The translations under genes and the position numbers were made by a program. The notes beneath the pieces were generated by a model that worked only from the letters and a program-made list of their open reading frames with translations, made no database searches and had not been told where the DNA came from. Shown piece after piece: positions 1 through 64,000 of a stretch of 64,000 bases of DNA. The stretch covers positions 2,063,501-2,127,500 of the forward strand of contig AP017991.1 of NCBI GenBank assembly GCA_003609755.1, written 5' to 3'. Position 1 is the first letter of the stretch, and the number at the start of each line of letters is the position of its first letter. The DNA is from Planktothrix agardhii NIES-204. GTDB lineage: Bacteria > Cyanobacteriota > Cyanobacteriia > Cyanobacteriales > Microcoleaceae.

Positions 1-1350
1 TTGAGTCTTCCAACAGATAGTGGAAGTACATCCCAAAATGTTCAACTTTTCATTGAATTTACTTGGACAAAAGGTTCAGGGTCAAATAGTGGTTTTAAAA
101 TCACAAAAATTGATGGTTTACCAACTAATAGTCTAAATTTAATTGATAAGTACCTCAAAGTTTTCAACGAACTTCGGAGCCAAGGCTGTGAGAAAATTCT
201 TTCAGATTGGCTTAATGGATTAACTAATACGAGTTTGACTCCAGGGCTAAATGGCAGTCCAAGTAAAACCGAGGACGGCAAAATGAAGCTTCCTCTTAAG
301 CTCACTTATAAAATTGAAGGACTTGGTCTGAGTGAGAGTAGTGAGATTGATTTCGAGGCAGTATTTGCAATTCCACGAAGCCTTGATGATCTGCCTCGTG
401 CAATGTGGCAGTCCATTGTAGATAGCTCTGGAAAAATTGCTGAAGATATTCTTGCAGATCCCGATACTTATGAAGTCGTTTTTATTGAAATAGGAATACG
501 TGGGGGAGCTAAAGCATTCGCTCGTGTAATATGTCGTGCATTGGAAGAAGGACTTGAAGCTATGGCTAAGGCTCTTGCTAGTGCTGCTGCTGGAGTTGTA
601 GCCAAGACACTAGCAGATGCTGCCGCACTAGCAGGGATGCTGATGGCTGTATCTCTTTTAGGGGTAAAAGCTGTCAGCCTTTTGGAAGCAATTTGGGATC
701 AAATAAAAAGCGGGTTTAGTGGTGATGATTCCGAAAAAGAAAAAGCGGAAAAAAAAATTCGCGACATTCGATCTCAAGTAGAATCTACTATCAGTGAAGT
801 AGATAATCATATTAATGATATTAGAGAGAAAATAAACATTAAGAGCCTGAACATTACTCTCAATACTCAGAAACAATTTTTAGCGGTAGTAATTTGGAAT
901 TTAGGCGATGACAAAGAACTGGAATCTGGAAGTAAATTGTCTTGTAAATTTCGACTGCTTTCAGGTGAGGCAGGAGACACTCAAGGGCGAATATTGTCCG
1001 AAGCTGAAAAGCCGCTTTTCCCAGTTGTTAAAAATTGGGCGGAAATTCCTAATAATTCGGAATATCGGATGAATGCCTCTGTTAAATCTATTTTAAGCGG
1101 TTTTACTTTTATGAATCAACAAACAGAAGACTCTATGACTTCCGCCATTGGTCAATTGCAAGGGATTGATAATAGTGTAGCCAGAGATTTCGCTAATTAC
1201 TTGCAAGGTAAATTAGATGAATTTAGGTCTTATAACACACATGGCATCCAATCTGACTGGGTTTATGCTTATTCTGATATTCCCAGTTATACCACTGTAG
1301 GGAAAAGCTACATTGGCATGAATACCCGAATATTCATAAAACGCGACTAA
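1..1350 (+). CDS. Unrecognised protein with hydrophobic Ala-rich core
   Basis: I do not recognise this 449-residue frame. It is open from the first base of the window (TTG), so the true start may lie upstream. Visible features are a polar N-terminal half, an alanine-rich hydrophobic stretch at about residues 190-227 that could insert in or associate with a membrane, and a Lys/Glu-rich probable coiled coil at about 243-280. There is no signal peptide. It ends 34 bp before a tail-fibre-like gene on the same strand, so the two are probably co-transcribed. An amphipathic/hydrophobic core next to a fibre gene would suit an effector or pore-forming protein, but that is inference only. Confidence 0.6.
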   Translation: MSLPTDSGSTSQNVQLFIEFTWTKGSGSNSGFKITKIDGLPTNSLNLIDKYLKVFNELRSQGCEKILSDWLNGLTNTSLTPGLNGSPSKTEDGKMKLPLKLTYKIEGLGLSESSEIDFEAVFAIPRSLDDLPRAMWQSIVDSSGKIAEDILADPDTYEVVFIEIGIRGGAKAFARVICRALEEGLEAMAKALASAAAGVVAKTLADAAALAGMLMAVSLLGVKAVSLLEAIWDQIKSGFSGDDSEKEKAEKKIRDIRSQVESTISEVDNHINDIREKINIKSLNITLNTQKQFLAVVIWNLGDDKELESGSKLSCKFRLLSGEAGDTQGRILSEAEKPLFPVVKNWAEIPNNSEYRMNASVKSILSGFTFMNQQTEDSMTSAIGQLQGIDNSVARDFANYLQGKLDEFRSYNTHGIQSDWVYAYSDIPSYTTVGKSYIGMNTRIFIKRD

Positions 1351-1384
1351 CTCTAAATTCATTCAAACAATCGTAGTAAATATT

Positions 1385-3277
1385 ATGAACACTGAAAACT
1401 TAAAATCCATTCCCAAACAGCGATATTACGATCAACAGCTTTTAACAGTGGAAGACTTCCAGCGAGAGCAGAATTTTCATATTGCTTATCGTCAACTACA
1501 AAATCAATTGCTCCTGAAAGCGGGTATTTTAACAGGTCTGACTGTTCAATCCGGTGTAACACAGGGACAGGTGCAGATTATGTCTGGTGTTGCCATTGAT
1601 AACTCAGGTCATCTCATTAATCTAACTGATAGTGCCAAATTCAACGATGCTAATATCCTGGTGCAATCCAGTCAATTTCTACTCGATTTGAGCGATCAGC
1701 AGTATCACAACAAAACCTGGCTATTAATCCTTGAATACAATCAAGAAGAAGACCCCAATGCTCCCAATCAATGGAAAGAGATTCCGAAATTTGTGTTACT
1801 TTCCGGCACTAGCGGAGTTAACTACGATCAGATAGCATTGGCTACTCTTAACGTAACGACATCTCAAATGAGTGCAACTCTCTCAATTAGTATTGAGATC
1901 GATTTAAGCATTCGTGTTAAGGCTGTTATAGATTCTGAACGCATACCTGCATTAAATGTTGAACAGATTCCTGCTCTTCCAGTTTCTAAAATTTCAGGAC
2001 AATTCGCGGCTGAACAAATACCTGACTTAAAAGCTGAAAAAATTACATCTGGTCTATTTGACCTTAAGCAAATTCCTGATTTACCAACATCTAAAATTAA
2101 GGGAAATTTTAGTATTGACCAGATTCCTGAACTTAGTGCTGATAAGATAACATCTGGGATATTAAAGGTCGATCGCATTCCCGATCTGCCATCATCAAAG
2201 ATTACTGGTAAACTTAGTCCTGAGCAAATTTCCAATATTTTTAGTGGTAACGTTGGCATTGGTACGAGCAACCCTCAAAGGTTATTACATGTAGGTGCAT
2301 ACCGTCCAGGAACAGGAGAAACAAGTACTGGTGTAATTCGCTGTGCCCACACTCATGGCGGAACATTTAAGTCGTGGGATTTCGGAGTAGGAGACGGCAG
2401 TATCTTTGGTCATAATGACTTTTTTGGATTCCGCTGTGTCGAAAACCAGATAACTTCTTTGGTATTGGATTCGAGTGGAAAGGTTGGTATTGGCACGAGC
2501 AATCCTAAATCAATGTTACAAATTGGGGATGGGTTGGCTGGTGGATATCGTTCTTGGATGGTGCGAGGAACGCAGGTTGCTTGGGATACAGATAATGTGT
2601 TTTTGGGCTTAAAAGATGAAGGAGGTGAGCGCAAAGATTCTGTGATTGCTTGGGGTGACAATAATGATGATGTATTTCGATTTATTTTTACTGGAGGAAA
2701 TGATGTAGAAGGGAAAGAAATAATGAAGTTGGAGCCAACTGGAAAGGTCAGTATTGGTACAAATAATTCAAGGGTGAATTTAAGTGTAAACGGTTGCATT
2801 GATGCTGTGAGTCTCAATGCAAATGGAACCCCTATTCCTATATATCAACGCTTCATTTATGGCTTTTCTGGTGAGCATAGAGTTATAACATTTAGTCAAA
2901 GTGATCCTTGGAAGGAAATTGCTAAAACATACAGCCCTTTTGTGCATGCTACACCTAATGTTCCTAATGGGTACACCCGAAAATGGCGACTTAACTGTAT
3001 CTACTGGGATGAAAACGCTGCTAATACGAATGTTGAAATTAAGTTGTGTGATATGTCTGGAAAAGACATTGCATTGTTCGTTCTTCCACAAGTAGCAGGG
3101 GGGTGGGGATGGAATGCTCAAAACTATAGTGATTGGTTCCAATTTGGGACAGGAAGCCAAAATGAAATATTCAAGGAACATGGTATTTGGTATGTCCGTT
3201 TAAATTCAAGGGCACCCTACAAAAATAGTGGACAGTTATGGTCTATTATTCTGGAGGCATATAACTTTAAACCTTAA
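1385..3277 (+). CDS. Baseplate/tail-fibre-like protein
   Basis: This 630-residue protein starts with RYYDQQLLTVEDFQREQNFH, a pattern I associate with phage-tail-like baseplate proteins (YFDGQFLT-DFQ-EQ-YH). Residues 185-285 form a degenerate repeat alternating IPxLPxSKIxG and EQIPxLxAEKITSG, probably a fibrous shaft. It is followed by NVGIGTSNPQRLLHVG near 289 and two weaker copies near 370 and 455, a motif common in tail fibres and adhesins. The C-terminal ~145 residues are aromatic and glycine-rich and may form the receptor-binding tip. No sheath, tube or AAA genes are in view, so a contractile injection system cannot be shown; the neighbours lie beyond the left edge. An adhesin is the alternative. 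Confidence 0.65.
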   Translation: MNTENLKSIPKQRYYDQQLLTVEDFQREQNFHIAYRQLQNQLLLKAGILTGLTVQSGVTQGQVQIMSGVAIDNSGHLINLTDSAKFNDANILVQSSQFLLDLSDQQYHNKTWLLILEYNQEEDPNAPNQWKEIPKFVLLSGTSGVNYDQIALATLNVTTSQMSATLSISIEIDLSIRVKAVIDSERIPALNVEQIPALPVSKISGQFAAEQIPDLKAEKITSGLFDLKQIPDLPTSKIKGNFSIDQIPELSADKITSGILKVDRIPDLPSSKITGKLSPEQISNIFSGNVGIGTSNPQRLLHVGAYRPGTGETSTGVIRCAHTHGGTFKSWDFGVGDGSIFGHNDFFGFRCVENQITSLVLDSSGKVGIGTSNPKSMLQIGDGLAGGYRSWMVRGTQVAWDTDNVFLGLKDEGGERKDSVIAWGDNNDDVFRFIFTGGNDVEGKEIMKLEPTGKVSIGTNNSRVNLSVNGCIDAVSLNANGTPIPIYQRFIYGFSGEHRVITFSQSDPWKEIAKTYSPFVHATPNVPNGYTRKWRLNCIYWDENAANTNVEIKLCDMSGKDIALFVLPQVAGGWGWNAQNYSDWFQFGTGSQNEIFKEHGIWYVRLNSRAPYKNSGQLWSIILEAYNFKP

Positions 3278-3303
3278 GATCTGCTTGTTAACCAGCGAAC
3301 TAA

Positions 3304-3723
3304 TGTGCTTACCCATCAACACAAGATTTACGGGGTGAAACTAAAACTTTTACGGAGGACACGTATTGGGTAGGTAATTTTTTTAATGACCGAACTTCTG
3401 CAATCAAGATTGAGATTCGGTTGGATTCTCTCCCTCCGGTCAAGAGCATCAGTTGGCAACCACGAAATCCAGTCTATGCAAATAGAGTAATGACGATCTC
3501 CTGGACTCCCGTTGAACAAGCAACCGAATATGATGTCATCATTCTGCGTGATGATAATGTTCAAGTCCTTCATCAAAAAGTTAACACTACTTCTCTAAAG
3601 TATACTCTCCAGAATGTAGATATTTTTCATAAGTTAACCGCCACTATCTATGCTTATGCAGAAGGCTATTTGCCCAGTCCCGAACTTAGCCAAACTTACC
3701 ATTGTGGAAACTCTCTTGGTTAA
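3304..3723 (+). pseudogene. Beta/gamma-crystallin-like C-terminal fragment
   Basis: From 3304 to the TAA at 3721 one frame stays open and encodes ETKTFTEDTYWVG and NFFNDRTSAIKIEIR. This resembles the Greek-key pattern of bacterial beta/gamma-crystallin domains (TFTEDTxWVGDDFNDxxSSIxV). A fibronectin-III-like stretch follows, rich in V, T and Y. A stop (TAA at 3301) closes the frame upstream and there is no ATG near the conserved part; the first usable start, TTG at 3421, would lose the crystallin motif. I read this as the 3' remnant of a larger secreted or adhesive protein truncated at about 3300, just after the fibre gene. The remaining Fn3-like part might still be translated. Confidence 0.5.
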
Positions 3724-3792
3724 TAAGGAGAGTCGGATTCTAGTATAATAGAGTACAGTAAATATCAGTAGCAGTTTGTAATAAATTGGTTT

Positions 3793-3894
3793 AAGTAGGT
3801 AAACAAAATTAATTACACGCTAGGTTAATCTGAAGCCCTTGAAACACATAAAAAACCATAAATAGGATGTGCAAATAATTTTGTGTAGGTACTT
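3793..3894. repeat. MITE-like element, family 1 copy 1
   Basis: The ends form an imperfect inverted repeat: AAGTAGGTAAACAAAATTAA on the left, and AAGTACCTACACAAAATTAT reading in from the right. The element is 102 bp with an AT-rich core and no coding capacity. A second copy with the same termini but a different core lies at 33321-33454. Together with the pseudogenes on both sides it fills the gap from 3724 to 4006, where no gene is seen. Confidence 0.7.
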
Positions 3895-4006
3895 ATAAAT
3901 CTCTGGGTAAAGATGTATGAAAATTACAAATTTTATTGATATTATTCAATTGAGAGCTTTAATTGAGCCCGATAAAACCCTCACGGGGTGACAAGAGAGC
4001 TAAAAG

Positions 4007-4266
4007 CTAGACTGAATCAACATCATAGCTCTCTGACCCCTCTGAAAAAAAAGGCAGCTTATCGCATTTAGTTCTCATGAGTTGTTGAGCCAAATCCGTC
4101 CAAATTTCCATTGCAGCTATCCATAAAAGTCCATATTGTCCTATCCAAAAGTTACTATGGCGTTTAGAGACTCGCCCTAACTCTTGGAGGCGATTGATAT
4201 ATTTTTGTTGCCCAAGTTGTTTAATTTTTAACCCTTATAAGGCTGTTATGGTATAGGCGATTGCTA
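4007..4266 (-). pseudogene. IS4-type transposase C-terminal remnant
   Basis: Read on the minus strand, this stretch gives AIAYTITAL-stop-GLKIKQLG, QQKYINRLQELGRVSKRHSN and FWIGQYGLLW before a terminal TAG. This resembles the C-terminal part of IS4-family transposases common in cyanobacteria. One in-frame TAA interrupts it and the N-terminal catalytic part is missing. It begins exactly where the adjacent toxin frame stops, so it looks like the scar of an insertion that cut off the toxin's C-terminus. No clear terminal inverted repeats or target duplication were identified. Confidence 0.6.
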
Positions 4267-4485
4267 TTAATATACTTCATACACTAAACGATGCTCATCC
4301 GTAATTTGTCGAGACCAATATCCTCTGAGTTCATGCTTTAGAGGTTCAGGTTTGCTAAGTCCAGTAAAGGGTTAACGCACAATATCATTAATCAAGGTGA
4401 TAATCTTTCGATGAATTTTTTTGTCTTGTGTCGCCCAGTTGTTGAATTATTCAAAAGCCTCATGAGAGAAGGTTATATTTTTCAT
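4267..4485 (-). pseudogene. Decayed YoeB-type mRNA interferase toxin
   Basis: Minus-strand translation from ATG at 4485 reads MKNITFSHEAFE-stop-FNNWA, then DKKIHRKIITLINDIVR-stop-PFTG, then [18 protein letters not shown] and [12 protein letters not shown]-stop. This is the YoeB/Txe fold almost end to end. YoeB is a ribosome-dependent mRNA interferase. Two in-frame TAA codons inactivate it and the last ~15 residues of the family, including the C-terminal catalytic segment, are replaced by the transposase remnant. Its start overlaps the antitoxin frame by 26 bp, the usual arrangement for this type of pair. Confidence 0.75.
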
Positions 4486-4749
4486 TCCATTCTTCAGGCG
4501 TAAAACTGACTAATTTGGTCTTTGTTTCAATGTTTTGAATAGAGGTAATCAAGTGGTTACGATTGGCTTGAGTAGACAGCAAATACTCTGTTTCATCTTG
4601 TTAAATAGATGGGTTAGTATTTGTCTCAAGAACATCTTGTTTAACTAAAACAATCACTTCAACAACCATTCCTTCGGCTAAATCAGAGGTTTGAATTTCT
4701 ATTTTGCCATTTCTGCCAACGACCACTTGCTGTTTAATACTACTGAGCA
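4460..4749 (-). pseudogene. Decayed YefM/Phd-type antitoxin
   Basis: From a GTG at 4749 the minus strand encodes an N-terminal segment (IKQQVVVGRNGKIEIQ, EGMVVEVIVLVKQ) like the short AbrB-type heads of cyanobacterial antitoxins. A single TAA at 4601-4603 follows, then DETEYLLSTQANRNHLITSI and LVSFTPEEWNEKYN, a strong YefM C-terminal signature. The frame overlaps the YoeB-like frame downstream, as in intact yefM-yoeB operons. Without the TAA it would be a full-length antitoxin of about 95 residues. Between 4750 and 4930 I see no gene. Confidence 0.7.
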
Positions 4750-4930
4750 CGATCAAACCCTCATGGTACTATATCTCACATTAATTTTAGTTTACCATGA
4801 TATTAACATAAAAGAATATGCTCAATTTTCCATCCAAATGCCTACTAATACTAAATTGGCATTTGAATGGAAAATTCTTAAAATTTCTGAATTTTTAGCC
4901 TACTGGGTGATCCAGAATCTGGATTTCTAA

Positions 4931-5263
4931 TTAGGGAGTCCAGGCGGTTTGGGAACCTTGACCCCAGAAACCATCATATTTTTTAACTTTGATATCCCCC
5001 AAAACCTGAACCTGACAGGCTAAACGGCGTTGTTTATCTGAGGAATGGGGAGGAAGGGAAAGGCGGGTTTTCTCTTTCCATTGGGGTTCGGAAACTTCCC
5101 CTTCAATTTCGACGCAACAAGTCCCACAAGTCCCAAATCCGTGACAGTTTATTAGGGAAGCTTGACCATTATAAAGATCAATTCCATTTTCTAATAGGAC
5201 TTTACGGAGATTAGCACCGCGATCGCAAGTAATCGTTTTCCCTTGAGCTTGAATTTGTACCAT
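4931..5263 (-). CDS. Plant-type 2Fe-2S ferredoxin-like protein
   Basis: A 110-residue soluble protein with a single ferredoxin domain. The cluster ligands are visible as C40-x5-C46-x2-C49 (INCHGFGTCGTC) and C83 (RRLACQ), the plant-type [2Fe-2S] pattern with a one-residue-longer first loop. C13 and C50 are extra. It would transfer single electrons in the cytoplasm; the partner is unknown. It is transcribed away from cimA with 227 bp between them. The ATG at 5263 is the obvious start. It is more divergent than photosynthetic PetF, so a specialised electron-transfer or thylakoid role is more likely than bulk photosynthetic transport. Confidence 0.85.
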   Translation of the reverse strand: MVQIQAQGKTITCDRGANLRKVLLENGIDLYNGQASLINCHGFGTCGTCCVEIEGEVSEPQWKEKTRLSLPPHSSDKQRRLACQVQVLGDIKVKKYDGFWGQGSQTAWTP

Positions 5264-5490
5264 TTTTCCCTGAATAAAAGTTATGCAATGATTCTTAACT
5301 AAATTGTTACTTTTTTCAAGCCCAAAACGAGAGATTTAAAAGTAAAATAAGATTGAAAAAGAAAAATTAGCTAAGATGGATGATTACAAGCCCATAGAGG
5401 TCACACCACTAAACCCTAACGCTAAAATATAATCAACTACTCATATTTGCCGCACTATCAATTAATTGTTAACTGTAAATTTTAGAACCT

Positions 5491-7110
5491 ATGACTCATC
5501 CCCTTTGGATCTACGATACCACATTAAGAGACGGCGCCCAACGGGAAGGATTATCTTTATCTCTTGATGATAAATTACGAATTGCGCGTCAATTAGATAG
5601 TTTAGGAATCCCTTTTATTGAAGGGGGATGGCCGGGGGCTAATCCTAAAGATGTGCAGTTTTTTTGGAAGTTGCAAGAACAACCCTTACTTAATTCGGAA
5701 GTTGTGGCATTTTGTTCCACCCGACGACCGAATAGTAATGCGGCAGAAGATGATAATTTGAAAGCAATTTTATCCGCAGGAACACATTGGATAACATTAT
5801 TTGGGAAATCCTGGGATTTGCACGTGATCGAAGGATTACAAACCACCCTAACAGAAAATCTGGCGATGATTGCGGATACAATTCAGTTTTTTAGGAGTCA
5901 AGGAAGACGGGTTATTTATGATGCGGAACACTGGTTTGATGGCTATAAAAATAATCCTAATTATGCCTTACAAACCTTAATAACGGCGGCCCAGGCGGGG
6001 GCGGAATGGTTGGTTTTTTGTGATACGAATGGAGGGACTTTACCCCATGAAGTAACTCAAATTGTTAGGGATGCAATCCAAGCTACAAAAGACTTAGAAA
6101 CGCCTTTTCCTCTGCAATTTGGGATTCATAGTCATAATGATTCGGGAACGGCTATTGGTAATGCGATCGCAGCCGTATTAGAAGGGGTAAAGATGGTACA
6201 GGGAACAATTAATGGCTATGGAGAACGTTGTGGAAATGCTAATCTTTGTACTTTAATTCCCAATTTTCAATTAAAATTAGACTATAATTGTATTCAAGAT
6301 GAACAGATTAAAAGACTAACAGAAGTAAGTCGGTTTGTGAGTGAAGTTGCTAATTTAGCCCCGGATGATCACGCGCCTTTTGTGGGATTATCTGCCTTTT
6401 CCCATAAGGGAGGAATTCATGTTTCTGCGGTACAAAAAAATCCCCTAACCTATGAACATATTCCCCCAGAAGTTATTGGAAATCAACGGCGAATTGTGGT
6501 TTCAGATCAAGCTGGTTTAAGTAATGTTTTAGCCAAAGCTAGAACCTTTGGGATTGATTTAGATCGGAATAATCCCGCCAGTCGTAAAATTTTACAACAA
6601 CTGAAGAATTTAGAAAATCAGGGTTATCAATTTGAAGCGGCAGAGGCGAGTTTTGATTTATTAATGCGAGAAGCATTAGGAACCCGCAAAGCCTTTTTTA
6701 CACTGAAAGGATTTCAGGTACATTGTGATAAATTCAGCGATGAAGTTTGCCATGCTTTAGCAACGGTGAAAGTTACTGTTAATGCTGAAGATATTTTAGA
6801 AGCCGCTGAGGGAAATGGCCCTGTATCAGCCTTGGACGCTGCTTTAAGAAAAGCATTAGTAAATTTTTATCCGATGATTGCTGAATTTCAACTGCGGGAT
6901 TATAAAGTTAGAATTATTGATGGCGGTTCAGGAACATCGGCAAAAACTCGGGTTTTAGTTGAGTCCAGTAACGGTCAGCAACGTTGGACGACGGTGGGAG
7001 TTTCTACTAATATTATTGATGCTTCCTATCAAGCGGTTGTAGAAGGCTTAGAATATGGTTTATTACTTAAACAGCAGGAAACTCCGGTTAGTGTTGTTGC
7101 GGTAATTTAA
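5491..7110 (+). CDS. cimA: Citramalate synthase
   Basis: A 539-residue LeuA-like enzyme expected to condense pyruvate and acetyl-CoA to citramalate, the first step of the threonine-independent route to isoleucine. The N-terminal TIM barrel opens with YDTTLRDGAQREG (residues 8-20), where Arg-Asp bind the divalent metal and substrate; the metal-binding HxHND (GIHSHNDSG) sits near residue 210. The region after about 350 is the linker and the LeuA-type dimerisation/regulatory domain. Its length and the EGGWPGANP motif fit the CimA group rather than isopropylmalate synthase. The start has TTAGAACCT just upstream with little Shine-Dalgarno character. Confidence 0.92.
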   Translation: MTHPLWIYDTTLRDGAQREGLSLSLDDKLRIARQLDSLGIPFIEGGWPGANPKDVQFFWKLQEQPLLNSEVVAFCSTRRPNSNAAEDDNLKAILSAGTHWITLFGKSWDLHVIEGLQTTLTENLAMIADTIQFFRSQGRRVIYDAEHWFDGYKNNPNYALQTLITAAQAGAEWLVFCDTNGGTLPHEVTQIVRDAIQATKDLETPFPLQFGIHSHNDSGTAIGNAIAAVLEGVKMVQGTINGYGERCGNANLCTLIPNFQLKLDYNCIQDEQIKRLTEVSRFVSEVANLAPDDHAPFVGLSAFSHKGGIHVSAVQKNPLTYEHIPPEVIGNQRRIVVSDQAGLSNVLAKARTFGIDLDRNNPASRKILQQLKNLENQGYQFEAAEASFDLLMREALGTRKAFFTLKGFQVHCDKFSDEVCHALATVKVTVNAEDILEAAEGNGPVSALDAALRKALVNFYPMIAEFQLRDYKVRIIDGGSGTSAKTRVLVESSNGQQRWTTVGVSTNIIDASYQAVVEGLEYGLLLKQQETPVSVVAVI

Positions 7111-7112
7111 CC

Positions 7113-7253
7113 CTGGCTTCGTTTCAATTCGTCATTACCCATAAACCCGGTTTTTTATCAGATGTGCAGGTCACTCAGAATGAAGATTGTTTCCCAATGG
7201 TGGCGATTGGTCACGGTAACGATGCTATGATGGGTTTAAAACCTAAGAGTTAA
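7113..7253 (+). other. Short open fragment between cimA and comM, possible gene remnant
   Basis: A frame without a start codon encodes THKPGFLSDVQVTQNEDCF then PMVAIGHGNDAMMGLKPKS-stop, ending 5 bp before comM. The composition looks coding rather than random, but I cannot assign a family. It may be the 3' end of a gene deleted upstream by a rearrangement that joined it to cimA. Confidence 0.3.
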
Positions 7254-7258
7254 AAATC

Positions 7259-8788
7259 ATGTTAGCTAGGGTTTGGAGTGCCTCTATTGTTGGAATTGAT
7301 GCGGTTAAAGTTGGGGTGGAAGTCGATATTTCCGGGGGACTGCCTAAAATTATGGTGTTGGGACTTCCCGATGCGGCGGTTCAGGAATCACGAGAACGGG
7401 TAAAAGCGACTTTAAAAAATGCCGGATACGCTTTCCCGATGCGAAATATTGTAATTAATTTAACTCCGGCGGATTTACGCAAAGAAGGGCCAAGTTTTGA
7501 CCTTCCGATTAGTATTGGGATTTTAGCCGCATCGGAACAAATTAAAGCTGATTTATTGGGGGATTTTTTATTTTTAGGAGAGGTGAGTTTAGATGGCGGA
7601 TTAAGACCCGTTGCTGGGGTACTTCCGATTGCTGTAGCAGCCCAAAAAATGGGAATTACTGGATTAGTTGTTCCTGAAGATAATGTTCAAGAAGCGGCGG
7701 TTGTTCAGGGATTATCGGTTTATGGATTTAAAAGTTTATTAGATGTTACTGATTTTTTAAATCATCCCAGTGCTTATCAACCTATTAAATTAACTGCATC
7801 GCATTTATTATCTCAAAAAACAACAATTGGCTTAGATTTAAGTGAAGTTAAGGGACAGGCTCACGCTAGACGGGCGTTAGAAATTGCGGCGACCGGAGGA
7901 CATAATTTAATTTTTGTCGGGCCGCCGGGGAGTGGAAAAACCATGTTAGCCCGGCGTTTACCTGGGATTTTACCACCTTTAAGTTTTGAAGAATCTTTAG
8001 AAGTAACTCGGATTTATTCGGTGGCGGGACTATTAAAAAATCGTGGAACTTTAGTTAGCGATCGCCCTTTTAGAAGTCCCCATCATTCCGCTTCCGGCCC
8101 GGCTTTAGTTGGGGGAGGAACCTATCCGAAACCAGGGGAGATTTCTTTAGCCCATCGGGGCATTTTGTTTGCCGATGAATTGACAGAATTTAAACGGGAT
8201 GTATTAGAGTTTTTAAGACAACCTTTAGAAGATGGATTTGTGACGGTTTCTCGTACTAAACAATCGGTGATTTTTCCGGCTAAATTTACTTTAGTAGCGA
8301 GTACCAATCCCTGTCCCTGTGGATATTATGGGGATACTATTCAACCTTGTACTTGTTCGCCTCGTCAACGAGAACAATATTGGGCAAAATTATCGGGGCC
8401 ATTGATGGATCGGATTGATTTACAAGTGGCAGTTAATAGATTAAAACCAGAGGAAATTTTACAGCAATCTCAAGGTGAAAATTCTGCTAATATTCGACAA
8501 CGAGTAATTACAGCCCGGGAGCGAACTTTTCAACGATTTGCAGATGAGCCCCAGTTAAAATCCAATGCGGAAATGCAGAGTCGGCATATTCAAAAATGGT
8601 GTCAATTGGATACTGTGGGACAGAGTTTATTAGAAAATGCGATTAGAAAATTAGGGTTGTCAGCAAGGGCGAGTGATCGGATTTTAAAGGTAGGTCGAAC
8701 TATTGCTGATTTATCGGGGGAAGATAATATTAAACCCGCCCATATTGCCGAGGCTATTCAATACCGAACTATTGATCGAATGCAATAA
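7259..8788 (+). CDS. comM: YifB/ComM family Mg-chelatase-like AAA+ ATPase
   Basis: A 509-residue protein with the family order: an N-terminal ribosomal-S5-like domain (about 1-180), a Mg-chelatase AAA+ core with Walker A GPPGSGKTML near residue 221 and Walker B FADEL near 303, a CPCG-x-YGD zinc-like loop near 350 (STNPCPCGYYGD and PCTCS), and a C-terminal helical domain. In transformable bacteria ComM is a hexameric helicase that promotes branch migration during recombination of incoming DNA. It acts in the cytoplasm. The 3' neighbour is an unrelated PEP-CTERM gene, so it is probably monocistronic. Confidence 0.9.
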   Translation: MLARVWSASIVGIDAVKVGVEVDISGGLPKIMVLGLPDAAVQESRERVKATLKNAGYAFPMRNIVINLTPADLRKEGPSFDLPISIGILAASEQIKADLLGDFLFLGEVSLDGGLRPVAGVLPIAVAAQKMGITGLVVPEDNVQEAAVVQGLSVYGFKSLLDVTDFLNHPSAYQPIKLTASHLLSQKTTIGLDLSEVKGQAHARRALEIAATGGHNLIFVGPPGSGKTMLARRLPGILPPLSFEESLEVTRIYSVAGLLKNRGTLVSDRPFRSPHHSASGPALVGGGTYPKPGEISLAHRGILFADELTEFKRDVLEFLRQPLEDGFVTVSRTKQSVIFPAKFTLVASTNPCPCGYYGDTIQPCTCSPRQREQYWAKLSGPLMDRIDLQVAVNRLKPEEILQQSQGENSANIRQRVITARERTFQRFADEPQLKSNAEMQSRHIQKWCQLDTVGQSLLENAIRKLGLSARASDRILKVGRTIADLSGEDNIKPAHIAEAIQYRTIDRMQ

Positions 8789-8909
8789 ACTATAGGGATA
8801 ATTTGTTGTCATTAATCTTTTTATTGTATCTTTACAAAAAAAACTAAAATCTTTACACTAACCCCTGTTAATTCCTGGATCACCAGACTATATTAAATAT
8901 ATAGATTAT

Positions 8910-8923
8910 CGGTATTGATACCG
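8910..8923. promoter_or_regulatory. Perfect 14-bp palindrome upstream of PEP-CTERM gene
   Basis: CGGTATTGATACCG is a perfect inverted repeat 40 bp before the ATG at 8963, following an AT-rich tract (TATTAAATATATAG). It is well placed for an operator near the promoter. No regulator is identified. Confidence 0.35.
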
Positions 8924-8962
8924 TGATCAATTTTGATTTAAAACTTAACAAAATAATTTAAC

Positions 8963-9787
8963 ATGAATATTCTACCCAAATCAACTTTGAAATTCTTGAT
9001 AGTAGCCACTCCCGTTGTTACTTTATTAAGTAGTATTTCTCCCGGTTTTGCAGCTACATTTGCTAATGCTGAAGCTGAAACCTTAATTTATAATTTTAGC
9101 CAAGTTCCTACCAGCATTTCCACGTTTACAGATGCTCAAACCCTAGCAGTAGCTCGGAAAGGGGCTGTATTAGCTGAAGCGAATGCTAATGCCTATTTTG
9201 ATGTTAACTGCTCGGAACCTGACTATTGTTTTCCCCTGGCTAACAATAGTTCACAAGCGAAAACTCAAGGAGAAGGTAAAGAATATTTGGGTTTAGCTCA
9301 AAGTCAAGCATCAGCTATTGGTTATCAATTTGAAATTGCTGGAAACCAAGAATTTTCTTTTGATTTTATCTCGATTTTAAATTTAGAAACCCAAAAATCA
9401 CTGCAACAAGAATCGACTCAAGCCGCGAATTATATCGCTTTCTATTTGTTTGAAGATTCTACCAATAATTTGTTAGATTTCTTTAGTCTAAATAGCTCGA
9501 TGAATTCTGCTAACAAACATAATTTATCCACCAAAAATAGTCAGGGGTTTCAATTATCACCATTGACAACAACAAACGCCGAAGAAAATCAAGCATCTGT
9601 CAATATTTTATTATCGGGATTATATTCACGTCAGTTTAGTCAAGGTCAAAACCTAACGTTAATTACCTATCAAACCAGTTCAACAAAGGTTAAAGTACCT
9701 GAACCTTCAACTGCTTTGAGCTTATTAATTTTCGGTGCATTAGGAACAGCATTGGGCTTGAAAAAAAGATCCAGTTTATCTGATTAA
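8963..9787 (+). CDS. PEP-CTERM exosortase-sorted surface protein
   Basis: A 274-residue exported protein. Residues 1-31 form a signal peptide ending SPGFAA. The C-terminus carries the sorting signal VPEPSTALSLL, a hydrophobic helix and a basic tail (LKKR), the PEP-CTERM tripartite signal cut by exosortase. The central part is Ser/Asn/Gln-rich with a Cys pair (NCSEPDYC) and no catalytic motif. PEP-CTERM proteins are generally linked to the cell surface or exopolysaccharide. It is flanked by its own spacers and is likely monocistronic; a short inverted repeat (ACTTTAAAGT ... ACTTTAAG, about 9833-9855) lies between its end and the convergent PPIase gene. Confidence 0.85.
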   Translation: MNILPKSTLKFLIVATPVVTLLSSISPGFAATFANAEAETLIYNFSQVPTSISTFTDAQTLAVARKGAVLAEANANAYFDVNCSEPDYCFPLANNSSQAKTQGEGKEYLGLAQSQASAIGYQFEIAGNQEFSFDFISILNLETQKSLQQESTQAANYIAFYLFEDSTNNLLDFFSLNSSMNSANKHNLSTKNSQGFQLSPLTTTNAEENQASVNILLSGLYSRQFSQGQNLTLITYQTSSTKVKVPEPSTALSLLIFGALGTALGLKKRSSLSD

Positions 9788-9850
9788 TTCTGTCAACTAA
9801 TCAATTTCAGGGTGCATTTTATCGGGTGACAATAACTTTAAAGTAAAACT

Positions 9851-10591
9851 TTAAGTGTTATATAGCCGATAATTCAATTCACTAGCCAACCAATCTTTAA
9901 ATAGTTTCTGAAGAATTTCTTGATAACGTTGAGGAGTCAATTCAGCTTGAATAAACTCCTCAACTAAGATTAGATGATAACCTTGGTCAGTTTTGACTGG
10001 AGTTAATATTTCTCCTGGGTTTGAACCAAATACAATGGCGGCAAAATCCGCTTTTAACCCCCAACGATAAAGTTTACCTTCATAGCCGCATTGTTCACGA
10101 CGTCGGGGGTCAATATCATATAAATGGGCGGCATGATAGAAACTAATTTCTTCTTCTTCTATTTGATAAAATAATTCCCTAGCCAAGCGTTCATAGGGAA
10201 CAATAATTTGATATAATGAAACTTGCTCGAAATTCAAGCGATTTTGAATAAAGTATTTTTCAACATCTTTAGCAAATAAAGATTCCGCTAATTTTTGCGC
10301 TAAAAGATGTTCTCGAATTCCCGCTTCCCAGTCATCGGAAGTGATCATTTGGTCAGCTAACCAAGCTAAGGTATCCGCCGCCTTTTCTAAGCGTTTTTCA
10401 TGACGTTGTTGGTTAGCTTGGCTTTGAATTTCTTCAGCCGTTACCGTAATTGCTCTTTCCTCAGCAACTTGATTGATTACTTTTTGAAACAATATTTTTT
10501 GATAGAATTGCTTGAATTCCAGGTTTTGTTTCAGGAAACCAATAATTTCCTCATTATCAAGTGAGTCTTTGGAAAGTTGCACCATGACCAT
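9851..10591 (-). CDS. Parvulin-type (SurA/PpiC-like) peptidylprolyl isomerase
   Basis: A 246-residue protein with an N-terminal helical SurA-like region (about 1-120, many Gln/Glu) and a C-terminal rotamase domain. LTPVKTDQGYHLILVEE near residues 196-212 is the conserved final strand of the parvulin fold. There is no signal peptide, so it is either cytoplasmic or exported by a non-Sec route. It lies 20 bp after the RTX repeat gene on the same strand and is therefore probably its operon partner. PPIases of this type are often found beside bacteriocin or NHLP-type exporters in cyanobacteria. A second in-frame ATG at 10585 is an alternative start. Confidence 0.75.
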   Translation of the reverse strand: MVMVQLSKDSLDNEEIIGFLKQNLEFKQFYQKILFQKVINQVAEERAITVTAEEIQSQANQQRHEKRLEKAADTLAWLADQMITSDDWEAGIREHLLAQKLAESLFAKDVEKYFIQNRLNFEQVSLYQIIVPYERLARELFYQIEEEEISFYHAAHLYDIDPRRREQCGYEGKLYRWGLKADFAAIVFGSNPGEILTPVKTDQGYHLILVEEFIQAELTPQRYQEILQKLFKDWLASELNYRLYNT

Positions 10592-10611
10592 TTGTTGTAA
10601 TCCTAACTCTT

Positions 10612-12972
10612 TTAGCTTAACATTAGCAGGCTGTTAGAAATCACGGTGAAATCGGTTGGCGTTAATGTCGTTTGTCCATTTACAGAAACTGTACCTAACA
10701 CAACACCAAGAACTTCAGATTGACTATCACTACCGAGTTTAATGATAGTAGCATCAAGACTTCCATCAGCATTATAATCGAAGGTTTCTAATATTAACGG
10801 TTGTCCGATTAAGTTTTCCGATAATCCAATCTTATCACCTTCAGCAGCATTAAAGTCTGTAATTATATCTGCTAAATTGGGGTTAGAGTTTGGGAAATTG
10901 GGATTTGTGTTGAAGACAAATACATCCGCATCTGCTCCTCCTGTTAATTCATCTTGACCGAGATCACCGATTAGAATATCATCACCATTGCCACCGATTA
11001 AGATATCATTGCCTTTCCCCCCTCTAAGAATATCTTGATCATTTCCTCCATCAAGAGTATCATTACCTTTGTTTCCTTGTAATAAGTCTGTTCCACTTTT
11101 ACCTTCAATTTTATCTGCGCCTTTAAACCCGCGTATTGCATCATTTTCATTGCTACCAATGAGTTGATCATTTTCGATACTACCGAGTTGTGGTGTGCGT
11201 TCAATAGCTATAACGGTTAAAGGATTCGGTTCTGGACTAATCTGAATTAAGATACTAGAACTAGAATTACTATCGTTATTGTTATTATCAGATTCTATTA
11301 CCACTTTTACCTCGGTAGTTGGTAATATATCCGTACTACTAATAGCCGTTGCTGTTGCTTTACTAGAAGTAGCACCAGGAATAAACACAGACTCACTACT
11401 CTGTTTAACTTCTCCAGTTGGGGAAATTGTTGTAGCTTGACTGTCTTTCCCCGCACCTGCGTCATTGACAATAGTAGTCGAACTAGAACTAGAATTACTA
11501 TTGTTATTGTTATTATCAGGTTTGAGCACTACTTTTACCTCGGTAGTTGGTAATATATCCGTACTACTAATAGCCGTTGCTGTTGCTTTACTAGAAGTAG
11601 CACCAGGAATAAACACAGACTCACTACTCTGTTTAACTTCTCCAGTTGGGGAAATTGTTGTAGCTTGACTGTCTTTCCCCGCACCTGCGTCATTGACAAT
11701 AGTAGTCGAACTAGAACTAGAATTACTATCGTTATTGTTATTATCAGGTTTGAGCACTACTTTTGCCTCGGTAGTTGGTAATATATTCGTACCACTAATA
11801 GCTGTTGCTGTCGCTTTACTAGAAGTAGCATCGGGAATAAATACAGACTCACTACTCTGTTTAACTTCTCCAGTTGGGGAAATTGTTGTAGCTTGACTGT
11901 CTTTCCCCGCACCTGCGTCATTGACAATAGTAGTCGAACTAGAACTAGAATTACTATCGTTATTGTTATTATCAGGTTTGAGCACTACTTTTGCCTCGGT
12001 AGTTGGTAATATATCCGTACCACTAATAGCTGTTGCTGTCGCTTGACTAGAAGTAGCATCGGGAATAAATACAGACTCACTACTCTGTTTAACTTCTCCA
12101 GTTGGGGAAATTGTTGTAGCTTGACTTTCTCCCCCCGCACCGATGTCATTGACAACAGTAGTCGAACTAGAACTAGAATTACTATTGTTATTGTTATTAT
12201 CAGGTTTGAGCACTACTTTTACCTCGGTAGTTGGTAATATATCCGTACTACTAATAGCTGTTGCTGTCGCTTGACTAGAAGTAGCATCGGGAATAAATAC
12301 AGACTCACTACTCTGTTTAACTTCTCCAGTTGGGGAAATTGTTGTAGCTTGACTTTCTCCCCCCGCACCGATGTCATTGACAATAGTAGTCGAACTAGAA
12401 CTAGAATTACTATCGTTATTGTTATTATCAGGTTTGAGCACTACTTTTACCTCGGTAGTTGGTAATATATCCGTACCACTAATAGCCGTTGCTGTTGTTT
12501 GACTAGAAGTAGCACCAGGAATAAATACAGACTCACTACTCTGTTTAACTTCTCCAGTTGGGGAAATTGTTGTAGCTTGACTTTCTCCCCCCGCACCGAT
12601 GTCATTGACAATAGTAGTCGAACTAGAACTAGAATTACTATTGTTATTGTTATTATCAGGTTTGAGCACTACTTTTACCTCGGTAGTTGGTAATATATCC
12701 GTACTACTAATAGCTGTTGCTGTTGCTTCACTAGAAGTAGCACCAGGAATAAACACAGACTCACTACTCTGTTTAACTTCTCCAGTTGGGGAAATTGTTG
12801 TAGCTTGACTTTCTCCCCCAGCACCGATGTCATTGACAATAGCAGTGGAACTAGAATTACTCCCTTGAAAATTGGCATCGGGGGAGTTAATTGTAGTGGT
12901 CGGAGATACTGTATTTATAGGTTCATCTAGGATAACGGGAATATCGTTAGAATTGTTGGTAATATTGCTCAT
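10612..12972 (-). CDS. Large tandem-repeat protein with C-terminal RTX calcium-binding region
   Basis: A 786-residue protein without a Sec signal. Residues about 43-573 are seven nearly identical 76-residue repeats, each starting TTIVND-GAG, containing ISPTGEVKQSSESVFIP and ILPTTEVKVVLKPD, and ending in an Asn run and a Ser run. Residues about 610-690 hold RTX nonapeptides (GGKGNDILIGGNGDDILIG), the calcium-binding parallel beta-roll typical of Type I secretion substrates, followed by a short C-terminal domain (ADVFVF, DFNAAEGDKI) seen at the end of many RTX proteins. It is probably secreted by an ABC/HlyD pathway such as the one encoded at 14.9-20.2 kb, becoming a surface or extracellular Ca-dependent protein. 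The shared palindrome lies 117 bp upstream of its start. Confidence 0.85.
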   Translation of the reverse strand: MSNITNNSNDIPVILDEPINTVSPTTTINSPDANFQGSNSSSTAIVNDIGAGGESQATTISPTGEVKQSSESVFIPGATSSEATATAISSTDILPTTEVKVVLKPDNNNNNSNSSSSSTTIVNDIGAGGESQATTISPTGEVKQSSESVFIPGATSSQTTATAISGTDILPTTEVKVVLKPDNNNNDSNSSSSSTTIVNDIGAGGESQATTISPTGEVKQSSESVFIPDATSSQATATAISSTDILPTTEVKVVLKPDNNNNNSNSSSSSTTVVNDIGAGGESQATTISPTGEVKQSSESVFIPDATSSQATATAISGTDILPTTEAKVVLKPDNNNNDSNSSSSSTTIVNDAGAGKDSQATTISPTGEVKQSSESVFIPDATSSKATATAISGTNILPTTEAKVVLKPDNNNNDSNSSSSSTTIVNDAGAGKDSQATTISPTGEVKQSSESVFIPGATSSKATATAISSTDILPTTEVKVVLKPDNNNNNSNSSSSSTTIVNDAGAGKDSQATTISPTGEVKQSSESVFIPGATSSKATATAISSTDILPTTEVKVVIESDNNNNDSNSSSSILIQISPEPNPLTVIAIERTPQLGSIENDQLIGSNENDAIRGFKGADKIEGKSGTDLLQGNKGNDTLDGGNDQDILRGGKGNDILIGGNGDDILIGDLGQDELTGGADADVFVFNTNPNFPNSNPNLADIITDFNAAEGDKIGLSENLIGQPLILETFDYNADGSLDATIIKLGSDSQSEVLGVVLGTVSVNGQTTLTPTDFTVISNSLLMLS
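11251..12846 (-). repeat. Seven in-frame 228-bp tandem repeats
   Basis: The repeats are exactly 228 bp (76 codons) and nearly identical at DNA level. They differ by block variants: GGES in the first four against GKDS in the last three copies, NNNNNS alternating with NNNNDS, and VFIPG against VFIPD. The mosaic distribution suggests gene conversion and recent copy-number change. Confidence 0.95.
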
Positions 12973-13088
12973 TGCTGTTACAGAAAATTAAGTAATGTAG
13001 TAGCAAGATCATTGTCAAAGTCGGTAACTTTAATAACTTTTTCAAGACAAGCTATTAAATCAAAGTGTAACTAAATGATTTTGATAAA

Positions 13089-13107
13089 TGTTGCCATTTT
13101 GGCAACA
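13089..13107. promoter_or_regulatory. Operator-like palindrome, site A
   Basis: TGTTGCCATTTTGGCAACA is a perfect 19-bp inverted repeat (8-bp arms, 3-bp spacer) in the divergent spacer between the RTX gene (start 117 bp left) and the small Ser-rich gene (start 52 bp right). The same core, TGCCA-N3-TGGCA, recurs at 14187, 14379 (one mismatch) and 16794. Reading left, a -10-like TAGTTACACT lies about 20 bp beyond it. Confidence 0.65.
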
Positions 13108-13159
13108 TTAGCTTAATGAATTATTTTATGCTTCATTCTAATAAGTTGGTATTAAAATC

Positions 13160-13363
13160 ATGTCTAACTATAAAGTCGTATTCAAACGGATAGTCTCACC
13201 GGATGGTAAAGTTATTGCAGAGGCTAAAAGCGTAGTTTCAACATCAGAGGATCAAGAAAATGAAATTAGCCAAAGCGTTTCTGTCAATATTTCATCTGTT
13301 AATGGTTACAGTCAGGCTAAATCGAGTTCTAGTTCTTCCTCAACCTCTAGTTATCCTAATTAA
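13160..13363 (+). CDS. Small Ser-rich cyanobacterial protein
   Basis: A 67-residue protein, MSNYKVVFKRIVSPDGKVIA followed by a Ser/Val/Glu middle and a poly-Ser tail. It has no signal peptide and no double-glycine motif. Its core (SPDGKV-x5-SV) resembles the core of each 76-residue repeat in the divergent RTX gene (SPTGEV-x5-SV), and both end in Ser runs, so the repeat unit may have derived from such a protein. It is transcribed alone, from next to site A to the terminator at 13385. Function unknown; linkage to the exporter suggests cargo or a helper. Confidence 0.7.
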   Translation: MSNYKVVFKRIVSPDGKVIAEAKSVVSTSEDQENEISQSVSVNISSVNGYSQAKSSSSSSSTSSYPN

Positions 13364-13384
13364 TTTGTGATTAATTTTAAAATA

Positions 13385-13420
13385 AAAAAGTCCCTATTTT
13401 GTCAGGAATAGGGATTTTTA
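13385..13420. terminator. Bidirectional Rho-independent terminator
   Basis: TCCCTATT and AATAGGGA form an 8-bp stem (13391-13398 with 13407-13414), with an A-tract on the left and TTTTTA on the right. It sits between the convergent genes at 13160 and 13484 and could end both transcripts. Confidence 0.75.
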
Positions 13421-13483
13421 TCTGTTGAATATTTTTACTTAATCAAAAAGTGAATCATGAGAAAAAACGCCACTTCACAGAGG

Positions 13484-13756
13484 TTAACTGGCATAGCTGG
13501 AAGCATAGGCATAGGTAGATGTATTTCCATCTGAAATCGCACCAGCTACCGCACCAGCAGCAGAGCCACCATAAGAAGCATATATCGAGTAGCTGTCATC
13601 AAATCTTTGAATAATGTAGAAGGCATTGTAACTGGAACTATGATCGGTACTGACAGATTTAGAAGGAGCAGAAAAATAACCGCCACCTTTTATTTCCTGT
13701 GCATTAGTACCCGTATTTTCACAAAAACTCAAATTAGCAATGGTGATCTGACTCAT
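13484..13756 (-). CDS. Double-glycine-leader secreted peptide 1
   Basis: A 90-residue precursor. The ATG at 13756 is chosen because GGAG lies 8 bp upstream; an in-frame ATG 12 bp earlier lacks this. The leader, MSQITIANLSFCENTGTNAQ then EIKGG, ends at residue 25 in the Gly-Gly where C39 peptidases of ABC exporters cut. The predicted product is about 65 residues, rich in Ser, Tyr, Ala and Gly with a central GGSAAGAVAG and no cysteine. It follows the second such gene (13870-14100) on the same strand. It is a bacteriocin-like or signalling peptide candidate; the activity is unknown. Confidence 0.75.
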   Translation of the reverse strand: MSQITIANLSFCENTGTNAQEIKGGGYFSAPSKSVSTDHSSSYNAFYIIQRFDDSYSIYASYGGSAAGAVAGAISDGNTSTYAYASSYAS

Positions 13757-13783
13757 AAATTTCTCCAAAAGAATATAAAAACA

Positions 13784-13821
13784 CTGAAAGCTTTCAATGA
13801 TTAAATTGAATTAGCTTTCAG
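13784..13821 (-). terminator. Intercistronic hairpin, possible attenuator
   Basis: CTGAAAGCT and AGCTTTCAG (9-bp perfect stem, 20-bp loop) are followed on the minus strand by TGTTTTTAT. It lies between the two double-glycine peptide genes and could partly terminate the transcript, lowering expression of the downstream peptide. Confidence 0.5.
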
Positions 13822-13869
13822 CGATGGTATTGCAACTAGCTATACATCCAAACTCAATTCGGAATTGGA

Positions 13870-14100
13870 TTAAGCAGCAGCCGAATTACTGGCAGAACTA
13901 GAGTTGGCGGAGGTATAATAGCTTCCAGACCACCAGTCATATCCTGTATATGCAGAGGTATAAGTGCTGGTGAAAGTGGCAGCAAAGTAGTTACCGTTTG
14001 CATAAGCACCAGCATAAGCATCAGCAAAAACAACACCGCCGCCTTTGATATTGGATGCTTCGTCAACGACTTCTAAATGGTTTAAATCTTGAATAAACAT
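13870..14100 (-). CDS. Double-glycine-leader secreted peptide 2
   Basis: A 76-residue precursor whose leader is MFIQDLNHLEVVDEASNIKG with the Gly-Gly pair at residues 20-21. The predicted ~55-residue product is rich in Tyr, Ala, Ser and Thr (AYAGAYANGNYF, YTSAYTGYDWW) and lacks cysteine. DLNHLEVV-x-E is typical of C39-processed leaders, whose hydrophobic and acidic positions dock on the peptidase. AGGA lies 9 bp before the ATG. It is first in its transcript, with palindromes B and C upstream. The likely processing enzyme is the C39-domain exporter at 17086-20163. Confidence 0.8.
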   Translation of the reverse strand: MFIQDLNHLEVVDEASNIKGGGVVFADAYAGAYANGNYFAATFTSTYTSAYTGYDWWSGSYYTSANSSSASNSAAA

Positions 14101-14186
14101 GGTTTTTTTCCTAAAGAATGGTTTATTTGGGTATCAACTTTGTTTGTTTGTTGATGTTTCTAATATAATCTGGTTTCTCTTGCCTG

Positions 14187-14202
14187 TGTTGCCATTTTGG
14201 CA
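14187..14202 (-). promoter_or_regulatory. Operator-like palindrome, site B
   Basis: TGTTGCCATTTTGGCA shares 16 of 16 bases with site A. It lies 86 bp upstream of the start of peptide 2. On the minus strand a -10-like TTATATT follows about 22 bp beyond it, a distance that would suit an activator bound near -40. Confidence 0.65.
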
Positions 14203-14280
14203 TATTTGTAGATTATTTTTTTGGAGTTGAAATCAATAGATGAAAAAGGATTGATTTTGAAAAACCGACCATAAATAAGG

Positions 14281-14308
14281 CTCTGAAAATCAGAAATAAC
14301 TTTCAGAG
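14281..14308 (-). other. Hairpin in the leader of the peptide operon
   Basis: CTCTGAAA and TTTCAGAG form a perfect 8-bp stem with a 12-bp loop, between sites C and B. A transcript from site C would carry it. No ORF is seen from 14203 to 14378, so this stretch is either a long leader or a small RNA. Confidence 0.35.
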
Positions 14309-14378
14309 GAGTTCGTTTTATTCAAACTTTAATATTCAAGGTCGTGTAAATGGTATTGTAATTACGTTTCGGAATAAT

Positions 14379-14394
14379 TGTTGTCATTTTGGCA
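14379..14394 (-). promoter_or_regulatory. Operator-like palindrome, site C
   Basis: TGTTGTCATTTTGGCA differs from site B by one base. It lies just past the terminator of the HetP-like gene and 279 bp upstream of the peptide 2 start. On the minus strand TAATTACAAT lies about 20 bp beyond it. Sites B and C may be tandem promoters for the peptide genes. Confidence 0.5.
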
Positions 14395-14411
14395 GTTTTT
14401 TTATATTTTCC

Positions 14412-14438
14412 AAAAAAAAACCTGCTTGAACACAGGTT
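14412..14438 (-). terminator. Rho-independent terminator of the HlyD-HetP-like operon
   Basis: On the minus strand AACCTG-tgttcaag-CAGGTT is followed by a run of T. It lies about 125 bp after the stop of the HetP-like gene and before site C. Confidence 0.75.
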
Positions 14439-14563
14439 GTATAAAAGATGAAAAGATGTGGAAAAGCGGATTTTTTTAAAAAAGTGAAAAACAGACTCAA
14501 AAAAATGATTTTAAACTTAGGCGAACAGAAGGTTAAAGTTGGATCGGTCGTTTAGTGCAGTTT

Positions 14564-14941
14564 CTAAGGACTATAGAAGTTCTCGACAACCTCTAAATGC
14601 CGAAATCCTCCCGAAACCCCCCGACTCAATTCAGGAATAGGCTCCAAATAGGTTAAGTCCCGAACTTTGCCCGCACCAGAAGGTATAGTCTGGGTGTGAG
14701 CACTTGACTTAACAGATGTCGGATTACCTTGAGACTGAGAATTAGAATTATTATCCTTAGCCAGTCGGTTATAGGTGCGATAGGGAATATAATGCAGTGG
14801 ATTATATCCGGCAAAACGCAGGATTAAAACACAAGCCCAAGAATACTTTCCCGATAAAATCGCATCTAGGATTTGTTCAAATTGTTCTTCACTCATCGCT
14901 TTAGCGACTTTCGAGTTATTGTAGGAATATTGAGCAGACAT
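14564..14941 (-). CDS. HetP-family protein with leader-like C-terminus
   Basis: A 125-residue protein. The start is ATG at 14941, with AGGAG 8 bp upstream. Residues about 16-60 carry the HetP-family signature: [20 protein letters not shown] and [20 protein letters not shown]. In Anabaena, HetP promotes commitment to heterocyst differentiation and hetP neighbours hetC; homologues occur in cyanobacteria without heterocysts, with unknown roles. After a Ser/Asn/Gln linker the C-terminus reads [20 protein letters not shown] and then [13 protein letters not shown]. This imitates a double-glycine leader: compare DLNHLEVV and IKGG of peptide 2. It begins 30 bp after the HlyD gene and shares its transcript. 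Whether the C39 peptidase cuts at residue 112 is untested. Confidence 0.85.
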
Positions 14942-14971
14942 TTCTTGCACTCCTAATTAGTAAATAGTGTT

Positions 14972-16651
14972 CTACAAATCTATGCCATTTTTCTGCAATT
15001 GCAGAATGGGATTAAGTAGAATATCCATAATCCGACGACGACGAATAATAATATCCGCACTAGCCGTTTGTCCAGATTTTAACTGAATTTTCTGATCCTT
15101 TTGCAAAACGTAGTCTTTTTTTAAGACAATTTCTAATTTATAAACTGACCCGACTGCTTGATCGACTTTTGTATCGGGTGAAATTGAGCGAACTGTTCCT
15201 TCAAATACCCCATAATTTTGATAGGGATAAGCATCGAATTTGACTTTAACCGACATTCCGGTTTTCACAAATCCAGCTTTCTCATTCGGGAGACTAGCTG
15301 TTAAAATTAGGGGTGCATTTTTGGGCGTAATTTCAGCCACGGTTTGTCCGGGTTGAATGACTTCTCCCACATTAAACACATTCAAGGCAGAAATAACTCC
15401 ATCAATGGGAGAATAGAGATATCGTTCTTGAAGTTTAGCTTCAGCCGTTGTAATTAAATTTTGAGTATTTGTAATTTGCGCTTTTAATTGAGTTACTTCT
15501 AACTCAGTTTGTTGAATTTTTTGCTGGGTTGCGACTTGAATTGTTTTTGCCTCCGCTTGTTTCTGGGCTAATTCCGCATTTAATCGTTCAATTTCAACTT
15601 GAGATTGTTTTAATTCTCCTTGAGATTGGGTGATTAATCTTTGTCGATCCCGAAAACCTTGTTCCGCTTGAAAAATCAGTTCTTGGGTACTATTTTTTTC
15701 TGATAATTGAGCTTGAACAATGCCTCTTTGTTGATCCCGCAAGTTTTGTTCGGCTTGAAATAATAGGTCTTTAGAAATAGCACCACTTTCTAACAGAGGT
15801 TGTAGCCGTTCTAGTCGTTCTTTAGCCGCTGATTCTCCCTCCTGCAATTTTTCAATTAGGCTTTGAGTTTCTGCCTTTAAGGGTTGTAAAGATTCAACTC
15901 GTTTTTGAGTTGCTGACGCCTCAAAATTGAGTTGACCTAGTAAGTGCTGATTCGATACAATTTGGCTTTCAACTCGTTCAATACTGGCTTGTTGAGATTG
16001 AAGTTGAGCCGTGGCAATCGCCGTTTGGGTTTGGGCTTCTAAATGAATCCGTTCAATTAACCCTTTTTTTTGAGTTAGTTCGGCTTGAAAGGCGGTGAGT
16101 TGTTGTTGTAATCCCGCTAATTCTTGGATGGCAATTTGTCGATCTAGTTCGGCTAAAACCTGACCTTTTTTAACAGTTTGCCCTTCTTTAATCGAAATTA
16201 GAGAAACTTTTCCCAACTCAACGGGATGGATTTTGTAAACTTCTCCTTGGGGTGCTAATTTCCCTCTAGCTTGACCGACTTCATCTACGGTTCCGAAATA
16301 TCCCCATGCACCAAAGGCGATACAAAAAATAAATCCTCCTAACATTAATTGCAGGGGAAAAGACGCCGGGGGTTGATCCAGTAGAGACTGTAAGGCATTT
16401 GACCAGTCCGGTTTTGCCGTCGGAACACTAGCTGGAGGAGGGGATTTTTTGGGGACTGTTTGGGGGGGTGCAAGTTGAGGAAAGGGAACAGAACCCGCTA
16501 TACCGCCATAAATATGATCGGTGTGTTTTGTCTGTTCAATACCCAATTCCAGATCCTCTAAGTATTCCTCCTGTAAGGTTACAGACAATTGGGAGTCTGA
16601 ATCATCATTAGTGTTTTTACTGAGAGAGGAAAATAGTTTGTACGGTTTCAT
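14972..16651 (-). CDS. HlyD-family membrane-fusion protein
   Basis: A 559-residue periplasmic adaptor. A Pro-rich cytoplasmic N-terminus (to about 100) leads into one transmembrane helix (LMLGGFIFCIAFGAWGYFG, about 102-120). A split lipoyl/barrel-sandwich domain (EVYKIHPVELGKV, TVKKGQVLAELD) then flanks a long Gln/Glu-rich coiled-coil hairpin (about 175-405), and the C-terminal beta-barrel ends near 540. It would link the inner-membrane ABC exporter to an outer-membrane TolC channel, which is not encoded in the window. Palindrome D lies 143 bp upstream of its ATG; the HetP-like gene follows within 30 bp. Confidence 0.9.
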   Translation of the reverse strand: MKPYKLFSSLSKNTNDDSDSQLSVTLQEEYLEDLELGIEQTKHTDHIYGGIAGSVPFPQLAPPQTVPKKSPPPASVPTAKPDWSNALQSLLDQPPASFPLQLMLGGFIFCIAFGAWGYFGTVDEVGQARGKLAPQGEVYKIHPVELGKVSLISIKEGQTVKKGQVLAELDRQIAIQELAGLQQQLTAFQAELTQKKGLIERIHLEAQTQTAIATAQLQSQQASIERVESQIVSNQHLLGQLNFEASATQKRVESLQPLKAETQSLIEKLQEGESAAKERLERLQPLLESGAISKDLLFQAEQNLRDQQRGIVQAQLSEKNSTQELIFQAEQGFRDRQRLITQSQGELKQSQVEIERLNAELAQKQAEAKTIQVATQQKIQQTELEVTQLKAQITNTQNLITTAEAKLQERYLYSPIDGVISALNVFNVGEVIQPGQTVAEITPKNAPLILTASLPNEKAGFVKTGMSVKVKFDAYPYQNYGVFEGTVRSISPDTKVDQAVGSVYKLEIVLKKDYVLQKDQKIQLKSGQTASADIIIRRRRIMDILLNPILQLQKNGIDL

Positions 16652-16793
16652 AGGGTTATGTAAAACCTAGCCAACAAAGGTTGGTGTTTTAATTGTTTTT
16701 TTAAAATGAAATAGTGATCTTACGGTCAGACCAGTGTTCTTGTTTTTATCAAAATCCTCTGTATTTATACTAGGGTAACTTTTGATTTTAAAC

Positions 16794-16806
16794 TGCCAAT
16801 TTGGCA
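16794..16806 (-). promoter_or_regulatory. Operator-like palindrome, site D
   Basis: TGCCAATTTGGCA has perfect TGCCA/TGGCA arms with the same 3-bp spacer as sites A and B. It is upstream of the HlyD-HetP-like operon. On the minus strand TAGTATAAAT, a good -10 candidate, lies about 20 bp beyond it. Confidence 0.6.
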
Positions 16807-16913
16807 CATTTGTTACAGAAATTTTTTAAAATAGCAGATCAAAGAAGATGAGCTTAGGATTTGGGGCGGTTTTATTTTTGATGGTAAATCCTAAGACCTA
16901 ACCCCCCATTCCC

Positions 16914-17069
16914 GACCTCTCCCTGCTCTCTCCTACAAGGAGAGGGAAAAGGAAGAATATTTTTATTCGGAAGGGGGAGTAATTAATATTTTTAAATCTT
17001 TTTATTTTAAGATTTAATAGTAAGAATTCTTCCCCCCTCGCTTGTAGGAGAGGGGTTGGGGGAGAGGTC
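16914..17069. repeat. Long inverted-repeat element between exporter and HlyD genes
   Basis: Arms of about 44 bp (GACCTCTCCCTGCTCTCTCC through AGGAAGAAT, and its imperfect complement ending GGGGGAGAGGTC) flank an AT-rich loop that itself contains TAAATCTT/AAGATTTA. It resembles the dispersed ACCTCTCCC-type palindromes of cyanobacteria. It would fold into a strong hairpin 16 bp past the exporter gene's stop codon and may serve as its terminator. With site D it accounts for the gene-free stretch 16652-17085. Confidence 0.7.
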
Positions 17070-17085
17070 ACGCAATTGCCCTGGG

Positions 17086-20000
17086 CTATAAAGCCAGTTG
17101 TTGTTGAGCTAAATGATAATAGAGTCCTTGAGTTGCCATTAGGTGTTCATGGTTGCCCTGTTCAACTAAAATGCCTTTGTCTATAACTAAAATACAATCG
17201 GCACTTCTCACGGTTGAGAGACGATGGGCAATAATAATGGTGGTGCGGTCGCGTTGCATTTGTTCTAAATTGCGTTGAAAACGGTGTTCACTTTCGGTAT
17301 CTAAAGAACTGGTTGCCTCATCTAAAATTAGAATTCTAGGACTTCCTAATAAAGCTCTAGCGATCGCTACTCGTTGCCGTTGTCCTCCCGATAAACTTGA
17401 TCCCCGTTCTCCAACTTTGGTATAATATCCTAAAGGTAAACCTTGAATAAATCCATGAACTTCTGCTAATTTTGCAGCCTCAATAACTTGATCTAAAGTA
17501 TATTCATCCCGATACAGAGTAATATTTTCTAAAAGCGTTCCTGAAAATAAATAACAATCCTGGGGAACAACGCCCATTTGTGAACGTAAAGAAGGGGGAG
17601 AAACATGGCGAATTTCATGCCCATCCACATAAATATGTCCGGTTGTGGGATGGTACAAACCTTGCAGTAATTTAACTAGGGTGCTTTTCCCTGAACCACT
17701 GCGCCCAACAATAGCAATGGTTTGACCTGGAGGAAATTTAAAAGAAAGATTTTGCAAAATATTCGTTTCGGCATCTTCCTGATAACGAAAAGTCACGTTA
17801 TCAAAGTGAATTTCTCCCTGGATTCTCGGTAATACAATTAACGGTTTTTGCGGGGTTTCTTCCGGTTCTTGTTCAAATACATCATTTAACCGTTCTACGG
17901 AAATTAATACTTCTTGCAATTCGTCCCATAATCCTACTAAGGCAAGAATCGGACTAATTACATAACCCTGCATCATATTAAAGGCGACAAACTGACCAAT
18001 AGTTAATTGATCTTGAATTACTAAAGTTGCACCAAACCAAAGTAAGGCTGTACTTCCTATTGAATTAATTAACCCACTGACAAATTCTAAATTAATCCCT
18101 AATTTCTGAGCTTTAAACTGAACATTCATCTGTTTGGTTAATCGTTCTTCCCAACGCCAACGTAATTCCGGTTCCGCCGCTACTGCTTTTACTGTATTAA
18201 TTCCGGTCAAAATTTCCACTAAAGTTGAATTTTGATCGGCAGAGGCATTAAATACTTGACGGGAAATATGTCGTAACATTGGCGTTGCTGCTAAGGTTAG
18301 AAGAATAATTAAAGGCACAATTCCTAAAATTAAAATTGTGAGTTTCCAGTTGTAATAAAGCATCAACCCTAAATACACAAACCCCGTCACAACATTCAAC
18401 GCCGACAATAAAATTTGACCGACGAGAAACCGTTGAATTTTCTGATTTTCTTGAACCCGGGTAATGATATCCCCGACGCGGCGGGACTCAAAGAACTTTA
18501 AAGGAAGTTTTAGGGCGTGGTTAATAAACCCACCAATTAGAGTTAAATCCAAACGATTTGATAAGTAACTCAATAGATATTGTCGAATTGAAGATAACCC
18601 CAAACTCCACACGCCAAATAATAACAACCCCAAGGCAAATACATTCAAACTGGTGAGACTTTTATTCACCACAACCCGATCTAAAATAATCTGGGTTAAT
18701 AAGGGAGTAACAATCCCAAATATCTGAATTAATAGGGATAACAAAACAATTTGTAATCCTAAAAACCGATGGGGCCAAATTACCCCAGCAAACCGACCAA
18801 GAGAGCGTTTCTGCTCTTGGAGTTCATGGAATTGATCGGTGGGTTCCAAAAGTAAAGCATAGCCCGTCCATCCGGTTAAAAACGCCTGACGAGAGAGGGT
18901 TTTTCTGCCCTCACCCGGATCAGCAATCACCACTTGATGGCGCCGGACTTTATAGACCACAATATAATGATCCCCTTGCCAATGGGCAATCCAAGGTTTT
19001 TTTTCGGTTTCTAAACGATTCAAACTTGCCCGGACTGGTCGCGCTTGATAACCTAATTTTTCTGAGGTAAGAGTGAGATTTTTTAAGGAGACTCCAGATC
19101 GTCCTACATCCGAAATATTACGGAGGCTATTAATACTTAAATATTTCCCCCAATATTGACTAATCATCGCCAAACAAGCGATCCCACAGTCGGAGGAGCT
19201 TTGCTGTTCTATAAAAGGATAGCGTTGCCAAAATCCTCGCCAGACTCGTTGACGTTTGGGTTTTGGGAAGCTGAGGGTTTGGGGCGTTGGCGGAGCGATC
19301 ACTGGAGAGGGTTTCACAGTGGGGGGTTGAAGATAAACGGTTTTTTCCTGTGTCCGTATCGGAGATTTCCCGCCTTGTACGGATGTTGTCTGTAAGGTTT
19401 CTGCGGGAAGTTGATACACGACTAACTCCGTGGCGGCGATCCATTCTGGGGAGATGCGATCGGGTTCTCCCCAACTGTCGCCCACCTGGGGAACGGTATC
19501 GGCGCCTGTAATTTGTCCTTGATACAGCCAAAATCGGCTCTGTTCTATTGGGATCGCAGAGAGTACGGGAGTTCCGGCGTTGATGTGATGTTGGGTGCAG
19601 TTGGATAAAAGTTCTTGTAGTCGGTGACTGGCCAACCGTCCCCAGTCCGTTTGGGTTTTGAAGAATAATAACCGTTGTCGGCTTTCGATGGTGGTTTTTA
19701 GATAGGTTTGTAGTTGGGTCTGGGCTGGAATTTCGACAAGAGGAATCGAAGCCACAATGACATCACTGGCTGCGATCGCTTGATAAGATAAATTTGAGTA
19801 TTCCCATCCGGCTTGATCCCCGCCAAAGGTTTCACCGGGTTCAATCACTGAAACTGAAACCTCCCGATTTAGATTTTTGTCCCAGGCTAGGAGTCGGACT
19901 CGACCTTCAACGACTAAATAAACCAGGGGTTTTGGATTGGGTTCACTGTTAACTGTTTTTTTGGTAAAAATGGCTATATCATCAATAGAATCTCCTAGTT

Positions 20001-20163
20001 GAAACGAGTGGAGATGCCAATGTTGACTCCAAGCTGCAAGATTAATGGTATCGACTTGGATTTGTGTTAAGAGATTTTCTAAGGTGGCAATCAATAAATA
20101 TTGAGAAGTCTTAGGGCTAGGTGTAAACGCCCGATCCCGTTCAGTTAAGTTAGGTTTGATCAT
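17086..20163 (-). CDS. HetC-like peptidase-containing ABC exporter with cNMP-binding domain
   Basis: A 1025-residue fusion; ATG at 20163 is preferred to the TTG 33 bp earlier. Order: a cyclic-nucleotide-binding-like domain (about 30-190, GETFGGDQ), a second degenerate regulatory region, a C39 peptidase (about 320-450), a six-helix ABC transmembrane domain (about 470-740) and an ATPase (about 790-1020). In C39 the oxyanion Gln and catalytic Cys are in EQQSSSDCGIACL, His in GDHYIVVY and Asp in ADPGEG, so it looks active. The ATPase has GRSGSGKST, LSGGQRQR and LILDEATSSLD. This is the architecture of Anabaena HetC and SunT-type exporters. It should cut double-glycine leaders and export the peptides encoded at 13.5-14.1 kb. 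Confidence 0.9.
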   Translation of the reverse strand: MIKPNLTERDRAFTPSPKTSQYLLIATLENLLTQIQVDTINLAAWSQHWHLHSFQLGDSIDDIAIFTKKTVNSEPNPKPLVYLVVEGRVRLLAWDKNLNREVSVSVIEPGETFGGDQAGWEYSNLSYQAIAASDVIVASIPLVEIPAQTQLQTYLKTTIESRQRLLFFKTQTDWGRLASHRLQELLSNCTQHHINAGTPVLSAIPIEQSRFWLYQGQITGADTVPQVGDSWGEPDRISPEWIAATELVVYQLPAETLQTTSVQGGKSPIRTQEKTVYLQPPTVKPSPVIAPPTPQTLSFPKPKRQRVWRGFWQRYPFIEQQSSSDCGIACLAMISQYWGKYLSINSLRNISDVGRSGVSLKNLTLTSEKLGYQARPVRASLNRLETEKKPWIAHWQGDHYIVVYKVRRHQVVIADPGEGRKTLSRQAFLTGWTGYALLLEPTDQFHELQEQKRSLGRFAGVIWPHRFLGLQIVLLSLLIQIFGIVTPLLTQIILDRVVVNKSLTSLNVFALGLLLFGVWSLGLSSIRQYLLSYLSNRLDLTLIGGFINHALKLPLKFFESRRVGDIITRVQENQKIQRFLVGQILLSALNVVTGFVYLGLMLYYNWKLTILILGIVPLIILLTLAATPMLRHISRQVFNASADQNSTLVEILTGINTVKAVAAEPELRWRWEERLTKQMNVQFKAQKLGINLEFVSGLINSIGSTALLWFGATLVIQDQLTIGQFVAFNMMQGYVISPILALVGLWDELQEVLISVERLNDVFEQEPEETPQKPLIVLPRIQGEIHFDNVTFRYQEDAETNILQNLSFKFPPGQTIAIVGRSGSGKSTLVKLLQGLYHPTTGHIYVDGHEIRHVSPPSLRSQMGVVPQDCYLFSGTLLENITLYRDEYTLDQVIEAAKLAEVHGFIQGLPLGYYTKVGERGSSLSGGQRQRVAIARALLGSPRILILDEATSSLDTESEHRFQRNLEQMQRDRTTIIIAHRLSTVRSADCILVIDKGILVEQGNHEHLMATQGLYYHLAQQQLAL

Positions 20164-20274
20164 GGTTTTGAGGGTATAAATAGTGTAGATTAGCAATCAA
20201 TGAAGCAGCCCGTAGGAATACAAATTAGGCTTTTCTAGTCCCTTCAAAACCTCCTTCGCAAATGGAAATCTAGC

Positions 20275-20301
20275 CCCCCCTTAGCAAGGGGGGTTGGGGG
20301 G
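20275..20301. repeat. GC-rich dispersed hairpin
   Basis: CCCCCCTT-AGC-AAGGGGGG is followed by TTGGGGGG. Similar C-run/G-run hairpins occur at 26673, 33380, 48050 and 50370, so this is one of a dispersed family. The rest of 20197-20641 holds no gene that I can see. Confidence 0.6.
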
Positions 20302-20462
20302 TTAACAGTTGTCCGGTGAGATCGCATTGATAAGGGAGACTCCTAAAAACAAGAGTCAAGCACCAATTGAGTAAAAACCAAGGTCTAACAGCACCGATTG
20401 CTTTTCAGATAATTTAGAGGATTCTGATATTCAATCAAGTTGCCTATCGCCGTAAGGTATCC

Positions 20463-20480
20463 TGGCATAATGGCATATTT
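20463..20480 (-). promoter_or_regulatory. Possible half-site pair upstream of the exporter
   Basis: TGGCATAATGGCATATTT contains two direct TGGCA half-sites 8 bp apart, and TGGCATATTT is also found at site B. It lies 300 bp upstream of the exporter ATG. It is not the palindrome itself, so membership of the same regulon is only suggestive. Confidence 0.25.
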
Positions 20481-20641
20481 TAATCAAGGGTGTTCCAGAC
20501 TTGAAGCAGATTCCGATGATTTTTATTAAATCTTTAACTCAATCTTTATATTGATGGCTGAAATTTTATGGCTTGTAAGACCTATGAGATGGAAGGTTGA
20601 GGGACTTTTTTTTCAAAAGCGTATGTAAAGTTAAGCTCTAA

Positions 20642-21346
20642 TTAGGGCTCCTTTTCCTGACAAATCAACTTAAAATCAATCCCACTTTGATATTCACAGC
20701 TAAATTTTTCCTGACACCACTTTTTAAGATTTACCTCCTCAAGTTGAGTTAGATTAGAACAGGAGGGTTGAATTACTTGACTTGCTAACGCCCATAAAAA
20801 AGTTCGGGTTACATCCATTCCTGTTTTTAGCCACAATTCCCGATTTGCAGGAACTCCGCTTTCTTTTACTGTTTCCACATCTACCCAAATTCCATGAGAT
20901 CCTAACATAATTTGAGCCATCCATTTTGCCCTGGGTAAATGGGTGGGAGAGGTAATTAATTTAACATGATGAGCCTGCCATTTGCTCAGAATAGGTTGAC
21001 TATAAAAAAAATTATCAAAAGTAGAATTTGCACACTTTTCTAACCAAACTTGTTGCGTCGGAGCTTGTTCGCGTTCAAATAATTTTAAAATACAGGGATC
21101 ATCTGATCCGGTTGAAATTAAAATCCGAATATCGGGATTTTGTTTTGCTAGTTCGGTGACATACATTTCCCGTTTAATACTTCCCCCCAGGACGAAAAAT
21201 GTATCCACAGGTTGCCCGGAGGCGACAGATAGCTTCTGGAATTGATGCCAAACACTACTCGAAAACGTGATCAATAGAATAATAACACCTAGGAGTAAAA
21301 TTTTTAGGCACAATTTATGTTTTAATTGTAATGGTCGCCAATTCAT
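20642..21346 (-). CDS. YdcF/SanA-family (DUF218) membrane-anchored protein
   Basis: A 234-residue protein with one N-terminal transmembrane helix (about 13-32) and a DUF218 domain beginning DTFFVLGGSIKRE. This Rossmann-like family includes ElyC, SanA and YdcF, linked to envelope integrity and cell-wall precursor metabolism; the reaction is not established. The conserved SPTHLPRA near residue 132 matches the family's typical HxxRA motif. The C-terminal tail has three cysteines (PSCSN, WCQEKFSCEY, LICQ). It is divergent from the next gene with only 16 bp between starts. Confidence 0.75.
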   Translation of the reverse strand: MNWRPLQLKHKLCLKILLLGVIILLITFSSSVWHQFQKLSVASGQPVDTFFVLGGSIKREMYVTELAKQNPDIRILISTGSDDPCILKLFEREQAPTQQVWLEKCANSTFDNFFYSQPILSKWQAHHVKLITSPTHLPRAKWMAQIMLGSHGIWVDVETVKESGVPANRELWLKTGMDVTRTFLWALASQVIQPSCSNLTQLEEVNLKKWCQEKFSCEYQSGIDFKLICQEKEP

Positions 21347-21362
21347 TTAAAACCAATCCTTT

Positions 21363-21722
21363 ATGAATATTATCAGTCCTTTCGTCGTTGTTCGTCTATT
21401 GTATTTTATATTATTCTTGGCTTTAGGACTCTATCCGGTTTCCACCCTGGCTCAAAATAATTCTACTCAACCCAAACCTAAATATCAATATCCCCAAGAA
21501 ATTGTTAATACTTATATCAGTGGTTGTAGTCAACGCAGTGTTCAAGAAGGTTTAACCCAGCAACAGGCAAAAACTGTTTGTCAATGTACGATTAATCAAT
21601 TTCAATCTCGGTACAGTTTTGATCAGTTTATAAAAATTTATACTCAAGCTCAAAAGACAAAAGAATCCCCTGATGAGTTTGTGGATGTTGGGATTGAATG
21701 TGCTGAAAAATTGCTCCAATAA
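21363..21722 (+). CDS. Small exported cysteine-containing protein
   Basis: A 119-residue protein with a clear signal peptide (1-30, ending STLAQ). The mature part has four cysteines: SGCSQRS, TVCQCT and IECAEKL. This spacing could form two disulfides. The helical pattern (QQQAKTVCQCTINQFQSRYS) is seen in several small cyanobacterial exported proteins of unknown function. I do not recognise a named family. The divergent promoter with the YdcF gene and its position 55 bp before an RND pump leave its partner open. Confidence 0.65.
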   Translation: MNIISPFVVVRLLYFILFLALGLYPVSTLAQNNSTQPKPKYQYPQEIVNTYISGCSQRSVQEGLTQQQAKTVCQCTINQFQSRYSFDQFIKIYTQAQKTKESPDEFVDVGIECAEKLLQ

Positions 21723-21777
21723 ACTTAATTTTGCAAATTAATTATTTCAGGTTTATCTTAAAGAAGATAATCATTTT

Positions 21778-24564
21778 TTGAATAATCATTTATTGTCAAT
21801 CTTTGCTATGATTCAGTCTCCTCTCAAATCTGCTATGCGAGAAAAGTTTAATATTTCTCGCGCTTGTATCGCTCATCCTCGAATTGCAATTGGGTTTTGG
21901 ATTGGGGTAATTATAGCCGGAATTTTGGCATTTAGTCATCTCAAATATGCCTTATTTCCAGAGGTGACATTTCCGGTGGTAGTTGTGAGTACCACTGCAC
22001 CCATTTCTACCGCAACGGACACGGAATTAAAGGTTACTTTACCGATTGAAACGGGGGTAAAATCTATTCCTGGGGTCTATGATTTCCGTTCATCGACTTA
22101 TCCAGGTAGGAGTATTGTTAGTTTAGCATTTTTAGTGGGAACCAGTTTAGAATCCTCAACAAATCAAGTGGAAACAGCTTTAAAAACTATTCAATTACCT
22201 GCTGAAACTACTTATAATATAATTCCTTTAAACTTAAACGAATCAACGGCAATTACTTACGCAATTAAAAGCGAAAGCAAAACCTTAAAAGAATTAACCA
22301 CAATTACTAAAAGTGCAATTATTCCCCAACTCAAAGATTTACCAGGGGTGTTAAAAGTTAATCTATTAGGAGATGGATTAAGTCGGGAGGCGAAAAAGGA
22401 TATTGCCTCCTTATCCAGTTCTCAAACGTTAATTCAAGACCCGCAAACTTTAGTTAGATATAATGGGGAAAATGTCTTAGCGTTTCAGGTGGTAAAACGC
22501 AGTGATGCCAATACCTTAGAAGTAGTTAATCAAGTTAAAAATACCATTAATAGTATACAAAATAAATTAACAGATGTCAAGCTAATTTTAGCAGAAACCC
22601 AAGCCGATTATATTAGAGAAGCTACCAATTCTACAGTTAATGAATTATTGTTAGCAATTGTTTTAGCCATTGCAATTGTATTTCCATTTTTAAGGAATTT
22701 TAGGGCAACCTTAATCACCGCCTTAGCCATTCCCACTTCTTTATTAGGAACCTGCATTGTGATGGCAATTGCTGGATTCAACTTAGAAACAATAACCCTA
22801 TTAGCTTTAGCATTAGTAATTGGAATTGTTATAGATGATGCTATTGTTGATGTAGAGAATATTGCCAGATTAATTGATGCTGGAGAAACACCCAGAGAAG
22901 CCGCGATAAAAGGAACAGATGAAATTGGGTTAACGGTGACAGCTTCCACCTTAACAATTGTAGCAGTTTTTCTCCCCGTAGCCTTTATGGGAGATGCGTT
23001 GGGACAGTTTTTTAAACCCTTTGCTTTAACGATTTCTTCGGCTGTAGTTATATCATTATTAGTCGCCAGAACTTTATCTCCAGTTTTAGCAGTTTATTGG
23101 TTAAAACCCGCAAAAAATAGACCGGAAAATTATACTCCCAAACCCAACCCAATTATCGAAAGTTATAGTCGATTATTGCAATGGTCACTCAGCCACCGAA
23201 AACGAGTTATTCTAATCGCTATTTTGAGTTTTGTTGCTGGTTTAGCCTTAATTCCTTTTGTCCCCCAAGGGTTTTTACCGCGACTCGATAGGGGAGAATT
23301 TGTGATTAATTATTCCTATCCCCTTCCTCAAATTTCTAATCTTCAACTTCAGAATAAATCTGAACCAAATACCCCCCCCAGAGACGCACCAGGACAAGTC
23401 TCCAATGATATATTTCAAAAGCAAGGAGCGTTTGATTGGTTAACAGATTTAGCCAAAAATCCAATTCAACTATTTCTGAGAAAAACTCGCACGACCGCCG
23501 AAAAAATAGAAACGGTGGTTTTGAATACTCCCGATGTTGAAAAAGCCTTAATAATTATTGGAATTAAAGGACAACCAAATAAAGGTAGAATTTATGTCAA
23601 ACTAAAAAATAATCGTCAACTAACAACCTTAGAATCTCAAGATCAAATTCGTTCAAATTTGCCCAAAATTAATAACGTTACTATCAGTGTGGAAGATATT
23701 CAATTTGTAGAAACAGGGGATGAAAAACCCCTACAAATTGTGTTAGTTGGAGAGGATATTCAACAATTAAATAATATAGCCAAAACCATTAAAGAAAAAG
23801 TCGCAAAATTACCGGGTTTTGTGGATGTTCGGGTAACGGGTGAAGAAAATATATCTAATACTATCAACCAAATTGAACGATTTAACGGTCAACGGGCGGC
23901 TTATATTACTGCTAATTTAAGCCAAGGTCAATTATTAGGGGATGCGACAAATCAAGTTATTGAGATTGCTCAACCTTTAATTTCTAATGGAGTTACCTTA
24001 AAATTAACTGGAGATTCTGCCAGAATTGGTCAAGTTTTAAATAGCTTTCTGGTAACTCTTTTATTTTCTGTTATTTGTATGTTAGGGTTACTATTCCTAT
24101 TATTTGGTCGTTGGGTAGAACCTGCGGTAGTTGGGTTAACGCTTCCTTTGTGTTTAGTGGGAGCAATGTTAGCTTTATTAATCACTCAAAGTGATTTTGG
24201 CATTATTTCTTTAATTGGGTTGATTTTCCTGTTAGGATTATTAGATAAAAATGTGTTATTATTGATGGATTATATTAACCAATTACGTCAAAAAGGTATG
24301 GGTCGAAATCAGGCAATTATTGAGACGGGAGTTGTACGTTTAAGACCCATTGTGATGACTACTGCTTCGACGATTTTGGGAATGTTACCGATTGCGTTAG
24401 GATTAGGTGCAGGGTCAGAATTAAGACAACCGATGGCCGTTGCGATTATTGGGGGTTTAATCACTTCTACTTTATTAAGTTTAATTGTTGTTCCGGTTTT
24501 AAATACATTTTTGGAAGATGAATGGTTGAAGATTAAAAAACGATTTAAGAAACAAAGTTTATAG
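21778..24564 (+). CDS. RND-family efflux permease (AcrB/CzcA superfamily)
   Basis: A polytopic transporter of about 928 residues, shorter than the usual 1000-1050. TM1 follows RACIAHPRIAIGFWI. Two transmembrane bundles flank two periplasmic porter regions (about 60-290 and 500-720). TM4 contains GIVIDDAIVDVENI, with the paired Asp used for proton relay, and the second bundle has GLLDKNVLLLMDYINQ. It would use the proton motive force to expel a substrate from the inner membrane or periplasm. No adaptor or TolC gene is adjacent. The start is uncertain: TTG 21778, ATG 21808 or ATG 21835. It is 28 bp upstream of hpnA on the same strand, so a lipid-related role is possible but unproven. Confidence 0.85.
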   Translation: MNNHLLSIFAMIQSPLKSAMREKFNISRACIAHPRIAIGFWIGVIIAGILAFSHLKYALFPEVTFPVVVVSTTAPISTATDTELKVTLPIETGVKSIPGVYDFRSSTYPGRSIVSLAFLVGTSLESSTNQVETALKTIQLPAETTYNIIPLNLNESTAITYAIKSESKTLKELTTITKSAIIPQLKDLPGVLKVNLLGDGLSREAKKDIASLSSSQTLIQDPQTLVRYNGENVLAFQVVKRSDANTLEVVNQVKNTINSIQNKLTDVKLILAETQADYIREATNSTVNELLLAIVLAIAIVFPFLRNFRATLITALAIPTSLLGTCIVMAIAGFNLETITLLALALVIGIVIDDAIVDVENIARLIDAGETPREAAIKGTDEIGLTVTASTLTIVAVFLPVAFMGDALGQFFKPFALTISSAVVISLLVARTLSPVLAVYWLKPAKNRPENYTPKPNPIIESYSRLLQWSLSHRKRVILIAILSFVAGLALIPFVPQGFLPRLDRGEFVINYSYPLPQISNLQLQNKSEPNTPPRDAPGQVSNDIFQKQGAFDWLTDLAKNPIQLFLRKTRTTAEKIETVVLNTPDVEKALIIIGIKGQPNKGRIYVKLKNNRQLTTLESQDQIRSNLPKINNVTISVEDIQFVETGDEKPLQIVLVGEDIQQLNNIAKTIKEKVAKLPGFVDVRVTGEENISNTINQIERFNGQRAAYITANLSQGQLLGDATNQVIEIAQPLISNGVTLKLTGDSARIGQVLNSFLVTLLFSVICMLGLLFLLFGRWVEPAVVGLTLPLCLVGAMLALLITQSDFGIISLIGLIFLLGLLDKNVLLLMDYINQLRQKGMGRNQAIIETGVVRLRPIVMTTASTILGMLPIALGLGAGSELRQPMAVAIIGGLITSTLLSLIVVPVLNTFLEDEWLKIKKRFKKQSL

Positions 24565-24592
24565 AAATAAACCACAAAGATACTAAGATATA

Positions 24593-25582
24593 ATGAAAGT
24601 ATTTGTAACGGGTGGAACGGGGTTTATTGGGGCGAATTTAATTAGATTATTATTGCAAAATAATTATGCAGTTCGAGTGTTAGTTCGTCCTGAGAGTAAT
24701 TTAGATAACTTGAAAAATTTAGAGGTTGAAATTGTTGAAGGAAACTTAACAGATGCTAACTTATCTCAATCTTTAAAAGGTTGTCAAGTTTTATTTCATT
24801 GTGCGGCCCATTATTCCCTTTGGCAACGGGATAGATTATTATTAGAACAGTATAATATTATCGGAACTCGTAATATTTTAGCCGCCGCTAGAGAAGCGGG
24901 AATTAAACGAACAATTTATACCAGTTCCGTTGCTGCTATTGGAGTAAAACCTGGGGTTGCTGTTAATGAAAATTATCAAAGTCCAGTTGAGAATTTAGTT
25001 GGATATTATAAAAAATCTAAATATTGGGCAGAACAGGAAGCCCAAAATGCGGTAAAATTAGGTCAGGATATTGTGATTGTTAATCCCAGTACACCCATTG
25101 GCTATTGGGATATTAAACCCACGCCAACGGGGGATTTGATTTTACGATTTCTCCGCCGAAAAATGCCCGCTTATATTAATACTGGATTGAATTTTATTGA
25201 TGTTAGAGATGTCGCCCAAGGTCATTTACTGGCTTTAGAAAAAGGCAAAACCGGAGAACGTTATATTTTAGGTAATCAGAATTTAACCTTGAAACAATTC
25301 TTAGATTTATTGTCAGAAATAACCGGATTACCCGCCCCTGAAAAAACCATCCCAGTTTGGCTTCCCTTGGGCATTGCATGGGTCGATGAAATGATTTTAG
25401 CTAATTTAGGAAAAAAACCTTCTCTCCCCTTAGATGGCGTTAAAATGTCAAGACAACCGATGTATTATAATCCCTCAAAAGCGGTTCAAGAATTGGGTTT
25501 ACCTCAATCTTCAATTAAGACCGCCTTGAAAGATGCCGTTAATTGGTTTATAACACAAGGGTATGTTGATGGGTTAGGGTGA
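24593..25582 (+). CDS. hpnA: Hopanoid-associated NAD-dependent sugar epimerase
   Basis: A 329-residue extended short-chain dehydrogenase. The Rossmann motif GGTGFIGANL is at residues 7-16; the catalytic triad shows TSSVAAIG and YKKSK (Tyr-x3-Lys near 142). HpnA-type proteins cluster with hopanoid genes and are proposed to work on the hopanoid head group, but their exact substrate is not settled. hpnH follows 45 bp downstream on the same strand, supporting the assignment. A dihydroflavonol-reductase-like protein is the alternative on sequence alone. Confidence 0.85.
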   Translation: MKVFVTGGTGFIGANLIRLLLQNNYAVRVLVRPESNLDNLKNLEVEIVEGNLTDANLSQSLKGCQVLFHCAAHYSLWQRDRLLLEQYNIIGTRNILAAAREAGIKRTIYTSSVAAIGVKPGVAVNENYQSPVENLVGYYKKSKYWAEQEAQNAVKLGQDIVIVNPSTPIGYWDIKPTPTGDLILRFLRRKMPAYINTGLNFIDVRDVAQGHLLALEKGKTGERYILGNQNLTLKQFLDLLSEITGLPAPEKTIPVWLPLGIAWVDEMILANLGKKPSLPLDGVKMSRQPMYYNPSKAVQELGLPQSSIKTALKDAVNWFITQGYVDGLG

Positions 25583-25627
25583 TTTTAGATTAACCCAATT
25601 CTAAATTTATTTAAGGTGAACAAAAAA

Positions 25628-26638
25628 ATGGCCATTCAAATTGAACAAGCAATCACCGTTGGTAAATATTTATTCATGCAACGGTTAATGGGGCGAAAAA
25701 AATTCCCCCTAGTGTTGATGTTAGAACCTTTATTTCGCTGTAATTTAGCCTGCTCTGGCTGTGGAAAAATTCAACATCCGAAAGAAATTCTCAAGCAAAA
25801 TTTAAGCCCAGAAGACTGTTTTAAAGCCGTAGAAGAATGTGGCGCACCTGTGGTTTCTATCCCTGGTGGTGAACCTTTATTACATCCGCAAATTGATCAA
25901 ATTGTTGAGGGTTTAGTTGCTCGCAAAAAGTTTATTTATTTGTGTACTAATGGAATTTTACTTGAAAAAAGTTTAGAAAAATTTAAACCTTCTCCCTATT
26001 TAACCTTTAGTGTGCATTTAGATGGTTTAAAAGAACATCATGACCACTGTGTAGACCGAGAAGGCGTGTTTGAAATTGCAGTAAAAGCGATTAAAGTTGC
26101 TAAATCAAAAGGATTTAGAGTCACAACTAATACAACGGTATTTGCTGGAACTAAGCCGGAAGAAATGCAGAAATTCTTTGATTTTCTGGAGACTTTGGGT
26201 TTAGATGGGATGATGATTTCTCCTGGTTATAGTTATGAATGGGCACCCGACCAAGAACATTTCCTAAAACGAGAACAAACTAAAGCCTTATTCTGTGAAA
26301 TTTTATCTCCCTATCAATCAGGTAAAAAGAAATGGAATTTTAATCATAATCCTTTATTCTTAGATTTTCTCATCGGAGAAAAAGACTATGATTGTACTCC
26401 CTGGGGAAGTCCAAGTTATAGTGTTTTAGGATGGCAAAAACCCTGTTATTTATTAAATGAAGGTTACTATTCTAGCTATCAAGAATTACTGGAAAAAACC
26501 GACTGGGAACAATACGGAAAATCAAGCGGAAATCCTAAATGTGTAGATTGTATGGTTCACTGTGGTTATGAACCAACAGCCGCAATAGAAGCGATGAAAC
26601 TTGAAAATATGGGGCGTTCGATTGGGGCGTTATTTTAG
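25628..26638 (+). CDS. hpnH: Adenosyl-hopene transferase, radical SAM
   Basis: A 336-residue radical SAM enzyme that adds the 5'-deoxyadenosyl group to diploptene, the first step in building the side chain of extended (C35) hopanoids. The Fe-S motif [11 protein letters not shown] (C-x3-C-x2-C) is near residue 40, and PGGEP near 80 is the SAM-binding GGE motif. [12 protein letters not shown] close to the C-terminus is the auxiliary Cys-rich end typical of HpnH. ATG at 25628 is chosen because AAGGTGAA sits 8 bp upstream and family members begin at this MA[14 protein letters not shown] segment; a GTG 12 bp earlier is unlikely. Squalene-hopene cyclase is not in the window. Confidence 0.92.
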
Positions 26639-26672
26639 TTAACTTAGGAGGCTAGAGTCGATTAAGGAGTTA

Positions 26673-26699
26673 CCCCCCTAACCCCATAAAAAAGGGGGG
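26673..26699. repeat. GC-rich dispersed hairpin after hpnH
   Basis: CCCCCC-TAACCCCATAAAAAA-GGGGGG, 35 bp past the hpnH stop. It belongs with the other C-run/G-run hairpins of the window and may act as a transcriptional end. Confidence 0.5.
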
Positions 26700-26760
26700 A
26701 ATTTGGAGAAAATATAACTGACGATTTTACAATCTATTCCATTTTCTATAATCAAAAATA

Positions 26761-27582
26761 ATGCTAACAGAATTAATTAAATTGTTTGAATTTGAATTTA
26801 TGAGAAATGCTTTAATAGCAGGACTTTTAGTTAGTATTGCCTGTGGCATGATTGGAACATTTGTTGTTGTGAATCGGATTGTTTTTATTAGTGGCGGAAT
26901 TGCCCATGCTGCTTATGGAGGCATTGGTATGGGTTACTTTTTTAAATTTAGTCCCGTATTAGGAGCAATTATATTTTCTGTCATTTCTGCCCTAGGAATG
27001 GGGTTAGTCTATCGTAAAACCCAACAACGGGCAGATACTATTATTGGGGTGATGTGGGCAATAGGAATGGCAATTGGGATTATTTTTATTGACTTAACCC
27101 CTGGTTATAAAGTTGATTTAATGAGTTATTTATTTGGCAGTATTCTCACCGTCCCCCAATCGGATTTAATTCTAATGTTAATCTTAAATATTTTAATTGG
27201 GGTGATGATTATTTTATTTTATAAAGAATTAGTAGCAATTTCTTTTGACCCAGTTTTTGCCGAAACTCGAAATTTACCAGTTGACCAACTTTATCTAATG
27301 TTAATAGTTGCCATCGCCTTAACCGTGGTGATGGTGATGAAAGTGGTAGGTTTAATTTTAGTGATTGCTTTATTAACTATTCCGGCGGCAATTTCAGGAC
27401 AATTTGTTAAAGACTTAAAACAAATGATGCTATTATCCAGTATTTTAGGAATAGTTTTTACCACCCTAGGCTTAGGAATTTCCTACTTTCTTAATTTAAC
27501 CTCCGGTGCAACGATTATTTTAGTCGCGGGTTGTGCTTATTTATTCAGTTTAAGCCTAAAAAATATGATTAAACCAGCCTGA
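26761..27582 (+). CDS. ABC-3 family metal transporter permease (ZnuB/MntB-like)
   Basis: A 273-residue integral membrane protein with about eight or nine helices. GIAHAAYGGIGMGYF near residue 42 and the final MVMKVVGLILVIALLTIPAA are hallmarks of permeases for Zn, Mn or Fe. It would import a divalent metal with a cytoplasmic ATPase and a periplasmic binding protein. Neither partner is adjacent, so the transporter must be completed by genes elsewhere, unless this gene is a leftover. No Zur, Mur or Fur box was recognised upstream. Confidence 0.85.
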   Translation: MLTELIKLFEFEFMRNALIAGLLVSIACGMIGTFVVVNRIVFISGGIAHAAYGGIGMGYFFKFSPVLGAIIFSVISALGMGLVYRKTQQRADTIIGVMWAIGMAIGIIFIDLTPGYKVDLMSYLFGSILTVPQSDLILMLILNILIGVMIILFYKELVAISFDPVFAETRNLPVDQLYLMLIVAIALTVVMVMKVVGLILVIALLTIPAAISGQFVKDLKQMMLLSSILGIVFTTLGLGISYFLNLTSGATIILVAGCAYLFSLSLKNMIKPA

Positions 27583-27651
27583 TTTGATTCAATTTTCCTG
27601 ATTTATGTTAAAGTCCTCTGTTGAACCTTGAATCATCCTTTAAATTAACTT

Positions 27652-28572
27652 ATGAAAACAAAAATTGCCCTCTGTTTAACTTCCCTAATTTTAGGCTTTT
27701 CCTACCCGGCAACGGCACAGAATCTTAACTGTCCGACTTCTGTTTCTGCTTGTCAAAACTCCAACTCAACAGAAACCGTGGCAATTTTAGAAGATGGTCG
27801 GTCTTATGAATATGAAGCCGGACAGGGGATTTATCGAGTTCGCTACAATTACACTGGAGAAAATTGGACTCATGCTGATGTGGCTCCCATTAGAATTAAT
27901 ACTAACAAACCGATTGCAATTTTACCGATGCAATATACTAGCAATGGTGTACAATCTGGAGCCAGTGTTAACGGTGTTTCCGTGGGTCGAATTTGGAATT
28001 ATATTACGGTTGAAGAAATGAAACGACGGTTAGAAGCGTTAGGGTTTTATGTGTTAACTCCGACGATTTCTATGTATGGAGAAAATATAGATGGATTTCA
28101 GGCTTTAGAACATTTTATTGCTGGAGTTCATAAGGGAAATTCTTCGGTGCAAACGGTGGTTTTAACAGCCGATGCTAATGTGGCGAATGCTGCTAACCCC
28201 CGTCCTGGTGCTCAAATGTTAGTTACGGGACTCCATCAACGGGATTTATGGTGGGAATATCGCATCCAAAACCGTTTAGTTGGGTTTTATCAACAGCAGG
28301 GTTTAGTTAATATTGGGCCGAGAGTTCGTGGGGGAAAAAATAATCGTGAGGGTCATTCTTTGGCTTGGCATCCGATGATTGAAAGGGCGGCGGAATATAA
28401 TCCTAAAGTGGCTATTATTGAGGTTGCTCAAGCCGCAGAAATTATTCAACGGGCGGGGTCAATTCAAGCAGGGAGACAATGGGCGACCCCTGTATTTGAC
28501 GGTGTGGCTTTAGGAATGGCGGAAGAAGCCTGCGCTACAGGGGCGAAATTAGAAATATGTAAGGGGCAGTAG
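27652..28572 (+). CDS. Exported protein of unknown function
   Basis: A 306-residue protein with a signal peptide (1-22, ending PATAQ) and two early cysteines (NCPTSVSAC). The body has a mixed alpha/beta pattern with VVLTADANVAN, GGKNNREGHSLAWHP and VAIIEVAQAAEII. The N-x-REGHSLAWH and final IEVAQ patterns faintly recall zinc-dependent cell-wall amidases, but the canonical His/Glu set is not evident, so I do not assign that function. A tandem repeat of GGGGAGCA follows the stop at once. It is probably monocistronic. Confidence 0.6.
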   Translation: MKTKIALCLTSLILGFSYPATAQNLNCPTSVSACQNSNSTETVAILEDGRSYEYEAGQGIYRVRYNYTGENWTHADVAPIRINTNKPIAILPMQYTSNGVQSGASVNGVSVGRIWNYITVEEMKRRLEALGFYVLTPTISMYGENIDGFQALEHFIAGVHKGNSSVQTVVLTADANVANAANPRPGAQMLVTGLHQRDLWWEYRIQNRLVGFYQQQGLVNIGPRVRGGKNNREGHSLAWHPMIERAAEYNPKVAIIEVAQAAEIIQRAGSIQAGRQWATPVFDGVALGMAEEACATGAKLEICKGQ

Positions 28573-28602
28573 GGGAGCAGGGGAGCAGGGGAGCAGGGGG
28601 GG
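28571..28602. repeat. Short tandem repeat (GGGGAGCA)n
   Basis: Three to four head-to-tail copies of an AGGGGAGC unit directly overlap the stop of the upstream gene, followed at 28618-28640 by CATTACCTATTACCTATT. A related TGGGTAA repeat occurs at 40720 and 58836. Confidence 0.7.
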
Positions 28603-28663
28603 TAAACTCTTGCTATTACCCATTACCTATTACCTATTCCCTCCCTTAGTAAGATGTTAAACC

Positions 28664-31354
28664 CTAATCTACCGCCTCATTAATCGGGTATCGGTCTATT
28701 AACTGACGGGCGCGTAGGGCATTTTTTTTCAAAGATTCACTTAAATAAGGAACATGGGGGATTTGAGAAAGAAAATCTAAAGTTCTTCGGAACATTCGGA
28801 CAATATCTCCTTCGTCTAAACTGGTATTAGAGACCAACTCCAACCAATCGGTTTCTAAAGCCCATTGCTCAATTAAACCAGTTAAATCCCGTTCTAACCA
28901 GATGGGTAAAGCAACCCGATACCGTCGTTGCTGTTTAAACAATTCCTGGCGCAGATGGCGCAACTGTCCCAGGGCGTTTTCTACCTCCTCCGATAAGTCA
29001 TAGCGCGTCCAACTATCGGGACGGGAAACCTCAGTTACCAAAGCTGCACAGGCCGCTGCTAAATGGTGGGGGTCAAGTTGGTCAAAAATCCCCGACTTCA
29101 AGGCTAACCCTAACCATAATTCGTTATCTCCCCGCAGAGCGGCGGTAGCCTGTCCTAAATCCGTAGGCTTCAACTCATCTAGGGCTTGAAAGTATTGCAA
29201 AATTGAAATTAAAGCCATAAATTCATCCCAATGACGGGCTAAATCTTCTTCTAATTCCCCTCGCATTTCTTCAATCATTTCATTTAATTCTGCCCAGCGT
29301 TGCCAACGTTTTAAGAGTTTATTCGGTTTGCCCCATTTATGAATAGGATGGGCGTCTAATTCTAACTCTAACCGTTCGACTTGTTTTTGTTGAGCGATGA
29401 CTTCTGGGGGCGATTCAGGTATATTTAATTCGGGAATTTGTTGGGTAATGGCTACGGTTAACTCATCTCCTTTACGACATTGACCGAGTTTAAACGGAAT
29501 ATTAGGAATTTCCAAATAATCCACATTTAACCGTTTAGAATCGGGTTGCAAAATCACAATATCAGCCGCACTCACCACATACCAGCGATTATCCCGTCCT
29601 AAACAGAGGGAATAGGGTGCCTGTCCCGAACTGGGGGTTTTGGCGACTAATACGGCCGGAATGGGGTCAGACTCAATTTTGCGAGCCGTAGGAACATTTT
29701 TTCCCCGTAAACCTAAAGTTGTACCCAAGGGGGTAGCATCCATGTCATGGGCCATCCGGTGCATTCGGACATCTTCGGCTTGCTGTTGTAGGAATTTTAA
29801 TAAACGACGTTCTTCCCGTAGACGGTCATAAACTTTTTCAAAACTGGCTAGGGTTTCTTCCAACAATGCCATATTTTGTTCGCCACTAAAGCCAAATTGG
29901 GCTTCAATTAACGATAATTCCGCCTGCATAATATCAATTTCTTCTTGGGCAGGAATTAAATTAATTGTAGACAGATATTGTCCGAAACTTCGTTCAACTA
30001 ATTCCCTAGATTTTTCTAAACTATGCCGTTGTAATAAGTTCAAGACCATGCCATAACTAGGGCTGAATTGACTTACTAAGGGGTCGGGTTTAGATGTTGC
30101 TAAATAGGCTGCTTCCTTTGCCCCCTCAAAGGGAGTTTGTACCGTTACCACATAGCCTTCGGTGTCCATACCCCGCCGTCCCGCCCGTCCTGACATTTGC
30201 AGAAATTCCGAGGCTTTTAACAGGCGATGACCGTCATCGGTGCGTTTTGATAAACTAGAAATTACTGTAGTTCTCGCGGGCATATTAATCCCGGCGGCGA
30301 GGGTTTCCGTGGCAAAGACTACTTTAATTAACCCTTGTTGAAATAACTCCTCCACTAACCCTTTCCAAGTGGGTAATAGTCCGGCATGGTGGGCGGCTAT
30401 TCCTTTATATAATACTTCAACTTGTTCGGGACGAATGCCTTCGGGACTCGATGCTAAAAACGCATCAATTCGCTCTTTTAATCGGGCGGTTTCGGCTTCA
30501 TTAACTAAGGATAAATGACGCACTTCTCCGACGGAGCGATCGCAACCTTTCCGACTAAAGATAAAATAAATAGCAGGTAACATATCCCTTTCTTTTAGAT
30601 GGGATATAGTCGCGCCTAAATTCGGAATATCATTGCGTCTACCCCGTGGAGGAAGGCTCTTTTTTTCTTTGAGGCGAGGATTAATTCTTTTCAGGGAATC
30701 ATCTAATAGGGGAAAGAAGCCTTTAATATTACAAAAATGATATTGTAAGGGTACCGGCCGAAAGGTAGAATAAATTAACTCCGTTGGGCCATGAACTTGA
30801 GAAATCCAGTGGGTTAATTGTTCACTATTAGCCACCGTTGCCGATAACGCCACCAATTGAATTTCCCTGGGACAATAAATAATTGATTCTTCCCAAACCG
30901 TCCCCCGTTGGCGGTCATTCATATAATGGCATTCATCCAAAACCACCGCTTCTACCGCTTCCATGGAAGTTCCGACTTCTCCAATCGGTGTACCATAGAG
31001 CATATTGCGGAAAATCTCCGTAGTCATCACCACCACGGCCGCGTCCCGGTTAACGGAAATATCCCCCGTTAATAACCCTACCTTGTCCGCCCCAAACTGT
31101 TCTCGAAAGTCCCGAAACTTTTGATTGGATAGCGCCTTTAGGGGTGTAGTATAGAAGACCCGCCGATTGCCCGCCAAGGCCCGATGGATGGCATATTCTC
31201 CTACTAAGGTTTTTCCCGAACCCGTTGGCGCACAAACCACAACGGACTTTCCATCATCCAACGCTGTAATCGCATCGTGTTGAAAGTCATCCAGGGGAAA
31301 TGGAAATAGGGCGTTGAGATCCAGTTGGGGATTGTTTTCGGTAGAGTAGGACAC
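28664..31354 (-). CDS. Ski2-like DEAD/DEAH RNA helicase with DSHCT domain
   Basis: An ~896-residue superfamily 2 helicase. Motifs in order: I CAPTGSGKTL, II DECHYMND, III LSATVANS, V ATETLAAGIN and VI QMSGRAGRRGMD. A central beta-rich insertion (about 560-720) and a C-terminal DSHCT-type helical domain complete the Ski2/Mtr4-like plan found in cyanobacteria and chloroplasts. It probably unwinds RNA during processing or decay. GTG at 31354 is the likely start, since the helicase begins DLNALFPFPLDDFQHDAI soon after; the 28 codons upstream look non-coding. Confidence 0.88.
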   Translation of the reverse strand: MSYSTENNPQLDLNALFPFPLDDFQHDAITALDDGKSVVVCAPTGSGKTLVGEYAIHRALAGNRRVFYTTPLKALSNQKFRDFREQFGADKVGLLTGDISVNRDAAVVVMTTEIFRNMLYGTPIGEVGTSMEAVEAVVLDECHYMNDRQRGTVWEESIIYCPREIQLVALSATVANSEQLTHWISQVHGPTELIYSTFRPVPLQYHFCNIKGFFPLLDDSLKRINPRLKEKKSLPPRGRRNDIPNLGATISHLKERDMLPAIYFIFSRKGCDRSVGEVRHLSLVNEAETARLKERIDAFLASSPEGIRPEQVEVLYKGIAAHHAGLLPTWKGLVEELFQQGLIKVVFATETLAAGINMPARTTVISSLSKRTDDGHRLLKASEFLQMSGRAGRRGMDTEGYVVTVQTPFEGAKEAAYLATSKPDPLVSQFSPSYGMVLNLLQRHSLEKSRELVERSFGQYLSTINLIPAQEEIDIMQAELSLIEAQFGFSGEQNMALLEETLASFEKVYDRLREERRLLKFLQQQAEDVRMHRMAHDMDATPLGTTLGLRGKNVPTARKIESDPIPAVLVAKTPSSGQAPYSLCLGRDNRWYVVSAADIVILQPDSKRLNVDYLEIPNIPFKLGQCRKGDELTVAITQQIPELNIPESPPEVIAQQKQVERLELELDAHPIHKWGKPNKLLKRWQRWAELNEMIEEMRGELEEDLARHWDEFMALISILQYFQALDELKPTDLGQATAALRGDNELWLGLALKSGIFDQLDPHHLAAACAALVTEVSRPDSWTRYDLSEEVENALGQLRHLRQELFKQQRRYRVALPIWLERDLTGLIEQWALETDWLELVSNTSLDEGDIVRMFRRTLDFLSQIPHVPYLSESLKKNALRARQLIDRYPINEAVD

Positions 31355-31439
31355 AGGAATATAAATAATAAGACTAATTTTAACGTTAAAACCCCCATCA
31401 TAGCATGGATTTTTTTTAAAAGTGTAGAGACCTGCCATT

Positions 31440-31594
31440 TAACTGTAAACTTATTAACTGTTAACTGATAACTGTTAACTGATAACTGTTAACTGGTACG
31501 GGCGGGTTTATTTAGATATTTGTTAATTACTTAAATCTTGATTAACCCGCCCCTACAACTGATAACTGTTAACTGATTACTGATGACTGATTTA
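31440..31594. repeat. Split AACTGTTAACTGAT tandem repeat with inserted hairpin element
   Basis: Copies of TTAACTGATAACTG occupy 31440-31496 and resume at 31558 up to the ATG of the next gene (ACTGATTTATG). Between them lies an element with inverted ends, GGGCGGGTT (31500) and AACCCGCCC (31544), and a short AT-rich core. It appears to have inserted into a once continuous repeat. A very similar repeat ending in the same ACTGATTTATG precedes the pseudogene at 58916. Confidence 0.75.
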
Positions 31595-32727
31595 TGATTC
31601 CTAATATTTCAACTATTCCCTTGATTCAACTCGCTTCCGGCGATCAATTATTTATTCAAAGTTATCAGTTTACGGGCGAGAATCCAGGCAAAAAAGTTTA
31701 TTTACAATCTAATTTACACGGGGCTGAGATTAGTGGAAATGCGGTAATTCAGGATTTAATTAATTTTTTAATAACTTTGGATAAGACTCAGTTAACTGGA
31801 GAAATTTTATTAGTTCCTGTTTGTAATCCTTTGGGAGTGAATCAGCGATCACATTATTTTTCCTCCGGTCGATATAATCTTTATGATGGCAAAGACTGGA
31901 ATCGAATTTTTTGGGATTATGAAAAAACCGGAGCAAATATTAGCCAATTTGCCCAAGATAATCAGGATTTAGAACAAAATGAAATTCAAGCAAAATATCG
32001 TCAAACTATTTTAAATCAATTCCATCAACTGGCTAAACTCATTAGAAGTTACCCCGGAGTTTCCTACGATAATTATTATCGCTATCAACTCCAAAACCTA
32101 GCCCTAGATGCTGATTATGTGATTGATTTACATAGTTCAACGAATAACGCCCTGGATTATTTATATTGTTTTCACAGTCAAGAAGCAAGTGCTAATGCCT
32201 TTCTATTAGATACGGGAATATTAATGAATGATTATGATGGAGATGCCTTTGATGAAGCCTTTATGAAGCCTTGGTTAGCCTTAGAACGAGAATTAGCTAA
32301 ACTAGGAAAAAATATTAGATTTGAGATAGAATCTTGGACGGTAGAACTGGGTTCTGGGTTAGAAATGAATCCCGAATCTGTGCAGAAAGGAATTAGGGGA
32401 ATCAAAAATTATCTGGCGACCAAAAAACTGTTATCAATAAAAGATTTCCCCGTAGATTTCACCCCAGATCATCGGATTCATCTTACCCCTAAAGATAAAA
32501 TTCAACGCTATTATTCCCCCGCCGGAGGCATGATTAAATTTTATGTTAAACTGGGAGAAACTATTTATAAAAATCAGAAACTCTATACTATTTTGAGTTT
32601 CAATAAAATTGGGGAATTACCCCAAATTCGGGAGATTTTCGCCGAAGGAGACGGACTCATTTTCGATATCACCAAAAATCATTCCGTAAATCAATGGGAT
32701 TATGTTTTAGGGGTGATGCCGTCTTAA
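31594..32727 (+). CDS. Succinylglutamate desuccinylase/aspartoacylase-family zinc hydrolase
   Basis: A 377-residue M14-like protein. NLHGAEISGNA at about residue 43 holds the zinc ligands His-x2-Glu, and VIDLHSS near 185 supplies the third ligand His. IRFEIESWTVELGSG near 252 contains the likely catalytic Glu. The C-terminal ~90 residues form the beta domain (PAGGMIKFYVKLGETI). The family removes acyl groups from amino-acid derivatives; the substrate here is unknown, and no arginine-catabolic genes are adjacent. The start is the ATG right after the tandem repeat; no Shine-Dalgarno sequence is visible because the repeat occupies that position. Confidence 0.85.
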   Translation: MIPNISTIPLIQLASGDQLFIQSYQFTGENPGKKVYLQSNLHGAEISGNAVIQDLINFLITLDKTQLTGEILLVPVCNPLGVNQRSHYFSSGRYNLYDGKDWNRIFWDYEKTGANISQFAQDNQDLEQNEIQAKYRQTILNQFHQLAKLIRSYPGVSYDNYYRYQLQNLALDADYVIDLHSSTNNALDYLYCFHSQEASANAFLLDTGILMNDYDGDAFDEAFMKPWLALERELAKLGKNIRFEIESWTVELGSGLEMNPESVQKGIRGIKNYLATKKLLSIKDFPVDFTPDHRIHLTPKDKIQRYYSPAGGMIKFYVKLGETIYKNQKLYTILSFNKIGELPQIREIFAEGDGLIFDITKNHSVNQWDYVLGVMPS

Positions 32728-32750
32728 CTTCTAGTTTTTTGCTAAACTAA

Positions 32751-33263
32751 TTGCGTAAAATCACTCAATACTTAATTCAAACCGTGTTAGACGAAGCCGC
32801 TAAAAAAACAATTCTGCGTAAAATTCCCCACGCCCTCTATATTTGTGGAGTCAAAGAGGGAGAGGAAGTCAATGGTTTTACCGCCAGTTGGGTGACACAA
32901 GCCTCCTTTGAACCGCCCTTAGTGATCAACTGTGTTAAAAATGATTCTAAATCCCATGCCATGATTAAAACCAGTGGTGTGTTCGCCCTCAGTTTCCTGG
33001 CTGAAGGTCAAAAAGACATCGCCCAGAAATTCTTTAAACCGCAACATCGAGTGGGAAACAAATTTGAAGATATCGAATTTTATCTAGGAGAAACCGGTTG
33101 TCCGATTATTTCCGCCGCCCTGGGTTATGTAGAATGTCAAGTGGTGGGTTGTGTTGAACACGGCGACCATACGGTATTCGTCGGGGAAGTCATCGCCGCA
33201 GGTGTTCATCAAGAAGCCGAAATTCTTAACCTCGCCAGCACGGGATGGAATTATGGCGGATAG
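32751..33263 (+). CDS. Flavin reductase-like FMN-binding protein
   Basis: A 170-residue single-domain protein of the flavin-reductase family. It matches the C-terminal flavin reductase module of cyanobacterial flavodiiron proteins and stand-alone relatives: ALYICGV, NGFTASWVTQASFEPPL, FALSFLAEGQ and EHGDHTVFVGEV. It should bind FMN and use NAD(P)H. TTG at 32751 starts immediately after an in-frame stop, so either this or GTG at 32784 is used. It follows the aspartoacylase-like gene by 23 bp and may be co-transcribed. Confidence 0.8.
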   Translation: MRKITQYLIQTVLDEAAKKTILRKIPHALYICGVKEGEEVNGFTASWVTQASFEPPLVINCVKNDSKSHAMIKTSGVFALSFLAEGQKDIAQKFFKPQHRVGNKFEDIEFYLGETGCPIISAALGYVECQVVGCVEHGDHTVFVGEVIAAGVHQEAEILNLASTGWNYGG

Positions 33264-33320
33264 GTAGGGGAACACTGCGATTAATGTTTTTAACTCTTTC
33301 AGGACTTACGCAATTACGCT

Positions 33321-33454
33321 AAGTACCTAAACAAAATTAATTACACATCTTCTGCCCAGATCCGGCGTTCCCTCCCCCCCCTAGCCCCCCGTGTACGGGG
33401 GTTTGGGGGGCTGTTCCCTCTCTCAACTAGGTAATTTATTTTGTGCAACTACTT
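33321..33454. repeat. MITE-like element, family 1 copy 2
   Basis: The ends AAGTACCTAAACAAAATTAA and, inward from the right, AAGTAGTTGCACAAAATAAA match family 1 copy 1 at 3793. The core is different: a strong hairpin CCCCCTAGCCCCCCGTGTAC and GGGGGTTTGGGGGGCTGTTC, which is almost the core of the family 2 element at 50299. Confidence 0.75.
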
Positions 33455-33473
33455 ATATATAGCGCATAGAAAA

Positions 33474-33513
33474 TCGGGCGATTTTCGTTGATTTGGCTCA
33501 GAAAATCGCCCGA
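33474..33513. terminator. Strong hairpin between convergent genes
   Basis: TCGGGCGATTTT and AAAATCGCCCGA form a perfect 12-bp stem with a 16-bp loop between the flavin reductase and the histidine kinase. It has no external T-run but is well placed as a bidirectional transcription end. Confidence 0.5.
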
Positions 33514-33555
33514 CATCAGGATTAAATTAGTCTCAAATTCATGAGTTTTAAAATC

Positions 33556-35535
33556 CTATTCTGCTATCACGGGATGGGAAGAAATAGAGCTTTGAGTTGA
33601 AGGTGATTTTGTATTAGTATCAGATAGGGGAATACTAATCATCACAGTGGTTCCGAGATCTAAACCTGGACTATCTAGGGTAATAAAACCCCCCATCATT
33701 TGCATTAAACGGCGAGAAATAGCTAAACCCAATCCAATTCCCCCGAATTCCCTTGTGGTTGAACCATCAGCCATGGCAAAGGGTTCAAAGATTTTTTGCT
33801 GATGTCCTAACGCCACACCAATTCCGGTATCGGTAATGGTGACTACAACTTGATATCGCACGGTCGTAGATTTTGAGGCGGTATTATTTTGCATCTCAAT
33901 CAGAGAATTGGTAGCCAATTCAATCCGGGTAGAAATGGTGATTCCTCCCGATTTAGTAAATTTGACAGAATTATTGAGAATATTAATAAAAACTTGCTTT
34001 AACTTATCAGGATCAGCCTGAACAATAATCGGTTGATCGGGGGTGGGTAAATCGAGGGTTAAGTTTTTTTGTTGAATATCCAACATTTGCAAATTCACCG
34101 CATCTTTGACAATTTGCATTAAATCCGTGGGTTCAAGCATCACAGATAATTTGCCTTCTTCAATTAAAGCAATATCTAAAATATCATCAACTAAATTTAA
34201 TAGATGTTGGCTGGAATCCGAGGCAATTTTCAGATATTCTTCCTCCTCTGTTTTGGTATCACAGTAACCATCTTGAATCAGACTGATTGAATTAATAATT
34301 CCATTTAAAGGGGTTCTTAATTCGTGGGAAATAACTCGTAAAAATTCATTTTTTAATTGATTAGCAACTTGGGCTTCTTTGGACGCATATTCTAGGGCTT
34401 GTGCTCTCGCTCTAAGACTTGCTACCATTGTATTTAGAGCTTCAGCCAACTGATTAAACTCTGTTATTCTTAGATTGTCAGGAACATCACCCGGACTATC
34501 TAAATTTTTAGCTCTGAGTGCATAATCTCTCAATTTTTCTAAAGGAATTGCTAAATCCCTAGAAACATACACCGCAGCAATAATACTGGCAATAACTAAA
34601 GATAAAACCAAGGAGATTAACAACGATTTAATATCTTTTAATCCCGATAGAGCTTGCTGTAAATCAACAACCGCTAAAATCACCCATTGCTTATCGTTTT
34701 CCGAGGTAATCGGGCTAGGAATTGAATCATATCCCGCTAGAAGTTCATTCCCCGATTGATCAAAATAAAATAAGTGAATAAAAGAATTTTTTTTACTCTC
34801 TAACGCATTAGATAATAAATTTTTGAGTCTATTAGCATCGGCTTGATCTTGAATATTTTGTCCCAATTTATTCAAACTTGGATGACTAATAATTGTTCCT
34901 CCTTGATCAATAATAACGGTAAATCCCGTTAAAGATTTAGGAGGTTCTTTCGATTCTAAATATAAAGTTGATTGCAGACTTAACAAATATTTTAACTGAT
35001 TTTTATTGTTTTGATTGACATAAATCGGGGAGTTGAATACTAATTTAATTTGATTTCGCCATTCTGAATTTTTTTGATCGAGACTGGGAACTAAATAATT
35101 AATATAAATCTCAGGATTTTGCTGTTTTTGGGACGACCAAAAGTTTTTAGGAATAGAATATATAGGCTTTTTCCCGCAGGTCGTAGCAATCAGTTTTTGC
35201 GTTTGTAGATCAGTCAATTGGAGACAACTAACCAAGGGAGAAAACTGCTCCTGAAGTTGAGAAAGCAGCACAGAATACTGTTGAGGTTTTTCGGGTTGTA
35301 AAACAATATTATTGGTGGCAATCGTCAAACCAGACTTGTTAAAATCAATCCATTCATTAATGGTTTGTGCTTTTTTACTCGCACTTTCTGTTAAATTTAA
35401 TCGGGCTGTTTCGAGTAAACCAGAACGGGCTTTTCTATAGGTAACATATTCTCCCACGAGCAACACAGGAAGACTAAGCAGTAAAATCTGCGAGAGTAAA
35501 ATCTGGCGAAATGACGATTGACCCGACTTAGGCAT
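33556..35535 (-). CDS. Membrane sensor histidine kinase (Cache-HAMP-HisKA-HATPase)
   Basis: A 659-residue kinase. TM1 is at about 12-32 and TM2 at about 302-324, enclosing a ~270-residue extracytoplasmic Cache-like sensor with a Cys pair. A HAMP linker follows (YVSRDLAIPLEKLRDYA), then a coiled coil, the H box (VISHELRTPLNG, near residue 403), the N box (NILNNSVKFT) and the G boxes (DTGIGV, GGIGLGLAISRRL). It lacks a receiver domain. The two response regulators immediately upstream on the same strand are the likely partners. The ligand is unknown. Confidence 0.9.
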   Translation of the reverse strand: MPKSGQSSFRQILLSQILLLSLPVLLVGEYVTYRKARSGLLETARLNLTESASKKAQTINEWIDFNKSGLTIATNNIVLQPEKPQQYSVLLSQLQEQFSPLVSCLQLTDLQTQKLIATTCGKKPIYSIPKNFWSSQKQQNPEIYINYLVPSLDQKNSEWRNQIKLVFNSPIYVNQNNKNQLKYLLSLQSTLYLESKEPPKSLTGFTVIIDQGGTIISHPSLNKLGQNIQDQADANRLKNLLSNALESKKNSFIHLFYFDQSGNELLAGYDSIPSPITSENDKQWVILAVVDLQQALSGLKDIKSLLISLVLSLVIASIIAAVYVSRDLAIPLEKLRDYALRAKNLDSPGDVPDNLRITEFNQLAEALNTMVASLRARAQALEYASKEAQVANQLKNEFLRVISHELRTPLNGIINSISLIQDGYCDTKTEEEEYLKIASDSSQHLLNLVDDILDIALIEEGKLSVMLEPTDLMQIVKDAVNLQMLDIQQKNLTLDLPTPDQPIIVQADPDKLKQVFINILNNSVKFTKSGGITISTRIELATNSLIEMQNNTASKSTTVRYQVVVTITDTGIGVALGHQQKIFEPFAMADGSTTREFGGIGLGLAISRRLMQMMGGFITLDSPGLDLGTTVMISIPLSDTNTKSPSTQSSISSHPVIAE

Positions 35536-35625
35536 AGTAGAACATGGGACAGAAGACAGAACGTAGACAGCAGTTAGACCAGAGTAGACAATAAACCATA
35601 AACATTATACTAATAATCCCCTCTA

Positions 35626-36306
35626 TTAATTGAAACGATAGCCAATACTTCTAACCGTTTGAATAAAAGAAGGATTTTTAGGGTCAGGTTCAATTTTTTT
35701 TCTAATTTGACCAATATGAACATCAATAACCCGCCCCCCTTCACTACTATCGTCTTGATAACCCCAAACTTTTTCTAAAAGTTCTGTGCGTTTCCAAGCC
35801 CGACCCGGTTTACTGGCTAAACAATAAAGTAGATCAAACTCCAACGCACTTAAAATTACTAATTCTCCTTTGAGATAGACTTCTCGCCGATTCGGGTCAA
35901 TAATTAAATCCCGATAGGCTAAATTTTTGTGTTCTAAATTAGACATAGATATGCGGCGTTTTAAAATAGCCTTAATCCGCAGACTTAACTCCTCCAAATC
36001 AAAGGGTTTAGTTACAAAGTCATCGGCTCCTTCTTTTAACCCGAGTTTTGGATCTTGTTCACTGGTGAGCATCAGGATCAGAACATGAGTTTGATTTTGC
36101 ATTTCTCGACATAATATTAAACCCGTTGTATCCGGCAAATTCAGATCTAAAATGACTAAATCGGGGTTGAACTGTTCAAATACTTTCAACGCCGTCTTGC
36201 CATCAGCGGCCACTTCTATTTGGTAATCCTGTTGGCTTAAATAACGACTAATTAAATTTCGGATTGCCGGATCATCATCAACAACAAGAATCTTTGCTGA
36301 ATTCAT
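35626..36306 (-). CDS. OmpR/PhoB-family response regulator, copy 1
   Basis: A 226-residue regulator. The receiver has the acidic pair DDD (9-11), the phospho-acceptor Asp in LVILDLNLPDTTG near residue 54, Thr/Ser in MLTSEQD and Lys in VTKPFDLEEL. The C-terminal winged-helix DNA-binding domain is present (LIDPNRREVYLKGE, LLYCLASKPGRAWKRTELLE, VIDVHIGQIRKKIEPD). It is a close paralogue of the next regulator upstream and lies between it and the kinase. A terminator-like hairpin ends 5 bp before its ATG, so it may be translated or transcribed separately. Confidence 0.9.
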   Translation of the reverse strand: MNSAKILVVDDDPAIRNLISRYLSQQDYQIEVAADGKTALKVFEQFNPDLVILDLNLPDTTGLILCREMQNQTHVLILMLTSEQDPKLGLKEGADDFVTKPFDLEELSLRIKAILKRRISMSNLEHKNLAYRDLIIDPNRREVYLKGELVILSALEFDLLYCLASKPGRAWKRTELLEKVWGYQDDSSEGGRVIDVHIGQIRKKIEPDPKNPSFIQTVRSIGYRFN

Positions 36307-36310
36307 AACT

Positions 36311-36347
36311 AAAAAGCCCGTGAGAATTTAACGATTGATAATCGGGC
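36311..36347 (-). terminator. Terminator-like hairpin between the duplicated regulators
   Basis: On the minus strand GCCCG, a 27-bp loop, CGGGC and TTTTT. The T-run ends 5 bp before the ATG of response regulator copy 1, leaving no visible Shine-Dalgarno sequence there. It could terminate or attenuate read-through from copy 2. Confidence 0.45.
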
Positions 36348-36385
36348 ATGAATGGTTAAGAATATAGGACAATTATCCATTACAA

Positions 36386-37078
36386 TTAACGTTCACCCGT
36401 GCGCCGATCAAACATATATCCCACACCCCGAATTGTTTTTATAAAGGAAGGTTGCTCCACATCCAGTTCGATTTTTTTGCGAATCTGACCAATATGAACA
36501 TCAACAACCCGCTGCTCGTTTTCATACTCATAACCCCACACTTCCTGCAATAATTCTGGCCGTCGCCAGGCTCGACCAGGTTTGCGGGCCAAACAGTAGA
36601 GCAGGTCAAATTCTAATGCACTCAGGGCGATTAATTCACCACTAATATAAACCTCTCGACGATTTGGATCAATGATTAAATCCCCATAAATTAAATTTTT
36701 GGGTTGTGTATCTACTTGATTTCGTTGACGCTTTAAAATTGCTTTGATTCTAAGGTTTAATTCTTCTAAATCAAAGGGTTTGGTCACAAAGTCATCGGCT
36801 CCCTCCTTTAACCCAAGTTTGGGATCTTTTTCGCTGGTTAGCATTAGGATAAATACACTGGTTCGACTTTGCATTTCCCTACACAATGCTAAACCGGTTG
36901 TATCCGGCAAATTTAGATCTAATACCACTAAGTCAGGATTGAACTGTTCAAACCTTTCCAATGCGGAATGGCCGTCACTCGCTATTTCAACTTGATAGTC
37001 CTGTTGGCTAAGATAACGACTTATGAGGTTCCGTATTGCTGGATCATCATCAACTACGAGAATTTTTACAGATGCCAT
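36386..37078 (-). CDS. OmpR/PhoB-family response regulator, copy 2
   Basis: A 230-residue regulator (start MASVKILVV at 37078; an ATG 6 bp upstream is possible). It is nearly the same as copy 1 through the receiver (DDDPAIRNLISRYLSQQDYQ) and winged helix (DPNRREVYISGE, VVDVHIGQIRKKIELD). All phosphorylation residues are kept. Differences are concentrated in the linker (about 120-140) and the C-terminal wing, where it gains an extra DRRTGER tail. This supports duplication followed by divergence, with both copies still functional. Confidence 0.9.
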   Translation of the reverse strand: MASVKILVVDDDPAIRNLISRYLSQQDYQVEIASDGHSALERFEQFNPDLVVLDLNLPDTTGLALCREMQSRTSVFILMLTSEKDPKLGLKEGADDFVTKPFDLEELNLRIKAILKRQRNQVDTQPKNLIYGDLIIDPNRREVYISGELIALSALEFDLLYCLARKPGRAWRRPELLQEVWGYEYENEQRVVDVHIGQIRKKIELDVEQPSFIKTIRGVGYMFDRRTGER

Positions 37079-37179
37079 AACCAAGCATATTAAGCAGAAG
37101 GTTGAGCCAGAATATTAAATAGACATCTCAATGTTAATGGAAAACTTGAACCTACACCCAATAAAATATCGATTTAGTA

Positions 37180-37385
37180 AAAACCGTAATAATCCCCAGA
37201 TTATATCTCAGTTTCCGGGAGCGAGTTGAATTGACTGCTCTTGACATCCACCCCGCAGTAAAACTCCATTGGTCAATCTTAACTAGATTACGCCCATACC
37301 AAAGGCACTTGTAATCTAATTGCCGAATCAACTCACTCCATCCGCTATCAGAAATAGCCAGTGCGAGCTTGTGGTTTTTGATCAT
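37180..37385 (-). pseudogene. IS200/IS605 OrfB (TnpB) remnant
   Basis: The minus strand encodes [20 protein letters not shown] then [18 protein letters not shown], a signature of the C-terminal part of cyanobacterial TnpB/OrfB. It breaks off where the zinc-finger CxxC motifs should follow. A few bases on, in another frame, [18 protein letters not shown] resembles the extreme C-terminus of such proteins. I read it as an internal deletion that removed the zinc finger and last RuvC segment. The N-terminal half is absent. Confidence 0.7.
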
Positions 37386-37460
37386 ATAACTTAGGGGTTT
37401 CTACCCAATTTTTCGATGATTGGGAAGGAATACCATTTTTAGCCAAACAAATGGAGAACT

Positions 37461-39422
37461 TTAGACCCAAATTTTTGGTAATATTTCAGACAATAGATGA
37501 GCAGGAATCTGAGATAAAGCCTGATTTTGTCCTTCTAATCCAGACTCATTGTAGAAGGCGCGAATAGTTCGCAGCAAGTAACCCAAAGTTGTTTGATGAT
37601 GTTCGGTGCTTTTTGATTGGGAAACAGAACTCTCCATAAACTCTTGTCCTTCTGGTTGATTAAGATCATTAATAATCGCTTGAATGTGATGTTTGAGTGC
37701 GGCTTTTAAAAAAGAAATTTTGGTGTTTTTTTCGAGATGTAAATGAGGATCGGTTGCCAATTGGTAGTGGGTTAGTCCCAGATTATTATGGGTTGCTAAG
37801 GGATCAAAATTGAGTTGGGCCCGACTGAGATCCGCCGTAATGGAGAGGGCTTTTTGATAGGCTGCAATGGCTCTTTTTAAAAATTTAGCCCGAATTTCCG
37901 ATTTTTGATAGTGGTTTGCCAAATGCCAATAGACGATACCCAAATTATTATAGGTGGCTGCACAGGCAATTGGGGCTGAGGCGGTCGTCCGATAGCTCAA
38001 GGCTTGATGATAGGCGTGAGTGGCTTGTAATAGCAATTTAGCCGAGGGTTGATGTTGACTCAATGTCCAGTAGGCTGTGCCTAAATTGGTTTGTAGCAGG
38101 GCATAATTGAGGGGATCGTGTTGCGGGGTATAAAATTCCATTGCTTCGGTATAGGCAGCAATGGCAGCTTTCAGGTGAGGAATGGGTTGGGTTTTTTGGG
38201 CCAGTTTCCAATAGATCGTTCCCAAATTATTTTGAATTGTTGCATAATCTTGAATCTGGGAACCCTTGATTTCAGAAAGGTTCAAATTCAAATAACATAA
38301 GGCTTCTGTATAAGCAATAATTGACTGTTCTAAATTTTTACTCCCATCTTGCCAAGTCGCTAAATCTGCATAAGTCGCTCCTAAGTTTTTTTGGATTTGT
38401 ATATATAAATTTGGTTGAATTTCAGGATCAACTTTCATTAAAGCGTTTTGGTAAAAAATAATACTTTTTTCTAAATAACACATCACATCCAGAGATTTTG
38501 GATTCTCTTGAACCCTTTGGCGAAATTCCATCCAATATAATGTTCCTAAGTCATTAAAAACATTAATAGAATCATCAAGATCGTCGGAAGCAATAGAACT
38601 TTTATTCAATTCTGGAATAATTTCTAAAACTTTTTCGTATGCTTGAATAGCCTGGGTATAGTTGAGTTCTGAATTTTCCCCAGCTAAAATGCGATCGCGG
38701 TATATATTCCCTAATTTACGATAGGCTGGAGATAAGCAGGAAAGGGCAGAATGTTGCTCAAATTGTTGAATCTGATCGAGAAGTTCCTGCAACGGATCAG
38801 ATATTTGACCCCGTTCAACAGGTTCGGAAGTTTCCCCAAAATCTAAGGAAATGGTCTCCGACTCCAAGTTACTCGGAGTGGGATCACTGATCCATTCAAA
38901 TACTCCGGTTCGTCGCTCCCAAAACTCCGGTACTGACTGTTGAATACAAGATAACCAAGGGGAAGAAATCCACAACAGCAAACTAAATTCAAATTGGTCG
39001 AGATGGTTTTCTAAAGTGCGTAAATATCTTAAAAATGACCATTGTACCGCCGGAGGTTGACGGGTTAAATGTTCTACCCCTAAAATTTGAAATCCGATAA
39101 TATCTGGATGACTCTCATTAGATTTATTTTGAGCATACCATTGGATAATTGCCTGAAATGGATTCGGATCACTTAAATCAAGTTTTACACTAATTAAACC
39201 TGAAGAAATGGGAGATTGGGGTATAATATTCTCCTGATGTTTGGATAAAAAATCCGTTCGTAACTGTAGCGCCAAATGATTTCGCAGATTTAAGTTATCA
39301 CAAACTCCAAGAAAAACTTGACGGCGAAGTTGCAAAGCCAGCGCCTGTTGTAAACGATCGTAGATTCGCTGATGAGTTTGGGAAACTAAAACAGAACAAT
39401 TATTGGTCATCGCCATTATCAA
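37461..39422 (-). CDS. Tetratricopeptide-repeat protein
   Basis: A 653-residue soluble protein. Residues 1-200 form a non-TPR N-domain (QVFLGVCDNLNLRNHLALQL, SFLRYLRTLENHL) that looks like an ATPase-type fold without a visible P-loop. From about 235 to 590 there are at least seven TPR units, several reading NNLGTIYWKLA or NNLGIVYWHLA followed by AIAAYxEAL. Such proteins act as protein-protein scaffolds. It stands alone, with a TnpB scar upstream of its 3' end and psb34 on the other side. Partners are not predicted. Confidence 0.8.
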   Translation of the reverse strand: MIMAMTNNCSVLVSQTHQRIYDRLQQALALQLRRQVFLGVCDNLNLRNHLALQLRTDFLSKHQENIIPQSPISSGLISVKLDLSDPNPFQAIIQWYAQNKSNESHPDIIGFQILGVEHLTRQPPAVQWSFLRYLRTLENHLDQFEFSLLLWISSPWLSCIQQSVPEFWERRTGVFEWISDPTPSNLESETISLDFGETSEPVERGQISDPLQELLDQIQQFEQHSALSCLSPAYRKLGNIYRDRILAGENSELNYTQAIQAYEKVLEIIPELNKSSIASDDLDDSINVFNDLGTLYWMEFRQRVQENPKSLDVMCYLEKSIIFYQNALMKVDPEIQPNLYIQIQKNLGATYADLATWQDGSKNLEQSIIAYTEALCYLNLNLSEIKGSQIQDYATIQNNLGTIYWKLAQKTQPIPHLKAAIAAYTEAMEFYTPQHDPLNYALLQTNLGTAYWTLSQHQPSAKLLLQATHAYHQALSYRTTASAPIACAATYNNLGIVYWHLANHYQKSEIRAKFLKRAIAAYQKALSITADLSRAQLNFDPLATHNNLGLTHYQLATDPHLHLEKNTKISFLKAALKHHIQAIINDLNQPEGQEFMESSVSQSKSTEHHQTTLGYLLRTIRAFYNESGLEGQNQALSQIPAHLLSEILPKIWV

Positions 39423-39620
39423 CCCTTAAACCATCACCTAGGACATCTAATTATCTTCTTCCATCTAGCGGTTCAGGTTCAGGAGAGAGGCAGGTTTTTA
39501 AGGGTTATTCTTATTCTTTTTGTCTCTATATCTTTGTGGTTTGCTTCAAATCCGGGGGGCATTTCACGATTAGCAAACGTAAAAATACCCAAAACCCGCC
39601 CGGACTGAATGATTAATATC

Positions 39621-39791
39621 TCAGGATACAGTGAAGGCAAGGAATAATAAAACCCCTATCAAGGCAATCCCAGCAAGACCACCGATAATATAATTCCGTT
39701 TTTGTGAATTGGTAGGGGGTTCGGCTGTATAAACTTTAGGTTCCACTGCGAAGTTATTCAGACGTCCACCTTGTTCATTGATATAAGGCAT
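39621..39791 (-). CDS. psb34: Psb34 / ssl1498-family photosystem II assembly protein
   Basis: A 56-residue gene easily missed because of its size. It begins MPYINEQGGRLNNFAVEPKV, continues YTAEPPT and has one transmembrane helix (NYIIGGLAGIALIGVLLFLA). This fits the ssl1498 family, named Psb34, a light-harvesting-like single-helix protein that binds CP47-containing photosystem II assembly intermediates and affects attachment of high-light-inducible proteins in the thylakoid. The spacer 39423-39620 shows no other gene, only a fragment of an AACCACAAAGATA-type repeat around 39520-39545. Confidence 0.8.
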   Translation of the reverse strand: MPYINEQGGRLNNFAVEPKVYTAEPPTNSQKRNYIIGGLAGIALIGVLLFLAFTVS

Positions 39792-39891
39792 GATGAAAAA
39801 TCCATAAGTTACTATTTGGGATCAAGAATAACAAAAATTTAACAAAAATTTACACTCCATGGAAAAACTTAATAATTTGAAGACTGACAAT

Positions 39892-40719
39892 TTAACCGGC
39901 GATTGTCCCAGTTAGGGGTGAGGACGCTTGAGCGTAGCTTTTGACCGGAATTCGCCCAGCCAGATAAGCCAGACGTCCGGCTTCCGTGGCCATTCCCATA
40001 GCTCTAGCCATAGCGGTGGAATTTTGGGCCAAGGCGATTGCCGAATTAATTAATAACGCATCCGCCCCCATTTCCATCGCTAAGGCCGCTTCACTGGGCG
40101 CACCAATACCAGCATCCACAACCACTGGAACCCTGGCATTATCAATAATAATGGCAATATTGGCAGCGTTTCTAATTCCCTGTCCTGAACCGATGGGAGA
40201 ACCCAAAGGCATCACCGTGACACAGCCAACATCCTCTAAACGTTTCGCCAGCAGGGGATCGGCATTAATATAGGGTAAAACGGCAAAACCTTCTTTGACT
40301 AGCTGTTCCGCCGCTTCTAACGTGCCAATCGGGTCAGGAAGTAAATATTTACTATCAGGAATTACTTCTAATTTGACAAAATTATTGTCTTCCTGTCCTA
40401 ATAATTTTGCCATTTCCCGTCCTAATCTAGCCACCCGAATTGCTTCTTCTGCGGTTTGACATCCGGCGGTATTCGGTAACATCCAAATTTTACTCCAATC
40501 AATAGCTTCGGCTAACCCTTCATGTCCTGGGGCTTGGGTTTGGACTCGTCTAACGGCCACGGTAACAATTTCGCACCCACTGGCGGTAATACTATCCTGC
40601 ATTTCTTGGAGGTTGCGATATTTCCCCGTCCCGGTCATTAACCGAGATTTAAAGGTTTTTCCCGCAATAATTAAGGAAGTATCAAGGAAAGATGAGTTAG
40701 TTTTTTCTATGGTTTGCAT
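39892..40719 (-). CDS. thiG: Thiazole synthase
   Basis: A 275-residue TIM-barrel enzyme that forms the thiazole phosphate of thiamine from deoxyxylulose phosphate, dehydroglycine and ThiS thiocarboxylate. [52 protein letters not shown] and [20 protein letters not shown] are all family landmarks; the Lys of VKLEVI forms the Schiff base. ATG at 40719 (MQTIEKTN) is preferred; an in-frame start 33 bp earlier would be inside the TGGGTAA tandem repeat. No TPP riboswitch was found in the 110 bp upstream, and other thi genes are not adjacent. Confidence 0.92.
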
Positions 40720-40746
40720 AATGGGTAATGGGTAATGGGTAATGAG
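40720..40746. repeat. TGGGTAA tandem repeat at the thiG start
   Basis: Three to four copies of ATGGGTA abut the thiG ATG, occupying the place of a ribosome-binding site. The same unit is seen at 58836-58853. Confidence 0.7.
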
Positions 40747-40783
40747 GATCAAGGATTTAGGAGGATTTCACGGATTTCACGGA

Positions 40784-40871
40784 TTTTAATCTGTGTTAAT
40801 CTGCGTAATCATCTTAAATCCGTGTTCTAATTTTAATCTGTGTTAATCTGCGTAATCATCTTAAATCCGTG
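40784..40871. repeat. 41-bp direct repeat (ATCCGTG family) running into a gene end
   Basis: A 41-bp unit beginning TTTTAATCTGTGTTAATCTG and ending CTTAAATCCGTG occurs at 40784-40824 and again, identical, at 40831-40871. TTTCACGGATTTCACGGA (40768-40784) is further decay of the same dispersed repeat. The second copy encodes the last 11-12 residues and stop of the sulfurtransferase gene. Confidence 0.85.
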
Positions 40872-41708
40872 ATCTGATTTTTGTGCTTCTGTTAAATAGG
40901 AACACCAATCACTCCAACTTCCTCCATATAATTTAGCTTGATCAATTCCTGCTAATTCTAAGGAAAATAAATTCACACAGGCAGTAACTCCTGAACCACA
41001 ATAAACGATTATTTCTTCTGAGTCTTTAATATTCTGCCAGCGTTGGGATTGTTCGTTTATTTTAACAAAACCCGTGGTTTCTGTCACCTCTTGCCAAGGA
41101 TAATTTACCGCGCCCGGAATACATCCAGCAATTGGATCAATGGGTTCGGTTTTTCCTAAATAGCGTTCGGGTTCCCTGGAGTCAATCAGCACCACTCCGG
41201 GTAAGTCTTTTCGAGCTTTTACAGTTTCAATATCAACTAACATTTCTGACTGGATTTCTGGCTTAAATATTCTTAATTTTGGATTAGGAATATTAGAACT
41301 AATGGGATAGTCTAAATTTTTCCATTGACTAAACCCTCCATCTAATAAAACAACTTGATTATGCCCAAAATAACGTAATAACCACCACAACCGAGAAGCA
41401 AAAGCTAACCGAGAATCATCATAAGCAACGACTAAGGTTTGTTGAGAAGTTATACCAATTTCTGATAACTTTGCTGATAGTTTTTCTGGGTTAGGTAAGG
41501 GGTGACGTCCGCCGTGTTTTTGAATCGGACTTGATAAATCTTGGTCTAAATCTAAATAAAATGCTCCTGGAAGATGACCTTCTTGATATTGTTGTTGTCC
41601 TAATTTGGGATTGGCCAAGGAAAACCGACAGTCTACAATCACAATATTATCATCTTCGAGATGTTCTGCTAACCATTTTGGAGAAACGATCAATTGAGAT
41701 GCAGTCAT
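40833..41708 (-). CDS. Two-domain sulfurtransferase (3-mercaptopyruvate type)
   Basis: A 291-residue tandem rhodanese protein (start MTASQLIVSPKWL at 41708). The first rhodanese domain (about 5-130) lacks the catalytic Cys; the second has VYCGSGVTACVN near residue 240. The CGSGVTA loop is that of 3-mercaptopyruvate sulfurtransferases (SseA-like) rather than thiosulfate rhodanese (CRKGVTA). It would move sulfane sulfur to cyanide or thiol acceptors; its place beside thiG, on the same strand, may reflect sulfur supply for thiamine, but that is inference. The C-terminal tail FKMITQINTD is encoded by a dispersed repeat and is probably not ancestral. Confidence 0.85.
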   Translation of the reverse strand: MTASQLIVSPKWLAEHLEDDNIVIVDCRFSLANPKLGQQQYQEGHLPGAFYLDLDQDLSSPIQKHGGRHPLPNPEKLSAKLSEIGITSQQTLVVAYDDSRLAFASRLWWLLRYFGHNQVVLLDGGFSQWKNLDYPISSNIPNPKLRIFKPEIQSEMLVDIETVKARKDLPGVVLIDSREPERYLGKTEPIDPIAGCIPGAVNYPWQEVTETTGFVKINEQSQRWQNIKDSEEIIVYCGSGVTACVNLFSLELAGIDQAKLYGGSWSDWCSYLTEAQKSDHGFKMITQINTD

Positions 41709-41936
41709 AGTAATTTCAAGAATCAGTAACCATAACAATTATTATAATATCTTTTTATAAAGAGAAACAAAAGTAGAAAAATAATTCATAAGTCTAGCAA
41801 CAGCAAATAATCTTTTTATGTTTTATTAATATTGTAGTTTTGAATCGACTCAATTAATGTAAAATATTGTTGCAAGTTTTTGGTTTTACTTTACAAGAAT
41901 TAATCATTTTTTGACGAGGATGGGGGCTGTTTTTTA

Positions 41937-43187
41937 TTATAATAATATACCAGCAATACAAGCGGTCATAAAACAGGCAATAGAACCCGCGATCATCGCT
42001 CTAATTCCTAATCGAGCAACATCGGCTTGTCGTTCTGGAGCGATCGCAGAAATTCCCCCAATTTGTATGGCAATCGAACCAATATTAGAAAACCCACAGA
42101 GGGCATAAGTAGAAATAATTATAGCCCGTTCAGAAATAGTAGAAACGCTATTTTCTCCCCCCTTGCCTTGAGCGAGTTGTTGAGAATTTTCGATCAATTG
42201 TTTTAAATCTAAATAGGCAATAAATTCATTTAGAACTGTTTTTTTACCCAATAAAACTCCCACCTGTAAACAATCTGCGATTGGAATTCCCATTAACCAA
42301 GCCACCGGAGCAAATAAATAACCCAAAATTCCTTCTAAAGATAAAGAAGGCATCCCCCAAAAACTTCCCAACCATTGTAAAACCCCATTAATTAAGGCTA
42401 ATAATCCTAAAAAAGCAATTAACATTGCCGCCACATTTAAAGCTAATTTCATCCCGTCACTGGCGCCAGTTGCCGCCGCATCAATCCCATTAGCAGAAGT
42501 GGGTTGAACTTCTATTTTAACTTTTCCTTTAGTTAAAGAGATTTCCGTTTCAGGATAGAATATTTTAGAAATTGCTAAAGCAGCAGGAGCCGACATCACA
42601 GAAGCCGCCAGAATATGTTCGGCGGGAATCCCAAAGGAAATATAAGCGGCCATCACCCCTCCGGCAATGGTGGCAAATCCCCCAGTCATCACCGCATGAA
42701 GTTCTGAATTTGTTAAGGTATAAATATAGGGTTTAATTAATAACGGAGCCTCCGTTTGTCCGATAAAAATATTCGCCGAACAGGATAAAGTTTCTGAACC
42801 TGATGTTTTCAAAGTTCGCATCATTACCCAAGCCACGGCTTCTACAATTTTTTGTAAAATTTTATAATGATATAAAATAGAAATAAAAGAGGAAAAGAAA
42901 ATAATTGTTGGTAAAACTTTAAAAGCAATAAAATGGTCTTGAAAATCTTCTCCAAAAACAAATTTGGCTCCCTGATCAGAAAAGTTAAGAAAGTGACTGA
43001 CCGCATTTCCTAAAAACTCAAATAAAGCAAAACCAGCCTGAGTTTTGAGGATGAGTACGGCTAAAATAAACTGTAATCCAATCCCCCATAAAACCGGATG
43101 CCAACGCACCGCTTGACGATTCACCGAACAGAGATAGGAAATTCCTACAAAAACAAATAATCCCAAAAGTGAAATTCCACGTTCCAT
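41937..43187 (-). CDS. nupC: Concentrative nucleoside transporter (NupC/CNT family)
   Basis: A 416-residue polytopic membrane protein. The CNT signature is clear: CSANIFIGQTEAPLLIKPY near residue 140, the TGGFATIAGGVMAAYISFG re-entrant segment, and GFSNIGSIAIQIGGISAIAP near the C-terminus. It imports nucleosides driven by Na+ or H+. An Asn/Thr-rich cytoplasmic loop lies around 225-245. It is divergent from der with about 160 bp to the der start. Downstream to 41739 no further gene is seen. Confidence 0.88.
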   Translation of the reverse strand: MERGISLLGLFVFVGISYLCSVNRQAVRWHPVLWGIGLQFILAVLILKTQAGFALFEFLGNAVSHFLNFSDQGAKFVFGEDFQDHFIAFKVLPTIIFFSSFISILYHYKILQKIVEAVAWVMMRTLKTSGSETLSCSANIFIGQTEAPLLIKPYIYTLTNSELHAVMTGGFATIAGGVMAAYISFGIPAEHILAASVMSAPAALAISKIFYPETEISLTKGKVKIEVQPTSANGIDAAATGASDGMKLALNVAAMLIAFLGLLALINGVLQWLGSFWGMPSLSLEGILGYLFAPVAWLMGIPIADCLQVGVLLGKKTVLNEFIAYLDLKQLIENSQQLAQGKGGENSVSTISERAIIISTYALCGFSNIGSIAIQIGGISAIAPERQADVARLGIRAMIAGSIACFMTACIAGILL

Positions 43188-43350
43188 AATTGTTTGATTT
43201 AATGTAGATTTTCAATGTATAATTAGAATGCTGTGCAAAAAGCGTCAGAATCCAAAATCAACCCTTTGCCAATTACTGTTAGCCCCAGCACACTATAGGA
43301 GAAAAGCAATTATATCTCCTACCGTTAATTACGTCTTACCAAACAGGTTT

Positions 43351-44715
43351 ATGTCTCTACCTATTGTTGCTATTATTGGCCGTCCTAATGTCGGAAAATC
43401 AACTCTAGCCAATCGTTTGGCGGGAAATCCCGAAGCGATTGTGCATGATCAGCCCGGTATTACCCGCGATCGCACCTATCGCCCCGCCTTTTGGCAGGAT
43501 CGAGAATTTCAAGTTGTCGATACGGGCGGTTTAGTCTTTGATGATGATACAGAATTTTTGCCCATGATTCGAGAACAAGCAATGATCGCTTTAACCGAAG
43601 CCACCGCCGCGATTTTTGTGGTAGATGGTCAGGTGGGTTTGACGGGTGGGGATGAAGCGATCGCAAGTTGGTTACGAGAACAATCAATACCGATTTTATT
43701 AGCAGTAAATAAATGTGAATCTCCCACCACTGGAATTGTTCAAGCCGCCGATTTTTGGGAATTGGGACTAGGGGAACCCTATCCGGTTTCTGGGATTCAT
43801 GGATCGGGAACCGGGGAATTATTAGATGATTTGATTAAGCATTTACCCCCGATTAATGAACTCGAAACTGAAAAAGAAATTAAAGTAGCAATTATTGGTC
43901 GTCCTAATGTTGGAAAATCAAGTTTATTGAATGCCTTTTTAGGAGAAAATCGCGCCATTGTTAGTCCGATTTCCGGTACAACCCGAGATGCAATTGATAC
44001 GGTAATTGAACGGGATGGAAAAACCTATCGCTTAATTGATACCGCCGGAATTAGACGCAAAAAAAATGTGGAATATGGGGCGGAATTTTTTGGGATTAAT
44101 CGAGCTTTTAAAGCTATTAATCGGGCGGATGTGGTGTTACTTGTGATTGATGCGATTGATCAAGTTACCGATCAAGATCAAAAATTAGCTGATCGGATTA
44201 TTGAAGAAGGTCGATCCTGTGTAATTGTGGTGAATAAATGGGATGCGATCGAGAAAGATACCTATACTATTTTAGACTATGAAAAAGAAGTTCGAGCCAA
44301 ACTCTATTTTATGGATTGGGCGGAATTAATTTTTATCAGTGCTAAAACGGGTCAACGGGTTGAAAAAATTCTGAATTTAGTTGATACTGCCGCCGAAGGT
44401 CATGAACGACGAGTCTCAACGGCCGTAATTAATGAAGTGATTGAAGAAGCAGTTAGTTGGCATTCTGCCCCCGTCACTCGCCAAGGGAAACAGGGGAAAA
44501 TCTACTATGGAACCCAAGTTAGTAGTAAACCTCCGACGCTGGTTTTATTTGTTAATGATCCTAAACGATTTAATGACAATTACCGTCGTTATATTGATGG
44601 TCAATTCCGTAAACAATTGGGCTTTAAAGGTACACCGATCAAGTTAATTTGGCGAGGAAAATCTGCCCGAGAAATTGAACGAAATCCGGCTAACCGAGCC
44701 ACACGGGTTAAATAA
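43351..44715 (+). CDS. der: Ribosome-biogenesis GTPase Der
   Basis: A 454-residue protein with two tandem GTPase domains and a C-terminal KH-like domain, essential for maturation of the 50S subunit. The first G domain shows [13 protein letters not shown] and NKCE; the second shows [19 protein letters not shown] and NKWD. KH-like: [14 protein letters not shown] at the end. ATG at 43351 ([13 protein letters not shown]) is the true start by family comparison; the 41 codons open upstream look non-coding. Confidence 0.95.
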
Positions 44716-44808
44716 GAAAGCAGGGGAGGCGGGGAGCGTTTGAAGTTGTTATGGAAAGTTTAAGACCATGGCAAAAGGCAGTCGATTCCCGCGCTTTATG
44801 AATTACGA

Positions 44809-44825
44809 ATTTAGGATTGCTATAT
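44809..44825. repeat. Solo MITE family 2 terminus
   Basis: TTTAGGATTGCTATATT matches the inner end of the family 2 elements at 48008 and 50299 (AAATAGGATTGCTATA), without a partner end nearby. It lies in the spacer upstream of the ISP gene and may be a decayed copy. Confidence 0.45.
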
Positions 44826-44911
44826 TTCCCTAGGTATTTCTTAAATTCTCCTATAATATACCCAAGAATGATTCTATTTTGATCAATAGGTTTTGAGGAT
44901 AGGAGCGATTT

Positions 44912-47900
44912 ATGTCTAAACTTTTGATTAGTCAATATTACAATAAAGTTGATCAAATTATTCAATATGGGGGAAGTCGCAAGGAAACTTCTATCCGCGT
45001 GGAGTTTCAAAATCTGTTAAATAACTATTGTAGAAGCAAAGATTTTTTATTAATTCCTGAGTTAGAATATAAAACCAAAAAGGGAAAAACGGTTATTCCT
45101 GATGGGACGATTAAAGATGCTCTCAGATTAGATTATGGTTATTGGGAAAGTAAGGATCAATATGATAATTTAGATTTAGAAATTGAGAAGAAACTGGCGA
45201 AAGGTTATCCCGATGATAATATTTTATTTGAAGATTCCCAAACGGTGGTTTTAATTCAAGGAGGAGGGGAAATTCTGCGGGTATCCATGCGAGATGCGGA
45301 AGCATTGGATAACGCTATTAATGCTTTTATTAACTATTTGCGTCCAGAAGTTCAGGATTTTAGAGACGCTATTAGCCATTTTAAAGAAGATTTACCCACT
45401 ATTTTAACAACTTTGCGATCGCTCATTGATCAACAGTCTACTACTAATAAACCTTTTCAACAAGCAAGGGATAAATTTTGGCAAATTTGTCAAGATTCTA
45501 TTAACCCAGAAATTAGTTTAGAAAATATCCGAGAAATGATGATTCAGCATATCTTAACCGAAGATATCTTTATTAATATTTTCAATGAGTCCCAATTTCA
45601 CCGAGAAAATAATATTGCTTGTAAATTACAAGCGGTGATTGAAACCTTTTTCACCGGGGCGACTAAACGCAATACTTTAAGCACCATTGAGCGTTATTAT
45701 GCGGTTATTCGACGCACCGCAGCTAATATTTATAACCATCACGAAAAGCAAAAATTCCTTAAAGCAGTTTATGAGAATTTCTATAAAGCGTATAACCCAA
45801 AAGCGGCGGATAAGTTAGGAATTGTTTATACTCCTAATGAAATTGTCCGGTTTATGATTGAGAGTACGGATTATTTATTGCATAAACATTTTGGTAAAAT
45901 TTTAGCAGATAAAGATGTAGAAATTTTAGATCCCGCCACGGGGACGGGAACATTTATTGCTGAATTAATTGAATATTTACCCAAAGCTCAATTACCCTAT
46001 AAATACGAGCATGAAATCCATTGTAATGAAGTGGAGATTTTACCCTATTATATCGCTAACTTAAATATTGAGTTTACCTATCAGCAAAAAATGGGGAATT
46101 GTCCTGAGTTTCATAATATTTGTTTTATGGATACGTTAGATCATACGGTTTTTGCGGATAAACAGTTAGAGTTACTCTCGATGACGGTGGAAAATACTGC
46201 TAGAATTAAACGACAAAATGATCGCAAGATTTCGGTTATTATGGGAAATCCTCCTTATAATGCTAAACAGGAAAATTTTAATCAAAATAATGCAAATCGT
46301 TATTATCAAGAAGTTGATAAACGAATTAAAGATACCTATATTAAATATGGAAAAGCTCAAAATCAAATTGTTATTTATGATATGTATACCCGTTTTATTC
46401 GGTGGGCGTCAGATCGATTAAGTCACAATGGTATTATTGCTTTTGTTTCCAATAATTCTTTTATTGATGCTTTAGCTTATGACGGGTTTAGGAAAGTTAT
46501 TGCAGAAGAATTTAATGAAATTTGGATTATTGATACAAAAGGAAATGCTCGTAACAGTGGGGAAAGAAGACGACAGGAAGGAGGTAATGTATTTAGTGAT
46601 CAAATTAGAGTTGGTGTTGCGATTTATTTCTTGATTCGCAATGAAAACTTACAAGGATTCAAGGTTTTTTATCATGCTTTTGATGATTATGCTAAAGCAG
46701 AGGAGAAAAAAGATTTTTTAGCTAAAAATAAATTGCAAAATATTAATTTTATTCACTATAACCCCGATAAAAATAATAACTGGATTAATCAAACTGATAA
46801 TAATTTTGATAGTTTATTACTGTTAATTGACAAAGAAGTTAAAAGCGGTAAAGCAGAAACCGCAGTGTTTAAAATGTTTTCCAGAGGAGTTGAAACAAAT
46901 AGAGATGATTGGGTATATGACTTTAACAAATCTAATTTAAAAAATAAAATAGGGTTTTTTATCAAAAAATACAACTTTTCTGTATATCACCAAAAAAAAG
47001 ATTTATCTATTAAATGGAATTCTTCTTTAGAACAATTTATGTTTTCTAAAATTACAAGTGAATTTAAGGAAGACTTAATTAAATTGTCTTTGTATCGACC
47101 CTTTTGTAAATTGTATTTATATACAGAAAAAATATTTAATCATAGATTAACCCAAAATCACTATGATTTTTTAGCCAAAGATTTAAACGCATTTAATATT
47201 TTAATCACTTTCAAAAGTTTTGGCAGCAATCGGTCTTTTAATTGTTTAGCAACCGATGTAATTCCAGAAGTTCATGTTACAGGGGCTAATCAATGCTTAC
47301 CTTTATATTTTTATAATAAAAAAGGCGATCAAATTGATAATATAACCGACTGGGGTTTAACACAATTTCAAACCCATTACAACGATAAAACTATAAAAAA
47401 AATTGATATCTTCCATTATACCTACGCTGTTTTACATAATCCCATCTATCGAGAAAAATACGAACAAAACCTAAAACGGGATTTTCCCCGTATTCCCTTT
47501 TATGATAACTTTCCACAGTGGGTAACTTGGGGAAAACAACTCATGGAACTTCATATTAACTATGAAACCATTAACCCCTATCCCCTAACCCGTGTTAATA
47601 GTTCGGAAACCGAAATCACCAACCCCAAACCGAAATTAAAAGCCGATAAAATCAAAGGTGAAATTATCCTTGATACCGTCACCAGCTTAACGGATATTCC
47701 TAAAACCGCCTGGGAATATCGCTTAGGAAATCGTTCGGCGTTGGAATGGATATTAGATCAATATAAAGAGAAAAAACCCAAGGATGAAACTATTGCCAAA
47801 CAATTTAATAATTATCGGTTTGCGGACTATAAAGAACAGGTAATTAACTTATTAATGCGGGTTTGTACTGTTAGTGTAGAAACGGTTAAGATTATTCAAG

Positions 47901-47923
47901 CTATGGAAACCAATCAACATTAA
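44912..47923 (+). CDS. Type ISP-like restriction-modification enzyme lacking a helicase
   Basis: A 1003-residue fusion. Near the N-terminus VIPDG (D64) and YWESKD (E79-x-K81) fit a PD-(D/E)xK nuclease. A helical spacer leads to the N6-adenine methylase with motif I LDPATGTGTFIAEL (about residue 340) and motif IV MGNPPYNAKQ (about 445). The C-terminal ~350 residues are the target-recognition region. The methylase and C-terminal parts resemble Type ISP enzymes such as LlaGI, but no SF2 helicase motifs are found between nuclease and methylase. It may therefore work like a single-chain Type IIG enzyme, cutting near its site without translocation. It is alone, flanked by MITE fragments. Confidence 0.8.
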   Translation: MSKLLISQYYNKVDQIIQYGGSRKETSIRVEFQNLLNNYCRSKDFLLIPELEYKTKKGKTVIPDGTIKDALRLDYGYWESKDQYDNLDLEIEKKLAKGYPDDNILFEDSQTVVLIQGGGEILRVSMRDAEALDNAINAFINYLRPEVQDFRDAISHFKEDLPTILTTLRSLIDQQSTTNKPFQQARDKFWQICQDSINPEISLENIREMMIQHILTEDIFINIFNESQFHRENNIACKLQAVIETFFTGATKRNTLSTIERYYAVIRRTAANIYNHHEKQKFLKAVYENFYKAYNPKAADKLGIVYTPNEIVRFMIESTDYLLHKHFGKILADKDVEILDPATGTGTFIAELIEYLPKAQLPYKYEHEIHCNEVEILPYYIANLNIEFTYQQKMGNCPEFHNICFMDTLDHTVFADKQLELLSMTVENTARIKRQNDRKISVIMGNPPYNAKQENFNQNNANRYYQEVDKRIKDTYIKYGKAQNQIVIYDMYTRFIRWASDRLSHNGIIAFVSNNSFIDALAYDGFRKVIAEEFNEIWIIDTKGNARNSGERRRQEGGNVFSDQIRVGVAIYFLIRNENLQGFKVFYHAFDDYAKAEEKKDFLAKNKLQNINFIHYNPDKNNNWINQTDNNFDSLLLLIDKEVKSGKAETAVFKMFSRGVETNRDDWVYDFNKSNLKNKIGFFIKKYNFSVYHQKKDLSIKWNSSLEQFMFSKITSEFKEDLIKLSLYRPFCKLYLYTEKIFNHRLTQNHYDFLAKDLNAFNILITFKSFGSNRSFNCLATDVIPEVHVTGANQCLPLYFYNKKGDQIDNITDWGLTQFQTHYNDKTIKKIDIFHYTYAVLHNPIYREKYEQNLKRDFPRIPFYDNFPQWVTWGKQLMELHINYETINPYPLTRVNSSETEITNPKPKLKADKIKGEIILDTVTSLTDIPKTAWEYRLGNRSALEWILDQYKEKKPKDETIAKQFNNYRFADYKEQVINLLMRVCTVSVETVKIIQAMETNQH

Positions 47924-48007
47924 TATAATGGATTCGGTGCTTAAGCGCGAAGTGCGGGTTGCGCCAACACACGGAATGGCAAGCGTATATATTGCCATGT
48001 CCGTTGC

Positions 48008-48132
48008 TATAGCAATCCTAAATCAGTTGTAATATTTCCATCTATCTCGACCCCTCCCAACCCTCCCCTTAGTAAGGGGAGGGCTAGGGTGGGGTTCTAT
48101 ATTCTGATCGCAAATCATTTAAGATTGCTATA
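48008..48132. repeat. MITE-like element, family 2 copy 1
   Basis: The termini TATAGCAATCCTAAAT and ATTTAAGATTGCTATA are inverted over 16 bp with one mismatch. The 125-bp element holds a hairpin CCCTCCCCTTA-GTAAGGGGAGGG. It occupies most of the gap 47924-48192, otherwise empty. Confidence 0.8.
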
Positions 48133-48192
48133 TAAGGGGTCGGAGATTAATAAACCCAACCAGGTAAAGAAGTCTAAAGATGACTCAATTGT

Positions 48193-48501
48193 TTAGGATT
48201 TACCGCCATAATAGAACAGGATTTCCTTCTCTTTTAAGCCTTGAAATCCCGCATCAATTAATAATTGATTCAGTTCAGTTTCAGGAATATGTTTAGCACC
48301 AATCCGAACAATTCGAGACCGCATGGTATTACTAACACCACTGCGTTGACGTCCGGCTTCTAAACCCATAACTTTATGGTAAAGATCTAACTTAACCGGA
48401 GGAATTGCTGTACCATCAAAGTCAATTCCTTTCGCGATCGCCACATCAATTGCATCCGCGCCCGTTGTTGATTCCGTTGATATATTAGCTTCTGAAGTCA
48501 T
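48193..48501 (-). CDS. DUF4090-like small cyanobacterial protein
   Basis: A 102-residue soluble protein. GADAIDVAIAKGIDFDGT, LDLYHKVMGLEAGRQRSGVS, NTMRSRIVRIGAKHIP and LIDAGFQGLKEKEILFYYGG match what I remember of the DUF4090 family, restricted to cyanobacteria and of unknown function. The highly conserved RSGVSNTMRSRI is basic and could contact RNA or a phosphate. It lies 51 bp downstream of the 569-residue gene on the same strand end to end, but the long spacer on its other side contains a MITE. Confidence 0.65.
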   Translation of the reverse strand: MTSEANISTESTTGADAIDVAIAKGIDFDGTAIPPVKLDLYHKVMGLEAGRQRSGVSNTMRSRIVRIGAKHIPETELNQLLIDAGFQGLKEKEILFYYGGKS

Positions 48502-48552
48502 GGGAAATTATCCAATTTAATCTTTAAACAATTCTATTTTACCGTTAAAGGT

Positions 48553-50262
48553 TTAACGATACATTCTAGTTTCCAAATCCTTAATAATTCGTTGTTTATC
48601 CGGTTGTCCTTTCAAGAGTTTCAGCAGTCCTAACCCCTGATGAATCGGTTTATTACTAGCGGGTTCAGCAAAGCCGCTTACCCCGTCTATTTCACCCATA
48701 ATTGTCCGATAAAATGCCGCACCGAATAGATGATCCATTGGTTTTTCCCCCTCTCCAAAGGAACCCACCGCCATCCAATTATTGCCGATCGCTGTGGAGG
48801 GATTTCTGGTTTCTGAAACCGTCGGAATCCCTAATTTAATTTTATCAGAAATTGACTTTTGTGCTACTTCTGCGATCGCCACCCTAGCGGTCATTTCTAT
48901 TAAAGGAATTGCCCCTTTAATAATTACATTTCCCGATAATAAACCCAAGCCGCCCCTAGAAACAGAATTATAGGATTTTTCCGCTAATCGATCTATTTTG
49001 ACCTCCGCAATATCAATCCGTTGAATATCAATTCTGGGATAATCTTGATGCTTTTCTAAGATAGATTGCATCGTTGTTTGAATAGTTTTAAATGCTTCTA
49101 AATATTCATCATCATCAAACTCATTGTTTAAAGCTAAATTCGGTTGACGGATGAGTTGATAAATCACTTTTCCCTGGGCTGGAATCTCTGCATTGATCAT
49201 CCATTCATCTAAACTAATTAAGGTTAAAGCATCGAGAATATTTTTCCCTTCTCGTAGTTGAATATAGGTTTTTGCATAGCGCTTTTTATCGGATTCGGAT
49301 AATTGGGATTGATTATAAATAGTATTAATAATCAGAATATCTAAGGTTAAAACTCTGGCGGTAATACTTCCGCGCAAATAGTATTTTTTTAAGTTGGATT
49401 TTAAGGAGGAATTGAGAATAATCGTATCAATTTTTGTTAACGCATCTAAATCGGGAACCGCTTCCCCTGAACGGATATATTGATAGGTTCCTTTTAACTG
49501 ATTTTTTGCTTCTAACTCTAAATCCGATGTTTCTAAGGCTTTTTCTAAGCAATGTTCTAAGGTCAAACAACGGGAATGATGGCTGGCGATAATATAACGT
49601 TGACCGATATCAGAATACAGTTTAGAGGTTAGCACCAAATAATCTAATAAATCTAAGGCGGTAAAATCTTGGGTTGCTTGTCCATTATTGAGACGATTAT
49701 AGGCTTCTAAACATCTAGTCTTAGTTTGTTCATAGAGAGAGAATTGATTAATTAAACGATTGATTTGTCGATCTATATTCAATTCTGAGTTATAAAAACT
49801 ATGCAGGACTAAAAAGGCATCATTTCCCCTAATTCCACAGCCTTTTAGTCGTAAATTTGCTCCTTCTGTGCGGTGGGGCGGAATTCTCACGGTATAGGTT
49901 TTACCGTTTTTTAAGGTAACGGTTTGACTTCCCCCTTGATCGGCTGTTTGATAGGCTATAAAAATATGATACAGTTCATCTAAACTGCAATCAGTTCCGT
50001 GGGGATTGGATAAAGGTTCTTCTAATTCTGAACCCAAATAATCTATCCAATCTTGACCTTTTTTCCAAGTAGATTCTACGGAATGGGTTGCTGTATCCCG
50101 AATCGTTTTTCCGGCTTCGGTGGCTTTATGGGTAATGGCTTCTCCCGCATGGGATACGGATTGTTTAGCGGCTTCGGTGGCTTTTTCCGTTAAAGATTGA
50201 CTAGCTTTGGCTGCTTTTTGACTAATCGAATTCCATAAGGATTTACTTTTGCGATCGCCCAT
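48553..50262 (-). CDS. Unknown protein with LEA-like head and DnaJ-CTD-like motif
   Basis: A 569-residue soluble protein that I do not assign to a named family. Residues 14-65 are an amphipathic Ala/Lys/Thr repeat (KATEAAKQSV, KATEAGKTIR) like late-embryogenesis-abundant proteins. Residues 112-155, SQTVTLKNGKTYTVRIPPHR then GANLRLKGCGIRGND, resemble the substrate-binding C-terminal domain of DnaJ (IPP-x-GxxLRLxGxG). The remaining ~400 residues are mostly helical, with a glycine-rich RGGLGLLSGNVIIKGAIP near 440. A chaperone-like or stress role is conceivable. DUF4090-like gene follows, possibly in one operon. Confidence 0.6.
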   Translation of the reverse strand: MGDRKSKSLWNSISQKAAKASQSLTEKATEAAKQSVSHAGEAITHKATEAGKTIRDTATHSVESTWKKGQDWIDYLGSELEEPLSNPHGTDCSLDELYHIFIAYQTADQGGSQTVTLKNGKTYTVRIPPHRTEGANLRLKGCGIRGNDAFLVLHSFYNSELNIDRQINRLINQFSLYEQTKTRCLEAYNRLNNGQATQDFTALDLLDYLVLTSKLYSDIGQRYIIASHHSRCLTLEHCLEKALETSDLELEAKNQLKGTYQYIRSGEAVPDLDALTKIDTIILNSSLKSNLKKYYLRGSITARVLTLDILIINTIYNQSQLSESDKKRYAKTYIQLREGKNILDALTLISLDEWMINAEIPAQGKVIYQLIRQPNLALNNEFDDDEYLEAFKTIQTTMQSILEKHQDYPRIDIQRIDIAEVKIDRLAEKSYNSVSRGGLGLLSGNVIIKGAIPLIEMTARVAIAEVAQKSISDKIKLGIPTVSETRNPSTAIGNNWMAVGSFGEGEKPMDHLFGAAFYRTIMGEIDGVSGFAEPASNKPIHQGLGLLKLLKGQPDKQRIIKDLETRMYR

Positions 50263-50298
50263 TGATTTATTCCCCTCTGAACTCCCCTAAAGCCATGA

Positions 50299-50468
50299 TA
50301 TAGCAATCCTAAATAGGTTGTAACATTTTAATGCTGATATGAAACGGCCAGAAGTATTACCCCAGATCCCTCCCCCCCTAGCCCCACGTGCACGGGGGGT
50401 TTGGGGGGGCTGTTCTCTATTCCCTTTTGATCAGGGATTTTAAACACAACTCAAATAGGATTGCTATA
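50299..50468. repeat. MITE-like element, family 2 copy 2
   Basis: 170 bp with inverted ends TATAGCAATCCTAAATAGGT and, inward from the right, TATAGCAATCCTATTTGAGT. Its core CCCCCCTAGCCCCACGTGCA and CGGGGGGTTTGGGGGGGCTG is the same sequence as the core of the family 1 element at 33321. Confidence 0.85.
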
Positions 50469-50545
50469 TAATAGTTGGCATTAAATTATTTTAGCTCAAA
50501 TCAACTCCTATTTTTAAACGAGTTTTGCTCCTAGGATTTTCTGGA

Positions 50546-51313
50546 TTAAAACAGCAACTTTAATAATATCGGGGCCGCCGATTCTAACATTCCGACAAAT
50601 CCGCCCCGAGGTTTATTTTCTTCAGGATTTAATTTATATTCCAAGGCTTCAACTAACTGGAGGGAAAATTTTTCGCCCTCTGGGGAATTTAAAGTTTTAT
50701 ACAGTTGTTCGGCTTGTTTTGCATCAGCCATAGCCCCTGTTAAATTCCCTAAATCAGCCAGCGCCATACTGCGAGCAAAATAGGCAGCGGCTAACTTGTC
50801 ATCTAATCTCAATGCTTGATTATAAAAATCAATAGCATTAACATAATGTCCCGCTTTCGCTTCACTCACTCCCAGACGGTAAAAGTCCTCCGCATCGCCC
50901 ACACTCGCCGGAAGTCCGATAACACCCACTAACTGAGCATTATTAATACTTTTGGCATCTAAAATCGCATTAGTGAGATAGGAACTTCTTAAATCTGTGC
51001 CGTTGAGGTTAGCCCCCGCCAGGTTCGCCCCGGTTAAGTTAGCCCCGAATAAACTTGCCCCAGCTAGGTTTGCCCCCCGCAGGTCTGCTCCCGTCAGGTT
51101 AGCTCGACTAAGGTTCGCTCCCACCAGATTAGCACCATTGAGGTTAGCACCGACTAAATTCGCCAGTACCAAACCCGCACCACTGAGGTCGCAATTTTGA
51201 CATTGTTTAGTTGAAAGAAGTTGTTGAGTCTGCTGTAAATTTTCGGCTTGGGCTGGGGTTAGGGGACTGAATACTGCTAACAGAGCAACACCAGCGATAA
51301 TTTTTTGTTTCAT
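50546..51313 (-). CDS. Exported pentapeptide-repeat/TPR protein
   Basis: A 255-residue protein with a signal peptide (1-23, ending PAQAE). Residues about 40-112 form at least fourteen pentapeptide units of the A(N/D)LxG type ([19 protein letters not shown]), a right-handed beta-helix, preceded by the CQNCDLSGA cap. Residues about 140-215 hold two TPR-like hairpins ([40 protein letters not shown]). It is likely periplasmic or lumenal, with a scaffold role. There is a short hydrophobic end ([12 protein letters not shown]). Confidence 0.82.
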
Positions 51314-51463
51314 GATAGACTAATCAGAAGATTGTTATCGCTATGATAGAATATTATTGGGGTAATTGCTACCGTTATCAAGCAGACTTTCGATTTTATC
51401 TCTATTTATATTAAGTTGATCAAAATCACGATTAAAAAGTGACTTTAATCACATTCATTTCAG

Positions 51464-51520
51464 GGGTTCTGTCACTGGTAAAATTATCCTTTCAATCAAT
51501 AATATTAGAAGACAGAACCC
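51464..51520 (+). promoter_or_regulatory. Leader hairpin upstream of small conserved gene
   Basis: GGGTTCTGTC (51464-51473) and GACAGAACCC (51511-51520) are perfect 10-bp complements separated by 37 bp, 22 bp before the ATG at 51543. It may be a regulatory 5' structure. Confidence 0.4.
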
Positions 51521-51542
51521 GTTTTTGTTTTAGGTGCTTCCC

Positions 51543-51740
51543 ATGTTAATAACTGAACCCTCTGTTAGTGTTGAAAGATTAGTCAATCAAATTTTTTGCT
51601 CTCGAAAAATCACCCGCAATGACCAAAGATTATTGATGTCATTGCTACTTTCCAAAGACTCATTAAGTGTAGAGGAACATTCCTATATTGATCAAGTTTT
51701 TGAACGCTTAAGACGGGGGCTAATTCATGTTGTTGATTAA
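51543..51740 (+). CDS. Small conserved cyanobacterial protein
   Basis: A 65-residue protein beginning MLITEPSVSVERLVNQIFCS and continuing RKITRNDQRLLMSLLLSKDS and then VEEHSYIDQVFERLRRGLI. It is helical and acidic-basic, with no signal or membrane segment. I recall near-identical small proteins in many cyanobacteria but no function. ATG at 51543 is chosen over a GTG 9 bp earlier; AGG lies about 10 bp before it. The leader hairpin suggests post-transcriptional control. Confidence 0.65.
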   Translation: MLITEPSVSVERLVNQIFCSRKITRNDQRLLMSLLLSKDSLSVEEHSYIDQVFERLRRGLIHVVD

Positions 51741-51807
51741 ATATCATAAATTACTCTTAAACCCAGAACTAAAACCACAGGAATTAACAGCCTGTGGTTC
51801 TATTTTT

Positions 51808-52677
51808 TTAAGATTTTGTGCTAGTTTGAAACCGTTGATAAGGAAAACGCCCGGTTTTGGGATCAAACCATTTATTCCAGAGTTGGGTATTTTCTTCGCT
51901 GGTAATAGTTTGATTAACTAAAGTTCCCCATTGAGAACTATTTTTAGGTAAAATACAACCATAATTTTCAAAGGTTAGGGGTTGTGAGGGGACTAAAGCA
52001 AAGGCTTTAAAGTCTAGTCCTTGTCGCCACAATTCGCCTAATAATAGAATCCCATCACTAGCGACCAAATCAATTTCTTCCGCTTTTAAGCGACGAATTC
52101 CATCCGCACGACTTCCAATAACTTGCCATTTCGCTTCAGGATAAATGGGACGGAATTGATCATCTGTCGTTGTTCCCAATAGGAATCCCACTGTAATATT
52201 ACTTTCCCTGACTGTTTTTAATTCGGTTTCGGAAGTAAGAGTCGGGTTTAAACGTTCTGCATCCGCTTCTCTTGCTAAAAGTTGAATACCACTGGTAAAA
52301 TAGGGAGTAGAAAAATCTACCTTTTGTTCTCGTTCTGGAGTAATACTGGTTGCTTCACAGACAATATCTAATTTACCTGTTTCTACCTGCTCAAATCTAT
52401 TTTTCAAGTTAACGGTTTTTAATTCTAATTTAATCGGTTTATTCAGTTGTTTTTCTAGGCGCTGTTGAATAAGTTTAATTAAATCAACGGAATACCCTTG
52501 TAAGGTGTCATTTTTGTCTGTATAACCAAAGGGAACCGCATCCGTCCTCACCCCGGCCGTCAATACCCCTGTCTGGCTGACTTTTTCTAACACGGTTTCC
52601 GCCCAAACCGAGAGGGGAAAACTAACGGTGAAAAGAAGACTCAAAAGAGAAACAGCAAGTTTTTTGTCCATTTGCAT
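51808..52677 (-). CDS. ABC transporter substrate-binding protein, amino-acid type (SBP_bac_3)
   Basis: A 289-residue periplasmic binding protein (start MQMDKK; the signal peptide ends PLSVWAE). KVSQTGVLTAGVRTDAVPFG and GYSVDLIKLIQQRLEKQL open lobe 1, TGKLDIVCEATSITPEREQK is the hinge signature, and KAEEIDLVASDGILLLG is in lobe 2. It would bind polar amino acids for an ABC importer. No permease or ATPase is adjacent, so it is an orphan component or works with a remote transporter. The divergent spacer 52678-53297 contains a palindrome AACCTATTTTAATAGGTT at 52957, two degenerate AGAAAxCCGGxTTTCT-type repeats near 53212 and 53264, and no gene that I can support. Confidence 0.85.
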   Translation of the reverse strand: MQMDKKLAVSLLSLLFTVSFPLSVWAETVLEKVSQTGVLTAGVRTDAVPFGYTDKNDTLQGYSVDLIKLIQQRLEKQLNKPIKLELKTVNLKNRFEQVETGKLDIVCEATSITPEREQKVDFSTPYFTSGIQLLAREADAERLNPTLTSETELKTVRESNITVGFLLGTTTDDQFRPIYPEAKWQVIGSRADGIRRLKAEEIDLVASDGILLLGELWRQGLDFKAFALVPSQPLTFENYGCILPKNSSQWGTLVNQTITSEENTQLWNKWFDPKTGRFPYQRFQTSTKS

Positions 52678-53297
52678 TAGATTCTTAACCAGATTAAAAC
52701 CTCCTGTCATCCTATAACATTAATTGGGAACTAAAGGCAAGGGGAAAAATATATTTACTAGAAACCAGTTATAGGATTTTGGTGATTAATAACATTTAAG
52801 TTTACAAAATTTTTGTTGTTATTAAGAATATTTCTTTGTTAGAGAGTGTGAAAATCGTTTCTTCAAATAAAATTAGCTGGCATCTATCCTTACTCCTAAA
52901 TACTAAAAACTTTAGTCAATTTTAACTAACTAAAGTTTTAAATTCACTCAGCTTTCAACCTATTTTAATAGGTTTTAGCTTTGAGCCTGAATTTTAATTC
53001 AAGGCTGTTGATTAATAATCCAATGATTCAAGATATCCTAGATGATGCGATCGCTGTACTAACACAAGCTACAATTAACGATTGTAACCGCCGTTAGGAT
53101 AGGGTTAATTGTTGCGATCATAACGAATTTAGAGGGAATGATCGGATTATATCACCCACTTTTTCGGAATTATCCTTAACCGCAGAACAGGTATTAACTG
53201 TTTAGTATTCCGAGAAATTGGGTTTCTGCCTTAACCTTTGCTGCATAATAGAAGGATAGCTGAAGAAATCCGGCTTCTACAATTTAAAGGTAAAATC

Positions 53298-54719
53298 ATG
53301 GCTGTTGAATATGATTTGGTGGTGATTGGAGGTGGTTCTGGGGGGTTAGTTGTTGCTAGTGCCGCTGCCCAATTAAAGGCAAAAGTTGCCTTAATAGAAC
53401 GCGATCGCTTAGGGGGGGATTGTTTATGGTTTGGTTGTGTTCCCAGTAAGTCTTTAATTCATGCTTCCAGGGTGGCTTATGAAGTTAAAAACGCGGCTAA
53501 ATTTGGGATTTATACTGATAATTATAACATTAATTTTGCCAAAGTCGCAAGTCATGTTCAACAGGTTATTTCTACTATTCAACCCCATGATTCTCCCGAA
53601 CGGTTTGAATCTTTAGGAGTTGAGGTTATTTTTGGAGATGGTCAATTTTTAGATAACAAAACCTTTAGTATTAACGGGCGTAAACTAACTGCTAGAGCTT
53701 TTGTAATTTCCACGGGTTCCCGGGCGGCTATTCCTAATATTCCAGGGTTAAATCAAGCGGGTTTTCTTACTAATGAACAGATATTTTCTATACAAAATTG
53801 TCCTGAATCCTTAGCAATTTTTGGAGGGGGGCCAATAGGTTGTGAACTGGGACAAGCCTTTTCGCGGTTAGGGTCAAAGGTGACAATTTTATCGAGTCGA
53901 AATCAGATTTTACCGAAAGAAGATCCGGAAGCTGCAAAGGTGGTTCAAGATCAATTATTATCGGAAAATATTGTGATTTTAAACAATACCAAAGCGGAAA
54001 GAGTTGAAATAGAAAATGGCAAAAAGAAAATTATTGCGGGGAATAATATTATTTTAGCCGATGAAATTTTAGTTTCCGTGGGACGAGTTCCCAATATTGA
54101 ATCCTTGAATTTGGAAGCAGCAGGTGTTACTATTAATCAATCGGGAATTAAAGTTAATCATAAACTCCAAACCACTAATCCGTATATTTACGCTTGTGGG
54201 GATGTGATTGGGGGGTATCAATTTACTCATGTTGCGGGTTATGAAGCCGTTGTGGTGTTAACCAATGCCCTATTTTTTCCGATTAGTAAAGTTAACTATC
54301 GGGTGATTCCTTGGGCGACTTTTACCGATCCTGAATTAGCCAGAGTTGGGTTAACAGAAGCACAAGCAAAGGAAAAGTATGGGGAGGATATTTGTTTTTT
54401 AAAACAACATTTTGCGGGAGTTGATCGCGCCATTGCTGAAGCAAAAACCCTAGGATTTGCTAAAATTATTACTCGGAGTAATGGTGAAATTTTAGGGGCT
54501 CATTTAGTGGGTGTATCCGCCGGAGAGTTAATTCATGAAATTGTTTTAGCGATGTCTCATGGTTTGAAGGTTTCTGCTTTAACTGGGATTCATATTTATC
54601 CGACTTTATCTGAAGTTAATAGTAAGGCAGCTTTATTGTTACAAAAACAAAAATATGCAGCTAATACTTGGCAACAAACGCTTTTAGAACGGTTTTTTAA
54701 TTGGAGGCGATCGCTTTAA
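53298..54719 (+). CDS. Pyridine-nucleotide disulfide oxidoreductase (MerA/Lpd-like)
   Basis: A 473-residue FAD enzyme. VVIGGGSGGLVVASAAA binds FAD, and DCLWFGCVPSKSL holds the redox-active Cys-x4-Cys. IFGGGPIGCELGQAFSRLGS is the NAD(P) site, YACGDVIGGYQFTH the second FAD contact, and GIHIYPTLSEVN the C-terminal His-Glu pair with Tyr-Pro in place of the lipoamide-type His-Pro-His. It has neither the HMA domain nor the C-terminal CysCys of true mercuric reductases, so Hg(II) reduction is unlikely; the substrate is unknown. ATG at 53298 (AAAGG upstream) is preferred to a start 60 bp earlier. The spacer 54720-54927 shows no gene. Confidence 0.85.
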   Translation: MAVEYDLVVIGGGSGGLVVASAAAQLKAKVALIERDRLGGDCLWFGCVPSKSLIHASRVAYEVKNAAKFGIYTDNYNINFAKVASHVQQVISTIQPHDSPERFESLGVEVIFGDGQFLDNKTFSINGRKLTARAFVISTGSRAAIPNIPGLNQAGFLTNEQIFSIQNCPESLAIFGGGPIGCELGQAFSRLGSKVTILSSRNQILPKEDPEAAKVVQDQLLSENIVILNNTKAERVEIENGKKKIIAGNNIILADEILVSVGRVPNIESLNLEAAGVTINQSGIKVNHKLQTTNPYIYACGDVIGGYQFTHVAGYEAVVVLTNALFFPISKVNYRVIPWATFTDPELARVGLTEAQAKEKYGEDICFLKQHFAGVDRAIAEAKTLGFAKIITRSNGEILGAHLVGVSAGELIHEIVLAMSHGLKVSALTGIHIYPTLSEVNSKAALLLQKQKYAANTWQQTLLERFFNWRRSL

Positions 54720-54927
54720 TCAAAACCCATGAAAATTACAACTTATAATCTTGATATAAAAAGTTCGTTGTTGGGCTTCAATACGCCGCATCGCAACAAA
54801 AGACTAACTCATCATTTGTCTGTTCAACAAGTGAGAAAATTTTGGGCAATTCTCTAATGATCGTCATAGAATTCTAATAAAGCTACTAAAAAATTAAGTA
54901 ATTCATGAATTACTCCTAGATCTCAGG

Positions 54928-57078
54928 TTACATCCCCTGTTCCATGTTCCCTACCATAGCAACTAAAACCACAGCAGAACGGGGGCTGAGATGATAATAT
55001 TTTCCTATAATTGGTCGGGCAACATTCAAGCGACTAATATCATTAGGAACCGCTAAGGCCGTATCTACTAAACGATGCCAACGTTCTCCTTTAGAGAGGG
55101 GAGGTAATTGAAAGTTTAAGGGTTCCCAATAGGAATTTAACATAATGTGGAGATGTTCGCCTTTTTGGGGATGATATAAACTAAAAGAAATAGTGCGAGA
55201 ACTGTCATCTAAGTCAGGTTTTCCTATTTTGACTCCATGCCAAATCACATAGGGCAAATCACCCTCTATATTCATTTCTAAAATATCATCTAATTGAAAG
55301 AGATGGAGTTCTTTTTTAAAGCGGATTAAACTTTTCACAAACCGCAAGACATCAGGATGTTTCCCGACATCACTCCAGTCAAACCACCCTAACGGATTAT
55401 CCTGACAGTAGGCGTTATTATTTCCAAATTGTGTCCGACAAACCTCATCCCCCATTAACATCATCGGAGTCCCTTGAGACAATAATAAAATCACCCACAG
55501 ATTTTTAATTTGTTGCAGGCGTAAGGCTTGAATATAGAGGTCATCCGTCGGCCCTTCAATGCCACAATTCCAACTAAAATTATATTCAGAACCGTCTCGG
55601 TTTTCCTCTCCATTAGCATCGTTATGTTTTTCATTATAACAAACTAAATCATGCAGGGTAAAACCATCATGACAGGTAACAAAATTAATACTACAATGCA
55701 CTTCTCGATCAGGATGGGGATAAATATCAGGACTCCCCATAATTCGATAGGCTAATTTTTCAATTTGTCCTTCATCTCCCTTGACAAAACGACGGACATC
55801 ATCCCTAAATTGTCCGTTCCATTCCGCAAAACGATCGCCCGCTAAAGAACCCACTTGATATAATCCGCCAGCATCCCAAGCTTCAACAATTAATTTTGCC
55901 CCGGCTAATACGGGGTCAGATTTAATAATCCATAAAATCGGGGCATCTTCAATCGGATTTCCTTCTTTATCCCTGGATAAAATTGAAGCCAAATCAAAGC
56001 GAAATCCATCGACGTGCATTTCTGAAACCCAATATCTCAGACTATCAATAATTAACTGTCCTGAGATTTCATGATTGGCTTTAATGGTATTTCCGCAGCC
56101 ACTATAATTACTATAATACGCCGGATTATCTTTTTCTAAAATATAATACATACTGTTATCAAGTCCCCGAAAAGATAAGGTCGGGCCTTCTTCATTCCCT
56201 TCGGCGGTATGGTTATAAACCACATCTAAAATCACTTCAATTCCAGCTTTATGAAAAGCCTTGACCATATCTCGAAACTCATTAATCGGGCCAGAAGCAT
56301 CTTGATTAGAACTATATTCCCGATGGGGAGCAAAAAATGAGATGGTACTATATCCCCAATAATTACTGCGAGGGGGAACTGCATCCTGTTCATCAAATTG
56401 ATGAATCGGGAGTAATTCAACAGCCGTAATTCCTAAATCTTTCAAATAGGGAATTTTCTCAATTAATCCCGCGTAGGTTCCCCGTTTTTCAGTAGCAACT
56501 CCCGAATTAGGATTGCGCGTAAAACCGCCAACGTGCAGTTCATAAATAATTGTTTGGGCGTAGGGTAATTCTAAAGGTTTATCTCCTTCCCAGTCATAAC
56601 CTCGCTTATCAATCACCACTCCTTTTAATGCTTGGCTACAATTATCCCCTGGAATAGAAGCGGCAGCCCGACTATAATTTTCAGTATTAACAATGGCTTT
56701 TGCATAGGGATCTAATAATACTTTCTGAGGATCAAAACGATAGCCTAATTCCGGTTCATATAAGCCATAAACTCGATAGCCATAAATTTGTCCGGTTTGA
56801 ATTCCAGGCACAAAAATATGCCAATAATAAAAGGTTTTATTATGTTTAGGATCAAAACGAATCACCCTGGTCGGTTCATGGGCATCGGGGGTATCAAATA
56901 AAAGTAATTCTATAGCGGTACAATTTTTAGAAAAAATACAAAAATTCACCCCATTAGCATAAACTGTGGCTCCCAAGGGGTAGCTTTGACCAGATAAAAT
57001 ATCAAGATGCACGCTTTTAACTCCTTGCAAGTTTTCTCGATTATTAGTTGCTGTATTCAAATGTTGTTTTCTAGGCAA
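54928..57078 (-). CDS. glgX: Glycogen debranching enzyme
   Basis: A 716-residue GH13 isoamylase-type enzyme that cuts alpha-1,6 branches during glycogen breakdown. An N-terminal CBM48 (about 25-150, YPLGATVYANGVNFCIFSKN) precedes the barrel. Catalytic residues appear in DGFRFDLASIL (nucleophile Asp), KLIVEAWDAGG (acid/base Glu) and NFVTCHDGFTL (transition-state Asp). DVVYNHTAEGNE is the conserved first GH13 region. The length and order match GlgX. It is divergent from the CHAT-FHA gene by about 100 bp. Confidence 0.93.
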   Translation of the reverse strand: MPRKQHLNTATNNRENLQGVKSVHLDILSGQSYPLGATVYANGVNFCIFSKNCTAIELLLFDTPDAHEPTRVIRFDPKHNKTFYYWHIFVPGIQTGQIYGYRVYGLYEPELGYRFDPQKVLLDPYAKAIVNTENYSRAAASIPGDNCSQALKGVVIDKRGYDWEGDKPLELPYAQTIIYELHVGGFTRNPNSGVATEKRGTYAGLIEKIPYLKDLGITAVELLPIHQFDEQDAVPPRSNYWGYSTISFFAPHREYSSNQDASGPINEFRDMVKAFHKAGIEVILDVVYNHTAEGNEEGPTLSFRGLDNSMYYILEKDNPAYYSNYSGCGNTIKANHEISGQLIIDSLRYWVSEMHVDGFRFDLASILSRDKEGNPIEDAPILWIIKSDPVLAGAKLIVEAWDAGGLYQVGSLAGDRFAEWNGQFRDDVRRFVKGDEGQIEKLAYRIMGSPDIYPHPDREVHCSINFVTCHDGFTLHDLVCYNEKHNDANGEENRDGSEYNFSWNCGIEGPTDDLYIQALRLQQIKNLWVILLLSQGTPMMLMGDEVCRTQFGNNNAYCQDNPLGWFDWSDVGKHPDVLRFVKSLIRFKKELHLFQLDDILEMNIEGDLPYVIWHGVKIGKPDLDDSSRTISFSLYHPQKGEHLHIMLNSYWEPLNFQLPPLSKGERWHRLVDTALAVPNDISRLNVARPIIGKYYHLSPRSAVVLVAMVGNMEQGM

Positions 57079-57181
57079 TGTTTAACCCAGATTATCATTA
57101 ATTGTGATCAAGAACTGATCGCTGGTGCTAAAAACGCGATAAACTAGCAGAAAATCCCAATAAAACTGTGTGTTCAGTTGA

Positions 57182-58831
57182 ATGTCCCCTTCAGAAACTC
57201 CTTGCTTAAGTATTGCGATCGCTCGGATGAATACCTCCGTTGCCCATCATTTTGCAATTTGGGTGGTACAATCTCCCGATTGGAATGGATATGTTCACCA
57301 TGATAGTAGCTGGCCCGAACCCCTTTCCCAAACTTGGCAAGCGTGGTTAGAACTATTTTCGCCCCATAGTATTCCTAATGGTTTGTGTTCTCCTCCTCCT
57401 GGCAATTTGTCCTTAACTGCTGCTGCCAATTCGGGGCGACAACTTAGTTATACCACCCGTTTAATGCAGCAATTTGGGATTAATCTCTGGCAGTGGTTAT
57501 TTCAGGGATCAATTCAAGCTAGTTTACACCGCAGTCAAGGGATTGCCATTGGCCAGGATCAACCCCTACGCATTCGCTTAGACCTGAGAGATCCTGATTT
57601 AATCCCTATTCCTTGGGAAACGATGCAACCCCAAGGCGGTCAACCGGCGATTTCCCTTAGTCAAAATCTGTGGTTTAGTCGTACCACCTTTGATGTTAAC
57701 CCCCTGCCTCAGCGTTTGGTGGCCCAAGGGTTGAATATTTTGTTGGTTTTGGGGGAAAGTCAAACCCCTGGGTTATCCCATAATTCGGAATTATCGAAAT
57801 TGGCCTTAGAAAAAGAAGCGATCGCCCTGGGTAAAGCCTTTGAACAATGTGGCATGGATACCCAGGGAAATCGAGTCGAGAGCGGGGTTTACTGTGGCGT
57901 TAAAACCCTGATTGAACCCACTGTTGAAGAACTGATTGCAGAATTAGAAACCGACCGTTATAACGTTTTATTTTATGGGGGACATGGAGTACCAGCCCCC
58001 GATGGTGGGTTATTATTTCTGCGTCCCGATACGACCGTTAATGGGACGGAACTGGCCCAGGTCTTAGTCCGATGTGGGATTATTCTAGCGGTGTTTAACG
58101 CCTGTTGGAGTGCTCACCCGGCTGTAGAAACGGTGTCAACCCCATCTAATTCACTGTTTCAAGCAATTCCTAGCAGTAGTTTAGCTAAGGTATTTATCCA
58201 TCATGGGGTTCCGGCGGTGTTGGGTATGCGGGACTCCATTACCGACGGCGAGGCGTTAACCTTTATTCAGGCCTTTGCTAGAGCTTTAGGGGAACGTCTT
58301 CCCGTGGATCAGGCGGTGGCCATCGCCCGTCAGCAGTTATTAGCCCTATATAAGTTTAATCAACCCGCTTGGACGTTACCGATATTATATATGCACCCGG
58401 AATTTGACGGGGTGTTAGTCCAGCCCTTAGAACGGATTAGGACGGAAATGCCCAGTAGTTCGGTGACGGGGTTTGGGGATGTTCTTAGGGCGTGGTTACG
58501 ACTCTATAACCCTGGGAGTAATACCCCGGCCCAGGTTTTGCCGATTGATACCGGATTAATGCGGGTGGGTCGCGGAAAAGGGAATGATGTGATTATTTCT
58601 GAACAGTGGGTTTCTTCTAAACACGCCGAAATTTTTTGTCGTCATAGTTCCGATGGCAAAACCCAACCTAATTATTTTTTAAGGGATTTTTCTCGCTATG
58701 GAACTTTGGTTTTTCATACTCAAGAATGGCAACGCATCCACCATCAAGAAATTCCGTTAATATCGGGAATGCAGTTAAAATTTGGCAGTTCTCAGGGGCA
58801 ATTGTTAGAATTTGTAATTGAGGGAGAATAG
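57182..58831 (+). CDS. CHAT-domain caspase-like protein fused to FHA domain
   Basis: A 549-residue soluble protein. Residues about 190-400 form a CHAT (caspase-like) domain with the catalytic pair His in NVLFYGGHG (about 266) and Cys in VFNACWSA (about 307). From about 458 a phosphothreonine-binding FHA domain is seen: MRVGRGKGNDVIISEQWVSS then KHAEIFC. The N-terminal ~180 residues (FGINLWQWLFQGSIQ) are family-typical. CHAT proteases are associated with signalling, cell death and defence; the FHA part would couple activity to Ser/Thr phosphorylation. No effector is adjacent. The catalytic residues are intact. Confidence 0.85.
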   Translation: MSPSETPCLSIAIARMNTSVAHHFAIWVVQSPDWNGYVHHDSSWPEPLSQTWQAWLELFSPHSIPNGLCSPPPGNLSLTAAANSGRQLSYTTRLMQQFGINLWQWLFQGSIQASLHRSQGIAIGQDQPLRIRLDLRDPDLIPIPWETMQPQGGQPAISLSQNLWFSRTTFDVNPLPQRLVAQGLNILLVLGESQTPGLSHNSELSKLALEKEAIALGKAFEQCGMDTQGNRVESGVYCGVKTLIEPTVEELIAELETDRYNVLFYGGHGVPAPDGGLLFLRPDTTVNGTELAQVLVRCGIILAVFNACWSAHPAVETVSTPSNSLFQAIPSSSLAKVFIHHGVPAVLGMRDSITDGEALTFIQAFARALGERLPVDQAVAIARQQLLALYKFNQPAWTLPILYMHPEFDGVLVQPLERIRTEMPSSSVTGFGDVLRAWLRLYNPGSNTPAQVLPIDTGLMRVGRGKGNDVIISEQWVSSKHAEIFCRHSSDGKTQPNYFLRDFSRYGTLVFHTQEWQRIHHQEIPLISGMQLKFGSSQGQLLEFVIEGE

Positions 58832-58879
58832 GGAGTGGGTAATGGGTAATGGGGAAGAAATCAAGTATTAACTCTTACA

Positions 58880-58915
58880 CTGATAACTGTTAACTGATGA
58901 CTGATAACTGATTTA
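58880..58915. repeat. AACTGTTAACTGAT repeat abutting a start codon
   Basis: CTGATAACTGTTAACTGATG followed by ACTGATAACTGATTT ends at the ATG of the DUF1800 remnant. It parallels the copy ending at 31593. An ATGGGTA repeat lies just before it at 58836. Confidence 0.7.
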
Positions 58916-59132
58916 TGACCGAACCTAAAATTTTTCATCTAATTAATCGTTTAAGTTTTGGTGTCACCCCAGGACAAATTCAACAGGTGCAACAGATGGG
59001 ACTCGACAGTTTTTTAGTTCCTATGAACAACACGCTATCCGACCCCATGCTTTAGGAAACTTTAGACAATTATTAGGGGAAACTGCCAAACATCCCGCCA
59101 TGTTAGTCTATTTAGATAATTGGCAAAATTAG
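58916..59132 (+). pseudogene. DUF1800-family remnant
   Basis: The first 36 codons read MTEPKIFHLINRLSFGVTPG then QIQQVQQMGLDSFL, the N-terminus of DUF1800 proteins. A frame change and large deletion then join YEQHAIRPHALGNFRQLLGE and TAKHPAMLVYLDNWQN, a conserved internal block of the same family, which stops at 59130. The remaining ~400 residues of the family are missing. It is a double-deletion scar. Confidence 0.75.
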
Positions 59133-59210
59133 GAAGTCCTGAATTTATAATGTATTGAAAATATCCCATTTTTTGCTATAATTAAAAAGATTAAACCCAA
59201 AACGGGGGTC

Positions 59211-59780
59211 ATGATGAATCAAACCCTAGAACAAGTAATCTGGACAATTCAGGATGTCGAGGGATTACCGGAAAACGAATGGATACGTTATGAAATTCTT
59301 AATGGAGAACTCTTTATCACTCGCTCTCCCCATCGTCGTCATCAACAAACTTGTGGTAAAATTTCTACTCAACTTGATATTTGGTCAGAGTCGAATAATT
59401 TAGGCGTAACAATTTTTGCTCCGGGTTTAATCTTTTCTGATATTGATAGTGTTATTCCCGATGTGGTTTGGGTGACTCATGAAAGACTCGAACAAATTGA
59501 AGATGAAGCGGGACATTTAACCGGAGCACCGGAATTAGTAATTGAGGTTTTATCCCCTGGAAAACAAAACGAACGCCGCGACAAACAAGCTAAATTAAAA
59601 CTCTATTCCATTACCGGAGTTCAGGAATATTGGATTGTTAATTATTCTACCAAACAAGTTGAAATTTATCGCCGAGAACAAGCACAATTAGTTAAGGTCG
59701 CCACCCTATTAGAAATGGATGAAATCACATCACCTTTATTACCTGGATTTAGTGCTATGGTGTCGTTACTGTTTCCTTAG
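59211..59780 (+). CDS. Uma2-family endonuclease
   Basis: A 189-residue member of the Uma2 (DUF820) PD-(D/E)xK-like family that is hugely expanded in cyanobacteria. Core motifs: YEILNGELFITRSPHRRHQQ, SVIPDVVWV (catalytic Asp), PELVIEVLSPGKQN (catalytic Glu) and KQAKLKLYSITGVQEYWIV (catalytic Lys region). Its biological role is unclear; transposon-linked nuclease activity has been suggested for the family. ATG at 59214 is an alternative. It lies in an accessory block between a DUF1800 scar and a restriction system. Confidence 0.88.
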   Translation: MMNQTLEQVIWTIQDVEGLPENEWIRYEILNGELFITRSPHRRHQQTCGKISTQLDIWSESNNLGVTIFAPGLIFSDIDSVIPDVVWVTHERLEQIEDEAGHLTGAPELVIEVLSPGKQNERRDKQAKLKLYSITGVQEYWIVNYSTKQVEIYRREQAQLVKVATLLEMDEITSPLLPGFSAMVSLLFP

Positions 59781-59819
59781 AATAATGTAAATAGTTCAAT
59801 TCTTGTATTAAATAAGATT

Positions 59820-60056
59820 ATGATTGATATGAACAAAAAAGTTTCAGTTAATGTAAAAATTACTGAATCCCAGAGAGATTGGTTAGCCCAAAAAGCTAGA
59901 ATAATTAGAGATAATAACATAGATCCTATACCCCCGTGTGAACGAGTTTATCCACAGCATTTGTTAGGTATAGCTATTGATTTACTAATGAGTGCTGATA
60001 TTGATTGGGAACAAGCTAAGAATATTGAAGATTTAAAAAAGCAATTAAGATTATAA
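59820..60056 (+). CDS. Small unknown protein, possible RHH-type regulator
   Basis: A 78-residue protein, KKVSVNVKITESQRDWLAQK followed by ARIIRDNN, PIPPCERVYPQHLLGIAIDL and LMSADIDWEQAKNIEDLKK. The short N-terminal strand and two helices would suit a ribbon-helix-helix DNA-binding fold, but the PPCERVYP insertion is unusual. It sits between Uma2 and the restriction endonuclease and has its own terminator, so a control protein or antitoxin is possible. Not recognised with confidence. Confidence 0.55.
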   Translation: MIDMNKKVSVNVKITESQRDWLAQKARIIRDNNIDPIPPCERVYPQHLLGIAIDLLMSADIDWEQAKNIEDLKKQLRL

Positions 60057-60097
60057 AATAATTTTTATATTAAGGTAATTAAATTAAAAAAAACGAT

Positions 60098-60142
60098 AAC
60101 ATCTAATAGGTTTAGATGTTTAACCTATTAGATGTTTTTCTA
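60098..60142 (+). terminator. Rho-independent terminator
   Basis: AACATCTAATAGGTT, a 9-bp loop, AACCTATTAGATGTT and then TTTCTATTTT. A perfect 15-bp stem, 41 bp after the 78-residue gene. The ATG at 60132 lies inside its right arm, which argues that the endonuclease starts at 60198 instead. Confidence 0.85.
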
Positions 60143-60197
60143 TTTTAAACAAAATTATTATATTCTGAAAAGCAGTGTCAGCTTTTCTTGGACTCTA

Positions 60198-60863
60198 ATG
60201 ACTTCTGGATATAATAAGGGCGATATTTACGAGCAAAAAATTTTTGAGATTCTGCAAAGCCGAAATCTCCTGTCTCCTAATTCAAATCGAGCGGGTGCAG
60301 GAGGAGGTGCTGACCTAAAGTTTATTCATCTATCTCAAGAATATAATTTAGAAGTTAAACTTGATTTAAAAGCTGATTATGGACAAAAAACGTTGGGATG
60401 GAAAGAAGGAATATGGTTTTGGAACGTTCAGGATGAGACAACTAATTTTTATACAAGTATTGGTGTTATAGAATATGTCAATCGTAAAAATATAATTCCT
60501 TACCGATATACTATTAACAAGGCAGATTTAGACAAAGACCATCGTTCATCTGATCAAAAAATTTTTGAAGATTATGTAGATATAGAAATTAGAGCATTGC
60601 ATTCATATTATGCTGAAAAGAATTGTTTTTATATCCAAATAGGAGGTTATGGCTTTTATCATTTACAAGAAGATATCCTTAATTTGGGAACTCCTCAATT
60701 TAACTGTAATATGAAATTAAGGTTAAGAGCTAAAACAGTCCATAGTTCTCCTGTCCATCAATACGGATTTTATGCAACCTTAAAACCTGTCGGTAAACCT
60801 CAAAAATCAATTTATGATATTGAACAAAAAGAAAATCGAGCATTTCCACTTATAAAGCCTTAA
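60198..60863 (+). CDS. Putative Type II restriction endonuclease
   Basis: A 221-residue protein (ATG at 60198, GGA 7 bp upstream). GAGGGADLKF (D39) and YNLEVKLDLK (E52-x-K54) give the PD-(D/E)xK nuclease core. The rest has no recognisable family, as is usual for restriction enzymes. The convergent C5 methyltransferase 57 bp away is the natural partner, so the two probably form a Type II system. Its recognition site cannot be read from sequence. A PD-(D/E)xK enzyme of other function is the main alternative. Confidence 0.7.
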   Translation: MTSGYNKGDIYEQKIFEILQSRNLLSPNSNRAGAGGGADLKFIHLSQEYNLEVKLDLKADYGQKTLGWKEGIWFWNVQDETTNFYTSIGVIEYVNRKNIIPYRYTINKADLDKDHRSSDQKIFEDYVDIEIRALHSYYAEKNCFYIQIGGYGFYHLQEDILNLGTPQFNCNMKLRLRAKTVHSSPVHQYGFYATLKPVGKPQKSIYDIEQKENRAFPLIKP

Positions 60864-60865
60864 AT

Positions 60866-60907
60866 AATCTTTTTAGATAATCAATCAATTAATTATCTAA
60901 AAAGATT
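60866..60907. terminator. Bidirectional terminator between restriction and methylase genes
   Basis: AATCTTTTTAGATAA and TTATCTAAAAAGATT form a perfect 15-bp stem with a 12-bp loop. The T and A runs serve both directions. Confidence 0.8.
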
Positions 60908-60920
60908 AGAGAAGATAGGT

Positions 60921-62045
60921 TTACCTGTAAGTAAAAGCTTTAGAACGAACTGCATGAAGATCTGAGATTGAATAACCCTTATCTAACTGATCTTTGAGTT
61001 TATCTAACTTTAAAATAGCTTCTCCTACTGATGCAGCTAATAATGGGGGGACTGCATTACCAATTTGTCGCCATTGTTGAGAGGATGTTCCATAAAAAAT
61101 ATAATCCGGTGGAAAAGATTGGATAGCGGCGGCTTCTCGCGGAGTCAAATAACGATCTTCTGTGGGATGATAATAGGTGGTTTTATTTGTATTAATTGTA
61201 CCGGAATGGTAATTACTATCTAAACGCTTTAATTTTGTTTCTCGAAATCGTTCTTCTCTAATATTTTTCCAATCTATATCATACCATAACGCAGGCGGGA
61301 GATAGGCTAACTGATCTCGTTCATAACGAATTCCTTTCCCTTCAGGGATATAATGGATTCTTTCTCTTTCTAATTCGTTTTTAATTTGAGCCGTTTTCAA
61401 ATCATGGTTAAAACTTTGACCTTCAAACTCTAATAAAGTATTAAACGCCCATTCCACCGTGCGGGGTAAGGGTAAAATATCAGGATCTTTTTCCGAGTCT
61501 TTAAATCGTTTTTCTGGATAAATGTTACCAACTCCAAAACGATTTCCTAATAAAATAGTTCGTCGTCTGGCTTGGGGAACACCATAATGATGGGCGGATA
61601 ATACCTTAACATCCACAGTATAACCCAATTGGTTAAAACTATTAATAATTAATGTTAATGTACTTTCATTCTTTTTTGCTAATAACCCGGTAACGTTTTC
61701 CAGAATAATAAAGTTAGGTTTAAAGGTTTCTACCATTCGCAAAAACTCAAAAAATAGAAAATTTCGATGATCTTTTTGATTATTTGTCCCAATAGTTGAA
61801 AATCCCTGACAAGGAGGGCCACCACAAATTAAATCTATTATTTGATTCCCAATAATATCTTGAATTGATTCGGTTGTAATTTCGCGTAAATCTCCTAAAA
61901 TTGTTTGAGAATGGGGATGATTAGCTTGAAAGGTTTCTAAGGAATATTTATCAAAATCTATTCCTAATAAACAGTTAAATCCTGCCATTTCTAACCCACA
62001 GGACATTCCGCCAGCGCCGGAGAATAAATCAATAAAGTTTTTCAT
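60921..62045 (-). CDS. DNA (cytosine-5) methyltransferase
   Basis: A 374-residue C5 methylase. Motif I FSGAGGMSCGLEMAGF binds SAM, motif IV CGGPPCQGFSTIG has the catalytic Cys, motif VI ILENVTG, motif VIII QARRRTILLG and motif X QIGNAVPPLLA. The target-recognition domain (about 190-300) is of moderate size. It probably protects the site cut by the convergent endonuclease. SAM-dependent, cytoplasmic. The specificity is unknown. Confidence 0.93.
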   Translation of the reverse strand: MKNFIDLFSGAGGMSCGLEMAGFNCLLGIDFDKYSLETFQANHPHSQTILGDLREITTESIQDIIGNQIIDLICGGPPCQGFSTIGTNNQKDHRNFLFFEFLRMVETFKPNFIILENVTGLLAKKNESTLTLIINSFNQLGYTVDVKVLSAHHYGVPQARRRTILLGNRFGVGNIYPEKRFKDSEKDPDILPLPRTVEWAFNTLLEFEGQSFNHDLKTAQIKNELERERIHYIPEGKGIRYERDQLAYLPPALWYDIDWKNIREERFRETKLKRLDSNYHSGTINTNKTTYYHPTEDRYLTPREAAAIQSFPPDYIFYGTSSQQWRQIGNAVPPLLAASVGEAILKLDKLKDQLDKGYSISDLHAVRSKAFTYR

Positions 62046-62131
62046 TTATTTGGGTTGAGTTAATATAGTTATAATTTAACCACAAATACACAAATAAACA
62101 AAGAAGTTTTAAACACCATCTCTACTCATTG

Positions 62132-62338
62132 TTATATTTTTAAATCCTGAAATATTTGTAGTGCGAGCGTCCTCGCTCGCTGGGGTTTTAATAATTCTTC
62201 AGGAATGCGATTTTGTTCAATATAATGATTAATTTCCTCTTGATTATCTAAATAGAAACTCAAGGCATCAAAGACCTGTATAATATCACATTCTAACATC
62301 ATAATCCCAGGAATAGAGTTACAATGCAGGAACATCAA
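62132..62338 (-). pseudogene. Truncated DUF433-like antitoxin fragment
   Basis: IIQVFDALSFYLDNQEEINH followed by YIEQNRIPEELL is like the C-terminal half of cyanobacterial DUF433-type antitoxins; the N-terminal DNA-binding half is missing. The tail RARTLALQIFQDLKI and stop come from a dispersed palindromic repeat (GCGAGCG-TCCT-CGCTCGC at 62163). Its 5' end overlaps the stop of the lipoprotein gene by 20 bp. Probably non-functional. Confidence 0.55.
62163..62180. repeat. GCGAGCG palindrome
   Basis: GCGAGCGTCCTCGCTCGC is a perfect hairpin (7-bp arms, 4-bp loop) of a kind widely dispersed in cyanobacterial genomes. It lies inside the 3' end of the DUF433-like fragment. Confidence 0.7.
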
Positions 62339-63170
62339 TATTAAGTTTAAAGTTGGCTTCTTTTGAGCCAGAAACTTCTATAGAATAATCTCCACTAATG
62401 GGTAATTCTCCTTGCCAAGTTTTGCTATTTTTAATAGTACCAATATTTTTACCATTAGGATCTAAAATATTAATATCAACTGTTCCTTCCTTTACATCAA
62501 CGGACATCTTTTGTCCGGCGGCACATTCTAATTTATATTGTCGTTTTTCCGTGGGTTTAATCATACCTGTAACCGTTGTTCCCGTCGCTCCTGGGTCAAA
62601 TTTAACCCTTTCGGTAGCGTTATTTGCTTGAGGAGAAATAGACGGAGTTGGGGTCGAAGTTGGGGTCGGAGTTGGGGAAGTGGTGGGAGAATTAGCAAAA
62701 GGAGGTAGGGGTTGTAAGGGTTGTGTTCCTGTCGCACCATGAGACCCTAAACTCATTTTTAGATCAAAAGTTGTCGCCCCTTTTAAAGCTGTTAAAACGA
62801 TTGTATATTGACCTGTTTGGGGTAAATATTTAGTTTTAATTAGTTGTCTATCGGGTGCATAAACCCAAATACATAAGTTATCTTCCGTCCGATAATTTAA
62901 CTGTTGACCCGCTTTAGCAGAAAATTGATAAGCTAAATAACTTCCTTGGCGAATTTGGCCAGATTCTTTGGTATTAATAGCAGTTAAATTGATTAACTTA
63001 ATATTAGGCGGAGCTATATTTCCTGAAGGTTGTTCAGAACATTGTTGAATTTTATCCGATGAACTAGAGTTAACAATATTCATCGTCGTCGAAAGTTGTC
63101 GCCAATGTTCCGAGAGAATTTCACAACCCGTTAATAAAAACAATAATAAAAATAAACCTACTTTTCTCAT
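62319..63170 (-). CDS. Lipoprotein with pre-peptidase-like beta domains
   Basis: A 283-residue exported lipoprotein (start MRKVGLFLLLFLLTGCEIL at 63170, lipobox LLTGC). Residues about 50-145 and 195-283 are two all-beta modules of the pre-peptidase/PPC type (GQQLNYRTEDNLCIWVYAPD, GDYSIEVSG), with a Pro/Thr/Ser linker between (TSPTPTPTSTPTPSISP). It would be anchored in an outer or inner membrane and interact extracellularly or in the periplasm. No enzyme motif is present. Two cysteines (IQQCSE, NLCIWV) may be paired. Confidence 0.75.
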   Translation of the reverse strand: MRKVGLFLLLFLLTGCEILSEHWRQLSTTMNIVNSSSSDKIQQCSEQPSGNIAPPNIKLINLTAINTKESGQIRQGSYLAYQFSAKAGQQLNYRTEDNLCIWVYAPDRQLIKTKYLPQTGQYTIVLTALKGATTFDLKMSLGSHGATGTQPLQPLPPFANSPTTSPTPTPTSTPTPSISPQANNATERVKFDPGATGTTVTGMIKPTEKRQYKLECAAGQKMSVDVKEGTVDINILDPNGKNIGTIKNSKTWQGELPISGDYSIEVSGSKEANFKLNIDVPAL

Positions 63171-63211
63171 AAAAATATCACTATCCATTAAATTTGATCC
63201 TGAATTTTAAT

Positions 63212-64000
63212 TTAACTTAACCGTTGTTTGATCCATAAACCAAATAAAGGTAAAGCTAATTGATAGCCTAATTCTGAACCATAAATTAAGCCTTTATGTT
63301 GTAAACCAATAATCGCCCCTTGTAAACTGCCACCTCGGGATAAATGATGTTTAGTAATATATTCTCGACTTTGGGGTTTGTCCGTGGGATCTAAGGCTAA
63401 AGACTCTAATAATTGGGCTTGAGAAGATGGAAGTAATACTAACAAAGACTCAAATACCGTTGAAAAATCTGCTAATAATTCCTGTAAGGTTTCTTCAATT
63501 TCCCGATTTCCAATTAGACCATTTGTGCTTTTAACTTTACACAAGCGACGCACTAAAGCCGAAGCATCTCCAATATGTCCTTGCACCGCTTCTAAGAAGT
63601 ATTTTAAAGATTGCGATCGCGGATCAAAAGTCAAATTTTCTCGATGTAAAACCCCATGAGCCCAAGCTGCAACCACATCATTTGATAAGGGCGTTAACTG
63701 CACAATATCTAAATTTTGGTGAAACTCCTCTTGATTACTTGTTTCAGCTAAAGTAGCAACTAAAACATAACTCACAGAATTTTGCTGTTGAATTTCTTGG
63801 CGCAATAATTTTTCCCAATTTCCCTGTCGATCCCAAGAGCGAATATGGGGAAACCCTTGCAAAATTAATACCACTTGTCGCTCAACAAATTCTGCTAACT
63901 GTTGGGGAAAATGAATTAATAATTGATAGGCTTGCCACACATCTTCCGGTTTGGCAATTAACCGCAAACTTTTGGCCATATTTCCCTGCCAGGAAAAAAA
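63212..64000 (-). CDS. Partial AAA-type ATPase-like protein (C-terminal part)
   Basis: The frame is open to the right edge of the window, so the start lies beyond it; an internal ATG at 63979 is probably not the true start because coding sequence (SWQGNMAKSLRLI) continues before it. Visible: FVERQVVLILQGFPHIRSWD, YVLVATLAETSNQEEF (a sensor-1-like strand), VVAAWAHGVL and a C-terminal winged-helix-like region (YITKHHLSRGGSLQGAIIGL). This fits the C-terminal half of an AAA/STAND ATPase with the P-loop off-window. Its function is unknown. Confidence 0.6.
   Translation of the reverse strand, partial: FFSWQGNMAKSLRLIAKPEDVWQAYQLLIHFPQQLAEFVERQVVLILQGFPHIRSWDRQGNWEKLLRQEIQQQNSVSYVLVATLAETSNQEEFHQNLDIVQLTPLSNDVVAAWAHGVLHRENLTFDPRSQSLKYFLEAVQGHIGDASALVRRLCKVKSTNGLIGNREIEETLQELLADFSTVFESLLVLLPSSQAQLLESLALDPTDKPQSREYITKHHLSRGGSLQGAIIGLQHKGLIYGSELGYQLALPLFGLWIKQRLS

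Follow-up and report, generated by a model that had tools for sequence, protein, structure and literature searches.

Several units of a peptide-export cluster in Planktothrix agardhii NIES-204 are preceded by copies of one short palindrome, TGCCA-N3-TGGCA, and the question raised by this locus is whether these copies are operators and, if so, which protein reads them. The window analyzed here is a 64-kb stretch of DNA that contains the cluster (Table 1). The palindrome is very likely the operator of a transcription activator that serves a small dedicated regulon. That such an operator exists and is also read by the HetP-family protein of the same cluster, taken as a whole, appears to us narrowly probable.

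Table 1. Genes, palindrome sites, and -10-like elements of the cluster (positions are counted from the first base of the window)
Feature	Position	Strand	Remarks
PpiC/SurA-type peptidyl-prolyl isomerase of the cluster	9851..10591	-	
Ser-rich RTX-repeat protein	10612..12972	-	Probable type I secretion substrate
-10-like TACACT	13064..13069	-	On the RTX gene side of site A, 22 bp away; putative promoter
Site A	13087..13109	.	Perfect 23-bp palindrome, core TGCCATTTTGGCA at 13092-13104
-10-like TATGCT	13127..13132	+	On the Ser-rich ORF side of site A, 22 bp away; putative
Small Ser-rich ORF	13160..13363	+	Family present in 10 loci, window included
Second double-glycine peptide gene	13484..13753	-	Without a site of its own
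Double-glycine peptide gene	13870..14100	-	Probable exported substrate; relatives found in other loci
-10-like TATATT	14162..14167	-	22 bp from site B; putative
Site B	14190..14202	-	Core TGCCATTTTGGCA, identical to site A; upstream of the double-glycine peptide genes
-10-like TACAAT	14355..14360	-	21 bp from site C; putative
Site C	14382..14394	-	TGTCATTTTGGCA, one mismatch; minus-strand reading TGCCAAAATGACA
HetP-family protein	14564..14941	-	NF037966 match; proposed reader of the palindrome (putative role)
HlyD-type membrane fusion protein	14972..16651	-	
-10-like TAGTATAAA	16764..16772	-	Distance to site D is 21 bp for TAGTAT and 24 bp for TATAAA; putative
Site D	16794..16806	-	TGCCAATTTGGCA; between the C39 ABC transporter and HlyD genes, upstream of the HlyD-HetP genes
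ABC exporter, C39 peptidase plus N-terminal cNMP-binding-like domain (PteB/HetC type)	17086..20196	-	cNMP-binding-like match scores below Pfam's cut-off

Palindrome sites in the window and in related genomes

The initial annotation placed four sites in this DNA, and all four are where it put them. Site A, described there as a perfect 19-bp palindrome, is indeed perfect but longer, reading AATGTTGCCA-TTT-TGGCAACATT over 23 bp with no mismatch. This site is located between the divergent RTX gene and small Ser-rich ORF. With at most one mismatch allowed, the motif has 6 matches in the window versus 1.45 expected, a count reached in none of 100 shuffles. The entire 5.08-Mb genome contains 4 exact copies (7 for the reversed control), three of which fall within 3.7 kb (Poisson P of ~4e-9 from the genome-wide rate), and the fourth, at C1:1748209, lies within an open frame of ~1330 aa.

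In Planktothrix rubescens PCC 7821, all 5 exact genome copies fall in the orthologous locus. Across 12 rows of the genus alignment (10 distinct), none of the ten bases in the arms of site D varies, nor does the TAGTATAAA core of its promoter, with identity of 0.97 both for site D and for the -10 region versus 0.83-0.89 for the flanks. Loci L032 and L035 have the same site B and also the same one-mismatch variant of site C. In other cyanobacteria, too, the palindrome precedes HlyD-HetP, double-glycine-peptide, and RTX-like genes. Our collection of HetP comprises 134 genes, with some loci entered twice (e.g., L048/L194 and L068/L228), and distinct-site counts correct for such duplicates only where this is stated. 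Within 3 kb of the 67 window-type HetP genes there are 98 copies of the palindrome (89 distinct), whereas 59 permuted palindromes average 0.27. When spacers from 0 to 12 were scanned, 98 of the 102 copies near these genes had a spacer of 3, and 85 of the 89 distinct ones are in DNA without an ORF of at least 110 aa.

Candidate readers of the palindrome

A probable regulator encoded in the operon itself, the HetP-family protein, was overlooked in the initial annotation. HetP has been a puzzle for a long time; in related cyanobacteria, it is known for its part in cell differentiation. The window protein matches NF037966 with 117.8 bits (the curated cut-off is 45). The predicted structure of its domain (pLDDT of ~90) is small and consists of three helices, of which helix 3 has near-invariant R, T, Y, R, and K residues and reads YRTYNRL in the window protein. 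Fold searches with this predicted domain returned no clear match, and profile searches likewise gave no lead. The C-terminal tail of the window HetP, VRDLTYLEP...SGG, resembles a double-glycine export leader; by a loose pattern, such tails occur in 40 of the 85 HetPs that have an exporter gene in the examined locus versus 1 of the 49 that do not.

The palindrome follows HetP from genome to genome. In 42 HetP-encoding genomes of the same order, TGCCAWWWTGGCA occurs 197 times versus 32 for the reversed control, and 40 of them exceed the control; in the 33 genomes of this order without HetP, the respective counts are 23 and 43, and only 6 exceed it, in a comparison that ignores kinship. For all 114 genomes of the co-occurrence table (own, same genus, family, order, and class), the motif and control counts are 201 and 32 with HetP (42 of 44 genomes above control) and 57 and 50 without it (20 of 70). 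More distant genomes, which lie outside this table, include none with HetP, and some of these have multiple copies (6 in G084 and 5 in G086). Among 63 named cyanobacterial HlyD loci, HetP is encoded in 37 of the 38 with the site versus 13 of the 25 without it (Fisher P of 2e-5), whereas the site is not associated with HlyD (P of 1), the exporter (0.67), or PpiC (1.0); this test leaves aside L094-L097, which come from other phyla and have neither HetP nor an exact site. HetP is the best predictor of the site among the cluster genes.

The site also changes together with the protein. The HetP tree was built on 53 columns and leaves many forks open; the shift from Y to Q in helix 3 (Y54Q) is one evolutionary event and is carried by one paralogue clade. 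For HetP genes of the Q-S type, the exporter gene is absent from the examined stretch in 17 of 22 cases, and a modified palindrome, TGCCA-N3-TGGCT, is found within 3 kb in 19 of 22; where this form precedes Q-S hetP, GTATTCT follows some 20 bp further in 18 of 20 cases. In the 17 genomes that encode both paralogues, T..A sites are found at the Y-N type loci of 14 and T..T sites at those of 1, whereas the Q-S type loci have T..T sites in 16 and T..A sites in none, so that the clade with the altered helix 3 goes with the altered site within the same genomes. The T edge is also present at the HlyD promoter of the five Q-type exporter clusters (L061, L063, L064, L066, and L071), and the Y-S type loci nearest to the Q type on the tree (L047, L054, L055, and L067) retain T..A. 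For other HetP variants, covariation with the site edge is suggestive only. In Moorena, where helix 3 reads PSRTYSR, repeated sites outside ORFs of at least 80 aa have G, A, or C at the edge, and T..A sites occur as well; the Hydrococcus protein (PYTTYIR) is accompanied by TACCAAATTGGTA, located inside an ORF; and for two R-type loci, NGCCA-N3-TGGCN was not found within 3 kb.

HetR was considered as a reader and excluded, as its operator requires GGGnnnnnCCC (PMC4192349) and the sites here read TGCCA-N3-TGGCA. HetR (PF03574) was not found in eight HetP-encoding genomes. Six of these (G040, G042, G046, G165, G201, and G216) have 2 to 12 copies of the motif; W-centered copies are limited to 1 in G053 and 0 in G156, though the hetP locus of G156 has three other-centered ones. 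HetR is present in three HetP-less genomes (G016, G030, and G043), each with at most 1 copy. The initial annotation knew of no matching cyanobacterial operator; for HetR, this view holds, as the sequence differs and HetR was not found in several motif-bearing genomes. Among open-licence papers, we found none that describes this motif or DNA binding by HetP.

A rival reading, less probable than HetP as the binder but a serious one, assigns the palindrome to another, unlinked factor; HetP would then be either one of the co-regulated targets or a partner without DNA contact of its own. HetP has no recognized DNA-binding fold, the Y-to-Q correlation depends on a single clade, and a single asymmetric form in orthologous promoters could be mere inheritance. 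Further, known families of factors would be compatible with the 5-3-5 arrangement. Candidate families are GntR/FadR, LuxR, CRP, and TetR, for which genome-wide counts would say little in the absence of an orthologue as query. However, among the families that recur in the examined neighborhoods, i.e., among linked genes, only HetP shows the pattern; HetR was not found in several motif-bearing HetP-encoding genomes and is present in motif-poor ones without HetP; and the two forms of the site are separated by HetP paralogue within the same genomes.

Promoter geometry and proposed mechanism

A -10-like sequence about 20 bp past each site on the minus strand had been taken as a sign of an activator bound near -40. 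These elements are real and evenly spaced (21-24 bp), and when -10-like hexamers are pooled over 188 flanks, offset 22 has 18 of them and no other offset more than 6. This peak places the site center near -41 and thereby supports the activator reading: class II activators of the CRP type are positioned at -41.5, and the center of the sites is fixed near -41, a position deduced from the -10-like peak. From site A, the Ser-rich RTX gene would be driven on one strand and the small Ser-rich ORF on the other; the second double-glycine peptide gene is probably cotranscribed with its upstream gene.

A repressor operator near -41 is improbable. Palindromes that overlap the -35 region can serve repressors, but repressor sites tolerate varied positions, and the narrow 22-bp distance to the -10 element across many promoters is that of activator-dependent ones. 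A role of the palindrome in RNA, as an attenuator hairpin or a protein-binding leader, is highly improbable: a 10-bp stem is conceivable for site A, but the loop would have only 3 bases, the arms of sites B to D are short, and the -10-like element follows the site within a narrow range of distances, so that the palindrome would fall outside the transcript of its promoter. An origin of the sites by chance or as copies of a mobile repeat deserves equally little credence, as the excess over expectation in the window and near HetP genes and the unchanged arms amid diverged flanks outweigh the facts that many palindromes arise in AT-rich intergenic DNA and that Moorena loci carry tandem copies of some site-bearing units. 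The activator operator is the preferred reading, and the candidate regulon of the initial annotation is supported by the rarity of the motif, its recurrence before cluster genes, the spacer of 3, and the -10 geometry; the motif is neither frequent irrespective of promoters nor lost from orthologous loci, the two outcomes named there as grounds for dropping it.

We infer that a protein dimer would bind TGCCA-N3-TGGCA with its center at about -41 and bring RNA polymerase to the -10 element that follows after 22 bp, which would switch on the HlyD-HetP operon of the type I exporter, the double-glycine peptides, and the RTX or adhesin-like substrates. The binder is most likely the in-operon HetP-family protein, with recognition presumably by its third helix, YRTYNRL. 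Encoded in the operon that it would read, HetP would make the cluster activate itself. Slightly less likely than not is the broader proposition that the HetP family forms a new class of activators with sequence specificity for TGCCA-N3-TGGCW, which originated within the operon of a double-glycine peptide exporter and found a later use in heterocyst commitment (hetC-hetP); in this view, many of them have a leader-mimicking C-terminal tail through which the C39 domain of the exporter may sense or cleave the regulator. Should HetP indeed be the reader, multicellular differentiation would be tied to an older peptide-secretion switch, Planktothrix and other cyanobacteria would have a regulon controlling the export of double-glycine peptides and RTX proteins, and the Y or Q in helix 3 versus the A or T site edge would offer a ready-made specificity swap.

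Comparison with known systems

As in class II promoters of the CRP type, the palindrome is centered near -41 in place of the -35 element and is combined with a conserved -10 element. In contrast to them, the half-sites TGCCA and TGGCA are 8 bp apart, center to center, and we could link no CRP-family regulator gene to the palindrome. The HetR operator of Anabaena (GAGGGGTCTAACCCCTC; PMC4192349) is likewise palindromic, cyanobacterial, and located near hetP, but it has a different sequence and spacer, and HetR was not found in several motif-bearing genomes.

The group II bacteriocin clusters of Wang et al. 2011 (PMC3140520) comprise, according to the available text, a long C39 ABC transporter with CAP_ED at its N terminus, HlyD, SurA/PpiC, HetP-like proteins with KIxDLxYLEx10GG, and double-glycine peptides. 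The window cluster has the C39 ABC transporter, HlyD, SurA, a HetP-like protein, and double-glycine peptides, with the cNMP-binding match below cut-off. That text describes no operator, its main part lacks the word "promoter," and the HetP-like proteins are seen there as possible peptide precursors, not as regulators.

The hetC-hetP-patC genes of Anabaena PCC 7120, which act in heterocyst commitment under HetR, similarly place a C39-type exporter, HetC, beside hetP and a small peptide gene, although the available parts of the two reports make no mention of the palindrome (PMC4133259 and PMC10986499). In four hetC-hetP-like loci from genomes of the same order (L156, L161, L174, and L182), the palindrome lies 594-793 bp after the hetP start, with TACATT or TAAATT 22 bp on. 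Finally, the system of EbfG peptides and the exporter PteB in Synechococcus elongatus resembles the window cluster in its small secreted double-glycine proteins, which reportedly enable biofilm formation (PMC4997328).

The palindrome in Planktothrix and other cyanobacteria

All four copies of the palindrome TGCCA-N3-TGGCA reported in the initial annotation (sites A to D, within positions 13087-16806 of the window) were found where it had placed them, and site A is indeed a perfect palindrome, although it measures 23 bp rather than the 19 bp claimed. With up to one mismatch allowed, the window contains 6 matches versus 1.45 expected, a number reached in none of 100 shuffled windows. A scan of the 5.08-Mb genome for the exact pattern yielded 4 copies (7 for the reversed control pattern), of which 3 lie within this 3.7 kb; the remaining copy falls within an open frame of ~1330 aa.

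Sites A to D and the surrounding genes in the window
Feature	Position	Strand	Placement
ABC exporter, C39 peptidase with a cNMP-binding-like N terminus	17086-20196	minus	
Site D			between the ABC exporter and HlyD genes in minus-strand reading order
HlyD	14972-16651	minus	
HetP-family protein	14564-14941	minus	
Sites C and B			after the HetP gene and before the double-glycine peptide genes in minus-strand order
Double-glycine peptide genes (two)	13870-14100; 13484-13753	minus	
Small Ser-rich ORF	13160-13363	plus	other half of the divergent pair flanking site A
Site A	13087-13109		
Ser-rich RTX protein	10612-12972	minus	one half of the divergent pair flanking site A
PpiC protein	9851-10591		next after the RTX gene on minus-strand reading

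In P. rubescens PCC 7821, every one of the genome's 5 exact copies is in the orthologous locus, as are 7 of 10 in Planktothrix sp. PCC 11201. A genus-wide alignment (12 rows, 10 distinct) shows invariant site arms and −10 core and more variable flanks. At least one exact site is present in 38 of 67 named loci found via HlyD. In front of HlyD, loci of Planktothrix, Lyngbya, Kastovskya, Okeania, Hydrocoleum, Laspinema, and Oscillatoria show the site, then 20 to 23 bp, and then an element resembling TAGTAT, TAGAAT, or TAATAT; the TA-rich element is about ten bases more distant in three Calothrix-type loci (L047, L054, and L055). Searches for AT-only centers in four further genomes gave motif-to-control ratios of 17:1, 18:3, 4:0, and 5:0. 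The recurrence of the site at orthologous loci and its genome-wide rarity relative to the control support the proposal of a real, undescribed regulon.

Site geometry and promoter position

The loci of 67 window-type HetP genes (418.5 kb in total, with some loci present twice) contain 98 palindrome copies, whereas the 59 other orders of the same five bases average 0.27. When the spacer is allowed to range from 0 to 12, 98 copies have a spacer of 3 and 4 have another length; 85 of the 89 distinct sites are outside ORFs of at least 110 aa. TATAAT-like hexamers, counted in 188 flanks of 94 sites, are found 18 times at 22 bp and 6 times at 24 bp, with no more than 5 at any other offset. The −10-like elements that had been noted about 20 bp from sites A to D proved to be at 22, 22, 21, and 21 or 24 bp, respectively, and site A has an additional −10-like hexamer on the opposite strand, again 22 bp off. 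With the −10 element set at −12 to −7, the site center falls at −41, in agreement with the suggested activator bound near −40; class II activators are positioned at about −41. The palindrome is very probably the operator of an activator, and the peptide and RTX export genes behind it would then form a genuine regulon that has not been described.

In hetC-hetP-like loci of the window's order, the palindrome is found downstream of hetP and is followed at 22 bp by TACATT or TAAATT, often with no clear ORF beyond it; the target there could be a small RNA or a very short peptide. The distance from the hetP start is 594 to 793 bp (L156, L161, L174, and L182) or 1906 bp (L184).

HetP as the candidate reader

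HetP was chosen for testing because it is encoded by the operon's conserved gene that is neither transport nor enzyme. The 42 same-order genomes with a HetP-family gene contain 197 motif versus 32 control copies, the motif exceeding the control in 40 of them, whereas the 33 genomes without it contain 23 versus 43 (6 exceeding). Motif counts in the two groups differ with a Mann-Whitney P of 2e-11 (genomes treated as independent, kinship ignored), and control counts alone differ in the opposite direction (P, 0.02). Within-family contrasts point the same way: HetP-lacking members of family f1 have 0 and 1 copies (G016 and G030), and those of family f7 have none in 7 of 10 genomes and 1 at most, versus 3 and 4 in its HetP-encoding members G165 and G201. 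An exception is G156 (f7, HetP encoding), with 0 copies with an A/T-only center but three other-centered copies in its hetP locus. Across loci, site presence is associated with HetP (Fisher P, 2e-5) and RTX-like genes (0.02) and shows no association with the exporter, PpiC, or HlyD (0.67 to 1). HetR is excluded as the reader because searches did not find it in several motif-bearing genomes.

The site also varies with the HetP class, assigned to 134 genes by helix-3 residues 54 and 58. Y-N loci, the window's class, have TGCCA-N3-TGGCA (T..A) sites in 52 of 67 cases and T..T or A..A sites in 6, whereas Q-S loci have TGCCA-N3-TGGCT (T..T) sites in 19 of 22 and a T..A site in 1; the 25 Y-I loci include one of each. 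Where both classes share a genome (17 genomes), T..A and T..T sites are found in 14 and 1 of the Y-N loci and in 0 and 16 of the Q-S loci, respectively. For 17 of the 22 Q-S genes, the fetched stretch has no exporter gene; thus, the motif tracks HetP even in the absence of the exporter. In the five exporter clusters with a Q-type HetP, the HlyD promoter site is likewise T-edged. Since Q-type HetPs form a single clade on the HetP tree, the site shift has to be counted as a single event, visible at two promoter kinds.

Y-I HetPs, a paralogue group found among loci L187 to L232, have the helix 3 YRTYIRL, and nearly all are without a palindrome or a nearby exporter. Locus L222 (G046) carries TGCCAAGATGGCG, a further edge variant of the site, at +448 and +477, 29 bp apart, downstream of a Y-S-type HetP. 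In Moorena (L043), a series of edge-altered sites (AGCCA-N3-TGGCG, TGCCA-N3-TGGCG, and others) extends from +1637 to +5291 of an SS-type hetP, outside ORFs of at least 80 aa and with TATAAT ~23 bp on at several, forming a putative promoter array.

Fold and profile searches gave no placement of the HetP domain, and the family may be a new DNA-binding one. In excerpts of the Anabaena literature, HetP-GFP is located near heterocyst poles, hetR and patS induction is unaffected by hetP, and hetZ and hetP jointly restore heterocyst formation without HetR; this rescue is consistent with HetP being a regulator. The C-terminal third of the window HetP ends in VRDLTYLEP...SGG, resembling a double-glycine export leader. 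By a loose pattern, such tails are found in 40 of the 85 HetPs whose fetched locus includes an exporter gene and in 1 of the 49 whose locus does not. The excerpted text of Wang et al. (2011; PMC3140520) takes the tail as a hint of a possible precursor role; alternatively, HetP with a leader tail may be a regulator that docks on, or is cleaved by, the C39 domain of the exporter. HetP is the best-supported candidate reader of the palindrome, and the complete reading, an activator operator and regulon with HetP as the putative reader, is favored by a modest margin over its being wrong.

Reach of the proposed regulon and related clusters

Copies away from exporter loci were inspected in 35 stretches, a subset (e.g., 10 of 18 in G067). 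By eye, the palindrome is in some of these upstream of RTX-like genes (L128, L147, and L154), a gene for a GG-motif peptide (L143), a PpiC gene adjoining hetP (L153), and a hemagglutinin-like gene (L142); in L149 it is upstream of a large ORF whose first part is Pro-rich and resembles a signal sequence. The L142 and L149 targets suggest that the regulon may extend to other secretion routes. Many other copies are within genes such as fabF or have uninformative neighbors and may be there by chance.

The window's RTX gene carries an array of near-identical ~228-bp units with Ser/Asn-rich linkers, and antisense ORFs repeat at the same interval. As a whole, the gene set around sites A to D matches the group II bacteriocin cluster, as outlined in the excerpted text of Wang et al. 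(2011; PMC3140520).
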